Positions 1 through 64,000 of a DNA stretch of 64,000 nt are shown one piece after another. A program made the translations under genes and the position numbers. Source of the DNA: Ulva prolifera (Eukaryota > Chlorophyta > Ulvophyceae > Ulvales > Ulvaceae); the NCBI GenBank assembly GCA_023078555.1, contig CM041200.1, positions 7,355,361 to 7,419,360 of the forward strand, written 5' to 3'. The first letter of the stretch is position 1. Every line of letters begins with the position of its first letter. The notes below the pieces were generated by a model. It did no database searches, was not told where the DNA came from, and worked only from the letters and a program-made list of their open reading frames with translations.

Positions 1-470
1 TAACTCATATACACACATCAAGGTAGTGTGTATATGTGATGGCTCTCTATGGTATATTTACCAGGTGGAGTCGGTAGCTCAAACCATTACCCGGGTAAAT
101 GCACATCATAGCACGAGTGCACCGGGGGAGTCCTTAACTCAAACCAACCTTAGCTCAAGCCCTCAGATCAAAGGCTTCCCGCGAAGGGGGCGTGATCCTG
201 AGATGTGGGAGCTTCTATACCCGGTATCTTGAGTCCTCAGAAAGTGTACCGAACGAATGACTGTTCGGGGTCAAGGTCCCAGTAAAGATTTACACGCTCA
301 CTCCGACACAATACTCTACTCTCGACCCGATTCCAACCCCATCGTGATAACGCTATCGCTCGCCAGACCTGCGAATCCATACCGAGAGCCGAACCGACAC
401 AATGCTGCCAAATCCACCAGCCAATGAGCTAAAAGACCAATTCGAATGAATGTAGACCGGTGCACCCATG
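1..470. other. No gene recognised
   Basis: Only short open frames with no coding-like composition occur here. The stretch lies just outside the duplicated block that starts near base 525 and has no counterpart upstream of copy 2. Confidence 0.5.
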
Positions 471-524
471 TGCACCCATGTTATATATGAATTTCGGTGC
501 ACCCATGTTATATATGAATTTCTG
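471..524 (+). repeat. 27-bp tandem repeat, two copies
   Basis: Two 27-bp units (471-497 and 498-524) differ by two bases. Each starts tgcacccatg and contains ttatatatgaattt. The unit is nine codons long, so it stays in frame with the kinase exon that follows. The array ends exactly where homology to the second duplicated block begins (tgcagggcagg). Confidence 0.85.
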
Positions 525-2396
525 TGCAGGGCAGGCCGTGGTGCAGTTTGCACAGTGCCGGCGAGACCGCTGCGAGTTTGCGGTCAAGTTCTTCTTAGAC
601 TGGGACGCATTCCTCACTGAAGCTGCCCTCTATGCTGCTGCGTTCCCCGGCATCTGCAGCACTGGCTCTGCTGAAGTAACTGCACGCGCGCGGGCCGTCT
701 CCCAGCTGGTGTCAGAATCAAGGGCAGCCTTCATGTCGCGGGACGTGTCCAAGTTCCTGCCGCAGGTGGAGGCGGTGTGCGACGGCGTGGCGGGGGGCCT
801 GGAGGACCCAGAGGGGAGGCCGCTGCCGCCATGCATTGTCATGGAGAGGGGCGAGTCTCTGCAAGATCTGTGCAACCGCGCCGAGCCTGACATCTTCACT
901 ATCCTTGCGGTGGGCTACTCCCTTGCACACTAGGCTGATTTCAGCACTGTTTGCTCGACCGCAGAGTGCTTGCACATTGAGTCAAGCGGTAAACGCGTTC
1001 AGACTGTCAGGCGTATACATCGCTCGAGATCTCAGCCAAAATGAAGGAGTCAGTGTGATGACATCCATCTTCTTGTTCAGCAAATCAATGTTCAGCGCCA
1101 AAATTGTGATGTAGTAATTTAGTAGAACCAATGAGACTGCAGATGATGTGCGGGCCGGCACACGTATGAATTATGTAGCTTGGAAGCTATACTTGATTTT
1201 GTCACATGGAAGCACGGTGCCTCCAGACCATATATATGTTCATATATACAGATCGCCATAATGCAGAAGCCAAACTGAGCTTTGCATACATGGCGTGTTA
1301 ACAACGAATGTAGGCACATGATGTAGCCACTGTCAGGTTTCAGCCGGCCTGCCTTCTGCAGGTGCTGTCCAATGTTTCAAGCCGGATCGCCGTCATGCAT
1401 GCACTCGGCTACGTGCACCGCGACATCAAGCCCGCCAACGTCATGTGGCTGCCGCGGCAGAACCGCTGGACAGTCATTGATTTTGGCTGCATTGCACGAG
1501 TGGGAGAAGATGCGCCGCTGAGCTTCACTCTTGCGTACGCGCCCCCGGAGGTAGCTGCGGCGTGCCAAGCGCGGCGCAGGAGTATCGACGCTCGCCCGGC
1601 GTTGGACGCGTGGTCGCTGGGCGTCACGGCGTTTGAGCTTCTGACGGGGGCACCGGCCTTTGACCTAGTGGGCCATGGCCGCTGCAAGGTGTGCCTCAAG
1701 ACACGATCCTGTGTACATAGCATGGCATGCCATGTGGTGGGTAATTTGGTCGCTGCGATTACCCACAGCTAGCGTCGTGTTTTGGCTTAAATGCCAAATC
1801 ATAAAGTGGTCCACAAATCTGAAGTTCGGCATCATGATGTGACAACGGCTCAACAGCTCCGCTTGATGTGATTCACATCAAGTTGTGGCGACGCCATGCA
1901 TGCATGCGCGGATGCTAAGCAGAAGCCGATCATACAATGCGGATCCGATCATACCATATGGCGCATGCGTGCGGATCAATGCATAATTATATATAGAGCT
2001 AGAAGTGCATTCGTGCGAATGCGCTACGCCGTACCGACTCTATCGCATTGCTGATTCCAGTTGCTTCATCAGACTCAGATGTGCAAACGTCAGGGCAACA
2101 CCTCCATGTCAGACTCTGAGATTTCAGCATGCATACGCCAGTGGCTTTGCAGGCGGCATGAGCTGCTTCAGGTGTGTGTGCTGATGCAGGTCATGGCGAT
2201 GCTGGCTGGCGACCTGCCGCTACCATGGGAGGGGGAGCTCAGTGCGGAGGTGCAGCGCCACCTCGGTGTGTTTCGAGAGCCGGTCCTGCAGCTGCTGCAC
2301 CGCGACCCCACCCGCCGCATCTCCCTCGACGCCTTCCATGCGTCCTGCACCCGGACACGGCTCTTCTCCTCTCAAGAGCCTGCCCCTAGCACCTGA
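478..2396 (+). CDS. Gene A: 5'-truncated protein kinase (kinase domain only)
   Basis: This is a truncated copy of the receptor-kinase family. Exons by alignment to gene B are 478-909 (or 530-909 if spliced at the inherited acceptor), 1362-1688 and 2190-2396, all phase 0, giving 321 aa from the ATG at 478. Visible motifs are the ATP-binding lysine in EFAVKFF, catalytic HRDIKPAN, IDFG, APPEV and DAWSLGV, so the catalytic residues remain. The first beta strand and most of the glycine-rich loop, encoded upstream in gene B, are missing. Their place is taken by a short in-frame leader from the 27-bp tandem repeat. The last exon ends ten codons later than in gene B because TAA became CAA. It is probably a pseudogene or a young chimera. 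No promoter was identified. It is convergent with gene D. Confidence 0.6.
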
Positions 2397-3528
2397 TTCC
2401 TCTTTTTCAAGTGCCCCGGAAAGCATGCACTGGAAGGTGGCTCTACCTGGTTTCTATCTCTGCACTGGGACGCAGCATGCACCCAAGTTGCTGTACATTT
2501 TGTGCGTGCATGTGTGTAGGTGTACACCTTCGTTCAGCTGACTGGCTGCGGGGTCGTCTGGATACAATAATTCTGTATGGCCAGTGCTGTGCTTCTATAG
2601 CTGGGCACGAGATTAGCACTAACAGCTGCCACGTTGTTTCGTAGTTGGTTTTGGTGCATTGTTTTGGCCGTTCCTTTTTGTCCCGTGGCTGCCACCACGT
2701 GTGCCAGAGCTCTGGCTGTAGATGCTGCAGAGACGCACACTGCGTGCCTCCCGCATGCATTGCTCGCACCCGTAAGCTACATGGACTGCCTTATCGGGAT
2801 ATCCCGTCCCGTTCTTTGGCGATGTGTTGTACGCGCTGTTCCGGCATGAGCGCCTCGCTCACGTAGACTTAAGCTTGCTCCCAGGATTGAATGCGTGGCC
2901 ACTTGTACATGTGATCAAGCTCTGTGTTGATTGCTTGACTGATTTTCGGCTAGCCTGACTCAGGTAAGTACATTTTGTGACTGTCATGTGATTACCTGTA
3001 GTAGCATCATCCAGTGAAGGTTTTCCCTTGGGTGGTGCATGAGGCGGTCAGTGATAGTGTTAGGGCAACCTCACAATCAACAAATCTGTGCTGCTTGCGT
3101 TGCATTCTAGATCTGATGCACCTTATTAAGGTGCCTTAAGCTTACCACCTTCACACCAGTGACTTCCAGCACAAATTTAAATCGTGTATCAACTGCATAG
3201 TCAAGGCCCCGGAAAACACAAACGGTCAACTGACCGGTGGACACCACTTCATTTTTTGTACGGCAATTGCCTATAGGACGACACGACAGTCATTGTTATG
3301 CCCACGGATGAAGGAGACAAGAGAGCACCACCAGGGATATTTGGTGATATATCCACGACACACACACGCCACCAAGCCCTCTCGACCGCACTCATGAGTG
3401 ATCACTCCCTCCCTGTTACGCGTACGGATTTTAACCCCCCCACCAACGTTGTAGTGTCCACTCCCATTTCCAATAATGATCAGATCAAAGTCAGAGAAGT
3501 CGGTAGCGCCACAGGCAACAATCTGCAG
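2397..3528. other. Spacer between convergent genes A and D
   Basis: This holds the 3' flanks of two convergent genes and no coding exon. It contains the unoccupied target site (cattgttatgccc, about 3294-3306) that carries a Harbinger-like insertion in copy 2. Confidence 0.5.
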
Positions 3529-6500
3529 TCATAAGCCGCCTCCTGCCAACTCAGAGGTGGTCTGGCCCGTGAAAAGCTTGTTGCAGGATGCATGAAATGC
3601 CTGCATGCTCGCCCGCCGCGCGGGGTCGCGCTCCAGCAGCTGCAGCACCGGCCCCTTGAACGCCCCGAGCTTGCGCTGCAACCCTTCCTCCAAGCAGCCT
3701 GGGCCCTCCCATGGGAACGGCCTCTCCTCTGTCAACCTTGCTAGCACCTGCACAGGCACCCTCCAACACTGATGCTGGCCCACAGTATCCCACAGCCCAA
3801 CATTTACACATATGCACTGTGTTACCTTGAAATGAACTGACAAGGCGCCGCACTCAAACACTCGTAAATGACAGCGCACTTGTGAATGCGTGGCATGTAT
3901 TCACGAGCATACTACAGGTGTTCACGCCATAATCTCCATTTCCAAGCCGCCTGACGGAGTGTGCAGGTCGTAGCTAGGATATGACAGGAAGCACACCCCG
4001 TCGCAGCCGTCAGCGAGCATGTTGAAGGCAGGTGCCCGTGTCAGCAGCTCAAACGCCATGATGCCGAGTGACCACGTGTCCAGCGCCGGCTGGGCCTCAA
4101 TGTCCGGCCGCCGCCCCCTGTACTCTGCAGCTACCTCCGGGGCGGCATAGGCAAGGGTGAAACTCAGTGGCGCCTGAGCGCCCACCCGCGCAACGCAGCC
4201 AAAGTCGATGAGCGTCCAGCGGTTCTGCCGTGGCAGCCACATGACGTTGGCCGGCTTGAGGTCGCGGTGCACGAAGCCGGCCGCATGCAAGTCTGCGAGG
4301 CGCTTGGATATGTTGGCCAAAACCTGTACACGAGCAGCACTAGCAGGATCCGTTGCGCGCTATGATACATGCGTCATGATCTCTATTGTGGCTTATCTAT
4401 GCCACAAAGTGGCTGTAAGAAACACTTGTTCCTGTGCCTGCTCTTGAGATGGAAGAGACCCAATTGTTGCAACAGCAGGTGCAAAAGTTGCCAACTGTTG
4501 TGTTCCTCCCAAAGCAGGAGGCCTGCTCTATTGCATGCCAGTGGCAGTGCTTTGTCCGCAGGAGAGTACACTCCTGAGCTGAGCTGCTAGAAACATACAG
4601 ATGCATGCAGGTCAGCACACGTACGTGGCTGGGCTTCAAACAAGGTATCTGCGCTATACGTCCGTCCCAGAAACGTCCGTCCCAGAAAATCATGAAAAGC
4701 AGTCCTGCAAATGATGTGATCTCAGGCTGACGGCCTGGGTTCCACATTCTCCATGTGCATAACAACGAGGCAGGCAGCTTGTCAGCTCAGCGCTGCAAAC
4801 AGGACTGCATGTACCAATCGCCCGCAGATGTCCACCACCGTACGAGAGCTCACCGCGATCGCTGCGAATCGGTCAGGCTCGGCCCGCTCGCTCCAGTCCT
4901 GCAGGCTCTCGCCCTTCTCCATCACGATGCACGGCGGCAGCGGCCGCCCCCGGGGGTCTGTCACGCCCGGCCGTGCAAGGGCTCCCTCCTCGCCACAGAA
5001 CACCGCCTCCACCTGCGGCAGCAGCTTCGCGACCGCCTGCGGCATGATTTCCAGCGGCTGCGCAGTGAGTCCGGTACTACCCCGCCTCATAGCAGAACCA
5101 CCACTGCCCTGCGGCTCCTCACTAGTGCTAGTAGGCATCACATGGCCCCATGTCATCTCCGCTGCATCTGCCGTGTACATGCTGGACTCTGACCCATGCA
5201 TGGCCACATGGTCTACATACCTCAGGCTGCTAGGATCACTAGCAGATGCGCCGCTGCTGTAGCCGTCAAGTTCTTGTGCAGTTTTGTGTGATTGGACGTC
5301 ATGATTGTGCGGTGCAGGTGCCGAATTCAAAGCAGGCATGGCAAGGTCGCGGGGGACCATGTTGCGGATGTGAGGGAAGCAGGCGGCGTAGAGGGCGGCC
5401 TCGACTGCAAAGGCCTCCCGGTCGAGGAAGAATTTGATGGCGTACTGGCAGCTGTCCATACTGCCGAGGGCAAACTGAACGACCGCCTGGCCTGCATGCA
5501 CGGAACGCCTTGGTTAACACAACGTTGTGTTATGAAGGCGGGGCTTGCACGCGCACAGAAAATGCTCAGGAAAAACCATGGCTCATTATCAATCTGGGGC
5601 CTGCTCTGGCTGTGTGGCCTCGTTCCTGAGCTGATACTTGTTTCGATTCGCAGTCATGAGTGACGATCAATAGCAAGACTTCTCTACAATTGTAGTCCAG
5701 ATACTGAATACTGATGCTGGTAGTGTTGTAGGAAAAGTCAGGGTATGCAGCCAACATGCATGGAGCGACACTGTCCTATTGTGAAAGTTGGATAAGCCTG
5801 AGCAACAGCCACACGATGAGCAAGCATCTGCAAAAAAAAAACCTTAAGCACCGGTCAGAAGTCGCGCACCCCCGCGGCGGCGGTGGCGACGCCCCAGCAT
5901 CTCCAGCTCACCCAGAAACAGGTCACTGCTCTTGAATAGGTCCAGCTGCCGCTCAAGCCGCCGCGCTTTGTACCCCAGATCCCCCTTCTTTTGAAGGGAT
6001 ATGCTTCTGCCGAGTTGCAGCTGCAGCGCACCCGCCGCGATGTGCGCCGCCGCGCCCTGCTGGACACTACTAATAGCAGACCCACCCTTCAACTTGTTCT
6101 GCAAGTGGCCGTCATCTGGTTCGCCACGGGGCTCACATCCCGCAGCAGCCGATGAGCGCCGGCAGTGCAGGGGCTCTTGTGGCAGCGCCGCGCCGCCCGC
6201 CATGAATGCATGCTCCCATGCAGCTCCCCCTCGCCCCTGAGATGCCTCCTGTGATGGTATCTCAGACGCCGTTGCCGTCTCGACCATGATCTCTGCCACA
6301 CCTGCATCTGCTTCAGCACAGCACGGCTCCAGCGTGCATCCAGACTGTCTCGACAAGCAAGGCTGGGCAGCACGGCTCGAGGCGGAATCGGTGCTGTGGC
6401 TCGTCACGCCCGGGGCTGTGCTGACCGTGTACGGTGGCAGCACGACCGTGCTCCCGGGCTCCGGATCTCCAGGCACAGACCTGTGGCCAGAGGCGTCCGT

Positions 6501-9500
6501 GCGCGTGCCGCCGGTGCTGAAGGGCTGCGCAAAGAGGGCGAGGTGGCGCGGCAGGCAGTACTCGTAGTCAGGGTTCATGCTGCATCGTGGCTGCACTGCG
6601 GTGCTAGCCGGGTCCGCGGCCCCCTGCGCGTGCATGCATGCGTGTTGGCATGGGTACCTTTGCATGTGAGCCTCACGTGGCCAGTTTCCTTGAGAATACA
6701 GGTCACGGCCAGCACAGATCGTGCGCAGCACACATGCACACTACGGTTGTGGCGGCTACCGGTAGGGTACCCATGGCCAGGAGACTGTCGCCATTTGTGC
6801 ACGTGTCAAAGCCGACAAAAAAACGACTGGCTGTTACGGTACAGAGTCTGGTAAGGTGAGGATTCTGCATGCGTGGATGGTCAGTGCCTCACCTTATCAG
6901 TTCTACCGTGGCCAGTGTCCTGCCGCTGATGGTGGTACACTGGATCGTCGACTAGTATGTCTTCAGGCTTTGTGGCCCCAGCAGGTAATTGGACCTCACT
7001 CAGGACTTTTGACCTGGCCCTGCATCCGATGGGACGGCCGCGTTTCAGCCACAGCCAAACAGCTGCAGTTGCGGCAGACACGAGCAGAACCAAAGCCACA
7101 GCCACTGCGGTGACCACCTCTTGCAGGCTTGGGCTGGACGGCCTCAGGCTTGGAGGGGTGAGGATGGGGCGCCGCCCCGACGCCGGCAGCCACGGCGGCG
7201 GGTCTCCCGGGGCCGGAAACGATAGGATATCCAACATAGCGGCTGCCACGTCTGGCGGCAAGCTCGCGTCTTCCGCAAATATTGGATTTACTGGCTGCCC
7301 ACGGAATGGCGGGCCGATTGCAGGTGGAGGCCATGCTGCAGGTGGCGTCGGCGCCGGCAGAGACTGCATGCCACAGTATGAACTCGCGGCTTGCGTCACT
7401 TATCGTGCGTGCCCATCGGTGGGAACAGATGCTGTTTGTACACGCCATGGTCCGGCATAGGAGCTGTGCATGAAAGAAGAAACAGTGACATTTCGGGCTG
7501 GCAGCCGTATACGTACTGAGACTTTGCAAGCGCACTTGTTGAACGGCGGCAAGCCATGAGCTGTTTGGAAGCAGAAGCCGCTGCTCCAGGTGCGCCCACG
7601 GATCGAAGAACTCAAAGCCGGGCACCGCCCCGCCGCCCGGGGGCAGCGGGCTCATGTCCCGCACACGCTGCCGCTGCTGCAGTGACTCGTCTGGGCAGCC
7701 GGGCATCAGAACACCGGCCGCGGTGCGCTGGTAGAGGCAGTCACTGTGTAGCCCGTCCGCGATCACATGCCCCCCGCGGAACGCCCCGCGGTCCTCGATC
7801 GCGGTGATCGTCTCGATGCGGACATCGATGACTCCGCTGGCACTGCCGTCGTCTGCAATGTAGACAGCATGCTGTAAACTCCAGCTGCCATGGACACCTG
7901 TTTGCTTCTAGAGGAATGTCGTTGCCTGCCGGTGTCCACACATCTGCTACCCGTGCACAATCAGTCGAGATGCGAGTCTGTTACCGTAAATAATTTTGCG
8001 GTGCCAGATCCAATATGTGGGTACCAGAAGCGGAATAATAGATGCGTAAACAGAGTATTATAGACAGAGACGCGTGATGCCACGATGCAAGCACCTGCCT
8101 CGTAGTAGGTGACGAGGTGGCCTGAGTGCGGCTCGAGGACGCTGGAGTAGTCGTTGGCCGTCGTGCCGACGACGATGCCCCCGTTGAGCGTGATGTTGCC
8201 GAGAGTTGCGTTGGAGAAGGAGACGGTGCCGCCGAAGGACACGTCCACGAGCTCGTGCACGCGCTGTGTGTTGCGGAAGATGGTGTTGTGGACGCCAGCG
8301 ACACTCTCATGCTTCACCGCAAGCGGCGGGTAGTCGGCCGCCCAGTCCGTGAAGACGCAGCCTGCATGCCAGCGTGTCTACCCGTTTGCATGTGTCAAGG
8401 ATTTTGCTCTGCCTGCGTGCAGCGTGGGCTTGACAGGGTGCGAATGCGCTGTGTCATCCCGCCGCAAGCAGCGGTTCCCCTCTTCATCACTCATGTCGTC
8501 GCACATGAGTCATGTGTGTTACAAGGACAAAGGCAGCAAGGCGGGCAGCACCGCGAAAGAAGCAAACAGACGATGAGTCATGTGTGTCCACAGCAGTACA
8601 TCACGTGTGAGGTGTGACTTGGAGTGAGATTCTCCTTCACGTGAAACGCTGCCCTTTGAGGAACTGTGGTGGCAAGGCGGCAGTCAAACATACGGGTCAT
8701 CGACAGATGCACACATCCGCACAGTGCCTGCGGATGCACAGACGGCAGCCGCACCTTCAATGTAAACAGACGTATGGAGGTGGTCAGTCGTCACGCCAAC
8801 CACGCCCGTTCTTGGATCTGCCTGGAAAGTCACGTCCGTGACATAGATGTCACTCGGTTCCAGTAGTGGCCATTTGATCCTATTATCTAGCGCCCCAGCG
8901 GTGATCAGGGCAAACGATGGCCGCACGTTTCGGCGTGCCACCTTGAGGTACACGTTGTCCACCCACACCGCGCCCTTGTTCACCATCAGCCACGTCTCGC
9001 TCACGAGTAGAAGGCACTGGCCTGGAAGGAGTGGCACGAGGTCGGGGGAGGCCGCAGTGTCGACAGAGCGTGCGAGAGACAGCGCGGGCGCATGGTCTTG
9101 ACAGTTTCCCTGCACCCACGAGACTACGAGCTATCATCATGCATGCATGCCGGCGAGACGGCAGATTTGCGGGTGCAGCCACGGGCGCGGTCATGCCATC
9201 AGTGACCACGAGTGCAAACAGACATCTACGACAACATGTCGCAGGATCAAGTTCGAGCACAGGAACGCAGCTCTGGGAAAATTGCAGAAATAAGGCAGGG
9301 GCATGCATGCGGATGTGCACCGATGTCATGGATGTGTGGCCTTGCAGAATGAACGATGTCCAGTACATGTAGATACTAGTGAAAGCACATTTTTGGGAGA
9401 CTCTGTTCTGGTCGGACCAGAACATGCATGTGAAATGTCTCTATATGTTTGGGGCCACATGCATGCGCATTGCTCGCTCGGCAGCCGCCACGTGATATAC

Positions 9501-9864
9501 AGTGCATTCTACTGGCCACATGATGCTGAATAGCAGGCATGCATGGGACGGGGGAGCGCACGCGTATGCTCTCGAGGTCGCCCGACGCATACAGCAGCGC
9601 GAGCGCCCTTGCACCATTGCCCTCTATGAGGGGGTTGTCAGCTCTGGGCAACTCCCGGAGATCGAGGTGGGCTCGGATCTCGATGTGCTGAGCACCCGCT
9701 GCGGCCGCGGTCCGCAGCTCCTCCGCAGTCGACACCGGCGTGACCTCGGCTGGAGATGCAGGAGATGGGCCTGCGCTAGGTGTCGGCTGTGGTGGCGCCG
9801 CCGCCGGTGGCTGCAGGGGTGCGGCCGTGGCACCACCTGGGGCGGCTGTTGCTGGTTGTGACAT
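3529..9864 (-). CDS. Gene D: receptor-like kinase with beta-helix-like ectodomain (intact)
   Basis: Nine exons fit with consistent phase: 9864-9562, 9109-8755, 8361-8095, 7852-7536, 7363-6941, 6623-5870, 5491-4854, 4323-3997, 3747-3529 (1200 aa). Residues 1-40 are Ala/Pro-rich. Residues about 45-410 contain segments such as GVHNTIFRNT and VSFSNATLGN, typical of right-handed beta-helix (pectin-lyase-like) domains, with N-glycosylation sequons. After a Pro-rich stretch, residues 497-520 form one membrane span followed by KRGR. A juxtamembrane linker leads into the kinase: Lys826 (QYAIKFF), HRD Asp1040, DFG Asp1059, APEV and DTWSLGI. The role is inferred to be a membrane receptor kinase. The ligand is unknown. 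No signal peptide is visible at this ATG, so an upstream exon may be missing; a TATA-like box lies at 11129-11135. Confidence 0.85.
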
Positions 9865-11270
9865 GACAGCACTGCTGCGGCCAGGCGCATGCACTGGAAG
9901 CACATGCGAATGGATCTACATCTGCTGATGTTTGGGGTTGTCGGGTGCGGGTGGCCGTGGCCAACAGAATTTGGTCATCTGTTGGCGAGCTAGGCTGCAG
10001 GCGGGGTATACCGGTGGGCCTGAAGCTTGAATGCAGCTTAAGATCTGATCAATCGAGGCTGTACAGCACCTCAGTGAAGGGGCCTCGGTGAAGAAGCAGC
10101 GCTGTTTGATCCAGAGGGTGGCCACAGACCCGTGGCCAGATCCTGTACATGCGGATGGTGTGCTTCAGGTTACATCTGGGGGCAAAAGGAGCTTCAGGGC
10201 AACTCGCAAAGGTTAGAGAGACCGGGGCAGGCTACAGAGGCATTTGTAGCAACTCTATGTGCACTGCAACTCTATGTGCACTGCGACAGTAGTGTGATCA
10301 AGCCACAACGAGCACACACCGCGTGCAGGAGTGTAGCAGTGCTTCACCCTCCGGCACCCAGCGGCTCGTTGTCTAGCGGCGCATACACGGCGAGGTGAGC
10401 TTGCCTGACGGTGCGCCAATTTGCAAGCGGATCGAGAGGATGAGCGCGGCACCAATTGCGCAACATGTAGATTCCCGAGAGAGCCAACGCGCTACGTTGT
10501 GCTTTGATATGTTTTATGATGGCCTTCTCAGACAGGCCACCGAGGTGCAGACACAGCGCGCCAGCCGCGTAGTCACGATCAGCGTGCACATATGTGCTCT
10601 AGAGATCTCAAACAGCAATGCCAACGACACGGATATTCACACGATCCGCCGCTACGGCAACACCACCACAGCCTGGCGATAAGTCCCGATGAAAGTAGTG
10701 ACAGTATGTGCACACGCAGGTGAGGGGGGGGCCCGGGGGGGGACCGGGATCACCAGTTTATCTTCCAGCAGAGTTGTTCACAGAAGAGAGAACAGACAAT
10801 CTCAGGATATATTTCGAAAGAGTTAACGGAGGAAGACAAACACCGGCAAAGAAGGGAGAACAGACAATCTCAGGATCACCAGGCAGTCTTACTCTTTCCG
10901 AAACTACCTTCGCGGCCTGCTCTTCCAGCGCTGAGCACTGCCTTCAAGAGTTTGCAAGCTGTGTTTCACCGTGACGCTCATTACATACTCTAAGATACAG
11001 CCAGCCTTCGGGTAAATAAATTCGTGGAGGTGGTGGGAGACGTCTCCGACTCGTCGGCAAACGCCACACGCCAACGTTAATGGTACACACGCAGAGCGTT
11101 CGTATCCGGAGATTCGACGTGGCAGCCTATATATCGCACCTGCAACATCAGTCACGGCAAAGCATCGATCTCTTTCGTTGAAGCGCGTGGATGGTTCGAC
11201 TCAACGATACTGGTGCGTTTGAAGACAGTTCAACGAAAGTTCAGCGTCGGGACAATTGTGGACAAACTAG
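9865..11270. other. Upstream region of gene D
   Basis: This region is conserved in copy 2 (48128-49529). It contains a TATA-like tatatat at 11129-11135, a duplicated motif agaacagacaatctcaggat near 10786 and 10858, and a short minus-strand frame (10589-10347) open here but shifted by an 8-nt deletion in copy 2. An upstream exon of gene D, perhaps with a signal peptide, could lie here but is not proven. Confidence 0.4.
11129..11135 (-). promoter_or_regulatory. TATA-like box upstream of gene D
   Basis: The motif tatatat sits in an otherwise GC-rich context about 1.27 kb before the gene D ATG and is identical in copy 2. The distance implies a long leader or an unplaced 5' exon. Confidence 0.3.
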
Positions 11271-11278
11271 AAGTATTA

Positions 11279-14200
11279 CAAAAGAGTGAACGGGAGAAAA
11301 CAAATACTGAAACCGAATCTCATCCGAATCAACTGCAACATACACTCACACACACACGAACACTACAACCGCACTCACAACTCAGTCCGGCAGGATCGCG
11401 TCCTCCAGGCCCGCATCATATCGCAACCCTTGCTCCCGAGAGATGACAAGCCCAGACTTCCGATACATATCCGCATTGCCGCGCTGCAATGACACCGACA
11501 ACACCCGCAGCGCCCACTGGACAAACGCGCCTTTGGAGATGCGCCCACTGGCAGCGGCCACATCCCCCAACTGACCGACGAACCTCACGGCAGCCTTGCC
11601 CATGAAGCCACACGATTCGACCGCAAACGGAACAAACCGGAACGCGGCATGGTCAGGCACGTCCCGCCGGAAGCGGTCCCGCTTCCTGTCCTCCGCCCGC
11701 TCCGCCGTCGCACCCGTCTCCCGCGCCGCAGCGGCCACGTATGAGGCCGCCGGCGCATGCGTGACCACGACGTCCACGGCCGCCATCTCCAGGCGCGGCA
11801 TGACCACGACGACGTCCCCGCGGCGATTCAGCTCAACACCCGCGCCCCTCGCGAGGGCACGGTAGAGCGGCTCCAGGGCAGACTGCAGTCCGGCGTAAGA
11901 GGCGACCAGGCGCAAGGCACGAGCCAGGTTATCATGGCGCATCTGGGTCTCCTTTGCCACCTTCTTGCAGACCATGGCGTGGTCTGGTTCGGCGGCAACA
12001 CCTGCACTGCATTTGCACGGAGGGGGGGGGACGTCCGTCGGGACGCGGAATCGCAGGCGGTGCCACACCGCCAGGACAAACATGTCGTCGCCCATGGTGA
12101 GAACGCCGCCCGGCAGAGCGGAGAGGAAGGCGCCTGCAGGCCCCCCCGAAGCGCTCCTGAGCCACGCCGCTTCCCGCCTGCCGGCCGGCGTGTCGAGGTC
12201 GATGCCCTGTAGCACGAGTGAGGCCGCATGGTCCGCGACCGCGCGCCCCACCTCGCGCTGGGCCGCTAGCAGCTTGCCCGAGACGAACTCGTCCGGCAGG
12301 TCACGGGCATCCGCCTCCCACCCCAGCAGCTCATGCAGCTCGTCGAACAAGCCCTGCCAGCGCTGCAACAGACTGCCCCGGCTGTGGCCGCGGAGGGGGC
12401 GGAGCAGGTCCGGGCAGCCGGCGAGGTTGCGCTCGGCCGTGCCGGCCCCCGACAGGAAAGCCGCGTCAGCGACGCTGTCCACCAGCATCGTCAGTCCGAG
12501 CCCGCCATGCCTGACAGGGGACATCAGCCGGTAAGCAAGCCGCCGCGTCTCAGCGTCAGTGGCCGAGTTGTCAGACGCGGCAGCAGCCTCCGCAACCTCA
12601 GGCGGCAGGCACAGGATTGCGGCGGCACCGCGCCACACAGCGGCCTCCGCCCTGCGCATGTGCGGCTCGAGCACGGCATACGGCACCGTCCGCATCAGGT
12701 GCGTCATGCGCACACTCAGGGACACACGCAGCAGGAGGAACTGCGCCTGCACTGAGAGCGGGATGCGCACGAGGGTCTCGACGAGGCCCTCGACCTCGCG
12801 CGCCCGCGCGTCCAGCACCTCGGCGACGTACTCCGGGGTGCCCAGCGGCGTGCCGACAGCCTTGAAGCCCGCGTGCAGATCCCGAATGCCGAGCTCTGCG
12901 GCCACGGCGGCCGCCGCCTCGGCGTCGGCGCTGTGGACGCCGCATTTTGCCGGGTTCACCTCAAGCCCAATGCTGCGCACGCCGTCAGCTTCCACGCACA
13001 GCCGCCGGAACACGGCAGCTCCAGCCGCGAGGTCGCCCGCAATGCTGATGTCGTCCAGGTACGCCACCACAGGTGCGCCGGCGCCTGACGCGTCGACGCG
13101 CTCCAAGACAGGCTGCAGGGTCAACGCAAACAGGAGGGGGCCCAGGGGGTCACCTTGGCGGACGCCACGTTGGCAGAGGACCGGCTCGACGTCCTCCGGA
13201 GCGCCCGCGATGTGCAGCGGGGTCCCGGCGCCATACGCCCACTGCGTGAAGGGCAGCAGCGCCGGGGCACGCTCCTTCACGGCAGCGAACATGGCCGCGC
13301 GGTCGATGCAGTTGAAGGCGTTCTTCATGTCGACCGAGAACACCGAAGCGCCCTCGGCCAGAGCAGAAGACAGGCCGTGCACGACTGTCTCGGTCCCGCC
13401 CCGTGTGCCAACGCCGACCTGCAGCGGCGCCAGGCTCTCTCCGATGTCGCGGCCGTACTCGCGCAGGGCGCACACTGCCGCGAACCGGTACCAGGTCTCC
13501 CCCACCGCGATCGGCCGCGTGCCACCGTCCGGCTTCGCCAGGCCGATGAGGAGCCCGTCCAGCAGGAACGTCTCCCGTGGCAGCATGCCGGACAGCATGT
13601 GGTTGACGACCGCCAGCAGCGCGTCGGTGGCTGCGTCCGAGGATTGGCATGCTGCGCAGATCATCTCGAACGTCCAGCCGGACGGGCCGGCCGACGACCC
13701 TCGATGGTGTGCGCTCACGGCGGCCACCGCCGCCACCAGCGCCTCCCGTGTCAGGCACAGAGCGGGGACATCCGGGTTCGGCTCCAGAGGGACCGGCGGA
13801 TCTGCTGGCGGGAACAATGCGCGCAGACCGGCTTGGACCTCCGGGGACCGTGCATCTGCGGGCTTGCCATCCTGCAATCCGCGGCCAGCTTTGTGAATGG
13901 AGCGCTTGATGCGAAAGCATCTGTCGATGTGTTGCGCCCGCAGCTGATCTGCAGACATGGGAGCTTTGCGCCTCCCGGGCCAGCGGCCGGGCGGCGTGTC
14001 CTCCCACATCTCCACGGGCAGCCCGAGGGCGTAGTCGCGGCACCGCCCTGCCGCCGCTTTCCCAGAGCGCCGCCCCCTGCTGTACGCTAGCAGGCGCATG
14101 GGCAGGCGCATGAGCTCCTCGAAAGCGGCAACAACCTCCTCTCGCGCGCTGTCGCCGCGCGCATGCGTGCACGCGTCGGCCACCAGCTCCCACACCCTTG

Positions 14201-15005
14201 TGCACGACTCGGCCCACCCCAGCCGGGCGGCTGGGGGGACATGCTGCGGCAGGCGCAGCCGTGGGGCCGCGTTGGCCCGCTGCACTGGCGGGGCAGATGC
14301 AGCCGCACGGAGCCCGGCCTGTCTGCGGGGGCCCGCCCGCTGCGACTGGCTACCTGCTCCCCGTCCCTTGCCTTTCTTCTTACCTCCCCGCCGGGCACGT
14401 TGCTGCTTGGCGTTGCCGCCCGTGCCCCCACTGGCCTCCGCAGGGGGGGGTGCGCCGGCGGCTGCTGCGGCTTGGCGATGTGGCCGGCGGGTAGCAGACT
14501 GCTTGGCTGCTGCGCCTGCGAGGCCAGGAGGCGGGGGAAGAGGCGGGGAAGGGGTGTCGGCGGAGGCGGGCGGGGGTGGATGGTGGCACTGTGCAGTGCC
14601 GTGAGCCCTGTCGTGCTGGTCGTTGCTGGTGGCTGGCGGCTGCTGAGGGGCAGCCGTGGCGAGCTGAGTCTCACCAGGCACCACATTCAGCGCCGATTTT
14701 ACCTGTTTGCTTGTATCTGCAGAGAGATGAGCCTCGGTAGCTGTCCCGCTGGCAGGTGCTGCGCGCCGGCGCTTGGGCTGTGGAGACCCGCGCGGTGACT
14801 CGCGCTGCACGACTGCGAGCTGTCCATTGTTGCAGTTAACAACTTCATTAGTATCTAGGATGCTACGTTGGTCTGTAATCAATAGGCTAGGTCGCACGGG
14901 CGACTGCGAAGCGTGCTGGCGGTTCAGGTCGCTCAGCTTTGCCTTTGACGGCTCCTTCCGCTTCGGCTTGCCCATGGGACCCTAGCATTGCAGATATGGC
15001 CTAAC
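11279..15005 (-). mobile_element. Full-length non-LTR retrotransposon (LINE)
   Basis: The element reads on the minus strand. An 8-bp candidate target duplication AAGTATTA flanks it (11271-11278 and 15006-15013). It holds one uninterrupted ORF (14975-11382), about 30 nt of 5' leader and about 100 nt of 3' tail. The tail sequence (reading cggttgtagtgttcg ... ctcccgttcactctttt) recurs at 41065-41159 and about 61164-61226, which marks it as the mobile 3' end. No LTRs are present. It lies between duplicated block 1 and a kinase fragment. Confidence 0.8.
11382..14975 (-). CDS. LINE ORF: reverse transcriptase with zinc-knuckle and restriction-like endonuclease region
   Basis: An intact 1197-aa ORF. 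Residues 1-250 are low-complexity and basic, including a Lys/Gly-rich patch near 197-206, and suit RNA or DNA binding. The reverse transcriptase core spans about 410-790: FSVDMKNAFN with Asp549, GVRQGDPLGPLLF at 604-616, and the YLDD box with Asp641/Asp642. After a long connecting region, a CxC...H...C cluster (Cys987, Cys989, His999, Cys1003) is followed by RHD (1013-1015) and an R-x-D...D pattern (Asp1054, Asp1068). This resembles the C-terminal endonuclease of R2-type LINEs, which nicks target DNA to prime reverse transcription. No APE-type endonuclease or RNase H is seen. The absence of stops or frameshifts suggests recent activity. Gene-level family assignment beyond this class is not possible by eye. 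Confidence 0.88.
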   Translation of the reverse strand: MGKPKRKEPSKAKLSDLNRQHASQSPVRPSLLITDQRSILDTNEVVNCNNGQLAVVQRESPRGSPQPKRRRAAPASGTATEAHLSADTSKQVKSALNVVPGETQLATAAPQQPPATSNDQHDRAHGTAQCHHPPPPASADTPSPPLPPPPGLAGAAAKQSATRRPHRQAAAAAGAPPPAEASGGTGGNAKQQRARRGGKKKGKGRGAGSQSQRAGPRRQAGLRAAASAPPVQRANAAPRLRLPQHVPPAARLGWAESCTRVWELVADACTHARGDSAREEVVAAFEELMRLPMRLLAYSRGRRSGKAAAGRCRDYALGLPVEMWEDTPPGRWPGRRKAPMSADQLRAQHIDRCFRIKRSIHKAGRGLQDGKPADARSPEVQAGLRALFPPADPPVPLEPNPDVPALCLTREALVAAVAAVSAHHRGSSAGPSGWTFEMICAACQSSDAATDALLAVVNHMLSGMLPRETFLLDGLLIGLAKPDGGTRPIAVGETWYRFAAVCALREYGRDIGESLAPLQVGVGTRGGTETVVHGLSSALAEGASVFSVDMKNAFNCIDRAAMFAAVKERAPALLPFTQWAYGAGTPLHIAGAPEDVEPVLCQRGVRQGDPLGPLLFALTLQPVLERVDASGAGAPVVAYLDDISIAGDLAAGAAVFRRLCVEADGVRSIGLEVNPAKCGVHSADAEAAAAVAAELGIRDLHAGFKAVGTPLGTPEYVAEVLDARAREVEGLVETLVRIPLSVQAQFLLLRVSLSVRMTHLMRTVPYAVLEPHMRRAEAAVWRGAAAILCLPPEVAEAAAASDNSATDAETRRLAYRLMSPVRHGGLGLTMLVDSVADAAFLSGAGTAERNLAGCPDLLRPLRGHSRGSLLQRWQGLFDELHELLGWEADARDLPDEFVSGKLLAAQREVGRAVADHAASLVLQGIDLDTPAGRREAAWLRSASGGPAGAFLSALPGGVLTMGDDMFVLAVWHRLRFRVPTDVPPPPCKCSAGVAAEPDHAMVCKKVAKETQMRHDNLARALRLVASYAGLQSALEPLYRALARGAGVELNRRGDVVVVMPRLEMAAVDVVVTHAPAASYVAAAARETGATAERAEDRKRDRFRRDVPDHAAFRFVPFAVESCGFMGKAAVRFVGQLGDVAAASGRISKGAFVQWALRVLSVSLQRGNADMYRKSGLVISREQGLRYDAGLEDAILPD

Positions 15006-15224
15006 AAGTATTATCAAATGCCAAGCGCCGAGCCTCCGGGGGCTCGACTGCCATGCCGTGGACGAGGTCAACCGACACGACCAGCAACAGACCCAGCAAC
15101 AGACCCAACACAGTGTACGTCCCTCGCCGTTGAGCTTCTGACCGGAGCGCCTGCGTTTGACCTAGTCGACTATGGCCGCAGCACGGTGTGCCAGCTGCCT
15201 CCTCTCCATCAAATGCACAACTGC

Positions 15225-15440
15225 CACTACCAGCACTGAGTTGTCCTTATGCATGCCCTATCCGAGCATCACGGTGAGGCAGCCATATACTGTCCTTACA
15301 ATCACCTTAAGGCCAACATAGTCCTTACAGTGGGGACCAGGCCGGCACAAGGATCTTAAGGACTCTCGGTTGTGTCCCTATGGTAAGGACTAAATCGGGC
15401 TTGGCTTTGGTCGTATGGAGCTGGTGTGTAAGGACACGGT
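15225..15440 (+). repeat. CACTA left terminal and subterminal repeats
   Basis: A 25-bp terminal inverted repeat is followed by several GTCCTTA or TAAGGAC copies (near 15243, 15291, 15321, 15384, 15430). They are inferred binding sites for an element-encoded protein. Confidence 0.8.
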
Positions 15441-16661
15441 AATGATCAACCCGGGACAGGCTGCGCATCTGACTGCTAGGCCAACACAAGGATACAAATT
15501 GCCGTAGGATTCCAGCCGTGTTAACCGCATGAAACTACAAGTTGACCGTAAACGTTAATGATTGGTGTTATCGTATTGGTGAGTACAGCATGTGGTGGTG
15601 TTTGCTCAGCGTCCTGTGAAGCATTGACTCGATGATAATATCCATGCCTTCTGTTTTCAAGTTCTCCCGTGTGATAGAATTTGGCTGTGGTCAGACACAA
15701 TGCTATGCCGATTTCCAGCTGCAATGCCAAGAAGCTATGCACACATGTGCGGAGCTGCAATAGGCACTTTTGCGCTTCCACTGCCTTGATTTGCTCACAA
15801 GAGACACTGTGTAATTGCTTTATTCTATGAGGACTGCAAAAAGCTGATTCATTTTGTTGGTAGAATGCTAACAGTCCAACAGGGGCATGACAGCATTTCC
15901 TCGATGTACCTGGTCTACTGGACTTCGTACAGAAAGTAACGTCGGCATGAGCAATAATGAAATACGTATATTACAGTGCGATCTGCGCTTTGTTGTACAG
16001 AGGGATGATGCATTTATTACGTCCTGGCAAACCGAGTCCGCAGGGACCACTCGAACTCAGCTTCGCGAAACGGAATTCAGGCTCGGCAATGTACACACTG
16101 CGCGGATCTCAATCCAATGGCTACATCACTGCAGATCGAGTCGTCAAACCCGCGTACCTAGTGGTGTGTTTCCGCGTGAGGTGTCCTTGCCATACCCGAA
16201 CGCCTCCTACAGTACGAGTACTGCTCATCGATCACATAATGATTCAGCTGTGGTCTTATAAAATTCACCAAGCAAGGTCGAGTTCATGGACCTGCCTACT
16301 TTCACTTACAAAAGTAGGTGTGACAATTCGCTGCTGTTTTCTGATCGCTGCGTGAACATGGCCGCAACGTGGCTTCAGTTGCGGCATGCGTGAGCGCAGA
16401 CATTTTTTTTTCCCTGACGAACGTCTTTCAATGAAGCTATCCATAACATGTACGATACAGGTGCCCTTCTTTATTGTAATAGGACACTACAGCGTGCTCG
16501 TTTACACTTGTTCACGAGTCCTTGCACACTGACAGCCTGGGTACGAGACTATAACGGGGCTACCTGCTGTGTCGTAGTTGTACCCCTTATTCATGCCCCA
16601 AGGGAGTCTTTTTTGGCGTGAACCTAAAGGTGACGTGTGTCTCGATGTGTGTACATGTGGG

Positions 16662-16694
16662 GTGCGCGTCTACAGCTATGCTGTAGACGCGCAC
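16662..16694. promoter_or_regulatory. Perfect 15-bp inverted repeat upstream of the transposase
   Basis: Arms gtgcgcgtctacagc (16662-16676) and its exact complement (16680-16694) are separated by tat. It lies 28 bp before a TATA box. It could be an operator or a hairpin. Confidence 0.65.
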
Positions 16695-16721
16695 ACGCCG
16701 GCCTTTGTCTGCGGGAGGTAG

Positions 16722-16731
16722 TATATATATA
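16722..16731 (+). promoter_or_regulatory. TATA box of the CACTA transposase gene
   Basis: The run tatatatata stands in GC-rich surroundings 244 bp before the chosen ATG, directly after the palindrome. It is a likely core promoter. Confidence 0.6.
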
Positions 16732-16974
16732 CAACTGGGTGGACATACTCAGTCAACTTCAACAACGCACACCCTCTTTACACTTGCAGTGAGCGACGAC
16801 GTTGTACATGTGGCAGACAAGCCTCGCGAGTATGGCATCGGGACGACGTTTGAGACCTCCACATCGGAAGCAAGCTAAGATGACAGTTGTTAGGACATGA
16901 GCGTTCGCAGCAAGTAGGTTGAGCCATGACTGACGATTGTGAGGAGGAGTACTCCGGGCACTGCATAGTCTTCC

Positions 16975-19900
16975 ATGGAGCGAGAGGCTGCAGTGACAGC
17001 TGCGCTGGGGTTGCCTGCTTTCGATGCAAGGGAACTTCAGGGTACTTGGAAACTTGTGTGCAAGTTTTGTGAAGAGACAAGAGCGAATTGCGCCCCTGGT
17101 ACATCGAACCGGGTCAACAGAGGAATTGTCGCAAGCACCAAGGCAGCGAAGCGTCATCTAGCTTCTTGCCATCGCACCAGTGGCAATCCGGAACGGAATT
17201 GTTCCCACGACGATCAAGCACTTTCAGGACAGCAGCATAGAAGAGGACCAGCCCCTCCAAATTCTGTAGGTTGTGCGGTTGTGGTTGATAGCCAAGCCCA
17301 CGTTGCGATTGGGTCCGAACCCGGGGGCGTGCTACTTCAAGTTGACCAAAATGCATATGCCAGAGAGCCATCAGGCGGTAACGGCTCAAGCGCCCCGACA
17401 ACAGGTTCGTCTGCGCATGCCCAATCTAACAGTGTCGCAGCTTCAGACAGTGCCGGGCCTGCTCCAAAATCTCCAGCCTCGCAATCGATTGACAGTATCG
17501 CAGCTACCGTCGATTCCCAACCAAGCTATGCTTATTCTACTAGCGAGGATGAACGAGTTAGAGATGATGCTGGCAAGGCAGACGAAGGTTCAATTGATGG
17601 ACCCATTGCTAGTGATGGTGAGGGGGCGTTCTGTTCCGGAGTTCCACAGTACGGGCTGGAGTCCGACACTGAATCCCAAGGCGATTACAGCGATGACAGT
17701 GACAGCCGCCTCGGGCCTCTGCCAAGAATGCCGCGCAAGCAGTCAGGCGCGTGGCTCAGGTCAAGACGGCTAGAACCTCTTGCCACCAACCACGAGAGGT
17801 CCGTGCTACAAGCCGCCTACAATCAGGTCGAGATTAAGAAGCATGGAGCCAGCAACACTGTTCTAGAGATGATCGCGGAAGACAATTACCGTCTGCTATC
17901 TGGTTTCAAGGGAGAACATAAACCACATGAGATTCTCTTGCCCCACTCCATGCACATGGTGAAACAAGTGCTAGGCACAGAGGACGCGGCCAAGTATGAA
18001 TTCGGGTGGTGCAGCGAGTGCGCCATGCGCTTTGAAGTTGATCCCGACAAGGCCACCAAGACCAGGGAGCAGTTGCTGCAAGAGACTTGTCCACGATGCG
18101 GCTATCACAAGTATGAGGTATGTCCTCTGATCTTATTAATAAGAACATCTTGTTTACATTGTTGACATGATTATGAGTGTATCCACCAGAGTCACATCTT
18201 TATGTGCCTTGTGTTGATGTGCCTTGTACATTATCCTATTATGGTGTCCCGCGGCGAATTCGAATTTCATCCTATGTGCATATGCAACAGCTTCGCATTT
18301 TTGCTCCCATACATAATTTGTTTTCTATTGGTCCAGGCTGCGTCAGCAAGAACCGTAAAGTTCAACCGAAGAGGATGGGATTTCACAATGGAGGCCGTAA
18401 TTAAGTGGTTTCACGAGGACGAAGCTTTTCGTGAGGCAGTGCTTGCGGCCCATCCTTTGGACTTCACTGATGCCGATGGCGTGGCCGGGTCCCTGTACCT
18501 CAATATGCTCAACGAGGATTGCAAAAATGTTCTCTCGAAGCGTACCGATGCTTTTGGTGCAGGAATTTATGGCATGGGTGTGATCATGTTCGAACCTATG
18601 CCACACTGTGGGTGTCAAACCGCGTGGGGCACAATGATGCAGTACTTCAATGCGTTGGCACCGATTGCTAGTTGCATGCCCTCAATCCATATCTCTACCA
18701 TGTACTCGACATGTGGTCGAACCACGTATCGTCTTAACACCACTGAGTACCGGTAATGCTAGCGTTGCCTCACCTATTCTACGCATGTGCAGGAGCTGAT
18801 GGTGGCAACATCTTCAAGCTAAGAATTGGCAGTACTACCATTGTCGGCGTGAGACGCTACGATCTACATGTCGCAAAAAATGCCAGCTGCCTATCATGGC
18901 AGCCTCTCATCATTCTGGAAGGTCCTACGGAGCCGTCTCAATTGGAAGACATTTTGAAGCCAACTGTGGACTTCTTTGTCAACCACGACCCAGGTACATC
19001 CTCTTATCGAGGATGCCCCAATATCCAATATCTTATACACACAGTTTTCAGTCGGTAGTAGCTGAGTGACCAATGTGTTGAAAAGGGGGTCAATTGACTT
19101 CGTGGATCCTGCCATGCGCAGGTCGGGAGGGCACAGAACCGTTTGAATTCACAATTTTCCCAGGAGGAAGGGAGATGCGCATACAACACTGGCCTGTGCT
19201 TGCTTTCGTGGAAGGAGACCTAATGATGATGTATAAACTCATGTTGACGCTGCCACACAGTGCAGTTGAGGCTTGCCCACGTTGCGCTCTTCAGGGGAAG
19301 TCCATCAAGAATGCCATGAGGTGAGGTTCAGCGGTGACGTGGCCGTGCAAACTTGTATGCCACCTGTGCAGATCCTGGCTATACACTAGTTGCCACACCA
19401 ACCAGTGCACCTCAAGAGTGCATTTTTGGAGGATCCTAGGCACACAGTGATGTGACATGTGCTTGTAGGTTTCCGTACGAGACGAATGTACCTCGAAAAA
19501 TGCCCGCCACTAAAGATGCAAAGCGGATCCCGGACATTCACAAGAGGGACCACGTAGCTCGTCAGCTGGGTGTCCCCGCTGGGTACGCAGGGGAGGATCC
19601 GCCGGTCTCACGCTCACAACTACCACCATGCCATGCAGAGTCTTTGCGGAACGGTGCCCGTCTCACCGATGATGAAGCTGATTGGGACGACACCGAAGAG
19701 TTAAAGTACACTGCGTACGAGATGCATGAACGCGCGCAAAGTGTGCAAGATCAGTGGGACAAGTCCCTGAGGAATTTGTCGCCGCCTCTGCACCAACAAG
19801 ATCCTGAAGCTCGCAAAAAGTCTTGGAAGAAGCTCAAGAGTGATGCAGAAAAGGTTCAAACGGAGACTGGCCTACGTGGGATGCCAGGGTATAGCAGGCT

Positions 19901-21770
19901 CAGTTACTTCAGGTGCGTGCGTGAATCACTGGAAGCCATGAGTGTCGGAAGACACCCATCATGATCAAGGACACGCGTACGTCTTGTAGGTATGAACATT
20001 TTTTCCACTTTGCGTTGGCGCATCTACTGTTGTACGGCATCGTCCGGGATTTCTGGAATGTGTGGCTTCGCCCAGAAGACCCAAAACCAAAGGCTGATGG
20101 ATCCAAACCAAAACGAAGAAAGAAACATCGACTCCACGGAAACAAGTACGTTCTTCCTAAGTACATCCGGGAGGTCATCAAGAGACGGGCAGCCAAGATG
20201 CACTGGACAGCACAAATGAAGAAGCGCAGCGCTGATGTACTCGGGTATGATGACAACACCGTTTCTCTAGGGCGTGCATAGTGACGAATCACCACCGGTG
20301 TCACCCTAGTGCGTCTATTTGACTTGGATTTTGCGCTGCAGGAGTAGGTCTACTTGGACAATGGAGGAGTACATGACCTTCGTAGAAACGTGCTCGCCAT
20401 TCCTCCTATTCGAGCTTCCCTGGAAGGATGAAGATTCTGCGGTGAAAGAAATGTTTGAACTTCAGTGGGGCAGCCTTCGCCGGGCGGTAATGTTTTGCCT
20501 ACGCCAGCAGCATACAGAGCACCATACTCTCAAGCGTCTGGCCCAAGCCCGAGAGGACTTTGAGACATACGCCTGTGCTGCCCAGCAGGTGTGGTGTTGC
20601 CGTTGTCCGTGAAGAGAGAGAGATTTGTTCCTCATGTATACATATACATGAGATGTACTGGCCGATGCACTGCAGGCTTTTCATGGCTTGGTGTTGACGA
20701 CCGCCAAACTACATCATTCAGTGGTGCATGTCATCGACCAGCTCTGTTGTCAAGGTCCCGGATCTCTGTACACCGAGTATTGGATTGAACGCATGATCTG
20801 GTATCTGAAGTTGCACTTGAAAGATCGAGTCAAGGATAATGGTGAAGTTACGTTTGTGAACGACCATTTGCTCATGGTCTCTGCTCAGTCATGCCGGTGC
20901 ATGTACCCAGAACACTGTTTGACAATTGAGGAGAGGCGTGAGAAGCCATCTGCCGTGGCCTTCCCCGAGTATGATGTCTCTTCTGAAGACGTCTTGTTAT
21001 TAGGCCCCTCGAACAAAAGAGGCCTGACCGAAGAGCAGGAGCTATGTGTCATTCAACAGCTTCCAGGGTTACTTAGAGTGGAAGGCGAATCTCGCAAATG
21101 GTACAGAGACCGCGGGTGGCCTGCGATTCATGACTTCGTTATGCATCGGATGCACAAGAAGAACAGATTCATGCTTGATAAGTATATGCAGGCCTCGCTT
21201 CCGTCGATGGATGTGGTCACTTGCAATGATGATTGCAGGCATGTAGTCACGGACAACAGATGGGTGTTTGTGGGGTACACGTATGATGATAATACCGAAT
21301 GCCCTTGTGTAGCTCAGGTGCAAGCGTTTGTCCGTGTGCGGACCAGTAACGGGGCTTCCAAAGCGTTTGATCCCCGAGGGTGTGTCCACAGAGAAGAGGT
21401 GGACCAATACATTGTCCCGTCCGACATTCCGGGGAAGTCTATCCCCGCCCAGCCTCTTCGTATGGCAATTTGCAAGCTATGGGCAGCTGATATCCTAGAT
21501 TGCGATGCCATTGGCAGCCCCGATCGTCAGCCTGGTAGCGTCCCAGACTTACTGAAGGTGCATCACATGGGTGACACCGAAGCCAACCAACTACCGCCAT
21601 CTGCGCGGCGCCGGAGTGGTACAAGATGCTACTTTGGATTGAATCTAGTTAATTTATCTGAAGTGTGGAGCCAGCTGGTTCCGTCTCAAACTTTTCAAAA
21701 TGATCTAGCCAGAGGTGGAACTCGAGAAAGTCAAGTCTTCATGACTTGTTCAAAGTTATCAGGAAAGTAA
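16975..21770 (+). CDS. CACTA transposase (tnp2/TNPD-like), eight exons
   Basis: Exons 16975-18117, 18337-18577, 18793-18993, 19122-19320, 19469-19912, 19990-20244, 20342-20588 and 20676-21770 all join in phase and give 1274 aa. An N-terminal BED-like zinc finger (Cys29, Cys32, His61, His66) is followed by an acidic low-complexity region. A CxxC...CxxC zinc ribbon sits at Cys346/349/372/375. Exons 3-4 carry WQPLIILEGPTEPSQLEDIL and a HWPVLAFVEGDLMM...CPRCAL segment typical of the Transposase_21 (tnp2) family. Exons 6-8 carry YEHFFHFALAHLLLYGIVRDFW and LHHSVVHVIDQL...GPGSLYTEYWIERM, which resemble the downstream domain of these transposases. The protein should bind and cut element ends in the nucleus. 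The start is the first ATG of the long exon. Catalytic acidic residues were not assigned with certainty. Confidence 0.9.
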
Positions 21771-21883
21771 TAACCACAGTTTGTAATTTAGAGTTTCTAT
21801 TCGTACTGATCTCGGCTGTATGGGCCATTGCTTACGTCGCCACATGGTGTACTATGCTTTTGCACATGCGCATTCAAACATCG

Positions 21884-22636
21884 GCAGTGGATGGATGGAT
21901 CCTCGATCTGTCTTTTGCAGAAACGAGTCACGTTGAAATGTGCATGGGAATTGGGGTTGCCTGTGTGCGGTGCACCATGGTGGCCCCGCAGTTTGAAGCG
22001 GCCTACCGGTCATCCAAGCTGAGAGCCACAGGCCAGCTACACCTGTGACATGAACTTTCAGGTGCACCCCAGCTGACCTCAATTCCCACACTATTCGTGA
22101 GTTGGTATCAAGCTGTGATGGGCCTAAGGACCAGCTGGCACCCATGCACGCCACTGCATACTGTGATAGTCTCGACTTGGGCTGGAATTGCCACAAAATG
22201 CACGTAGCTGTCGGAGTTTATATCTGAGCAGTGGATGGATGGATCCTCGATCTGTCTTTTGCAGAAATGAGTCACGTTGAAATGTGCATGGGAATTGGGG
22301 TTGCCTGTGTGCGGTGCACCATGGTGGCCCCGCAGTTTGAAGCGGCCTACCGGTCATCCAAGCTGAGAGCCACAGGCCAGCTACACCTGTGACATGAACT
22401 TTCAGGTGCACCCCAGCTGACCTCAATTCCCACACTATTCGTGAGTTGGTATCAAGCTGTGATGGGCCTAAGGACCAGCTGGCACCCATGCACGCCACTG
22501 CATACTGTGATAGTCTCGACTTGGGCTGGAATTGCCACAAAATGCACGTAGCTGTCGGAGTTTATATCTGAGCAGTGGATGGATGGATCCTCGATCTGTC
22601 TTTTGCAGAAACGAGTCACGTTGAAATGTGCATGGG
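21884..22636 (+). repeat. 344-bp tandem duplication inside the CACTA element
   Basis: Units 21884-22227 and 22228-22571 are nearly identical (one difference noted: aaacgagtc against aaatgagtc). A partial third unit runs 22572-22636 and then diverges. It lies between the two CACTA genes. The units begin gcagtggatggatgg. Confidence 0.92.
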
Positions 22637-22857
22637 TCCCGCCTGATACGTTGGGCCTGCCTTTATGCAAGGATCGGGGGGATGTTACATGCATATGGAC
22701 AGCTTCGCATGCATGCTGCCACATGAATGCACCTCAACAACGAGCTCCAGGTCTACTCAATTCAAATGCACAGACCTCAATATAGCCAAACTCATACACG
22801 CTCGCCTCTCTGTGTCCGAGTATTGTCATACTGTAACCTTACCTATCACAACATACC

Positions 22858-25800
22858 ATGAGCGGCCTACCTAAAGAAATTAGCCAAAGCACAGATGCCA
22901 TCGAGGAAGGGGGTCTGATAACCGTACTATGGGGTGACCGAGGTGAAATGAGCTTTCAGATAGGCCACGATTACTCGCATGAGGAGCAAACGCTGATGTT
23001 TGAAGCTGCATGCTCTCTGGGGCACGCCTCGCCCGACGACGACGACGACACGGAGCTCTTGGGTAAGAAAGCAGCGTACGTCCGGGTCGGCAAGGAGTAT
23101 CGACTAAAGAAACTCTGGCGGATATTCGAGGACATCAAAGCGCTTCTGAAAGGGGAGGCAAGGGACATCTTGCGTGACGGGAAGATCCTTGTCGTGAGAG
23201 AGAAGGAAGGGGCACAACCCATCGCGACGAGGAAGACTCGCAAGCCGGGGACAGCCATGCAGAAAGTACGCCCTATATGCAGATGATGTGAGATACTGCG
23301 GCAGCGAGATCGACGGTGGCCGTTGTAGTGTCGATTCGATACTGTTATGCTCGATGTTACCTTGAACCAGCCAGTCCGCAAGCATGCCGGCAGATGGTCA
23401 TCGACAGGGAGACGCCCGTGAGATCCTTATGATCTGTGACCTCTGCAGGAACTGATGAGGTACTTTATGTGGGGAGCTCCCATGGCGTCTGACATCGAGG
23501 CCATCGCGAAGTCCGTCAACAAGGCCGCCCTCTCCGCCGAAGGCAAAGCTGCCTTGGACACGGTTCTCGATATGTTCTCAGAAGAGCAATATTGCGTGGC
23601 AACTCGCGAACTCGGTGGCAACATTCTCACCCGACTGGTACGCCCGACCTGCGCTGATGCTGAACGATGCATCATGATAACCTTCGCGTCGTGTACGTCA
23701 AGAGAACGAACACACGGCGTCAATGCAAAAAACGATATTTACTCTGCTTATACAAGATAGTTTCGTGTCGAACCCATGGAGCAGTGTTGGGGCCGAATGT
23801 TTGTGTGCGCTTGAAGGCCTGAGGAGTATTCGTAGCACGATTATGCATGGTAGTAGAGGCTCACCTGAGCGAAACATGATTGATGACTGCAGCGACACGT
23901 GCCTACATCCGACAAACCTGAGCTCAGAGGCGTGCGGCGGGCTGCGAGGGCCGTAGAGGCATTCTACGCCAAGCCCTATGAGGCGGGCGGCCTCCCCGCG
24001 GATGTCTTCAAAATGACGGTGAAGCAAGTGAATAACACAAACTCACTCGTGCGCACGCTCGCACGCAATAACAAGATTTCTACGATCCAAGATGCAAAGA
24101 CAAACTGTGACTCCGCCAGAGGCATCATCAAGGCGCGAATTGTAGAATTATCCCAGGTACGGATTGGCATAGTTTGATTATCCGGAGGTAATTTTAACCG
24201 ACCGATCTCTGTATGGGGTGCATGAATCAACTGCGCGTGTGTAGAAGGTCATGACAACGTCTGATGGGATGCGTGCGCCTAGCATCATGGACTCTCCCGT
24301 GGAGGAGCGCGAGGCTACACTCGCGTCACTCCGCAAGGAGGGATACTTGACCATGAAAGAGTGGCTGCGACAGGGGCTGGTGCCGGTGCTACCTTTTCAG
24401 CTTCCCCCGGATGAATCCATGGCAGCCCAGCGATTACCCGTACGACACCCCCTTGCTACGATGCGTCACGCCAGCCGCAGCGATACGATCGCATGGTTTC
24501 GTGATAGTGGCGATCGCTACCGTCATGATCATCTTAGTCTGCCAACCGATGTCGGATCCGCTTGTCACACTGAATGATTAATCCCTTGCATAGCAACGCT
24601 GATCGCGACCAGCGGATGGGAAGCCCAGTTAGCTCGTTGCAGTGACGGAGCCATGAACATTTAGACAAGAAATGGCATCACGAAAGACTAATTTGCTCCT
24701 TGCAGTCAAGCAACTGCAGCAGTCAAGGCACCACAGCCGCTCAGCGCAAAGCAGGGAAGCGGAAGTCCAGACAGATGGGCAGCCTACCCAGTCTTAGTGA
24801 GGACGAGGCTGATGACCATCAAGCAGTGAGCCAAGATGACGACGGCATTGGGACAGATCGTGACGGCGAGGTACGATGCCATGCTGGGCCTACGTGCACT
24901 GATTCACATTCGATGGCTCGCACCCTCGCAGCGCACACACAGTCACTTGCCTGCATTTGACGCCCGAGTGTATGTCCAACAGCCGGGGTTTTAAGCCCCT
25001 CACGCAGGCTTGGCGAGGCAGGAAGCTGCTGCTCAAACATAATCATGTGCTTGGATTGCCACAGACACTTGATGTGTAGGATGATGATGTTCTGGTCGGA
25101 TTGAGGATGAAGGATGTCGTAGCGCTTAAGAGACATCACGACCATAACACAACTCGTAGAGCTGAAGGCTCAGGATCACAGCAAGATGACGAAACGGCCG
25201 GGGACGAGAATGTACCTATCAACATGCAGAATCTGGACCCCCCAGGTGAGCGTGGTGTCAGTGACCAGCATTCGCATCCTGATCAAGCGCTAGACGCCCG
25301 GCAGCAAGCATTGGCCAGGTTAGGGGTTGATGTGGTGCCTTCAAAGCCTGCTCCTCTAACAGGCGAGGATGATCTGCCAGACGTTCACAAACCCGTCCGG
25401 CAAAGCCGTCGCAACAAGTCCCAACAGCCCCGCACAACAAAGCCACACAAGAAGGCCAAGACAACAGCAAATCAGGATGTGGGGTCAGCTGCCGGCGAAT
25501 CCTCTCAGCCGAAGTCGGGAACTGTTGCAGATATCCTAGAAGGTTCTCTCCACAAAGACGCAATCAAGATGGCTGGTGCGTATCCCTAGCACGTGTACTT
25601 GATAACTCTTGGCTGACCCTCAGAATAGTTGGTGTGCATTACCATTTATTGTGGGCGATATCGCCCTCTCCAAATTGAATAGAAGGGAGGCTGTGTTCCC
25701 CGCTCCATCTGCTGGCAGTTGACATGATGTGATTTGCCAATGTAGGTGTGACTCTTGATGATCGGGTTGTCTCGGGCATAGACGATGCAGCTTTTGTCAA

Positions 25801-26245
25801 GGAAATGACCATCAAGGCTGGAACAATGAGCGGCAAAAAGCATCAACCTTTGCGAGTAGGAAAGGCTAAAGAGTCACTGACCGAGATGAAGGTAACCCAC
25901 CCCCGTGCGTTAGGCCCAACATGGCTATTTCAGTCCAATAGCAACGGGCTATTGAGTGCATACGTTGCATACAGCTTGCCTGACAGCATTGCCAGATGAC
26001 CTAGGTCTCTGCTTGTGTCTACCTGTAGGCGTATCACTAGTACCGCTCCATACGTATGCCATGATTCCACTTGACAACGCGGTAGACGTGTGCAGAATCT
26101 ACTCATTGAGTACATTGATGATCAAGCACTCCTGGCAAGACTCAAGGCCGCAGATCCGCGTGATGATGATGCGGTGGCACGGAAGGAAGGCGCTCTGGAG
26201 CGGCTGCTCTCCGCCATTGCCAACTTCTGTGACATTCCGGTGTGA
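22858..26245 (+). CDS. Second CACTA gene, eight exons, unknown family
   Basis: Exons 22858-23265, 23449-23637, 23893-24156, 24245-24439, 24706-24870, 25080-25575, 25746-25891 and 26096-26245 join in phase with gt...ag borders, giving 670 aa. I do not recognise the family. The protein is hydrophilic, with an acidic patch near residue 60 (PDDDDD), a helical segment rich in Ala/Lys/Glu (about 140-280), an acid-rich middle, and a basic cluster around residues 505-530 (RQSRRNK ... KPHKKAKTT) that could be a nuclear-localisation signal. By position it is the counterpart of TNPA in maize En/Spm, which binds subterminal repeats. That role is inference only, since no sequence similarity to TNPA is visible. 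Confidence 0.75.
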
Positions 26246-26639
26246 GAGCTAGCTTTCACGTTGACTGGCGTGATTGTCAAGTTTGTAGATCTACATAATG
26301 TTGTTAATCGAAGGCTCATTCGGTTTGTCTTCCTCTCATCTAGGGGGGTTTGGTTTTATAGTTAGCCTCCGATTAGTTGCACTGTAATGGTGTGTAGACC
26401 ACGGCAGCTAGCTCAACTGTGAGTAGTGCATGTAGACCAATGGACCATGGGTAACGATGAATGATTGCAGTTCCATTTGTAGTACCACTATATCCACACA
26501 ATCAGGGCACTAGATCGGCCTAATGACTGCTCTCAATATGGGCTCAACCGTGGCACAGCCGTCGGGCCGGGAATATGTTGTATCCACCTTGTCCCAAAGT
26601 GGGCCTTACGGTGTCTCCTTCTCAGCAGTATACTGTCCC

Positions 26640-26888
26640 TATGGTGTCCCGCCGTTCGTCCTAACGGTGTCCTATCGTTCGGGAACGTATTAGGTTAGGA
26701 TGTCCTTACTGTAAGGAAGAATCCTTCGTGTCTTATAGTGTCCTTATGATGTCATTAAGTAAGGACAGGCGGCTGCCCCCAATCCTCATTCGGGCCTTAT
26801 TCTCGCCTTATACTGTCCCTACGCCCTATATAAGGACAGTATAATGACGCAATAAGGCCGGGGTAAGGACAACTCAGTGCTGGTAGTG
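26640..26888 (-). repeat. CACTA right subterminal and terminal repeats
   Basis: Multiple GTCCTTA, GTCCCTA and TAAGGAC motifs crowd the last 250 bp and end in the 25-bp terminal inverted repeat (26864-26888). Confidence 0.8.
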
Positions 26889-27536
26889 TGCCATTACATG
26901 CAACTTGAATCGGTCGCGGCTGCAGGTGTCCATGTTCAGAGTCCGGCCTGCAATTGCCGATGACGGGCTACGCCGTGCATTCGTGCGTGCAAGAACAATG
27001 CATAGAACTCAGGCCATGCATGCCATTTTGTGCTGACTGTGTTGCCATGTGATCGTCTTGGCATAGCTACAGAATCTGTGCAGCCACGCTCAAGCCGTTG
27101 TCATGGCACCGCTATCTGGCATGCATGCAGAGGCGTGGTCCAGGGGAGACCTTTTTTCCCGGGCCGTTGCCATTTTCGCCCTCGATTTGATGCTACAACC
27201 GCCGGATGTAGGTGATCATGATGCAGCATGAAACTCTTCCGGGTTTGGAGCTTCAGGTCGTCAGGATTGTGCGACTCGGCTTGGCCGGGAAAGGTGAAAT
27301 TAACACTGAGGCTGTCGCTGCAGGTGGTGGCGATGCTAGAGAAGGCCACGCCGTTGCCGTGGGAGGGGGAGCTCAGCCGCGGCGTGCAGCGCAAGCTTGG
27401 GTTGCTCAGCCGGCCGGTGCTGCAGCTGCTGCAGCGGGAGCCTGAACGCCGAATCACACTCGAGGCCTTCCACGCCGCATGTGCCCATGTGTTTGCCAAC
27501 AGCACAAGCGCTTCGCAGCCGGGTGGCACAGGCTGA

Positions 27537-30500
27537 CGGGTTTCAGCCCATATATACTCGACGCATGGCCACGTACCAGAACACATGCATGGTCACCTAT
27601 GCATGCATGAGCAGCATGCAAGACGTACCTCAGAGGTTGTCCGATAGGATGTCTGGAGAAACAGGATGCGTGATGGCTGCTACCGCTCGAGACATTTGAG
27701 ATGAGAGTGTAAATGATTTATATTCAGCTTGTATCTGATCGGCGATTTCGCTTGACGTAATCGGGGATTTTGCTTGACGTTGTGTGCATGCCTGCACAAG
27801 ACTGCAGATGCAATGCCACAGACATCAGACGAAGGACACACCACTCATGCACTCCAATTCGCAGCGCAGCTGGTGCACCCCAACCTTGCATGCCATGCGC
27901 ACCAACTGGAGCCACTGCCGCCGGCAAGGCAGGCAAGTCAACACCCCCCAACCCATTTTGGTCCACACCGTATGCTATAGCTACTAGCACGCGCGTTGAA
28001 TTTGGCAGCATATCCAACAGCAATTCTAGCACAGTAACGCAGAATGTGCTGCAGCAACCTAGTCAACACACTTCACAAAGACTATGGCAGCCGGCAGGGG
28101 TGAGCAGTCGGAGACGCCGTGGTCGCTCTCTCCTTCCGGTTGTACCCTCGTGCAACATACCTGCACTGTTTTCCTGGAACAATGCTCATGTCTCGCAAAG
28201 CCTAAATCTGCAGTCATAGAGGAGGAAATGGCCGCAGACAAGCACATAATCACCGTCAGCATTCAAAGTAGCATGTAGGCGGTTGACCCTACGATGGTGT
28301 TGCAGTCGGTGCGCCTGGAGACGGGCCGGCTCCCGAGTACATGCAGTACATGCCACTCTTGGATACGCTCTTCAGCACATGTGTTACAAGAACAAAGCAA
28401 GCAAGGCAGGTAGCACCGCGAGCAACAACCAGAAGAACCGCACACCCATGCAACCCGCCACACGCAGCACACATCAGCACACCCACGTATCGTCAGCACC
28501 TGCGCTGGCCACAGCCACACAGCCACACAAGCCCCCACACCCAAACTCCCACACCCCACACCCACAAGCACACCCGCACGGGGCCCCGCCCACCAGCCCG
28601 GCGCCAGAGCCACGAAAACACATGCAGCTGAGGCTGCAAACACACCGAGACACCAACAACAGCCCCCCGGTGGAGGCCCCAGCCTCCCCTACAGGCCTAG
28701 CAAACCCTACCCCGCCCAACACCCACACATGTGTGACACTGGGTGGGTGATCGTCGATGGTATGTGTGTCAGCGTGATCTGCCCGCCCCATGGCCACAGC
28801 CAGGGCAGGGTTCCGACGGTGAACGGAGGGGGCATGCAGCTCTCCGCAGCCCTTTGGGTGGGCCGTAATGCCCTGTGTGCTTGTTGACTTATTTCAAGTA
28901 CATCAGCAAGATCTTATGCTAACCATCGAGAAACCAGAGAACAGGGAGCTGAGCTTCTAAGACGTGCACAGCGCACCCCCAGCCACCACAGAGCAGGGGT
29001 AAACTTGTAAACACCGCGTGAGAAAGGCGAGGGCCCGCTCGATCCGCGACGGTGGCTGGAGCGGACAAACGGTGAGATGCTGGTTTCTCAGCTGGCTCTC
29101 GATGGTTAGCATAAAATCTAGCTGAGCTGCAGTGCGAAGACGATGTGCATGCCAGTCAAGGGCGCCACGCAGGCGACAAATTTGACAGGTTGTGCACAGC
29201 CCTCGGCTACGCGAGCTCTGCAGGTACCAGAAGCTGCCGTGTGTCGCACTTCGATCTGATCAGAGCAGTCTGGGGCAATTCGCAGTGACGGCATGCTCAT
29301 GCCACAACGATTCAGGTTAGACGTCTGCAGACCATGTGCATCTTGGGCTCATACTCGAAGCTGGCGGTGTAATGGTTGACCGCACGCTGACGGGGTAGAC
29401 AGACGCTGGAGCAAGATGCTGGGAAAAGGATCGACATTAGAGAAGATTAATTATTCTTATTTGTCGACAGAGATATGCAGATGATCTCGTACCGCATGAC
29501 CGCTTATGCCGCTTAAGCTCATGGTTGCATCTGCAGCTGCTCACCTCTAGATCTGCCGAACCATTCATGTCTCAGTCCTGCGCGGCCTGAAGATTTAAGT
29601 TATTCCAATAGCTCAGCAGAGGGCGACCAGCAGTGTTGCGCCGTGAAGCAGCAGCGATTTGCCTGCGAGCTCGGGCCCGACCGGGGTACGTTTACCTCCT
29701 GCTCTCGGATACAACTTACAGCGGCGTCCTGGAGGTTGCTCTGCGTTTCGAAGTCGTAAGCAAAAAAATGCAATGCACCAGTAGTACTGCTTGTGCCCCG
29801 ATACACTGCCGTCAACACATTTCTCGGTGTCGTTGCGTCATCATCTGAGCTCAGTGCAGCACGCCAAGTGCTGCAAACACACGTGAACTTCCGGGTTCAG
29901 TGCCTTTGGGTAGATCTTGTGACGATATGACGCCGGTAGGAGGTGCTCTACATGTGCACGGCGCATCGGCTACTCTCAGGCTGCCGCGCAAGCCGCTTAG
30001 AGCTCTGCAGAGCTCACTTGTATCTCCGAGATAACGCCTGCGGCCCCGTTCCGGAACGCATCGCACACCATCGCAGGGCCAACCCACTGCATCATCTTCT
30101 GGCAGGCGTTTATTCGCTGCATCCGTAGCTAGCGCTGTATTGAATCTGGAATCTAAGAACGGTTGGCTTGGCCGTGAGTTTGTGGTCCTCACACAAAGTC
30201 CTACCTTTGCAAAAGATATGACTGTACATGTGGACGCTAGCCCACCTTCCACGAAGCAGCTTCTTCGTGAGACATTCTTGTTACATGTTTGTTACTTCAC
30301 ACCGAGTGAAGAGAGTCTTCTGCCGTCAACTTGCGTGTCGTTGCTTCACAGCATCTCTGCTACCAATTTTATCTCACAGTGCTGCATCACATGTTGATGC
30401 ACCTTGATCAAAGCCTATTCGTTGGAACCTGTATATCGGCATGTGTACTCGAAATATCCCATTAATTTCGCTGGTCAATTGATTTGTTCTGTTGCTCAGC

Positions 30501-30702
30501 CTGAGGAGGCATCGGCGAGTCATCTGGCGCTCCGGTGGCACAGATCTTGTCAGCCTGCAGCTGCTACGCTGAGTCACTCGCTCGGAGGCGACGTGCATGC
30601 TGATGGAATAGAAGATTGGGCCACCAGAGGACACACTCTACACGTGGTCAACACAGAGGCACACATGAGGCCACGCAAGTGATGCAGAGCACCGGCCCTG
30701 AC
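27537..30702. other. Intergenic region, no gene recognised
   Basis: Only short frames without coding-like third-position bias are present. The region holds one SINE-like repeat copy, a long CA-rich stretch (about 28470-28740) and otherwise unremarkable sequence. Confidence 0.5.
28378..28490 (+). repeat. Dispersed SINE-like repeat, copy
   Basis: The core gcaaggcaggtagcaccgcg is followed by accgcacaccc and cacgcagcacac. The same series of blocks recurs at 57188-57300 and, more diverged, at 8507-8575, 46785-46850 and (inverted) 61985-62100. Confidence 0.6.
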
Positions 30703-33700
30703 ATGGCCGCTGCCGCCCCTGGCCCGGCTGCAGGCCCCGCGCCGGGCACTGCTCCGCCCCCGGCTTCCACTGCCGATGTGCCTACCGCATCTCAGGCTGC
30801 AGAGGCCCCTGAACCAGATGGCCTGCAGCTGGAGATCCCGGCGGCCAATATCACGGTGGTGCGGACGGCGGGGGAGCTGCAGCGCGCGGCCCTCGCCGGC
30901 GCCCAGGACATCGAGATCCGCGCCCACCTTGACCTCCGCTCCCTCGAGCGTGCTGTCAACCCTGCTGTACTACCCGAAGCCGAGACCACAAACTATGTTA
31001 GAAGACCTGCCCTGCTGTATGCGTCACCACCGCTGAGATCAATTCGGGTGTGTTTGTCTGCTGCTGGTGGTGCATGCTACTAGTAGTCCTCGCTGAAGTT
31101 GCCATAGCCAGCAGGTACAGGCTTGACGCAGCTTCCACTCGTACGTGGCTTATATCTGCGTATGCCGCCCTTCCGACACACGACTGTCAGGGGGTCATCC
31201 ACTCCCGCTAAAGGGTGGTCCCCCCCCGGGCGCGCAAAATTCGCTGCGAAACAGAGAAATTGGGGAAGGTTTCCACTATTGTCTATGTTGAATGAACAAT
31301 CGTAGTGTTTTAGTTCGCAGTCTTGGGCAAAATGGGTCACAATCGCCGAAATGGCCGGTCTGGTTGGGGAGAACCTCGATTTGCCGTCCTCGGCTCCCCA
31401 ATGTTGCCCAGTGTCTCAGCTCCTTTCCCAATCTTTCCCAAACTTCTTCTACAACCTTTGCTATTGTGTTATGTTGCCCCTAGATGGCCGCGCTGCATCG
31501 AATTTGTCAATTGGGAGGCAGCTGATTCGTGCACGTTGAGACGGCACGCAGGGGTAACAGTGCACAAGTGAGACAAAGCGAGTAGCTTTACCTGTGTCTA
31601 TTCGAAAATTATCACACCATTTTACGTGTCTTGGCATCTGCAGTTTCAGCGCTCTCAAATCGTTCCTGTCTCTCTGACAGGGCAGCAGACGGTGACCCGG
31701 AGGTGCACCAAATGAACCCTGCTTGACAACATAAGCAAAATCACGAGAGCATATAAACTCGTTTTGTTGCCTGGACGTCGACAGGAACCAAGTCACAGCC
31801 GTTCGGAGCATTTGTGCTCGTGCAGTGTGCAAGCCAATGCAGTTGCAGAGCTGAACAACGGTCGAGGCTCAAACGGGCCCACATACAGGATGCAAGTCCA
31901 AATCCTGGAGTGAGTGGCGTAGTGTGGTCGATGTGTTTAGTGAGGTGGCGAGTCTGTTGTGGAGAAATTGAGTGCCTGACATCCTCCGATGTGGGCTACT
32001 TCTCGCGAGGACGCTGTCAAACAGCGCAGAATGCTTGTTCCGACTGCTGATCTAATGGTCGTGTTTTGGTATGCGATGAGCACGTGGTTGCGTCGCGTTA
32101 CGAAAGAACTGTGCGTGCAAACGTGCCATACAGCCGTCGACGCACGTAATCGGCGTTGTCTCATTGATCAACGACACTGCTTAACATATAACAAAAACAC
32201 CATCGATCGACGCTTGCTTGCCGTCTCCAGCAAGTTGATTAGCAGCCGAACGACACTACGTACTGTACACACTGTGTCGGGTCACCCGCATACAACGGAA
32301 ATACACCAACCACAAAGATAGCAACATATTATAGCTTATTTATGGCGTGGTTCGTGTTCTGGAAGCAAAGGCGAGTGATTGGGGACGTTATCTCTTCGTT
32401 CTGTCGATATTGGGGAGAATGGCTGATTTGTGCCGAAAAGGGTACGAACCTTGGGGACTTTTCCCAAGACTGAGATCGAACACTACGAGTTCCCAACCTA
32501 CCTAAACAATAGTGGAAACCTTCCCCAATTTCTCTGTTTCGCAGCGAATTTTGCGCGCCCGGGGGGGGACCACCCTTTAGCGGGAGTGGATGACCCCCTC
32601 GACTGTCTTTCGACGAGTGACTGTTGTAAGACACATACGGAGTGCGTTCTGCAATGGCCACCGTGTTGGTGTGTGCTAGATGTCTGCCCCGCGTCAGCTA
32701 TGGGCAGTGAATGGTCCTAGCATGTACAGCCAATAGCTGTAGCTTCACATCACCTGTGCGGTTCCACATCATATGTCAATTATGAATATGTGCCAGTGCT
32801 GCGGCATTGACATCTGGTGTGAATTGCGCAGCAATGTGATGTGTGTTGCAAACGCTTCTTGGCACGTGCACCGGGAGGGATATGAATCCTCTAGCTTTGA
32901 TCGTACGTGTGCACCCCTTGATCATGATTACCTATTATCATTGTGCACTGACGGCCAACAGATGCTGATCATGCTTCTAGCTTGCATTGTAATAGCATCG
33001 TCTGCTCACGACGCTATCGAACATCCTTTGATACGCACAGTGGCGTCAATGTAATTGGCGAGTCATGCTTGCCGGCATATGAGTGTGCAGGGCAACTGCT
33101 CGGAGCCGGACGCAGAGGCAGAGCTAGGCCTCCCGGCGGGGCACCTCCTACCCCTGAAGCTTCGGCAGTGCCTTCTCCTTATGGATCAATCGTGGCTTGT
33201 GGTCAACAAGGGCAGCATCTGGGTGGACAATCTCTACCTCAAACTCAGCCGCACAATGGTGCAGCCAGTGTTTGCTTTCATCACCGCTGGGGTGCTGTCA
33301 CTTGGTCCTCCGGAGATTGACCGGAGTGACATCTACGTGACTGCCACAACGTTCCATGGGGAGCACCGCGGCACTGCATACGGCATCATTTGTGACATCA
33401 ATAAAGTAACGATCTATGCTGATGGTGCGCACCACTACCTGCCTTGCTTGGCATGTCCTTCTGGCATCTACTGGTAGGATAGCTAAATCAAGTACGAAAG
33501 CGATTGCCATTAATGTCGATCGATTGGAAGCTCCTAGTGCTCCGGCTGTCATAGGCTGTCATGTACACCGGTCCTTGGGGTGCTGACGCCGATATCCTTG
33601 TGTTCATGTTCTGATGCCTGACAGGAAACCAGTCAATCAAATGCTCGTGTACCACCATCCGATGATGGCAGGCTGCCTCTAAGTGCCGTGTGCATATGCC

Positions 33701-36700
33701 GTCGCCTGCATGTGGGTCTTGCATGTGATGTGCACCCTACAAAATGCAACTGATGCCGCACTGGATGGCATGCGATGCTGACATTATCAACTATTGTCCT
33801 TCTCTTGCGCGAGGACTGCCTTCATGCGGCGGAGCGTCACCGTGGCAGCTGCGTGGCAACATTGTGATCATGAAGAAAATTATGCAGGCTGCATCTTCAC
33901 GGACTGGGCAGGTTTCCGGTCCCCCCTCCTCCTCCAGTTTCAGAGCATGGCCAGTGTTCGCAACTCTGTCTTCCGTAACATGCACCTCCATGCTGAGATC
34001 GTCGATGTCTCCTTTGAGGGTACAATAAACTTCCAGAACGTTTCCTTCGTCAACGTCAGCCTTGAGCACGGCGCCATCGTCAGCACCACCCTCAACGACT
34101 ACCAGCAGTCGATCGGGTACTACCTCAACTACTATGCGGAGGATGACGAGGCCTACGACATGCCTGTTTCAAATGTCCCGCCGGGCCATCGAAGCTTGTT
34201 CGGCGAGCAGCTTGCAGTTTGGAACAGTACAATGAGCGATTGCGTGTACCTGATTAGAAGATCTCGCACTCCAGAGGACCTGCTCCCCGGCTGCCCATAC
34301 AAGGCAGAAGAGGCCCGCAATCGCACAATCGACCGAAGCGTCGGCAGGGCCACTGGCACTGATGTTCTGATTTTGGACTATGCATATGGCGACTACATGC
34401 TGGGCCCTGCTGGCATGGTGGACTACATGCTTGATACCACACAGTCTGACTACGGTGCGGCTCAACGCTTTCCTTGACGCCGGTGCGGCCCATCACTGCA
34501 GCTGAGGCAGCTTTTGCCGCCTCGGTGGGGTATGAAGGTATCACTCCAAAGCATATCCATATACAGTGTTCCGCTGACTCAGCTCGGAGCCATGAACTGC
34601 GTCGTGCACGAGCCTATGTTTTCAATCAGTGGGCGAGGTGTGTCGGAAATGCCATGGTTCACCAACACTGTTGGCAATGGTACCGCTGTCCGATCATACG
34701 AACATGCATACACGATTGTACGACCCTGAAGCATATAGTTTTGTGCCGTTGTCGCATGATACGCATGGTCGCTTGGGACAGCCTGCTATGGATCACTTGA
34801 ATGATTGAATCGACTGGCGGACGTTGCGTCTCGGTGTGGTGTGGTGAACCGTGGCGTGTTTGTGACGAATGCTCGCGCCGGTTGAGTTTGGCGTTGTGCA
34901 AAGGGAATGCGTGTGTGCTCCGTGCGGGGCTTCAGTCTTTGGCTGGAATCACCGGCAGGGCTGTGGTACGCGCTCGTGCCCGGCCTAGTGCCATGAATGA
35001 GTGAATGGATCTGCGAGTGAATTCTGAGAAACGGCTCAATGCCGGCCTCTGTAATTTGTAACTACATACAGCTAGCTGTGCATGCCACGCACAGCGGCCG
35101 ATTAAAGGCAGTTATAGTCGTGTTGGCAGTAGGTTTGAAGTTAGACCGCGTTTTGCCATTCTGCCCATGCCCCAATCTGACTTCACTAGACTTTGCTGGC
35201 TATAGCAAAAAGTTGCGGAGGCTACTGCAAACAGACAGTACCAGTGCAACATTCAGTATATTCAGAAACTACTGCAACCATGTACATGTGACAGCGGCCG
35301 GGCCTTTCTGCTAGATGGAAATCTGATGGTCTTGGTCGTGATCACTCCACACGAGCGGTCCATCGTGACTCCGAGTCACTCTGATCGGATCAGCAGGTGG
35401 CGTTGGTTGTGCAGATGTATTGTTGTAGATAAATCATATTGATGTGCAATGCCCAGAGCAATGTCATTTCTGGCCGCGTGCACTTGCGTGTACGTCCTAA
35501 ACGCACGGTCCAGAGTCATGTAGCGGTCCAATCACCAATGTCTACTATGCAGCCTACTATGACAGCCCTTGGGTGCGGGGTGTGACGACAGATGATCAGA
35601 TCTGGCTTGAACGGACACATGAGGTGTGCACATGCTCCCGGAACACACACAAGATGTTGCATCACACAGTAGGAAAACTCTCCTTGGCGTTCAGGTGTTG
35701 CCCCCGCTTGCACCGGCACCTTGGTGGCCGCCCTTCCTGCCCCCGCTGCCGCCCCCGCAAGAGAGGACTTCGCTGCGGCCGGACCGGACACCCTCCCCAG
35801 CTGTTGCAGCTGCCATGGTGGGTCCCCTGTCAAATCAGACTCTACCAGCCCTTCCTGCCAGTGGGCGCCGCATCGACGTCATCACCATTCTGCTGATAGT
35901 AGTTGCGGAGGTGCTGCTGGCGAGCGTGCTGCTGTGGTTGTGGATCACAGTGAGAAGCCGGGTGTTGCGGAAGCGCTGCATGTGTGGGAAGGTGCGGCAG
36001 GACCTAGGTCAATTCCATGTCACTGCGCAATGCTATGCCCTGAAGCATGCCTTGAAGCATAAAGGCTACGTGCATGGCATGCTGAAGTAGATTTCACTGA
36101 CATCTCAGATGCCGACCTGTTGTCTGCAACCTCCACGGTGTACATGCAGACGCAGTCGACGAGATCTTTTGTATGCAATTGCTGAAGAACAGAACAATTC
36201 AGCAGTGGCGGTCAGGATCGTTCACCTGGAGGCAGCTGTCTGTTGCAGCTCTGCGCCGGGATCTCTACGAATTACTTAGTACCACATGGGAAGCGGCAGG
36301 TCATTGTTCATGCAGGGCCGCGAGTACAGGAAGCGGGCGGCGGCACAGCCGCGGCCGGCCCCCAATCACGATGGCGGTGGCGCACCACCACGTGGCCACG
36401 CAAAGCACGCAGGCGAAGGCACCACGCGTGGGAGACACTGTGATGGGTCTGCGTCAGTTGTCAGCAACGGTGCTGATGCCCCCCCAGCATCGCTCTTCAA
36501 CCCCGACTATGAATACGCACTACCGCTCCACCTAGCCCTGTTTGCACAGCCCCCGCAGTCCCTTGCATCGACCGGACATACCAGGGCTGGGAGCACGGTC
36601 GTTTTCGCGCCGTATACTATCTACCCTACGCAGCCGCCTGCTCCAAAATCAACGCAGGTGTACGTTTCAGCGGACGAAGCAGAGAGAGCTAAGGATGGCA

Positions 36701-39700
36701 TGCCCAAAGAGGCAGAGGCTGATGCAGATGGCATCGAGGTGCGGCAGGCAGGGGGGAAGGTTCAACATCCCGGGGATGCAAAGGTGGCTAGCGTGGCACA
36801 GCGGACGACTGAAGTTGCTACAGGCACGCCAGGTAGACGGCTGCAGGGGCAGCTCGACAGCTTTACAGCTTCGGACCTGTTCCTCGGACGGTTTGAGATG
36901 CTGGGGCGCCACCACCGCCGAAGGGGAGGTGCGATCAGGTTTGAACTTGAGGTCCTTCTGTCACGGCGGGTCTTTCTGTTTGAGTGGGAAGGTTGTGGTA
37001 CAGCTCCCGCAATTAGATGCCAAGACCACCATGACTGCACACACGGCCAGATCTGACTCTGTCGCCGCGGCGACGACTCATGATGCTCGTTTATGGGCTA
37101 GTGGTCAGCTTACAGGCTAGTGGTCAGCTTACTTGAAAGTCAGGCATCATGAGTCCGACAGAGTCTGGCTGCTGGGAAACCTGGTCAGGTCTAGAACAGT
37201 GACATGCTGGCAGTGAGGTGAAGGAGGTCCTGGTGCACATATATATGTATACATTGCCTTGATGCCAGCTCGTGACAGAGCCAAGTTCAGCAGTTGATTG
37301 ATCACGGATGTTGCATTGTCATCTCCAATGACCTAGCCCTGCACGCATCGAAATCGAAGATACGAGACGGGCTTACTCGATCACAATGCATCCACCTGAA
37401 TAGTCTGTTGTACATGATGAGCGCCACGAGGTGGGCATCTACGGGAGGAAAGCCTAGTAGGACAGCTGCAACATTTTGCGCTGGGTAGGTGGCTGCTCAT
37501 ACGCGCCGTGAGACCACGTGCGTTCACACTGCGCATGCATGGATGTCGGAGCACATTGCACTGCCTCCTTGGGTGGAGATACCTAGCTGTCTGCATGCGG
37601 GATTTTTCAGTTCATTGAGATGAGTCTTGTCTTGGGTTTCTCGAGAGGGTGTGTAAGGTGAGACTGTTTGGTATATTGGGCACCGGTACATAAATACCGG
37701 TACATATGTCAGAGGGCGCAGGTGAGACTTCACATCAGTCATGGTGCCAGTGGACCGAGCCGCGGCGGTGGGTGCACTTTCAGCGTGGTTGTTGTCCGAG
37801 TCTCTGTGGCAGGGCATGCAGTTGAGAGCACGCTCAACCTCTGCATGTGATGGATGCCAGTACATCTTGACGCATTCATCTCGATGCAGGGCAGGCCGTG
37901 GTGCAGTTTGCACAGAGCCGGCGAGACCGCTGCGAGTTTGCGGTCAAGTTCTTCTTAGACTGGGACGCATTCCTCACTGAAGCTGCCCTCTACGCTGCTG
38001 CGTTCCCCGGCATCTGCAGCACTGGCTCTGCTGAAGTAACCGCACGTGCGCGGGCCGTCTCCCAGCTGGTGTCAGAATCAGGGACAGCCTTCATGTCGCG
38101 GGACGTGTCCAAGTTCCTGCCGCAGGTGGAGGCGGTGTGCGACGGCGTGGCGGGGGGCCTGGAAGACCCCCAGGGGAGGCCGCTGCCGCCATGCATTGTG
38201 ATGGAGAGGGGCGAGTCTCTGCAAGATCTGTGCAACCGCGCCGAGCCTGACATCTTCACTATCCTTGCGGTGGGCTACTCCCTTGCACACTAGGCTGATT
38301 TCAACACTGTTTGCTCGACCGCAGAGTGCTTGCACATTGAGTCAAGCGGTAAACGCGTTCAGACTGTCAGGCGCATACATCGCTCGAGATCTCAGCCAAA
38401 ACGAAGGAGTCAGTGTGATGAGATCCATCTTCTCGATCAGCAAATCAATGTTCAGCGCCAAAAATGTGATGTAGTAATTTAGTAGAACCAATGAGACTGC
38501 AGATGATGTGCGGGCCGGCACACGTATGAATTATGTAGCTTGGAAGCTATACTTGATTTTGTCACATGGAAGCACGGTGCCTCCAGACCATATGTTCATC
38601 TATACAGATCGCCATAATGCAGAAGCCAAACTGAGCTTTGCATACATGGCGTGTTAACAACGAATGTAGGCACATGATGTAGCCACTGTCAGGTTTCAGC
38701 CGGCCTGCCTTCTGCAGGTGCTGTCCAATGTTTCAAGCCGGATCGCCGTCATGCATGCACTCGGCTACGTGCACCGCGACATCAAGCCCGCCAACGTCAT
38801 GTGGCTGCCGCGGCAGAACCGCTGGACAGTCATTGATTTTGGCTGCATTGCACGAGTGGGAGAAGATGCGCCGCTGAGCTTCACTCTTGCGTACGCGCCC
38901 CCGGAGGTAGCTGCGGCGTGCCAAGCGCGGCGCAGGAGTATCGACGCTCGCCCGGCGTTGGACGCGTGGTCGCTGGGCGTCACGGCGTTTGAGCTTCTGA
39001 CGGGGGCACCAGCCTTTGACCTAGTGGGCCATGGTCGCTGCAAGGTGTGCCTCAAGACACGTTCCCGTGTACATATCATGGCATGCCATGTGGTGGGTAA
39101 TTTGGTCGCTGCGATTGCCCACAGCTAGCGTCGTGTTTTGGCTTAAATGCCGAATCATAGAGTGGTCCACAAATCTGACGTTCGGCATGTGACAACGGCT
39201 CAACAGCTCCGCTTGATGTGATTCACATCAAGTTGTGGCGACGCCATGCATGCATGCGCGGATGCTAAGCAGAAGCCGATCATACAATGCGGATCCGATC
39301 ATACCATGCGGATCGATGCATAATTATATATAGAGCTAGAAGTGCATTCGTGCGAATGCGCTACGCCGTACCGACTCTATCGCGTTGCTGATTCCAGTTG
39401 CTTCATCAGACTCAGATGTGCAAACGTCAGGGCAACACCTCCGTGTCAGACTCTGAGATTTCAGCATGCATACGCCAGTGGCTTTGCAGGCGGCATGAGC
39501 AGCTTCAGGTGTGTGTGCTGATGCAGGTCATGGCGATGCTGGCTGGCGACCTGCCGCTACCATGGGAGGGGGAGCTCAGCGCGGAGGTGCAGCAGCACCT
39601 CGGCGTGTTTCGAGAGCCGATCCTGCAGCTGCTGCAGCGCGACCCCGCCCGCCGCATCTCCCTCGACGCCTTCCATGCGTCCTGCACCCGGACACGGCTC

Positions 39701-39712
39701 TTCTCCTCTTAA
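30703..39712 (+). CDS. Gene B: receptor-like kinase with beta-helix-like ectodomain
   Basis: This has the same domain order as gene D but is a diverged paralogue. Supported exons are 30703-31047, 33091-33424, 33888-34454, 35524-35623, 35695-35991, 36316-36928, 37890-38269, 38718-39044 and 39527-39712. A further ectodomain exon near 34502-34717 (KVSLQSISIYSV..., NTVGNGTAVRSYEHAY) is likely, but its junctions do not fit in phase. The ectodomain shows beta-helix-like runs (VSFEGTINFQNVSFVNVS) and N-glycosylation sites. One membrane span (VITILLIVVAEVLLASVLLWLW) lies in the 35695 exon. The kinase has Lys at 37946-37948, HRD at 38772-38780, DFG at 38835-38843 and APPEV, all intact. Intron 1 carries the 1.4-kb element at 31189. 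No signal peptide is evident at the ATG chosen. Its 3' half belongs to duplicated block 2. Confidence 0.8.
31189..32599. mobile_element. 1.4-kb element with long terminal inverted repeats
   Basis: The ends are inverted copies of each other over about 93 bp (from AGGGGGTCATCC through ...TTTCCACTATTG), without visible mismatch. An 8-bp target duplication CGACTGTC flanks it (31181-31188, 32600-32607). No transposase frame is visible, so it is non-autonomous. An 8-bp duplication fits hAT-like elements, but the long ends are more like Mutator-type, so the superfamily is open. It sits in intron 1 of gene B. Confidence 0.88.
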
Positions 39713-40645
39713 GAGCCTGCCCCTAGCGCCTGATTCCTCTGCTTCAAGTGCCCCGGACAGCATGCACTGGAAGGTGGCTCTACCTGGTTTCTATCGCTGC
39801 ACTGGGACGCAGCATGCACTCAAGTTGATGTACATTGTGTGCGTGCATGTGTGTAGGTGTAGACCTTCGTTCAGCTGACTGGCCGCGGGGTCGTCTGGAT
39901 ACAATAATTCTGTATGGCCAGTGCTGTGCTTCTAGCTGGGCACGGGATCGGCACTAGCAGCTACCACCTTGTTTCGTAGTTGGTTTTGGTGCATTGTTTT
40001 GGCCGTTCTTTTTTGTTCTGTGGCTGCCACCACGTGTGCCAGATCTCTGGCTGTAGATGCTGTAGAGGCGCACACTGCGTGCCTCCCGCATGCATTGCTC
40101 GCACCCGTAAGCTACATGGACTGCCTTATCGGGATATCGATATCCCGTCCCGTTCTTTGACGATGTGTTGTGCTTGCTGTTCCGGCATGAGCGCCTCGCT
40201 CACGTAGACTTGCTCCCAGGATTGAATGCGTGCCACTGGCCACTTGTGATCAAGCTGTGTGTTGATTGTTTGACTGATTTTCGGCCAGCCTGACTCAGGT
40301 AAGTACATTTTGTGACTGTCATGTGGTTACCTGTAGTAGCATCATCCAGTGAAGGTTTTCCCTTGGGTGGTGCACGAGGCGGTCAGTGATAGTGTTAGGG
40401 CAACCTCATAATTAACAAATCTGTGCTGCTTGCATTCTAGATCTGATGCACCTTGACATGTGCACCCTAACATGTGTGACCTTAAGCTTACCACCTTCAC
40501 ACCAGTGACTTCCAGCACAAATTTAAATCGTGGATCAACTGCATAGTCAAGGCCCCAGAAAACACAAACGGTCAACTGACCGGTGGACCCCACTTCATTT
40601 TTGTACGGCAGTTGCCTACATAGGACGACACGGCAGTCATTGATA
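39713..40645. other. Gene B 3' flank, no gene
   Basis: This corresponds to 2397-3293 in copy 1. No coding exon is present. It ends at the Harbinger-like insertion. Confidence 0.5.
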
Positions 40646-41573
40646 GGCCGTGTTCAGCGGAACGTGTCCGGTTCGGGAAAAAAATCGTAAAAGTTACATC
40701 GTAGACGTGAAACAATCATAAATACATGATTTATGTTAATCTGCGTTGGCCGTTTGTTGAAATTCGTCGTCGTCTAGGAGTTATTCGAACATTTCGAATG
40801 TGTCTCGGAAAAGTGTCCGCCGCCCCCTCGGGGGGGGGGGGGGGGGGGGGAGGGGGGGCCCAGGGCACATTTCCCGAGGACGAGGTCGAGGACGCGAACC
40901 AGGACGCATGCCTCTGTGAGTCGTCCGGAATGGCCTCTGGTCACTAATGTATAAACAGAGACAATTTTATGAGTAACATTACTACAGTATACCAATTTGC
41001 CGTCTCAACTGATCGTTCTTCTTTGCCTTAAGGCAAAATTTTGCCTGTACGTATACATCCAAGTAATGTTACAAAAAGAGTGAACGGGAGAAAACAATCT
41101 CACCCGAATCAACTGCAACATACACTCACACACACACGAACACTACAACCGCACTCACAATACATCCAAGTCAGTACTCTCCTTCCTACCCAGATCCGAC
41201 GCAATTCGCGTATGTACTCGAGATCTATCGGCTCAAGATCGTCAAGCCATCTATTTGCACTATTCATGTACTCGTGGATCATGATGTCGTCGTCGCTATC
41301 AGACCAAGAGGCATCAGGCCAGCGCACGCTGTCGCCATCATGTACATTCGCGAAATTCATCTCGATGCGATCGAGAACAACTCCAAGCATCAACAGGTGT
41401 TAAATAGAGCATGTTTCCATGCTTTTAGCTTGCTTATAGCTCTTTTCGCCTTCATGGGCCATTGCGTCCTCGTGACGCTATTCGCCACTGAACACAGCAC
41501 GTAATGTGACCGGTCACATCACCCGCGCCCGCCCCATGCGTCCTTGATTCGGCGCGTTCCGCTGAACACGGCC
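40646..41573. mobile_element. PIF/Harbinger-like element, 928 bp
   Basis: The terminal inverted repeat GGCCGTGTTCAGCGGAACG is exact at both ends. Flanking trinucleotides are ATA (40643-40645) and TTA (41574-41576). Copy 1 has a single TTA at the empty site, so the target duplication is TTA with one later change. TTA duplications and GGCC...GTTT-like ends fit PIF/Harbinger. A minus-strand frame (41393-41109) with an acidic SDSDDDIMIHEY segment may be the start of a lost transposase, but this is inference. It contains a G21 run (40830-40850) and a nested retrotransposon tail. Confidence 0.85.
41065..41159 (-). mobile_element. 95-bp LINE 3'-tail insertion
   Basis: This is a severely 5'-truncated copy of the tail of the LINE at 11279-15005, flanked by a 12-bp target duplication ATACATCCAAGT (41053-41064, 41160-41171). 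Such tails with duplications are the mark of target-primed reverse transcription. Confidence 0.85.
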
Positions 41574-41816
41574 TTATGCCCACGGATGAAGGAGACAAGA
41601 GAGCACCATGGCCACCAGGGATATTTGGTGATATATCCACGACACACACACACACGCCACCAAGCCCTCTCGACCGCACTCATGAGTGATCACTCCCTCC
41701 CTGTTACGCGTACGGATTTTAAGCCCCCCACCAACGTTGTAGTGTCCACTCCCATTTCCAATACTGATCAGATCAAAGTCAGAGAAGCCGGTAGCGCCAC
41801 AGGCAACAATCCGCAG

Positions 41817-42521
41817 TCATATGCCGCCTCCTGCCAACTCAGAGGTGGTCTGGCCCGTGAAAAGCTTGTTGCAGGATGCATGAAATGCCTGCATGCTCGC
41901 CCGCCGCGCGGGGTCGCGCTCCAGCAGCTGCAGCACCGGCCCCTTGAACGCCCCGAGCTTGCGCTGCAATGCTTCCTCCAAGCAGCCTGGGCCCTCCCAC
42001 GGGAACGGCCTCTCCCCTGTCAACCTTGCTAGCACCTGCACAGGCACCCTCCAACACTGATGCTGGCCCACAGTATCCCACAGCCCAACATTTACACATA
42101 TGCACTGTGTTACCTTGAAATGAACTTACAAGGCGCCGCACTCAAACACTCGTAAATGACAGCGCACTTGTGAATGCGTGGCATGTATACTACAGGTGTT
42201 CACGCCATAATCTCCATTTCCAAGCCGCCTGACGGAGTGTGCAGGTCGTAGCTGGGATATGACAGGAAGCACACCCCGTCGCAGCCTTCAGCGAGCATGT
42301 TGAAGGCAGGTGCCCGTGTCAGCAGCTCAAACGCCATGATGCCGAGTGACCACGTGTCCAGCGCCGGCTGGGCCTCAATGTCCGGCCGCCGCCCCCTGTA
42401 CGCTGCAGCTACCTCCGGGGCGGCATAGCCAAGGGTGAAACTCAGTGGCGCCTGAGCGCCCACCCGCGCAACGCAACCAAAGTCGATGAGCGTCCAGCGG
42501 TTCTGCCGTGGCAGCCACATG

Positions 42522-42552
<31 letters not shown>

Positions 42553-45500
42553 AGCCGGCCGCATGCAAGTCTGCGAGGCGCTTGGAGATGTTGGCCAAAA
42601 CCTGTACACGAGCAGCACTGGCAGGCTCCGTTGCGCATGATGATAAATGCGCCATGATCTCGATTGTGGCTTATCTGTGCCACAAAGTAGCAGTAAGAAA
42701 CACTTCAAGTTGTACCTGTGCCTGCTCTTGAGATGGAAGAGACCTAACAGCGGGTGCACATGTTGCCACCTGTTGTGTTCATCCCAAAGCAGGAGGCCTG
42801 CTGTATTGCATGCCAGTGGCAGTGCTTTGCTCGCAGGCATGTACACTCCTGAGCTGAGTTGCTAGAAACGTACAGATGCATGCAGGTCATCACACGTGGC
42901 TGCGCTTCAGACAAGGTATCTACGCTAAACGTCCGTCCCAGAAAATCATGAAAAACAGACCTGTACATGATGTGATCTCAGGCTGTCAGCCTGGGTTCCA
43001 CATTCTCCATGTGCATAACAATGAGGCAGGTAGCTTGTCAGCTCAGCACTGCAAACAGGACTGCATGTACCAATCGCCCGCAGATGTCCACCACCGTACG
43101 AGAGCTCACCGCGATCGCTGCGAATCGGTCAGGCTCGGCCCGCTCGCTCCAGTCCTGCAGGCTCTCGCCCTTCTCCATCACGATGCACGGCGGCAGCGGC
43201 CGCCCCCGGGGGTCTGTCACGCCCGGCTGTGCAAGGGCTCCCTCCTCGCCACAGAACACCGCCTCCACCTGCGGCAGCAGCTTCGCGACCGCCTGCGGCA
43301 TGATTTCAAGCGGCCGCGCAGTGAGTCCGGTACTACCCCGCCTCGTAGCAGAACCACCACTGCCCTGCGGCTCCTCACTAGTGCTAGTAGGCATCACATG
43401 GTCCCATGTCTTATCCGCTGCATCTGCCGTGTACATGCTGGACTCTGAGCCATGCATGGCCACATGGTCTACATACCTCAGGCTGCTAGGATCACTAGCA
43501 GATGCACCGCTGCTGTAGCCGTCAAGTTCTTGTGCAGTTTTGTGTGATTGGGCGTCATGATTGTGCGGTGCAGGTGCCGAATTCAAAGCAGGCATGGCAA
43601 GGTCGCGGGGGACCATGTTGCGGACGTGAGGGAAGCAAGCGGCGTAGAGGACGGCCTCGACTGCAAAGGCCTCCCGGTCGAGGAAGAATTTGATGGCGTA
43701 CTGGCAGCTGTCCATGCTGCCGAGGGCAAACTGAACGACCGCCTGGCCTGCATGCACGGAACGCCTTGGTTAACACAACGTTGTGTTATCAAGGCGGGGC
43801 TTGCACGCGCACAGAAAATGCTCAGGAAAAACCATGGCTCATTATCAATCTGGGGCCTGCTCTGGCTGTGTGGCCTCGTTCCTGAGCTGATACTTGTTTC
43901 GATTCGCAGTCATGAGTGACGATCAATAGCAAGACTTCTCTACAATTGTAGTCCAGATACTGAATATTGTTGCAGGTAGTGTTGTAGGAAATGTCAGGGT
44001 ATGCAGCCAACATGCATGGAGCGACACTGTCCTATTGTGAAAGTTGGATAAGCCTGAGCAACAGCCACACGATGAGCAAGCATTTGCAAAAAAAACCTTA
44101 AGCATCGGTCAGAAGTCGCGCACCCCCGCGGCGGCGGTGGCGACGCCCCAGCATCTCCAGCTCACCCAGAAACAGGTCACTGCTCTTGAATAGGTCCAGC
44201 TGCCGCTCAAGCCGCCGCGCTTTATGCCCCAGATCCCCCTTCTTTTGAAGGGATATGCTTCTGCCGAGTTGCAGCTGCAGCGCACCCGCCGCCATGTGCG
44301 CCGCAGCGCCCTGCTGGGCACTACTAGTAGCAGACGCACCCTTCAACTTGTTCTGCAAGTGGCCGTCATTTGGTTCGCCACGGGGCTCACATCTCGCAGC
44401 AGCCGATGAGCGCCGCCAGTGCAGGGGCTCTTGGGGCAGCGCCGCGCCGCCCGCCATGAATGCATGCTCCCATGCAGCTCCCCCTCGCCCCTGAGATGCC
44501 TCCTGTGATGGCATCTCAGACGCCGTGGCCGTCTCGACCATGATCTCTGCCACACCTGCATCTGCTTCAGCACAGCACGGCTCCAGCGTGCATCCAGACT
44601 GTCTCGACAAGCAAGGCTGGGCAGCACGGCTCGAGGCGGAATCTGTGCTGTGGCTCGTCACGCCCGGGGCTGTGCTGACCGTGTAAGGTGGCAGCACGAC
44701 CGTGCTCCCGGGCTCCGGATCTCCAGGCACAGACCTGTGGCCAGAGGCGTCCGTGCGCGTGCCGCCGGTGCTGAAGGGCTGCGCAAAGAGGGCGAGGTGG
44801 CGGGGCAGGCAGTACTCGTAGTCAGGGTTCATGCTGCATCGTGGCTGCACTGAGGTGCCAGCCGCGTCCGCGGCCCCCTGCGCGTGCGTGCATGCGTGTT
44901 GGCACGGGTACCTATGCGTGTGAGCCTCACGTGGCCAGTGGCCCTGAGAAATAGGGGTTACGGCCAGCATGGATCGTGCGCAGCAGACATGCACACTACG
45001 GCTGTGGCGGCTACCGGTAGGGTTCCCATATCCAGGAGACTGTACAGTCGTTGCCACTCGTGCACGTGTCAAAGCCGACAAAAGAAAAAAGCTGGCTGTT
45101 ACGGTACAGAGTCTGGTAACATGGTGAGGATTCTGCATGCGTGGATGGTCAGTGCCTCACCTTATCAGTTCTACCGTGGCCAGTGTCCTGCCGCTGATGG
45201 TGGTACACTGGATCGTCGACTAGTATGTCTTCAGGCTTTGTGGCCCCAGCAGGTAATTGGACCTCACTCAGGACTTTTGACCTGGCCCTGCATCCGATGG
45301 GACGGCCGCGTTTCAGCCACAGCCAAACAGCTGCAGTTGCGGCAGACACGAGCAGAACCAAAGCCACAGCCACTGCGGTGACCACCTCTTGCAGGCTTGG
45401 GCTGGACGGCCTCAGGCTTGGAGGGGTGAGGATGGGGCGCCGCCCCGACGCCGGCAGCCACGGCGGCGGGTCTCCCGGGGCCGGAAACGATAGGATATCC

Positions 45501-48127
45501 AACATAGCGGCTGCCACGTCTGGCGGCAAGCTCGCGTCTTCCGCAAATATTGGATTTACTGGCTGCCCACGGAATGGCGGGCCGATTGCAGGTGGAGGCC
45601 ATGCTGCAGGTGGCGTCGGCGCCGGCAGAGACTGCATGCCACAGTATGAACTCGCGGCTTGCGTCACCTATTGTGCGTGCCCATCGGTGGGAACAGATGC
45701 TGTGTGTACACGCCATGGTCCGGCATAGGGGTTGTGCATGAAAGAACAAACAGTGACATTTCGGGCTGGCAGCCTTATACGTACTGAGACTTTGCAAGCG
45801 CACTTGTTGAACTGCGGCAAGCCATGAGCTGTTTGGAAGCAGAAGCCGCTGCTCCAGCTGCGCCCACGGATCGAAGAACTCAAAGCCGGGCACCGCCCCG
45901 CCGCCCGGGGGCAGCGGGCTCATGTCCCGCACACGCTGCCGCTGCTGCAGTGACTCGTCCGGGCAGCCGGGCATCAGCACACCGGCCGCGGTGCGCTGGT
46001 AGAGGCAGTCACTGTGTAGCCCGTCCGCGATCACATGCCCCCCGCGGAACGCCCCGCGGTCCTCGATCGCGGTGATCGTCTCGATGCGGACATCGATGAC
46101 TCCGCTGGCACTGCCGTCGTCTGCAATGTAGACAGCATGCTGTAAACTCCCGCTGCCATGGACACTTGTTTGCTTCTAGAGGAATGTCGTTGCCTTCCGG
46201 TGTCCACACATCCGCTACCCGTGCACAATCAGTCGAGATGCGAGTCTGTTACCGTAAATAATTTTGCGGTGCCAGATCCAATATGTGGCCACCCGGGTAC
46301 CAGAAGCGGAATAATAGATGCGTAAACAGAGAATTATAGACAGAGACGCGTGATGCCACGATGCAAGCACCTGCCTCGTAGTAGGTGACGAGGTGGCCTG
46401 AGTGCGGCTCGAGGACGCTGGAGTAGTCGTTGGCCGTCGTGCCGACGACGGTGCCCCCGTTGAGCGTGATGTTGCCGAGAGTTGCGTTGGAGAAGGAGAC
46501 GGTGCCGCCGAAGGACACGTCCACGAGCTCGTGCACGCGCTGTGTGTTGCGGAAGATGGTGTTGTGGACGCCAGCGACACTCTCATGCTTCACCGCAAGC
46601 GGCGGGTAGTCGGCCGCCCAGTCCGTGAAGACGCAGCCTGCATGCCAGCGTGTCTACCCGTTTGCATGCGTCAAGGAGTTTGCTCTGCCTGCGTGCAGCG
46701 TGGGCTTGACAGGGTGCGAATGCGCTGTGTGATCCCGCCGCAAGCAGCGGTTCCCCTATTCATCACTCATGTCGTCGCACATGAGTCATGTGTGTTACAA
46801 GGACAAAGGCAGCAAGGCGGGCAGCACCGCGAAAGAAGCAAACAGACGACGTGTCATGTGTGTCCACAGCAGTGCATCACGTGTGAGGTGTGGCTTGGAG
46901 TGAGATTCTCCTTCACGTGAAACGCTGCCCTTTGAGGAGCTGTGGTGGCAAGGCGGCAGTCAAACATACGGGTCATCGACAGATGCATGCACACATGCGC
47001 ACAGTGCCTGCGGATACACAACACAGACGGCACCCCGCACCTTCAATGTAAACAGACGTATGGAGGTGGTCAGTCGTCACGCCAACCACGGCCGTTCTTG
47101 GATCTGCCTGGAAAGTCACGTCCGTGACAGTAGTGGCCATTTGATCCTGTTATTGAACGCCCCAGCGGTGATCAGGGCAAACGATGGCCGCACGTTTCGG
47201 CGTGCCACCTTGAGGTACACGTTGTCCACCCACACCGCGCCCTTGTTCACCATCAGCCACGTCTCGCTCACGAGTAGAAGGCACTGGCCTGGAAGGAGTG
47301 GCACGAGGTCGGGGGAGGCCGCAGTGTCGACAGAGCGTGCGAGAGACAGCGCGGGCGCATGGTCTTGACAGTTTCCCTGCACCCACGACTACGAGCTGTC
47401 ATCATGCATGCATGCCGGCGAGACGGCAGATTTGCGGGTGCAGCCACGGGCGCGGTCATGCCATCAGTGACCACGAGTGCAAACAGACATCTACGACAAC
47501 ATGTCGCAGGATCAAGTTCGAGCACAGGAATGCAGCTCTGGGAAAATTGCAGAAATAAGGCATGCATGCATGCGGATGTGCACCGATGTCATGGATGTGT
47601 GGCCTTGCAGAATGAACGATGTCCAGTACATGTAAATACTAGTGAAAGCACATTTTTGGGAGACTCTGTTCTGCTCGGACCAGAACATGCATGTGAAGTG
47701 TCTCTATATGTTTGGGGCCACATGCATGCGCATTGCTCGCTCGGCAGCCGCCACGTGATATACAGTGCATTCTACTGGCCACATGATGCTGAATAGCAGG
47801 CATGCATGGGACGGGGGAGCGCACGCGGATGCTCTCGAGGCCGCCCGACGCATACAGCAGCGCCAGCGCCCTTACACCATTGCCCTCTATGAGGGGGTTG
47901 TCAGCTCTGGGCAACTCCCGGAGATCGAGGTGGGCTCGGATCTCGATGTGCTGAGCACCCGCTGCGGCCGCGGTCCGCAGCTCCTCCGCAGTCGACACCG
48001 GCGTGACCTCGGCTGGAGGTGCGGGAGATGGGCCTGCGGTAGGTGCTAGCTGTGGTGGCGCCGCCGCCGGTGGCTGCAGGGGTGCGGCCGTGGCACCACC
48101 TGGGGCGGCTGTTGCTGGTTGTGACAT
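41817..48127 (-). pseudogene. Gene C: sister of gene D, frameshifted in exon 2
   Basis: Exon positions match gene D: 48127-47825, 47376-47041, 46637-46371, 46120-45804, 45631-45209, 44877-44124, 43747-43110, 42601-42275 and 42035-41817. All are the same length as in D except exon 2, which is 336 instead of 355 nt. The lost 19 nt (junction near 47129, equal to about 8844-8862 in D) shift the frame, and translation stops shortly after NNRIKWPLL. The kinase exons remain open, with YAIKFF, HRDLKPAN, IDFG and AAPEV, so the lesion looks young. An in-frame downstream start or an exon-2-skipping transcript cannot be excluded. The ectodomain, membrane span and kinase are otherwise as described for gene D. 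Confidence 0.82.
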
Positions 48128-49529
48128 GACAGCACTGCTGCGGCCAGGCGCATGCACTGGAAGCACATGCAAATGGATCTACATCTGCTGATGTTTGGGG
48201 TTGTCGGGTGCAGGTGGCCGTGGCCAACAGAATTTGGTCATCTGTTGGCGAGCTAGGCTGCAGGCGGGGTACCGGTGGGCCTGAAGCTTGAATGCAGCTT
48301 AAGCTCTGATCAATCGAGGCTGTACAGCACCTCAGTGAAGGGGCCTCGGTGAAGAAGCAGCGCTGTTTGATCCAGAGGGTGGCCACAGACCCGTGGCCAG
48401 ATCCTGTACATGCGGATGGTGTGCTTCAGGTTACATCTGGGGGCAAAAGGAGCTTCAGGGCAACTCGCAAAGGTTAGAGAGACCGGGGCAGGCTACAGAG
48501 GCATTTGTAGCAACTCTATGTGCACTGCAACTCTATGTGCACTGCGACAGTAGTGTGATCAAGCCACAACGAGCACACACCGCGTGCAGGAGTGTAGCAG
48601 TGCTTCACCCTCCGGCACCCAGCGGCTCGTTGTCTAGCGGCGCATACACGGCGAGGTGAGCTTGCCTGACGGTGCGCCAATTTGCAAGCGGATCGAGAGG
48701 TTGAGCGCGGCACCAACATGTAGATTCCCGAGAGAGCCAACGCGCTACGTTGTGCTTTGATATGTTTTATGATGGCCTTCTCAGACAGGCCACCGAGGTG
48801 CAGACACAGCGCGCCAGCGGCGTAGTCACGATCAGCGTGCACATGCGCTCCAGAGATCTCAAACAGCAATGCCAACGACACGGATATTCACACGATCCGC
48901 CGCTACGGCAACACCACCACAGCCTGGCGATAAGTCCCGATGAAAGTAGTGACAGTATGTGCACACGCAGGTGAGGGGGAGGCCCGAGGGGGGACCGGGA
49001 TCACCAGTTTATCTTACAGCAGAGTTGGTCACAGAAGAGAGAACAGATAATCTCAGGATATATTTCGAAAGAGTTAACGGAGGAAGACAAACACCGGCAA
49101 AGAAGGGAGAACAGACAATCTCAGGATCACCAGGCAGTCTTACTCTTTCCGAAACTACCTTCGCGGCCTGCTCTTCCAGCGCTGAGCACTGCCTTCAAGA
49201 GCTTGCAAGCTGTGTTTCACCGTGACGCTCATTACATACTCTAAGATACAGCATGCCTTCGGGTAAATAAATTCGTGGAGGTGGTGGGAGACGTCTCCGA
49301 CTCGTCGGCAAACGCCACACGCCAACGTTAATGGTACACACGCAGAGCGTTCGTATCCGGATCCGACTCGAGATTCGACGTGGCAGCCTATATATCGCAC
49401 CTGCAACATCAGTCACGGCAAAGCATCGATCTCTTTCGTTGAAGCGCGTGGATGGTTCGACTCAACGATACTGGTGCGTTTGAAGACAGTTCAACGAAAG
49501 TTCAGCGTCGGGACAATTGTGGACAAACT
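48128..49529. other. Upstream region of gene C
   Basis: The counterpart of 9865-11268, with the same TATA-like motif (about 49389). It carries an 8-nt deletion relative to copy 1 near 48712. Confidence 0.4.
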
Positions 49530-51967
49530 TGTAGTGGCTCGCCTTGCACGTGCACGCTCCTGACCAAATCATCGAAGCGGCTGAAGAGATGTGTGCGACT
49601 CAGGCAATCGTGTTTTTTTACAGTGGAATTCAAACTGCCGGAGGTGCCAGCCATCGGGTCCACTGTACATGTAGCTATCTCGGATGCGGAGATAATGCAT
49701 GCATGGGCACGGGGCAGCACTGCGTGCACGAGGCAGGCATTGTTCAGGTGTGATGGATAGCGCAGGCTTTGATAGGCAGACAGGAAGTTCGTCTTTGAAA
49801 TCATTTTGAAAAGCTGTATCATATGTGGGAGGTACCTCATATTTGCTGGGTAATGCAGTGATGCACCCGGCACCCCTGGCTTGGACAGTGAACTAGCCAA
49901 ATGAGAGAGGAAGGGGTCAGTACTGGGGGCAATGATTCGCTGGGGACACATGGGAGAAGCAAAGCACATGTTCCAAGGATACAGGCGAGATGAAGGCAAG
50001 GCAGCACCGCGAAAACCAGCAAGCAGCAAGCAGCAAGCAGCGCATGACCACAACGACCAACACCCGCGGCAAAATCACAGTCGCAACTCTCGCACAGCAC
50101 AAACACAGTTTTCCCGTCTGGGCCCCAGAATGCATGAGATACCACGTGGCCATTGCTCTGCAAGTAAGGCCATTTGCCCAATCGCTGGTGTGTACTCCAC
50201 GTTGCAATTCCTGGGTGTGTTCCATCGATGCTGTGTCTGCCATGCTGCAAGTTGCGCATGCGCAATGTCTGGATCTGGTGCTGTCTGGATCTGGTGCTGT
50301 CTGACCGCACACCTTGTCCTGGGGAGGACATGTGCAGTGTGACTGGATCAGCCATGCACACCATCTGCCATCATTTGCAGGCGTCTCTGGAAGCTGGCTG
50401 TCCAGATCACGCTTGCCAAGCAAATGCAAGTGTGGAGTGTCGTGCTCGGGACCTGCCTGTGCACCCTGTCCACATGGTACAGATGAATGCAGTCTGTATG
50501 AACTGAAGCTAGCAGTTGACACAAAACGTAGCTTTCTTTTTCAGCAGCCTGATCTGTAAAATTCACATCTGCAGCTGGGAGACGACGTGCTTGCACACTA
50601 CCTGACAGCTGCTCGGCGTGTGGACCAATGTGGCCGCTTGCAGATGTCTTCAGCCTGTTATCATCTATGTGTTGCGTGATGTGGTGTTATGGAGTCGTGG
50701 TGTGGCTGGCAAAGCACCAAGGTTGCCAACGTTGGGCAGTCCAGCGAGTCAGCATCAATGCCAGACAGAAACCGCTATGGACAATTTCTGAGGGATGGGG
50801 CAGCAGCATGTCCCCTGACAAGTTGTGTCCCAGCAGCAACAGCATGCCGATATGGGCAGGCTTCCAGTGGCCAGCATCCTTCTGAGACTGGCACAGATGA
50901 CTGCAGTATCATGCAAAGGTCAGCTCCAGAGGCCCTTCTGCAGGACCCCACAGCATGGACCATCGCCAGATTGGATCCAGCGATGTCGTACATATGCCAT
51001 CCCTTTACCATTTCTATGGGGGTGCTGCGGCAGGCTTTGGCTATGCTACAAGGACATACGTTGAGAGGCAGGCAGGCTGTGGCTAAAAGTCTTCAACAGC
51101 CTGCAGTGCCTGCAGTACCTGCAATGCGGCCTGCCTTAGACTTTGACGTTGAGTCTGACATCCATGGAATGGCGCTGGCTTAGATCGGCGTAAAGGCCAA
51201 ACGCCAAAGGATGATCCTTCACTTCCGTGACGAACTTGTGCCAACTAAGCATAGCCTTTGCTTGCTCTCTATATTGCAGCTGTAGAAGGGCAGGACGCAG
51301 TTCTGGACAGGCGTTGGGATCTCCTATCGATCGAGCAGTCAACTCGTTCATTCGTAAATGGAGACTCGAAAACATGCATCTAGTATACCACCAAGACGTC
51401 TCCGCGTGGAGTAGAAAGGAATTGCTTCCTCTGCGGATGTACAGGCTGCATAGCGTGCTACGTCTCGAGATAGCGCAATGAACGGCGTGGCGTCAGGAGC
51501 ACGCAATGGTCAATGGCAGCACGTTCAGCACGACTATGCAGCAGTCCACGGGCCAAGGTTGCACTGCGGGGCGAGCAAAACACTGCCGTTGTTCAAGAGC
51601 TCTTCAGTTCTCCGTGCTTCACTCCATAGTGACGAGTCATCGCTTCGCTTGTAGATCATCTGGGTACCGGACTGTCGCGTTGTTCTCATCGCGTCGTTGC
51701 AAGACAGATAGATCGTCGCCACAGCACACCTTGTCGGAGCAAGTTCTTGTCATACATGCTCCTGGGCTGACTTGTGCCTTCGTTGCAGCATCCAGCTGCT
51801 GGTTTTTGTTGCCAGAGCTGGCGATCTCGCCATGGAAAGCCCGTATCGCAGCCTTGGAGCTTTCCAACATCTACAACGAGAAAAGGCGGTCAATTCATTG
51901 TTAGCAGATGTCGCAGCAGGTGTGCGTGATCTGTGTGTTTTACAGCGTCGCCCCGCGTAGGACTGCA
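49530..51967. other. Region without a confident gene
   Basis: Longer frames (for example + 50689-51183) lack the strong third-position GC of neighbouring exons. A frame near 51815-51860 reading PWKARIAALEL looks like a HEAT helix, so further 5' exons of the HEAT gene may lie here. Short gcaagca repeats occur near 50020. Confidence 0.4.
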
Positions 51968-54900
51968 ATGTGGTCAGCCGTGCGTGCAGATGGATTCCCG
52001 GACAGATGGCCCCAGGTGAAGGCCGTTCTGTCAGAATTGCAGCACGACGACGCGTGGGAATGCAAACTTGGGTCCTTGCTTGGGGCAAACGTGCGCCCCG
52101 AATACTCACCTGCGAATTGCCTGTCTCCATCATTAGGCCGTGTTTAGTGGATTGACCTCGGTAAACAAAAAAGCTGCAAAAGGCCTGAACGAAGCATGAA
52201 TTGTATATAACCATGGTTTAAGTATCGCTGCATCGATGATTTGTCCTGATTCGATGGCATTTAAAAGTTATTTGATGATACGTGATGTGTCCCGCGAATG
52301 TGTCCTGTGGGGTATGTGCCCCCCGCCCCCCCGAGGGGGGTACACATTGCCGGGACACATTGCACGAGAGCGCGACCGGGGACACATGCCTTTGATAGAC
52401 TGGAACATCATCGCGAAGCACACCAGAAAATCAATTTTGTCAACAAATACCACATCTAGCATGCACGAGTGCTTTTCATTGTGGCCGAGCAGGTTCTGCA
52501 GTACGTGGTGTTGTTCACCGGTGCGACACCAAATTGCTTCTGAACAACCGGTCACATCACCCTCGTCCCCATGCGTCCTATTTCAGGCGCACCCCACTGA
52601 ACACGGCCTTAGGGCACGACTAAGGGCACGATCGCGCAGCATCCGGCAACAGAGGATATTACGCATTGCTCAAGCTGCCAATTTGCTGAGATTGCAACAT
52701 GCAAGTGCACGTGCAGGTGGTGATACCATGGATAGAAGATGCTGAATTTGACAGGCGCATTGAGGCACTTGCCCTGAGCCTTCTCTCCCATTCTGAGGTC
52801 CGTGTCCGGAACGTGGTCGCCCAGACGCTTGGAATTCTGGCAGCAAAGCATGGCGCTGTGGTCTGGGAGAGATGTAAGGACACTGTGTTGACCACCATCA
52901 CTGAAAACTATGTGCGCTTCCACGTCCCTGGTTAAATCCGGCCCGTTACAGCAGGCTTTGTCCCATGCAAAGCTTCAGCTCACCATTTGAAGCTGCCTGA
53001 TGGGGTTGGCTGGCACAGTTGGGGACGAGGGCTCCATCTGCTTGCACCACGCATGCTTCCCATGTGCCTGCAGAACATGATGAAGCCACAGCCAGGCCAA
53101 CTGGTTATCACAATGCTGCAAATCGAATCCCATGATACGTTCAGCACGTTCTATTTACCCTTCCCCCGTTCTCCTCCTCTTTCGCATCTCCACCTCTGCG
53201 GACAGCCCCGCCAGCTTTCCTGTCAAGAATACAGTCATACATGAGTCTGTCGGGATGACATGGGCGGATACGTTGACATAGCGGCGAACGCACAGCCCTG
53301 AGGTCCGGTATCTCACAAGTTCGGTGTGGTTTAGAGGTGCTGTTGCGAGAACACGCAATACCCCTGGTCCCTTCGCACCAGTGTCGCTCGAGAGTTTCTT
53401 CCCGTGTATGAGGCAACCATGCTGTACTGGGAGATGTCATACAAAGAAGACACGCCACCAGTTGACTATCGGGATACACCTGCCCTCACTCCTGGACACT
53501 CATGCCCATGTGCAATGGCTATTTGGAATCGTTCGGTTTGAGCAGCTTCGATTTGCACCATCCAACCGGGCTTAGCATGCCATCCACGGGGCCTTCCTAT
53601 CACCCCGCCACAGCCCAGAGTGCCACGCATGATCCAGCGTCACATCGAGCCATGTCCAAACCCACGCAGCCAGGGCCGTGGTGGAGGTCCGCCGAACTAC
53701 AACAGCAGTCAACGGCCAGCATGGCACAGCCCAGGAGCCCCAGCAGTCGGCCGACTGCCTTGCAGGATCTCATAAGCGCCAAGCGCAGAACATGAACACT
53801 TCTCAGGCATACCGCGAGACTGCAGCCGGTGCCATGCGGCGTGAACTGCGGCGTGAACTGCGGCGTGAACTGATGTCTCGCGCATGCCACCTCTCACACC
53901 AGCAGAAGCTGTGCCGCCGTGCTCACTGTGCGCATGTCAGCCAGCACTCCGGTAGGCACAGCGGGCAGCTCACGCAGGCGTGTGTGAACTGATGGCAGAA
54001 CACCACAATCTGTGGTTCCCATTTCAGCCTGCAAGCATTTCTGTGTCCGATTCAATCTCTTTTTTCGGTGTCCCGAGAAACATGTCACCACATCGGCATC
54101 GCACCTCGCCCAGCGCCTTGAGAGGAGGCACCCTGAAGTTACTGACAAGCACATGTGTATGGCTGCAGGAACGGGATGAGGCAGCACCGGAGGAGGCGAA
54201 GGAGGATGACCGCGACGCCCCCGGCAGCCCCTCCCTCGGCGCCTCCCGCGGCGCCACCCCCGCCCTCCTCTCCTCCCTCCTCTCCGCAGCCTACAAGCCC
54301 GCGCAGCCCGGCACCGGCGCCTGCCGCCACACGACCGAGGGCTGGAAGGCTCTGGAATCTTCCGTGCGCGCCGTGCACCACGTCGCGGCGGGCGCGGGGG
54401 CCGCGTTTGCGCCGCACGCGACGCCCGAGCTGCGCGCGATTCTGTACGACTGTTTCAATCACATGAACCGGTTTGTACGCGAGACGGCGTACTTGGCCGC
54501 GGCGGCGGTGTGTGCGGCGCTGCAGGGGCTGCCGGAGCTTGCGGAGGCGGCGGCAGAGATCGCGGAGCGGCTGCGGGACGGGCTGTCGGACAACTGGTCG
54601 CAGGTGCGCTGCTGCCCGGACTCAAACTGCGCCTGACCCGCGGCCTGCTCATGCTGCATGCAATGTCAGCGGCGTGCTGTGCGTGATGTCGTATCTTCAT
54701 GTGCGGGCTGTTTTTGTGTTGGTGTTTCCCCCCGATTCCTCGGGCTCGGCTGCTTCGGACACCTGGCACCCCTGCGCTCTTCCATTGCGTTGCCCGGTGT
54801 GTGATGCCGCATGCTACTCATCAGGGATCTGTCCACAAGCGCCTCTATGTGAGCAGTTGAGAACGGGCGCTCTGGTGTCGTACAGGTTCGATACGCGTCG

Positions 54901-57900
54901 AGCCGCGCCACGCGGGAGCTGCTGCAGGGCGTCCCGGAGCCCGGCCGCGAGGCGTTGCTGCCGATCCTGCTCCCCGCGATGTGCCTGAACAGGTACTACG
55001 TGGCGGAGGGCGTGCGGACGTACAGCCAGGAGTCATGGAAGCTGGTGTTCGGGACGACCGGGCGGCAGCGGGTCGCGGAGCACATCGCGGCTGTGGTGCC
55101 CTACTACACCAGCCAGAGCAAGGTGCGCTGAGTTGTCCATGTGTCCCTGTGGCACGTTTTGGCCTGATTTCAACTTGGGGTTGTTTTTTAGACTCGATGG
55201 AGCAGCAGGCACAGATGCACGCCTGCCCTCGTCCCCAGGGTTCTGCGTGCATGCATTGCATGCATGGTGTGCATCGTGTTGTCCAGTGCTCTGCATCCCG
55301 CCGGGTTGCCCGCTGAAACAGGAAAGCTGTGGAAAATCCCTCCAGGGGAGAGCTTGAGGCAGCGGTTTCGCCCGCTGGAAAAGGGCTGTTGATACAGATG
55401 TCAGCGGACACAGCCCGCTGACACCTGCTACCAGCGGGGTTGCCTGCTGGGAAATGTACCATGGATCGAAGCGATCGGGACGTTAAGACAGCGTGAGCGG
55501 AGCGAGCAAAAAATCAGCGGAGCGAAAAAAAAATTCCTTTCGCATCCCTCTGGGTTGTCAGCGTTACGGCGGAATAGCCCTCTGGAACTGACAAGGCCTC
55601 AGAGGGGTCACCTCTGACAACAGTAAATTTCAGAGGGAACCCCCCCCCCTCAAACAAAGTCATGTAGAGCACAGGTGCTGTCTGATGTGCTAGCATTCCG
55701 GCACATTCACCCGCGCATCGGGCGGGTCGCAGCATAGATACACCAACTCTGTTGCAAAGGTATTGTGCAACGCTGCATGAGTCGTGAGACGTGGCGTACG
55801 GCGTGTATGGGTGGTGTGACATAACGTATGGCATGTGGCATATGCAGGCCAACAACCATGCGGTGCGAGAGGCGGCATGCGCATGCATCGGCGAGCTGTG
55901 CGAAAAGGTCGACCGCGCCGCCGTCGAGCCGCACGTCCCGACGCTCCTCCACGCGCTCCTCGTCTGCTTCAACGACGAGTCGTGGCCGTGCCGCGACGCC
56001 GCGGCCGCCGGCAGCGCGGCGCTGGCGGCCTCGTACCCTGACGCCGCCGCGGCACGGATGCCGGAGCTGTGGCGGCTGTGGCTAGAGCACCTCGGGGACA
56101 ACGTGCCGAGCGTCCGGGAGACGGCAGCGGCGGCGGTGGGCAAGGTCGCGGCGGCGACGGCGGACGCGAGCCGGGGGCGGGTGGCAGAGTGGCTTAGGTG
56201 CGCTCGCTCGAGGATCCACCCGCGTGGGTGCTGCGTTTGTGATGTGGGACCTGCGTAATAGATCCTCAGAGAGGAGCAACAGTGCCCAGAATGCCTTCCA
56301 TAGCCAGTTACATCCCTCAGATTGCATGGCCACCTGCGGAGGCCTGGGCAGGTGGCCGCGGCGCACGGAGAGGGTGACAGGCAGCCTGCGCGCCGAGGAT
56401 GCCCATAACACCAGACGCTGCCGCACTCGCACACCTGCAGCGCCACAGTCCCAGCATTGACCCCAAGCGTGCCTTCGCTGACGTGGCCTATAATGCTTGT
56501 TCATGCATGCTGGCAGATCTGGGGACCAGCGATACAGTTGTACAGGTGTATGCATGTATGATCACACACCCCCGTATTCACAGAGTTATTGTCAATCACT
56601 ACTCGACAGAGAAACTAAAGTCTGAGTTCACATGCCGTTTTTCAAGAGGACAGTGTCAGTTTCGGTGCACCCGGACCACATGCCGAAGAGGCAGACCACT
56701 GGAGGTGTTGTCCAATGCGCTGCTGTTGCCGCCACCCAGCCCGCCCCTCCGCCGTACGCTTGTGTGTGCGCCAGCATGCATGCACAGTGACGTGACGTGC
56801 GGGGTCTGCTGTGCAGCGCGAACCTGGCGGCGGCGAAGGGCCAGCCGGAGGACAGCGAGGCGTTCGGGGGCCTCGAGAACACGACGGCGTTCGGCGTCGC
56901 GCTGCCGAAGCGCCCCGCCGTGCCGGACGCGAAGCACACCGACCAGACGATGTTCTCCTGCGGCAGCCTCGCGCCGAAGCTCAAGGGCGGCTGCATGGAC
57001 CACGGCTTCAGCCGGTGCGCCGCGAGCTGCACTGCATCTTGCCATCTCTGAAGAACGCAACTTTCGACGAGTATGCATAGTGACGAATCGGTGCTGTTAG
57101 TGTGGGGACCTGCCGTCACTGCAGTGCGCCCGGCGTCCGGGGCGAGATCGCTGATGCTTGCTATGGCTGCTCAACTGCGCTACTTCGTCATGTGTTACAA
57201 GGACACAGCAAGCAAGGCAGGTAGCACCGCGAGCAACCGCCAGGGGAACCGCACACCACTACCAACAAGCCACACGCAGCACACACCAACTACTTTGTCA
57301 TGTGTGGGTGGAGTTCAGCTATGAGCGTACCAGCCCCCGCCATAAATTCACATTCCTGCCATTCTCCGCACCAGAGTTCCGCTGTTGGCCCGATCTCGCA
57401 TGGCGTGTCGTCTACATCATGAGCTACACGAGATTTTTGAACCAGGGCTCGACCATCCGGTGTTTTCCAGGGAGAAAGCGCCCTGGGAGGTCAGCGACGG
57501 CGCCCTCCACCTCCTCCGCTCCTGCGCCGCCGTCTACCCAGACCTCGTGTCCGAGAAGCTTCCGGAAGCCTCCGAGCTCGCGACCCTCCGCCACTTCGAG
57601 CACTGCTGGAAGCTCCACGAGACGCTGTGGACGGTGCTGCCCGAGGTCGCCGCGGGCATCGGCAAGAGGGAGGCGAAGGCGCACCTCGAGCTGTTCATCC
57701 CGCCGATGTTCAAGGACCTGCGGTGCGGGAACCAGCTGTGTGAGGCGGCCGCGGGGCGCTGCGTCGCGTTCTTCCGGGACTGGCTCGGCCCGACGGTCCT
57801 GCGGGGCCGGCTCGATGACATGCAGCAGCGGCAGCTGGACGGGTGTGAGCTCATCCCGGCCAAGGTGGAGGTGCCGGCGCCGGCACCCGCGGCGGGGGGC

Positions 57901-57993
57901 CCGGAGGCGCCGCGGCCGCCGAAGCTGGGGCTTGCGGAGCGTATGCGGGATCTGCCGCCGGGGGCGCCGATCCCGAACTTGCTTTCGAAGTGA
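51968..57993 (+). CDS. HEAT/ARM-repeat protein
   Basis: Exons 51968-52090, 52717-52911, 54169-54603, 54886-55122, 55848-56197, 56817-57014 and 57375-57993 join in phase and give at least 718 aa. The start is provisional, because more HEAT-like sequence lies upstream. Helical repeat motifs are visible throughout: SEVRVRNVVAQTLGILAAKH, NRFVRETAYLAAAAVCAALQ, NHAVREAACACIGELCEKV, SWPCRDAAAAGSAALA and VPSVRETAAAAVGKVAA. The C-terminal third (CGSLAPKLKGGCMDHGFSR and the RHFEHCWKLHETLWTVLP part) is well defined but not assigned to a named family. HEAT/ARM proteins act as protein-binding scaffolds, and the partner is unknown. The first intron contains a Harbinger-like MITE and the last a SINE-like repeat. 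The last exon ends ...PPGAPIPNLLSK. Confidence 0.82.
52136..52608. mobile_element. PIF/Harbinger-like MITE, 473 bp
   Basis: The ends GGCCGTGTTTAGTGG and CCACTGAACACGGCC are inverted repeats with one mismatch, flanked by TTA on both sides (52133-52135, 52609-52611). The right 60 bp and the central C/G-rich hairpin resemble those of the element at 40646-41573, so both belong to one family. No coding frame is present. It lies in the intron 52091-52716 of the HEAT gene. Confidence 0.88.
52912..54168 (+). other. Long intron of the HEAT gene
   Basis: No exon was needed to keep phase between 52911 and 54169. Open frames here (for example 53502-53795) have weak coding bias. A 12-bp tandem repeat lies at 53836-53871. 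Confidence 0.45.
53836..53871 (+). repeat. 12-bp tandem repeat, three copies
   Basis: Three perfect copies of gcggcgtgaact. Confidence 0.9.
55123..55847 (+). other. HEAT gene intron with reiterated short motifs
   Basis: The intron contains repeated cccgctg/cagcggg (55308-55450) and cctctg/cagaggg (55550-55640) motifs in both orientations, which suggests a decayed repetitive element. No coding exon is present. Confidence 0.4.
57188..57300 (+). repeat. Dispersed SINE-like repeat, copy
   Basis: It shares tcatgtgttacaagaaca-type and caaggcaggtagcaccgcg blocks with 28378-28490 and others, in the same order. It lies in the last intron of the HEAT gene. Confidence 0.6.
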
Positions 57994-59229
57994 GGGAATG
58001 TGGTTGTGCGCGGATGCTTCGCTGTGGCTGGGTGTTCCTCCGCAGTTCGTGGACTGCGTGAGACAGTCAGTCTGGGACTGATCAAGCCGGCTTGTCCCGT
58101 TTGTATGCGGAAAGTTTCTACGCTGCTCCTGTGCGGGCCGGGCTGGGCGTGATGTGATCCAGGCCCGATCTGACCTGATCCAGAGCCAATTTGGAAACTT
58201 CCGAAGGGGTGTGGGTCATAATGTACCTGTGTTTGGGCCATAATATGTACAGGAGATCCGGTGTAGCGCAATGTTCAGTTATGGTCTTGGCGCTGCTTGG
58301 CTATTGCCGCGGTCTCCACTGCAGTTCGATTGAAGCAGCGATGGCAATCGCTGCTGCTTCCAACTGTGCATGGAGCGATGAAGGTGCCAAGAATGACATC
58401 GTAGCGTCATCCGTCCGCGGTAATCAGCCGTTCATACCAAGAATCAAAGCTCTGTTTTGACAGTTTGCGTATTGCTTTTGAGAAAGAGCAGGATGCATGT
58501 TCTCGAGATGTTGCGGAACATCGACAATTCAAGCAACGCTGAAAATGAACCAGCGCGCTGCAGTGCAGCAACAGCGCATCTCAGCTGCTTGCCACAGCGG
58601 ACAGGTATACCTTACAAGATGTAGATGGAGCGCCTGGCACCTTTTCGCAACGCAAATGCACCTGCGTCAGCGTCTCTGATACGTCGCCCGCCGCTATATT
58701 TGCGACTGCCTCCTGCATTTGCTAGCACCCACTGGGTGATAAAAGCATCGCTTCCTGTAGTAAGTCCTGGAGTGCGTCAGCATTGACATTTGTGTACATG
58801 TCTCGTGTGGGCTTGAATTAGACACAAGAAGTGCTGATGCCCTTGTTTCTGGCAGCCCGCCACCGTTGCTGCCCTTGCACCCTTCACAAATACTATCTAC
58901 AAATATTTGTCGCCATTTCCTAGGCGAGTTAGAGGTGGCAACCGTGGAGTGTCCTTGCTTCCTGCTCGCGCATGGTGCCGCGAGGTCAAGCGTCTATGTA
59001 TGTGTCCCCTTCGATGCGGCCTTGGCCAACTGCTCCAAGGCAATGGCGTCATCAATGTAGTTCAGCGGGATGAAGGAGCTCCCCGCCAGAATCACAATTG
59101 AAACCTTCCAGACCTGGAACGTGCCAGCCCGGTATGCACACGGTGGTAGAAGTCGCGACGGTAATGCAGGTGCGCTTCACACGAATTGTGAGCTAGAAAA
59201 TTTTCATTTCTCAGTGCTTCTGGTGGCTG
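57994..59229. other. Intergenic region, no gene recognised
   Basis: No frame with coding-like composition exceeds about 90 codons, and no known motif is visible. Confidence 0.45.
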
Positions 59230-60067
59230 GTATTTGAAGGCAGCCAGGTGCTGCTCGCAGGTGTGGGAGACGATGGGCAGGCATCCCTGGGAAGCTGCCT
59301 CCCTAGTCTCACGCAGCTCACCTCCCTGCACCGACTCGACCTGTGGCTTGAGGACGTCGGGCTCGGTCTGCCCGTATGTGACCCGGGCTCGCGGCCCGCG
59401 CTGGGCATGCTGCGCCCATCGCCGCGCTGACTCAGCTCACCAACCTGAGCCTCCAAGTGGTGCGGGGCGTCATGCCGGCGAGAGCGCTCGCGCTGCAGCT
59501 GCCCAGCCTGACCCGCTTGTAGCGGCTTGTCCTGCATGGGGTGCAATTCGACGAGGCAACCGAGCTGATGTTGTGCCTCAAGCCACTCACGCGCCTGACC
59601 GTGCTGGAGGTGGGGGTGTGCCCCATGAACATCGGGACGGTGCGCGCGTTGCCAGCACGTGCAGCATGCAAACTGCAGCTCCGGTACGCGGAGGTCGCGG
59701 CCAGTGCACGCAGGCGGGACAGGCGAGAGGGGTTCCCGGGCCGCAGGCGTGGGAGGCGTGGGTGGAGGGGCTGCGGGATCTCCCGGGTCGGGGGCATTAC
59801 GTGTTTCGTGGCCCTGAAGTTGACGCGGCGGCCGCGTGCGAAGCGGTGCGGCAGGATCTGGTCGTCCGCGGCGCCCGCGTATCTCAGCGGTGCCGGGAGG
59901 TGGTGTTTGGTGGGTCGGACGACAGTAGTGACTGTGCAAGTGGCGAGGACGAGATCCTCTCCACTTGCTGCCGATGCTGTGGGCTAGTCCGCGTGCTGGC
60001 AGCTGGGATTTCTGCGTGTGCTGGCCGTGATGGGTGTGCACGAATACTCACCACCCAGGGCGGATAG
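59230..60067 (+). pseudogene. Decayed leucine-rich-repeat protein
   Basis: Leucine-rich-repeat text is spread over three frames. Frame 1 near 59299-59380 reads SLTQLTSLHRLDLWLEDVGL. Frame 0 from about 59405 reads LTQLTNLSLQVV...LPSLTRL, then an in-frame TAG at 59520-59522, then RLVLHGVQF and LKPLTRLTVLEVGV. A third frame from about 59735 reads WVEGLRDLPGRGHYVFRGPE. At least two frameshifts and one stop break it, unless undetected short introns explain them. Such repeats normally form protein-binding solenoids. The original gene's full length and partner are unknown. Confidence 0.5.
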
Positions 60068-61163
60068 AGTCTAGAGCGCACGTACTCAAGTGGCGCACGC
60101 CATCCATGGGAGCTGTGGCGTAGACTCACACTCATGAACTGAAGTCGATCTTTCAGAAGCTGATGTTTCACGCCTCAGTCTGGCAGCACCGGGTCCGTGA
60201 CTCATAGAGGTAGAGCCCATGCATACAGCAGAGCAATGTCACCAGCCAGCAGATGTAAGTGTTTTGCTGTCACATGGTGGGCATTTACATGTGCTATAGC
60301 CCTAGGAATTCCTTAAGCTAGGCTGCAAGCTCTCTTACGCTCTTCAAAAAATGTAAATCTAACATGATAGCTGCTCGATTCATGGAATGTTGTACATCAT
60401 CATCGGGCACAATCGTCAGAGGCTAGTGCCTGAGGTCTGGGGGTCTGATGGAGCCAGCGGGAGTGCGAAACTGTGATGTACCCCCTACGCCACCGCGATC
60501 CCATTCATTCGCGCCTTCGTTTCTGTTGTACACAAATGGAGGTCACCTCACGTAAGACGGCGCTGCGCCTGCCAAGGACTCGGTCAGCCGGTGTCCTATC
60601 CAATACTGCTATTAAAGGTACCGTCATTGCCGTGCCTACGTCTGTTGGTGTCCGGGCAGAGTGAGCACATATGGGCGCGCATATGCTCATGCACGCTTTG
60701 AATGGCGATCCTGAAGCTTTGCCAAAATGAAATAAATTTTATATCATATGCATATCTCGCTATGTACGTATGTGAGGTGAAGATTTGCGGGCATTCTCCC
60801 GTGCTTCTGGTGATGGTCGTGTTTTGAGTCAGCACATCTACAACGCGTCTCCACCACTGGCAGTCAGCTGATCTGGCATGTCACTCATAACAGATCTAAT
60901 CGCGATCAGCGTTTGGCCATGAATTCAAAGATTCCTGGCATGGTTGTGCACGGGTACGCATGCGCACGAGGCAAGCTTACGATGAAACAGGGCATCGCAC
61001 ACGCGGAGATGACCCGAGGCCTACTCCCTGACAGATCATGTTGGCCGCGCCACGTCTCTCCATGGAGCTCCAGGGGAAGTTCGCATCGCACGCAGTGGCG
61101 TATCTCGAGATACGTGATCGACATCGGCCACTTTTCTGCGCCTGTGGGAGCCAGTGCGGCCAG

Positions 61164-61226
61164 CAGTTGATTCGGGTGAGATTCGGTTTCAGTGTTTGTT
61201 TTCTCCCGTTCGCTCTTTTGTAAAGT
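61164..61226 (+). mobile_element. LINE 3'-tail fragment
   Basis: About 60 bp (agttgattcgggtgagattc ... cgctcttttgtaa) match the 3' tail of the LINE at 11279-15005, here in plus orientation. No target duplication was found. Confidence 0.6.
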
Positions 61227-61984
61227 GCGGCCAGCATGCACATGCACACACCCCCACATGACCTGAAGACGCTTTATAAGTATCTGGCAATGTTTGTCTG
61301 TTGACCAAGCCATGCATGGTTTGCAGACTGTCCCTACGCACACCTGTAGCTATCTCCTGGCCCAGCACGTTACGCCAGAGCGGCGAACGCAGTCTGGAAC
61401 GGTGTCGTGATATGCTACCTGGAGCCGTGCTCAGCTCGCCTCGTAAGCACGAGGAAGGCGAAAAGACGTCGAGGTGTGAAGGCGTCCCGCGTCCCATGCC
61501 CGGCCTCGAACAGGGCACGGCGATCGAGCATGGAGCCAGCAAGCTCCGCATACTCAACGCCTGGCGCCTCCTGCGGCACAAACCTGCATACAAGCCATGC
61601 CATACAATGATACATATGCGACAACTCCGTGCCCTTCTAGTCTGCGCATGTGCCGTCGTCCGGAGGCACCAGTCCTGTCCTCTCCTGTGAAGCGCCTGTG
61701 CCCATCCTGCTAGCTGCCAGTGTGCCGTGCTGTGGCCAGTGTGCTGTGCTGCGGTCCTTACTCATCAGCGCTGGCCTGCTCCACATTCAGCCCACACATC
61801 AGGGGCGACACATCCTGTCGAATGGCATCTCCTGTGAACGGTGGTGTGCAACGGCCCGGGCATGTCCGGTATCATATGGCAAGCTCATGCATATGTCAGC
61901 CATGTCTGTCAGCCGGAACGGAAGCGGCAAGGGCCACCGGTAATTTGACTGTCTTCCTTCATGATTCTCACGCACACCAGTGCA

Positions 61985-62100
61985 ACGGGTGCGGTTGCAT
62001 GGGTGTGTTGGCATGTGCTCCGTGTTGCTGATTGCGTGGGTGTGCGGGTCCCCTGGTTGTTGTCCGCCCAATAGTGCTTGTCTGCAGGCAACCGTGCTCC
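61985..62100 (-). repeat. Dispersed SINE-like repeat, diverged inverted copy
   Basis: In reverse complement the order gtgtgcgg, cctggttgttg and gcttg...tgc blocks follows the repeat at 28378-28490, but with many changes. Confidence 0.4.
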
Positions 62101-62187
62101 CCACACCGGCACCGCCGCTGAAGAACTCCCTCCGGCCGCTACTTCAAGTTCACCCCCTCCTGCCTCCTCGCCATCAGCACACGCATA

Positions 62188-63330
62188 ATGCATTCTTCAT
62201 CGCGGCAGATCGCCGGCACGGCCAGCCATGCCTGTACCCCTACGCCTCCTCCAACACCCGCCGCACGCACCTCACCCGGCGCCGGTGTAATTCTGATTGG
62301 TCTGCTGGCCTCCTGTTGCCACATTCCCTTCGCCGCAGGCCTGCAGCTCCAGCAGGCCCTGCTCACTCCCCCCCCTGATTCTCATCATCCCGGTGTCCAC
62401 CCGCGCCCCCTGCCTCCTCCGCATGCATCAGCGACTCGCCGGATCGTTCCCGGCGACGTCGTCGCCGCAGACACCGTGTCTTTCCTCCCGCAGCCTCCAG
62501 AAGACCCCGAGGACGCTCCCGAGCAGATACCACGAGCCGGAAGAGCTTCCACGTCTTCGGTGGAGCATGGCCTTGTGAGCGGCGGCGGACACGGGCTGCA
62601 GGCCGCGGCGCGGGTGCTGATGCATGGCCGGCACCGCCCCCGCGCCGCCGCCCAGTGCAACCGCTGCACCATCTTCCAATGCAACAGCCTCCAATGCGAC
62701 GGCCACTGCAAGCGGCGGCGGCCGGGGGGGCAGCGGCCACAGCTCTTCGCCTGCACCTACCGCCAGCGCTTCATGGACCCGCCCCTCCCGCCCGTGCCGT
62801 GTGTCGCCGACGAGGGGTGCGAGGGGTTTGGGGGGACCTGCGACCGTGCGGAGGGGGTGTGCGTGTGCGAGATCGAGGACGGCGGCGAGTTGTTCCTGGA
62901 GATCTGCACCCCGAATCCATCTGGCATTGTTGCCGGGGATGTGCTGGACTACGATGTTGGGGTCACGGGCGAGGTCCCTGTGGGGGCGGCTGATGATGAT
63001 TATGATTATGACTCTGCGCGTGGGGCGGGGGGGCCTGCCATGGCGGCGGAGGGACCTGGGGGGCCAACCCCTGCAGGGTTTGGGGACGATGCGGGGGACG
63101 CTCTCTCTCCTGGCCTGGGTGTAGTGGACCCTTCATCAACAGGCGAGGGGGGGGAGGGGGGGGATGGCACAGGGGGGAAGGAGATGAATGAGGATGGTGG
63201 CGGAGAGGATGATGGGGACGGCAGCACGCTTGATGCAGATGAGTCTGTGGGTAGCGGAGGAGGAGGGTGGGATTTGGAGCCGTCACCTCCACCGCAGCCT
63301 GCGCCTTCGTCGCGGCGGCCTGTGAGCTGA
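62188..63330 (+). CDS. Cysteine-rich protein with acidic Gly-rich tail, unknown function
   Basis: A 380-aa frame with very high third-position GC, strongest from 62620 onward. Family not recognised. The order is a Pro/Thr-rich N-terminus; a hydrophobic stretch (VILIGLLASCCHIPFAAG, residues about 34-51) that could be a membrane or secretion segment; and a Cys-rich middle, residues about 155-245, with CNRCTIFQCNSLQCDGHC followed by CVADEGCEGFGGTCDRAEGV and CVCEIED, the latter spaced like an EGF-type loop. The acidic, Gly-rich tail (DDDYDYD, GGGEDDGDGSTLDADE) ends SSRRPVS. A secreted or cell-surface role is inference. The 5' end is uncertain: a ctgcag acceptor near 62600 would allow a shorter last exon. 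The tail could instead be disordered nuclear-type sequence. Confidence 0.5.
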   Translation: MHSSSRQIAGTASHACTPTPPPTPAARTSPGAGVILIGLLASCCHIPFAAGLQLQQALLTPPPDSHHPGVHPRPLPPPHASATRRIVPGDVVAADTVSFLPQPPEDPEDAPEQIPRAGRASTSSVEHGLVSGGGHGLQAAARVLMHGRHRPRAAAQCNRCTIFQCNSLQCDGHCKRRRPGGQRPQLFACTYRQRFMDPPLPPVPCVADEGCEGFGGTCDRAEGVCVCEIEDGGELFLEICTPNPSGIVAGDVLDYDVGVTGEVPVGAADDDYDYDSARGAGGPAMAAEGPGGPTPAGFGDDAGDALSPGLGVVDPSSTGEGGEGGDGTGGKEMNEDGGGEDDGDGSTLDADESVGSGGGGWDLEPSPPPQPAPSSRRPVS

Positions 63331-63634
63331 CGTGTGTGGTGGCGCCGCCGCAGCTCTCGTGCGCCCTAGCCACTGTATATGTACACGCACTATAGGGAGC
63401 GCCTTGGTGGTGACGGTAGGAGAGGGGCATCCAAGTCGAAGGTACTCGGCCGTAAGAGTGTGAGGAGCAGGTTGAGTGTGGACTGCAAACATCTAGGCTG
63501 CAATATACTCCAAAGGACAGAAATCTTGGGAGCCAGACCTCAGAGCTCGCCTCTAGTGTGGCTTATGTTGGGCCCGGTCCACATGAGCGTTTTTGCATGC
63601 CGCCAGGGAGCATGCATGTATGCGCCGCCGCCGC

Positions 63635-63861
63635 GCAGTGTATGCGCCTCCCCATGCACAGGGTTGAGTGCTGTGGCCGTGGGGCGTTTGATGCATTTGT
63701 GGTTGGTTGTTGTCTGGGGTTTTTTTGCTGTGTTGCTTTCTTGTGGTTGCTGGTGTGGCAGCCGGTCGCTGGGTTGGCTTGATGTTGTTTGTTTGCTTTG
63801 CCATACAATGGCCAGATATGTGTAACTTGATGCGCAGTGTATGCGTCTCCCCATGCACAGG
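63635..63861 (+). repeat. 28-bp direct repeat, 199 bp apart
   Basis: gcagtgtatgcg-c/t-ctccccatgcacagg occurs at 63635-63662 and 63834-63861 with one mismatch. The sequence between is T/G-rich and non-coding. Confidence 0.8.
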
Positions 63862-64000
63862 ACTGCGTCTACAATTTGTGCTCAGTGGCAATGCAGGTGC
63901 ACTGCGACCGCCCCATGTGCCTGCATGCATTGTCTACACCTGCACTCGAGCAACCTGTCAGCTGTAGGCAGTAGACTCAGTACCTGCAGCATGTTGTCAC

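Follow-up and report, generated by a model that had tools for sequence, protein, structure and literature searches.

The window analysed here, a stretch of 64,000 nucleotides from Ulva prolifera (contig CM041200.1, positions 7,355,361 to 7,419,360), contains at positions 15225-26888 an element of 11,664 bp, which raises the question of whether an intact CACTA transposon may still be mobile in an alga, as a preliminary description had proposed. We conclude that the element is very probably a cut-and-paste DNA transposon of the CACTA (En/Spm) type, full-length and apparently autonomous, and that it is one of a young family; it is of an ordinary kind, unusually complete and young. The algal identity of the host received indirect support, as the genome yielded 38 matches to Chloroa_b-bind, and one of these, when compared with solved structures, matched mostly chlorophyll a-b binding protein chains (best 60 of 103 matches), with a top match named LHCI-2. 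The RuBisCO large subunit had no match in the assembly.

The terminal inverted repeats, CACTACCAGCACTGAGTTGTCCTTA at 15225..15249 (+ strand) and its counterpart at 26864..26888 (− strand), are identical at 25/25 bases when the first is compared with the reverse complement of the second. They begin with the CACTA-type start CACTACCAGC..., and the inverted arms extend for 37 nt at 86%. The flanks read ...ACTGC / element / TGCCATT..., which places the two unstranded copies of a 3-bp TGC target site duplication at 15222..15224 and 26889..26891. An empty paralogous site approximately 70 kb from the element (C5:7300906-7301317) reads ...CACAACTGC-CTCGACATGC..., with a single TGC and no element, and a second paralogue (L076, in the C5:7287972 region) reads AACTGC-CTCA and is insertion-free. 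The matching 25-bp ends and the perfect TGC duplication that had been described were thus confirmed. The motif TCCTTA was found six times in each of the two subterminal regions of 300 bp (15225..15524 and 26589..26888, both unstranded and counted on either strand), in both orientations, versus 0 or 1 times in interior windows of the same size. When up to 3 mismatches were allowed, a search of the 88.9-Mb genome gave 68 places with the 25-bp end and 0 for the reversed-pattern control; 26 of these matches correspond to the seven full-length and six short elements analysed, and the other 42, which include those of the sister element described below and of further elements beside two copies, are outside those sets.

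Two genes on the + strand are contained between these ends. Gene 1 (16975..21770) encodes a putative DDE transposase (TnpD-like) of 1,274 aa in eight exons (16975-18117, 18337-18577, 18793-18993, 19122-19320, 19469-19912, 19990-20244, 20342-20588 and 20676-21770). Gene 2 (22858..26245), the second gene of the CACTA two-gene plan, encodes a protein of 670 aa, putatively an accessory, TnpA-like one, also in eight exons (22858-23265, 23449-23637, 23893-24156, 24245-24439, 24706-24870, 25080-25575, 25746-25891 and 26096-26245). The exon boundaries of gene 2 were set by hand from open frames and then checked against a sister element; its donors are weaker than those demanded by the dynamic exon search, which gave no solution. 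Matches to its first exon lie near a gene 1 match at 12 of 13 places. Together, both genes comprise 5,838 coding bp, with GT-AG borders in 14/14 introns, consistent phases throughout and no internal stops, in agreement with the two in-phase, eight-exon genes initially described. An intron 2 donor of gene 1 at 18607 was rejected; it produces a stop at the junction, and the sister element puts the end of exon 2 at 18577.

This sister element (C2:7108230-7119449), present in the same genome, has CACTAG ends and CAT/CAT flanks and, like the window element, carries the same two genes and TCCTTA motifs at its ends. All 16 exons were matched in it free of stops, although the match of gene 2 exon 5 was weak (E=0.004). 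Both genes show constraint between the two elements (gene 1, pS 0.75 and pN 0.24; gene 2, pS 0.68 and pN 0.35), and the protein identity of exon 8 is 68%. In contrast, the 344-bp unit that is repeated between the genes of the window element is unmatched in the sister element, which has only a 71-bp repeat at that place.

Since no Pfam model reached its cut-off in the scan of gene 1, we assigned the element to CACTA from its ends, target duplication, subterminal repeats and two-gene plan. DUF4218 (PF13960), which is associated with CACTA transposases, was the sole Pfam match on exon 8 at E<=1, with values below the curated cut-off on the window protein or exon (E=0.028-0.081). The same model was the top match, again below cut-off (E=0.0007-0.083), on 4/4 distant in-genome ORFs, a count made over the scanned ORFs covering the exon-8 part and leaving out a fifth locus, L062. 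With the full gene 1 protein, the top Pfam match was DUF7560 (E=0.0016, N-terminal half), ahead of DUF4218 (E=0.081). CACTA transposases carry, besides a DDE triad, C(2)C and LH motifs; the blocks G(A/G)DG, VEGD, CxxC, KLH and E(Y/F)W(I/V)ERM of gene 1 are common to its in-genome relatives, the set within which they were compared. A search of exon 8 against PDB sequences gave no solved relative, and its predicted fold was uninformative (mean pLDDT 42).

The preliminary description had pointed to Transposase_21 (PF02992) as the model to search with, and this search was negative: exon by exon, the genome gave 0 matches and 0/14 control genomes were positive, and the model was absent from the Pfam matches at E<=1 of the spliced 1,274-aa protein. 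On a divergent lineage, such silence is weak evidence of non-membership. Together with a transposase too divergent for the Pfam cut-offs, it would suit an element of a neighbouring superfamily (Plavaka, Mirage/Chapaev or KDZ-like), outside CACTA proper; however, we consider this improbable given the CACTAC ends, the 3-bp duplication, the clustered subterminal repeats, the two-gene plan, the match of exon 8 to DUF4218 and the absence of Plavaka and KDZ models at E<=1.

Rather than one ancient copy, the genome contains seven full-length copies, the window copy included. The description of a CACTA-type element that has both genes complete, appears autonomous, is multi-copy and moved recently was supported. 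This set was defined by ends paired 11-14 kb apart and does not count copies with one end lost. The copies differ pairwise by 7-50 changes over 10,911 sites, and the closest one to the window copy shows 8 mismatches and 0 gaps in 11,664 bp. Exact 3-bp duplications, different in each case (TGC, TCC, AGT, CAG and CAT), flank five of the seven; the remaining two, C5b (GTA/TAC) and C2b (CAA/CGC), lack a matching one, so the expectation of near-identical copies with different duplications held for the former and failed for the latter. The 300-bp flanks of the seven copies have no mutual match (E<=1e-5), except for a repeat within the C2b site. The presence of near-identical copies at different sites shows transposition in the recent past rather than present activity. 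As separate observations, an equal spacing of 2,019 bp was noticed beside two copies, where both regions contain ends of further elements, and L061 is an older copy (88-91%).

Segmental or assembly duplication, instead of transposition, could also multiply an element, and two observations are in its favor: the window contains a segmental duplication of 95-96%, and three 2.9-kb elements (n1, n3 and n4), which have only the ends in common with the full-length element, are identical even in their 300-bp flanks. Nevertheless, the unrelated flanks refute this origin for the full-length copies, their 3-bp duplications differ, and the homology between the window locus and the empty paralogue stops at the ends of the element, so that we regard it as having almost no chance of being correct.

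Recent transposition by members of a CACTA family leads to the question of whether the copies can still move. Both genes are open in five of the seven full-length copies, and the four open copies besides that of the window have the same start, stop and splice sites. The other two have broken genes: C3a carries a stop at gene 1 codon 367, and C4a a 17-bp insertion in gene 1 exon 6 as well as an altered splice acceptor in gene 2. Across all seven, non-synonymous changes make up 21 of the 39 in coding sequence, where 74% would be expected (p=0.009); the coding sites are also less changed than non-coding ones (39/5,838 versus 58/5,073, p=0.01). The claim that the window copy has no visible lesion in about 5.8 kb of coding sequence was upheld for the frames and splice sites but not for a private non-synonymous base at 20575 (+ strand), revealed by the comparison of full-length copies. 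This base gives Cys at gene 1 codon 906, where 6/6 other full-length copies and, in the alignment, the sister element have Phe; three more private differences of the window copy are all non-coding. Codon 906 is variable in three distant relatives (L064, L065 and L066, read by eye); therefore, the Cys change may be harmless.

A family that moved recently and is now silent, with copies that are intact merely through youth and are kept silent by the host, or with the window copy non-functional through its private change, has a considerable probability, which we place somewhat short of even. The two broken copies, the missense change and the lack of an identical pair of full-length copies outside the array (minimum 7/10,911 differences) agree with this scenario, whereas the genes that are still open in five copies and the poor conservation of codon 906 in the distant relatives oppose it. 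From the sequence data, we infer that some copies, including the window copy, may at present be able to move.

The gene 1 product would act as a DDE transposase cutting at the CACTAC ends, and the gene 2 product would be a partner protein that binds the TCCTTA repeats near both ends and draws the ends together, by analogy with maize TnpA, which binds repeated motifs near both ends and brings these ends together. Insertion duplicates 3 bp. The machinery of the full-length element probably also mobilises the 2.9-kb elements that share its ends. Between the genes, the 344-bp tandem array (21884..22636, unstranded) has 2.2 copies in the window element and from 2 to 6 full units in other full-length copies, one of which has an irregular array, and it varies in this way among copies that are otherwise approximately 0.1% different. 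It is conceivable, although we think it unlikely, that the family is still moving and that the array is altered during gap repair after excision, so that new copies would differ in the spacing or dose of regulatory sequence before gene 2, a self-varying control of activity.

The window element resembles maize En/Spm and plant CACTA elements in its CACTA-type ends, its 3-bp duplication and its multi-exon transposase accompanied by a second protein; clustered subterminal motifs are also a feature of those elements. Maize En/Spm produces TnpA and TnpD by alternative splicing of one transcript, whereas the window element has two separate eight-exon gene models, a transposase missed by Transposase_21 and a variable 344-bp array between the genes. 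CACTA ends, a DDD/E triad, an ORF2 and a 3-bp duplication are listed for plant CACTA elements in one published account (PMC4158355). For green algae, another paper presents Jordan, from Volvox carteri, as a CACTA-like DNA transposon, and its reference list includes a 1993 article on Jordan whose title calls the element active (PMC5093975). Compared by description, Jordan is like the window element in being CACTA-like and in belonging to a green alga; a CACTA-like element in an alga is already in print, and the window element is no new kind. Jordan is short, about 1.6 kb, which implies that it is not a two-gene autonomous copy.

This genome offers a handful of full-length copies of a CACTA element, five of them with both genes open, together with an empty site that is clean and a sister family under constraint. 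Such a set is a practical starting point for building a transposon that tags genes in algae and for working out the role of the second CACTA gene. If membership in CACTA is confirmed, some CACTA transposases escape Transposase_21, and surveys using that model may undercount them.

The 25-bp ends of the CACTA-type element at 15225-26888 are identical in inverted orientation, with TGC at either side, and its G+C content is 51%, compared with 57-60% in the flanks. In the genome from which the window derives (88.9 Mb in 44 contigs; window, C5:7355361-7419360), the 25-bp end was found in 68 places with no more than three mismatches, against none for the reversed control pattern, so these ends are those of a repeat family, not a chance match. 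Both flanks (the 5' one from 15126) matched one stretch of the same contig, C5:7300906-7301317, some 70 kb upstream, where they are adjacent. This empty paralogue reads ACTGC-CTCG-ACATGC, with a single TGC, and the window reads ACTGC-[element]-TGC-CATT-ACATGC; a second paralogue, in the C5:7287972 region, is likewise unoccupied. The four bases after the duplication (26892-26895) are CATT, versus CTCG and CTCA in the empty paralogues, within surroundings that match at about 85-97%; this difference may have been left by something that happened earlier at the insertion site.

A Pkinase domain (E=6e-19) is encoded just upstream of the site, in the frame that crosses the site in the empty paralogue. 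The window copy of this kinase-like gene is also broken by a reverse-transcriptase element (RVT_1, E=7.5e-11) at about 11.27-15.13 kb, limits set by homology breaks. This retroelement, which interrupts the gene copy roughly 100 bp away from where the CACTA element inserted, has an open reverse-transcriptase frame (RVT_1) of 1,199 aa on the reverse strand (11382-14981), and the DNA adjoining it (approximately 15025-15105) was found again at 29 other genomic places. The window also contains a segmental duplication (525-3302/37885-40649 and 3296-11268/41574-49529, 95-96% identity), in a cluster that includes relatives of the kinase-like gene.

The gene models predict eight exons and 1,274 aa for gene 1 (16975-21770, putative transposase) and eight exons and 670 aa for gene 2 (22858-26245, putative accessory protein), with GT-AG borders at all 14 introns and consistent phases throughout. 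The anatomy proposed in the preliminary description, namely matching ends, a TGC duplication and two eight-exon genes, was upheld. All 16 exons were matched, in stretches without stops, in a diverged sister element (C2:7108230-7119449) that has its own CACTAG-type ends and CAT/CAT flanks. In gene 1 identity was lowest in exon 1 (40%) and highest in exon 3 (86%); in gene 2, whose exon 5 matched weakly (E=0.004) and was excluded from the codon counts, it ranged from 29 to 56%. At 13 of the 14 exon ends that precede introns, the sister element has a GT at the end of the match or within six bases past it. The comparison gave pS 0.75 and pN 0.24 over 1,253 codons for gene 1, a ratio of 0.07 that is rough because synonymous sites are saturated, and pS 0.68 and pN 0.35 over 516 codons for gene 2 (ratio 0.27).

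Pairing end matches 11-14 kb apart yielded seven full-length copies, including that of the window, which differs from the other six at 7, 10, 14, 31, 35 and 44 of 10,911 sites (a 344-bp array excluded); these six differ from one another at 7 to 50 sites. Exact 3-bp duplications, all different (TGC, TCC, AGT, CAG and CAT), border five of the seven, as had been anticipated for near-identical copies with distinct target sites. The other two have no matching duplication: C5b is bordered by GTA/TAC, and C2b, which lies inside a tandem repeat and has a 21-bp direct repeat at either side, by CAA/CGC. Comparison of the 300-bp flanks of different full-length copies revealed no matches between copies. 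The nearest relative of the window copy lies 421 kb off on the same contig (7/10,911 differences, 0.06%). If an algal substitution rate of about 1e-9 per site per generation is assumed, their split would date back on the order of 3e5 generations; we claim only that it is recent. The excluded 344-bp tandem array, located between the genes (21884-22636), has two full units in the window and two to six in other copies, changes faster than the remainder of the element, and its unit had no match in the sister element.

Both genes are open in five of the seven copies, and the four besides the window copy show no change at 68 start, stop and splice positions. The earlier statement that the window copy bears no visible lesion was correct in that both genes are open, but overstated, since this copy has four private substitutions, including Cys for Phe at codon 906. 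Of the two broken copies, C3a carries a stop in gene 1, at codon 367, and C4a carries a 17-bp insertion in gene 1 exon 6 (window equivalent 20110), with gene 2 altered at one splice acceptor (25745). By eye, this insertion resembles an inverted copy of the adjacent bases; C4a has also lost 25 bp upstream of gene 1 (window equivalent 16664), comprising most of a perfect hairpin with 15-bp arms.

The ends, the 3-bp duplication, the two-gene plan and the subterminal motif clusters (TCCTTA six times in each terminal 300 bp, versus 0-1 in interior windows) fit CACTA/En-Spm, a class to which Pfam lends weak support. No Pfam hit reached the cut-off, and the proposed check with Transposase_21 was negative both in a genome search, run without a positive control, and in the Pfam scan of the gene 1 protein. 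Below the cut-off, DUF7560 (E=0.0016) was the best match of the whole gene 1 protein, followed by DUF4218 (0.081); exon 8 alone matched only DUF4218 (E=0.028), exon 5 PilJ (E=0.017), and gene 2 only SYMPK_PTA1_N (E=0.04); DUF4218 was also the top hit, again below the cut-off, in all four scanned distant ORFs covering the exon 8 part (E 0.0007-0.083). Gene 1 shares with its in-genome relatives the blocks G(A/G)DG (aspartate 464), VEGD (561), CxxC, KLH (922-923) and E(Y/F)W(I/V)ERM (944 or 948), a candidate catalytic core that, going by known CACTA motifs, may hold the DDE triad. Gene 2 may encode a TnpA-like end-binding partner.

The genome contains at least 113 stretches that match exon 8 of gene 1; the figure is a minimum because 112 of 152 candidates were scored. 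Seven are at 99-100% and three, intact, at 68%; a copy at 88-91% is split in two pieces with one stop in each, and another at 58-67% is split in two pieces, one with two stops. A further 99 matches, at 31-44%, represent more distant transposase loci; long open frames are present in most of them, and no gene 2 match was found nearby at E<=0.001. Gene 2 exon 1 matched in 13 places, 12 of them near a gene 1 match; the lone one (C3:7113821-7114195, 53% identity) has no gene 1 exon 8 match beside it. Six 2.9-kb elements resemble the full-length element only at their ends, over 275 bp (97-98%) at one and about 225-240 bp (80-81%) at the other. Three, namely n2, n5 and n6, have exact, all different duplications and 30-38 substitutions between them. 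The other three (n1, n3 and n4, on C2 and C3) are letter-identical including their 300-bp flanks, with mismatched junctions (TCA/TCG), and were probably copied within some larger duplicated or mobile unit.

CACTA elements are described in PMC4158355 as ranging from algae to animals and as having an ORF2, a DDD/E transposase and a 3-bp duplication; the same source gives one to six exons for 64 plant CACTA transposases and up to eleven reported in maize. The Volvox element Jordan is presented in PMC5093975 as abundant and En/Spm- and CACTA-like, and is termed active in the title of a 1993 paper cited there. Among the titles and abstract openings listed in searches of the open-licence literature for an intact autonomous algal CACTA, none concerned the present family, which is weak evidence.

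Counting each shared change as one event, including the two broken copies and with no correction for sequencing error, we found 97 distinct substitutions among all copies, of which 39 fall on the 5,838 coding sites and 58 on the 5,073 non-coding ones (p=0.01). Non-synonymous changes make up 21 of the 39 coding ones (one is a stop), where the observed spectrum would predict 74% (p=0.009). The genes thus seem to have been under constraint during the spread of the family. It is plausible that the element is mobile at present.
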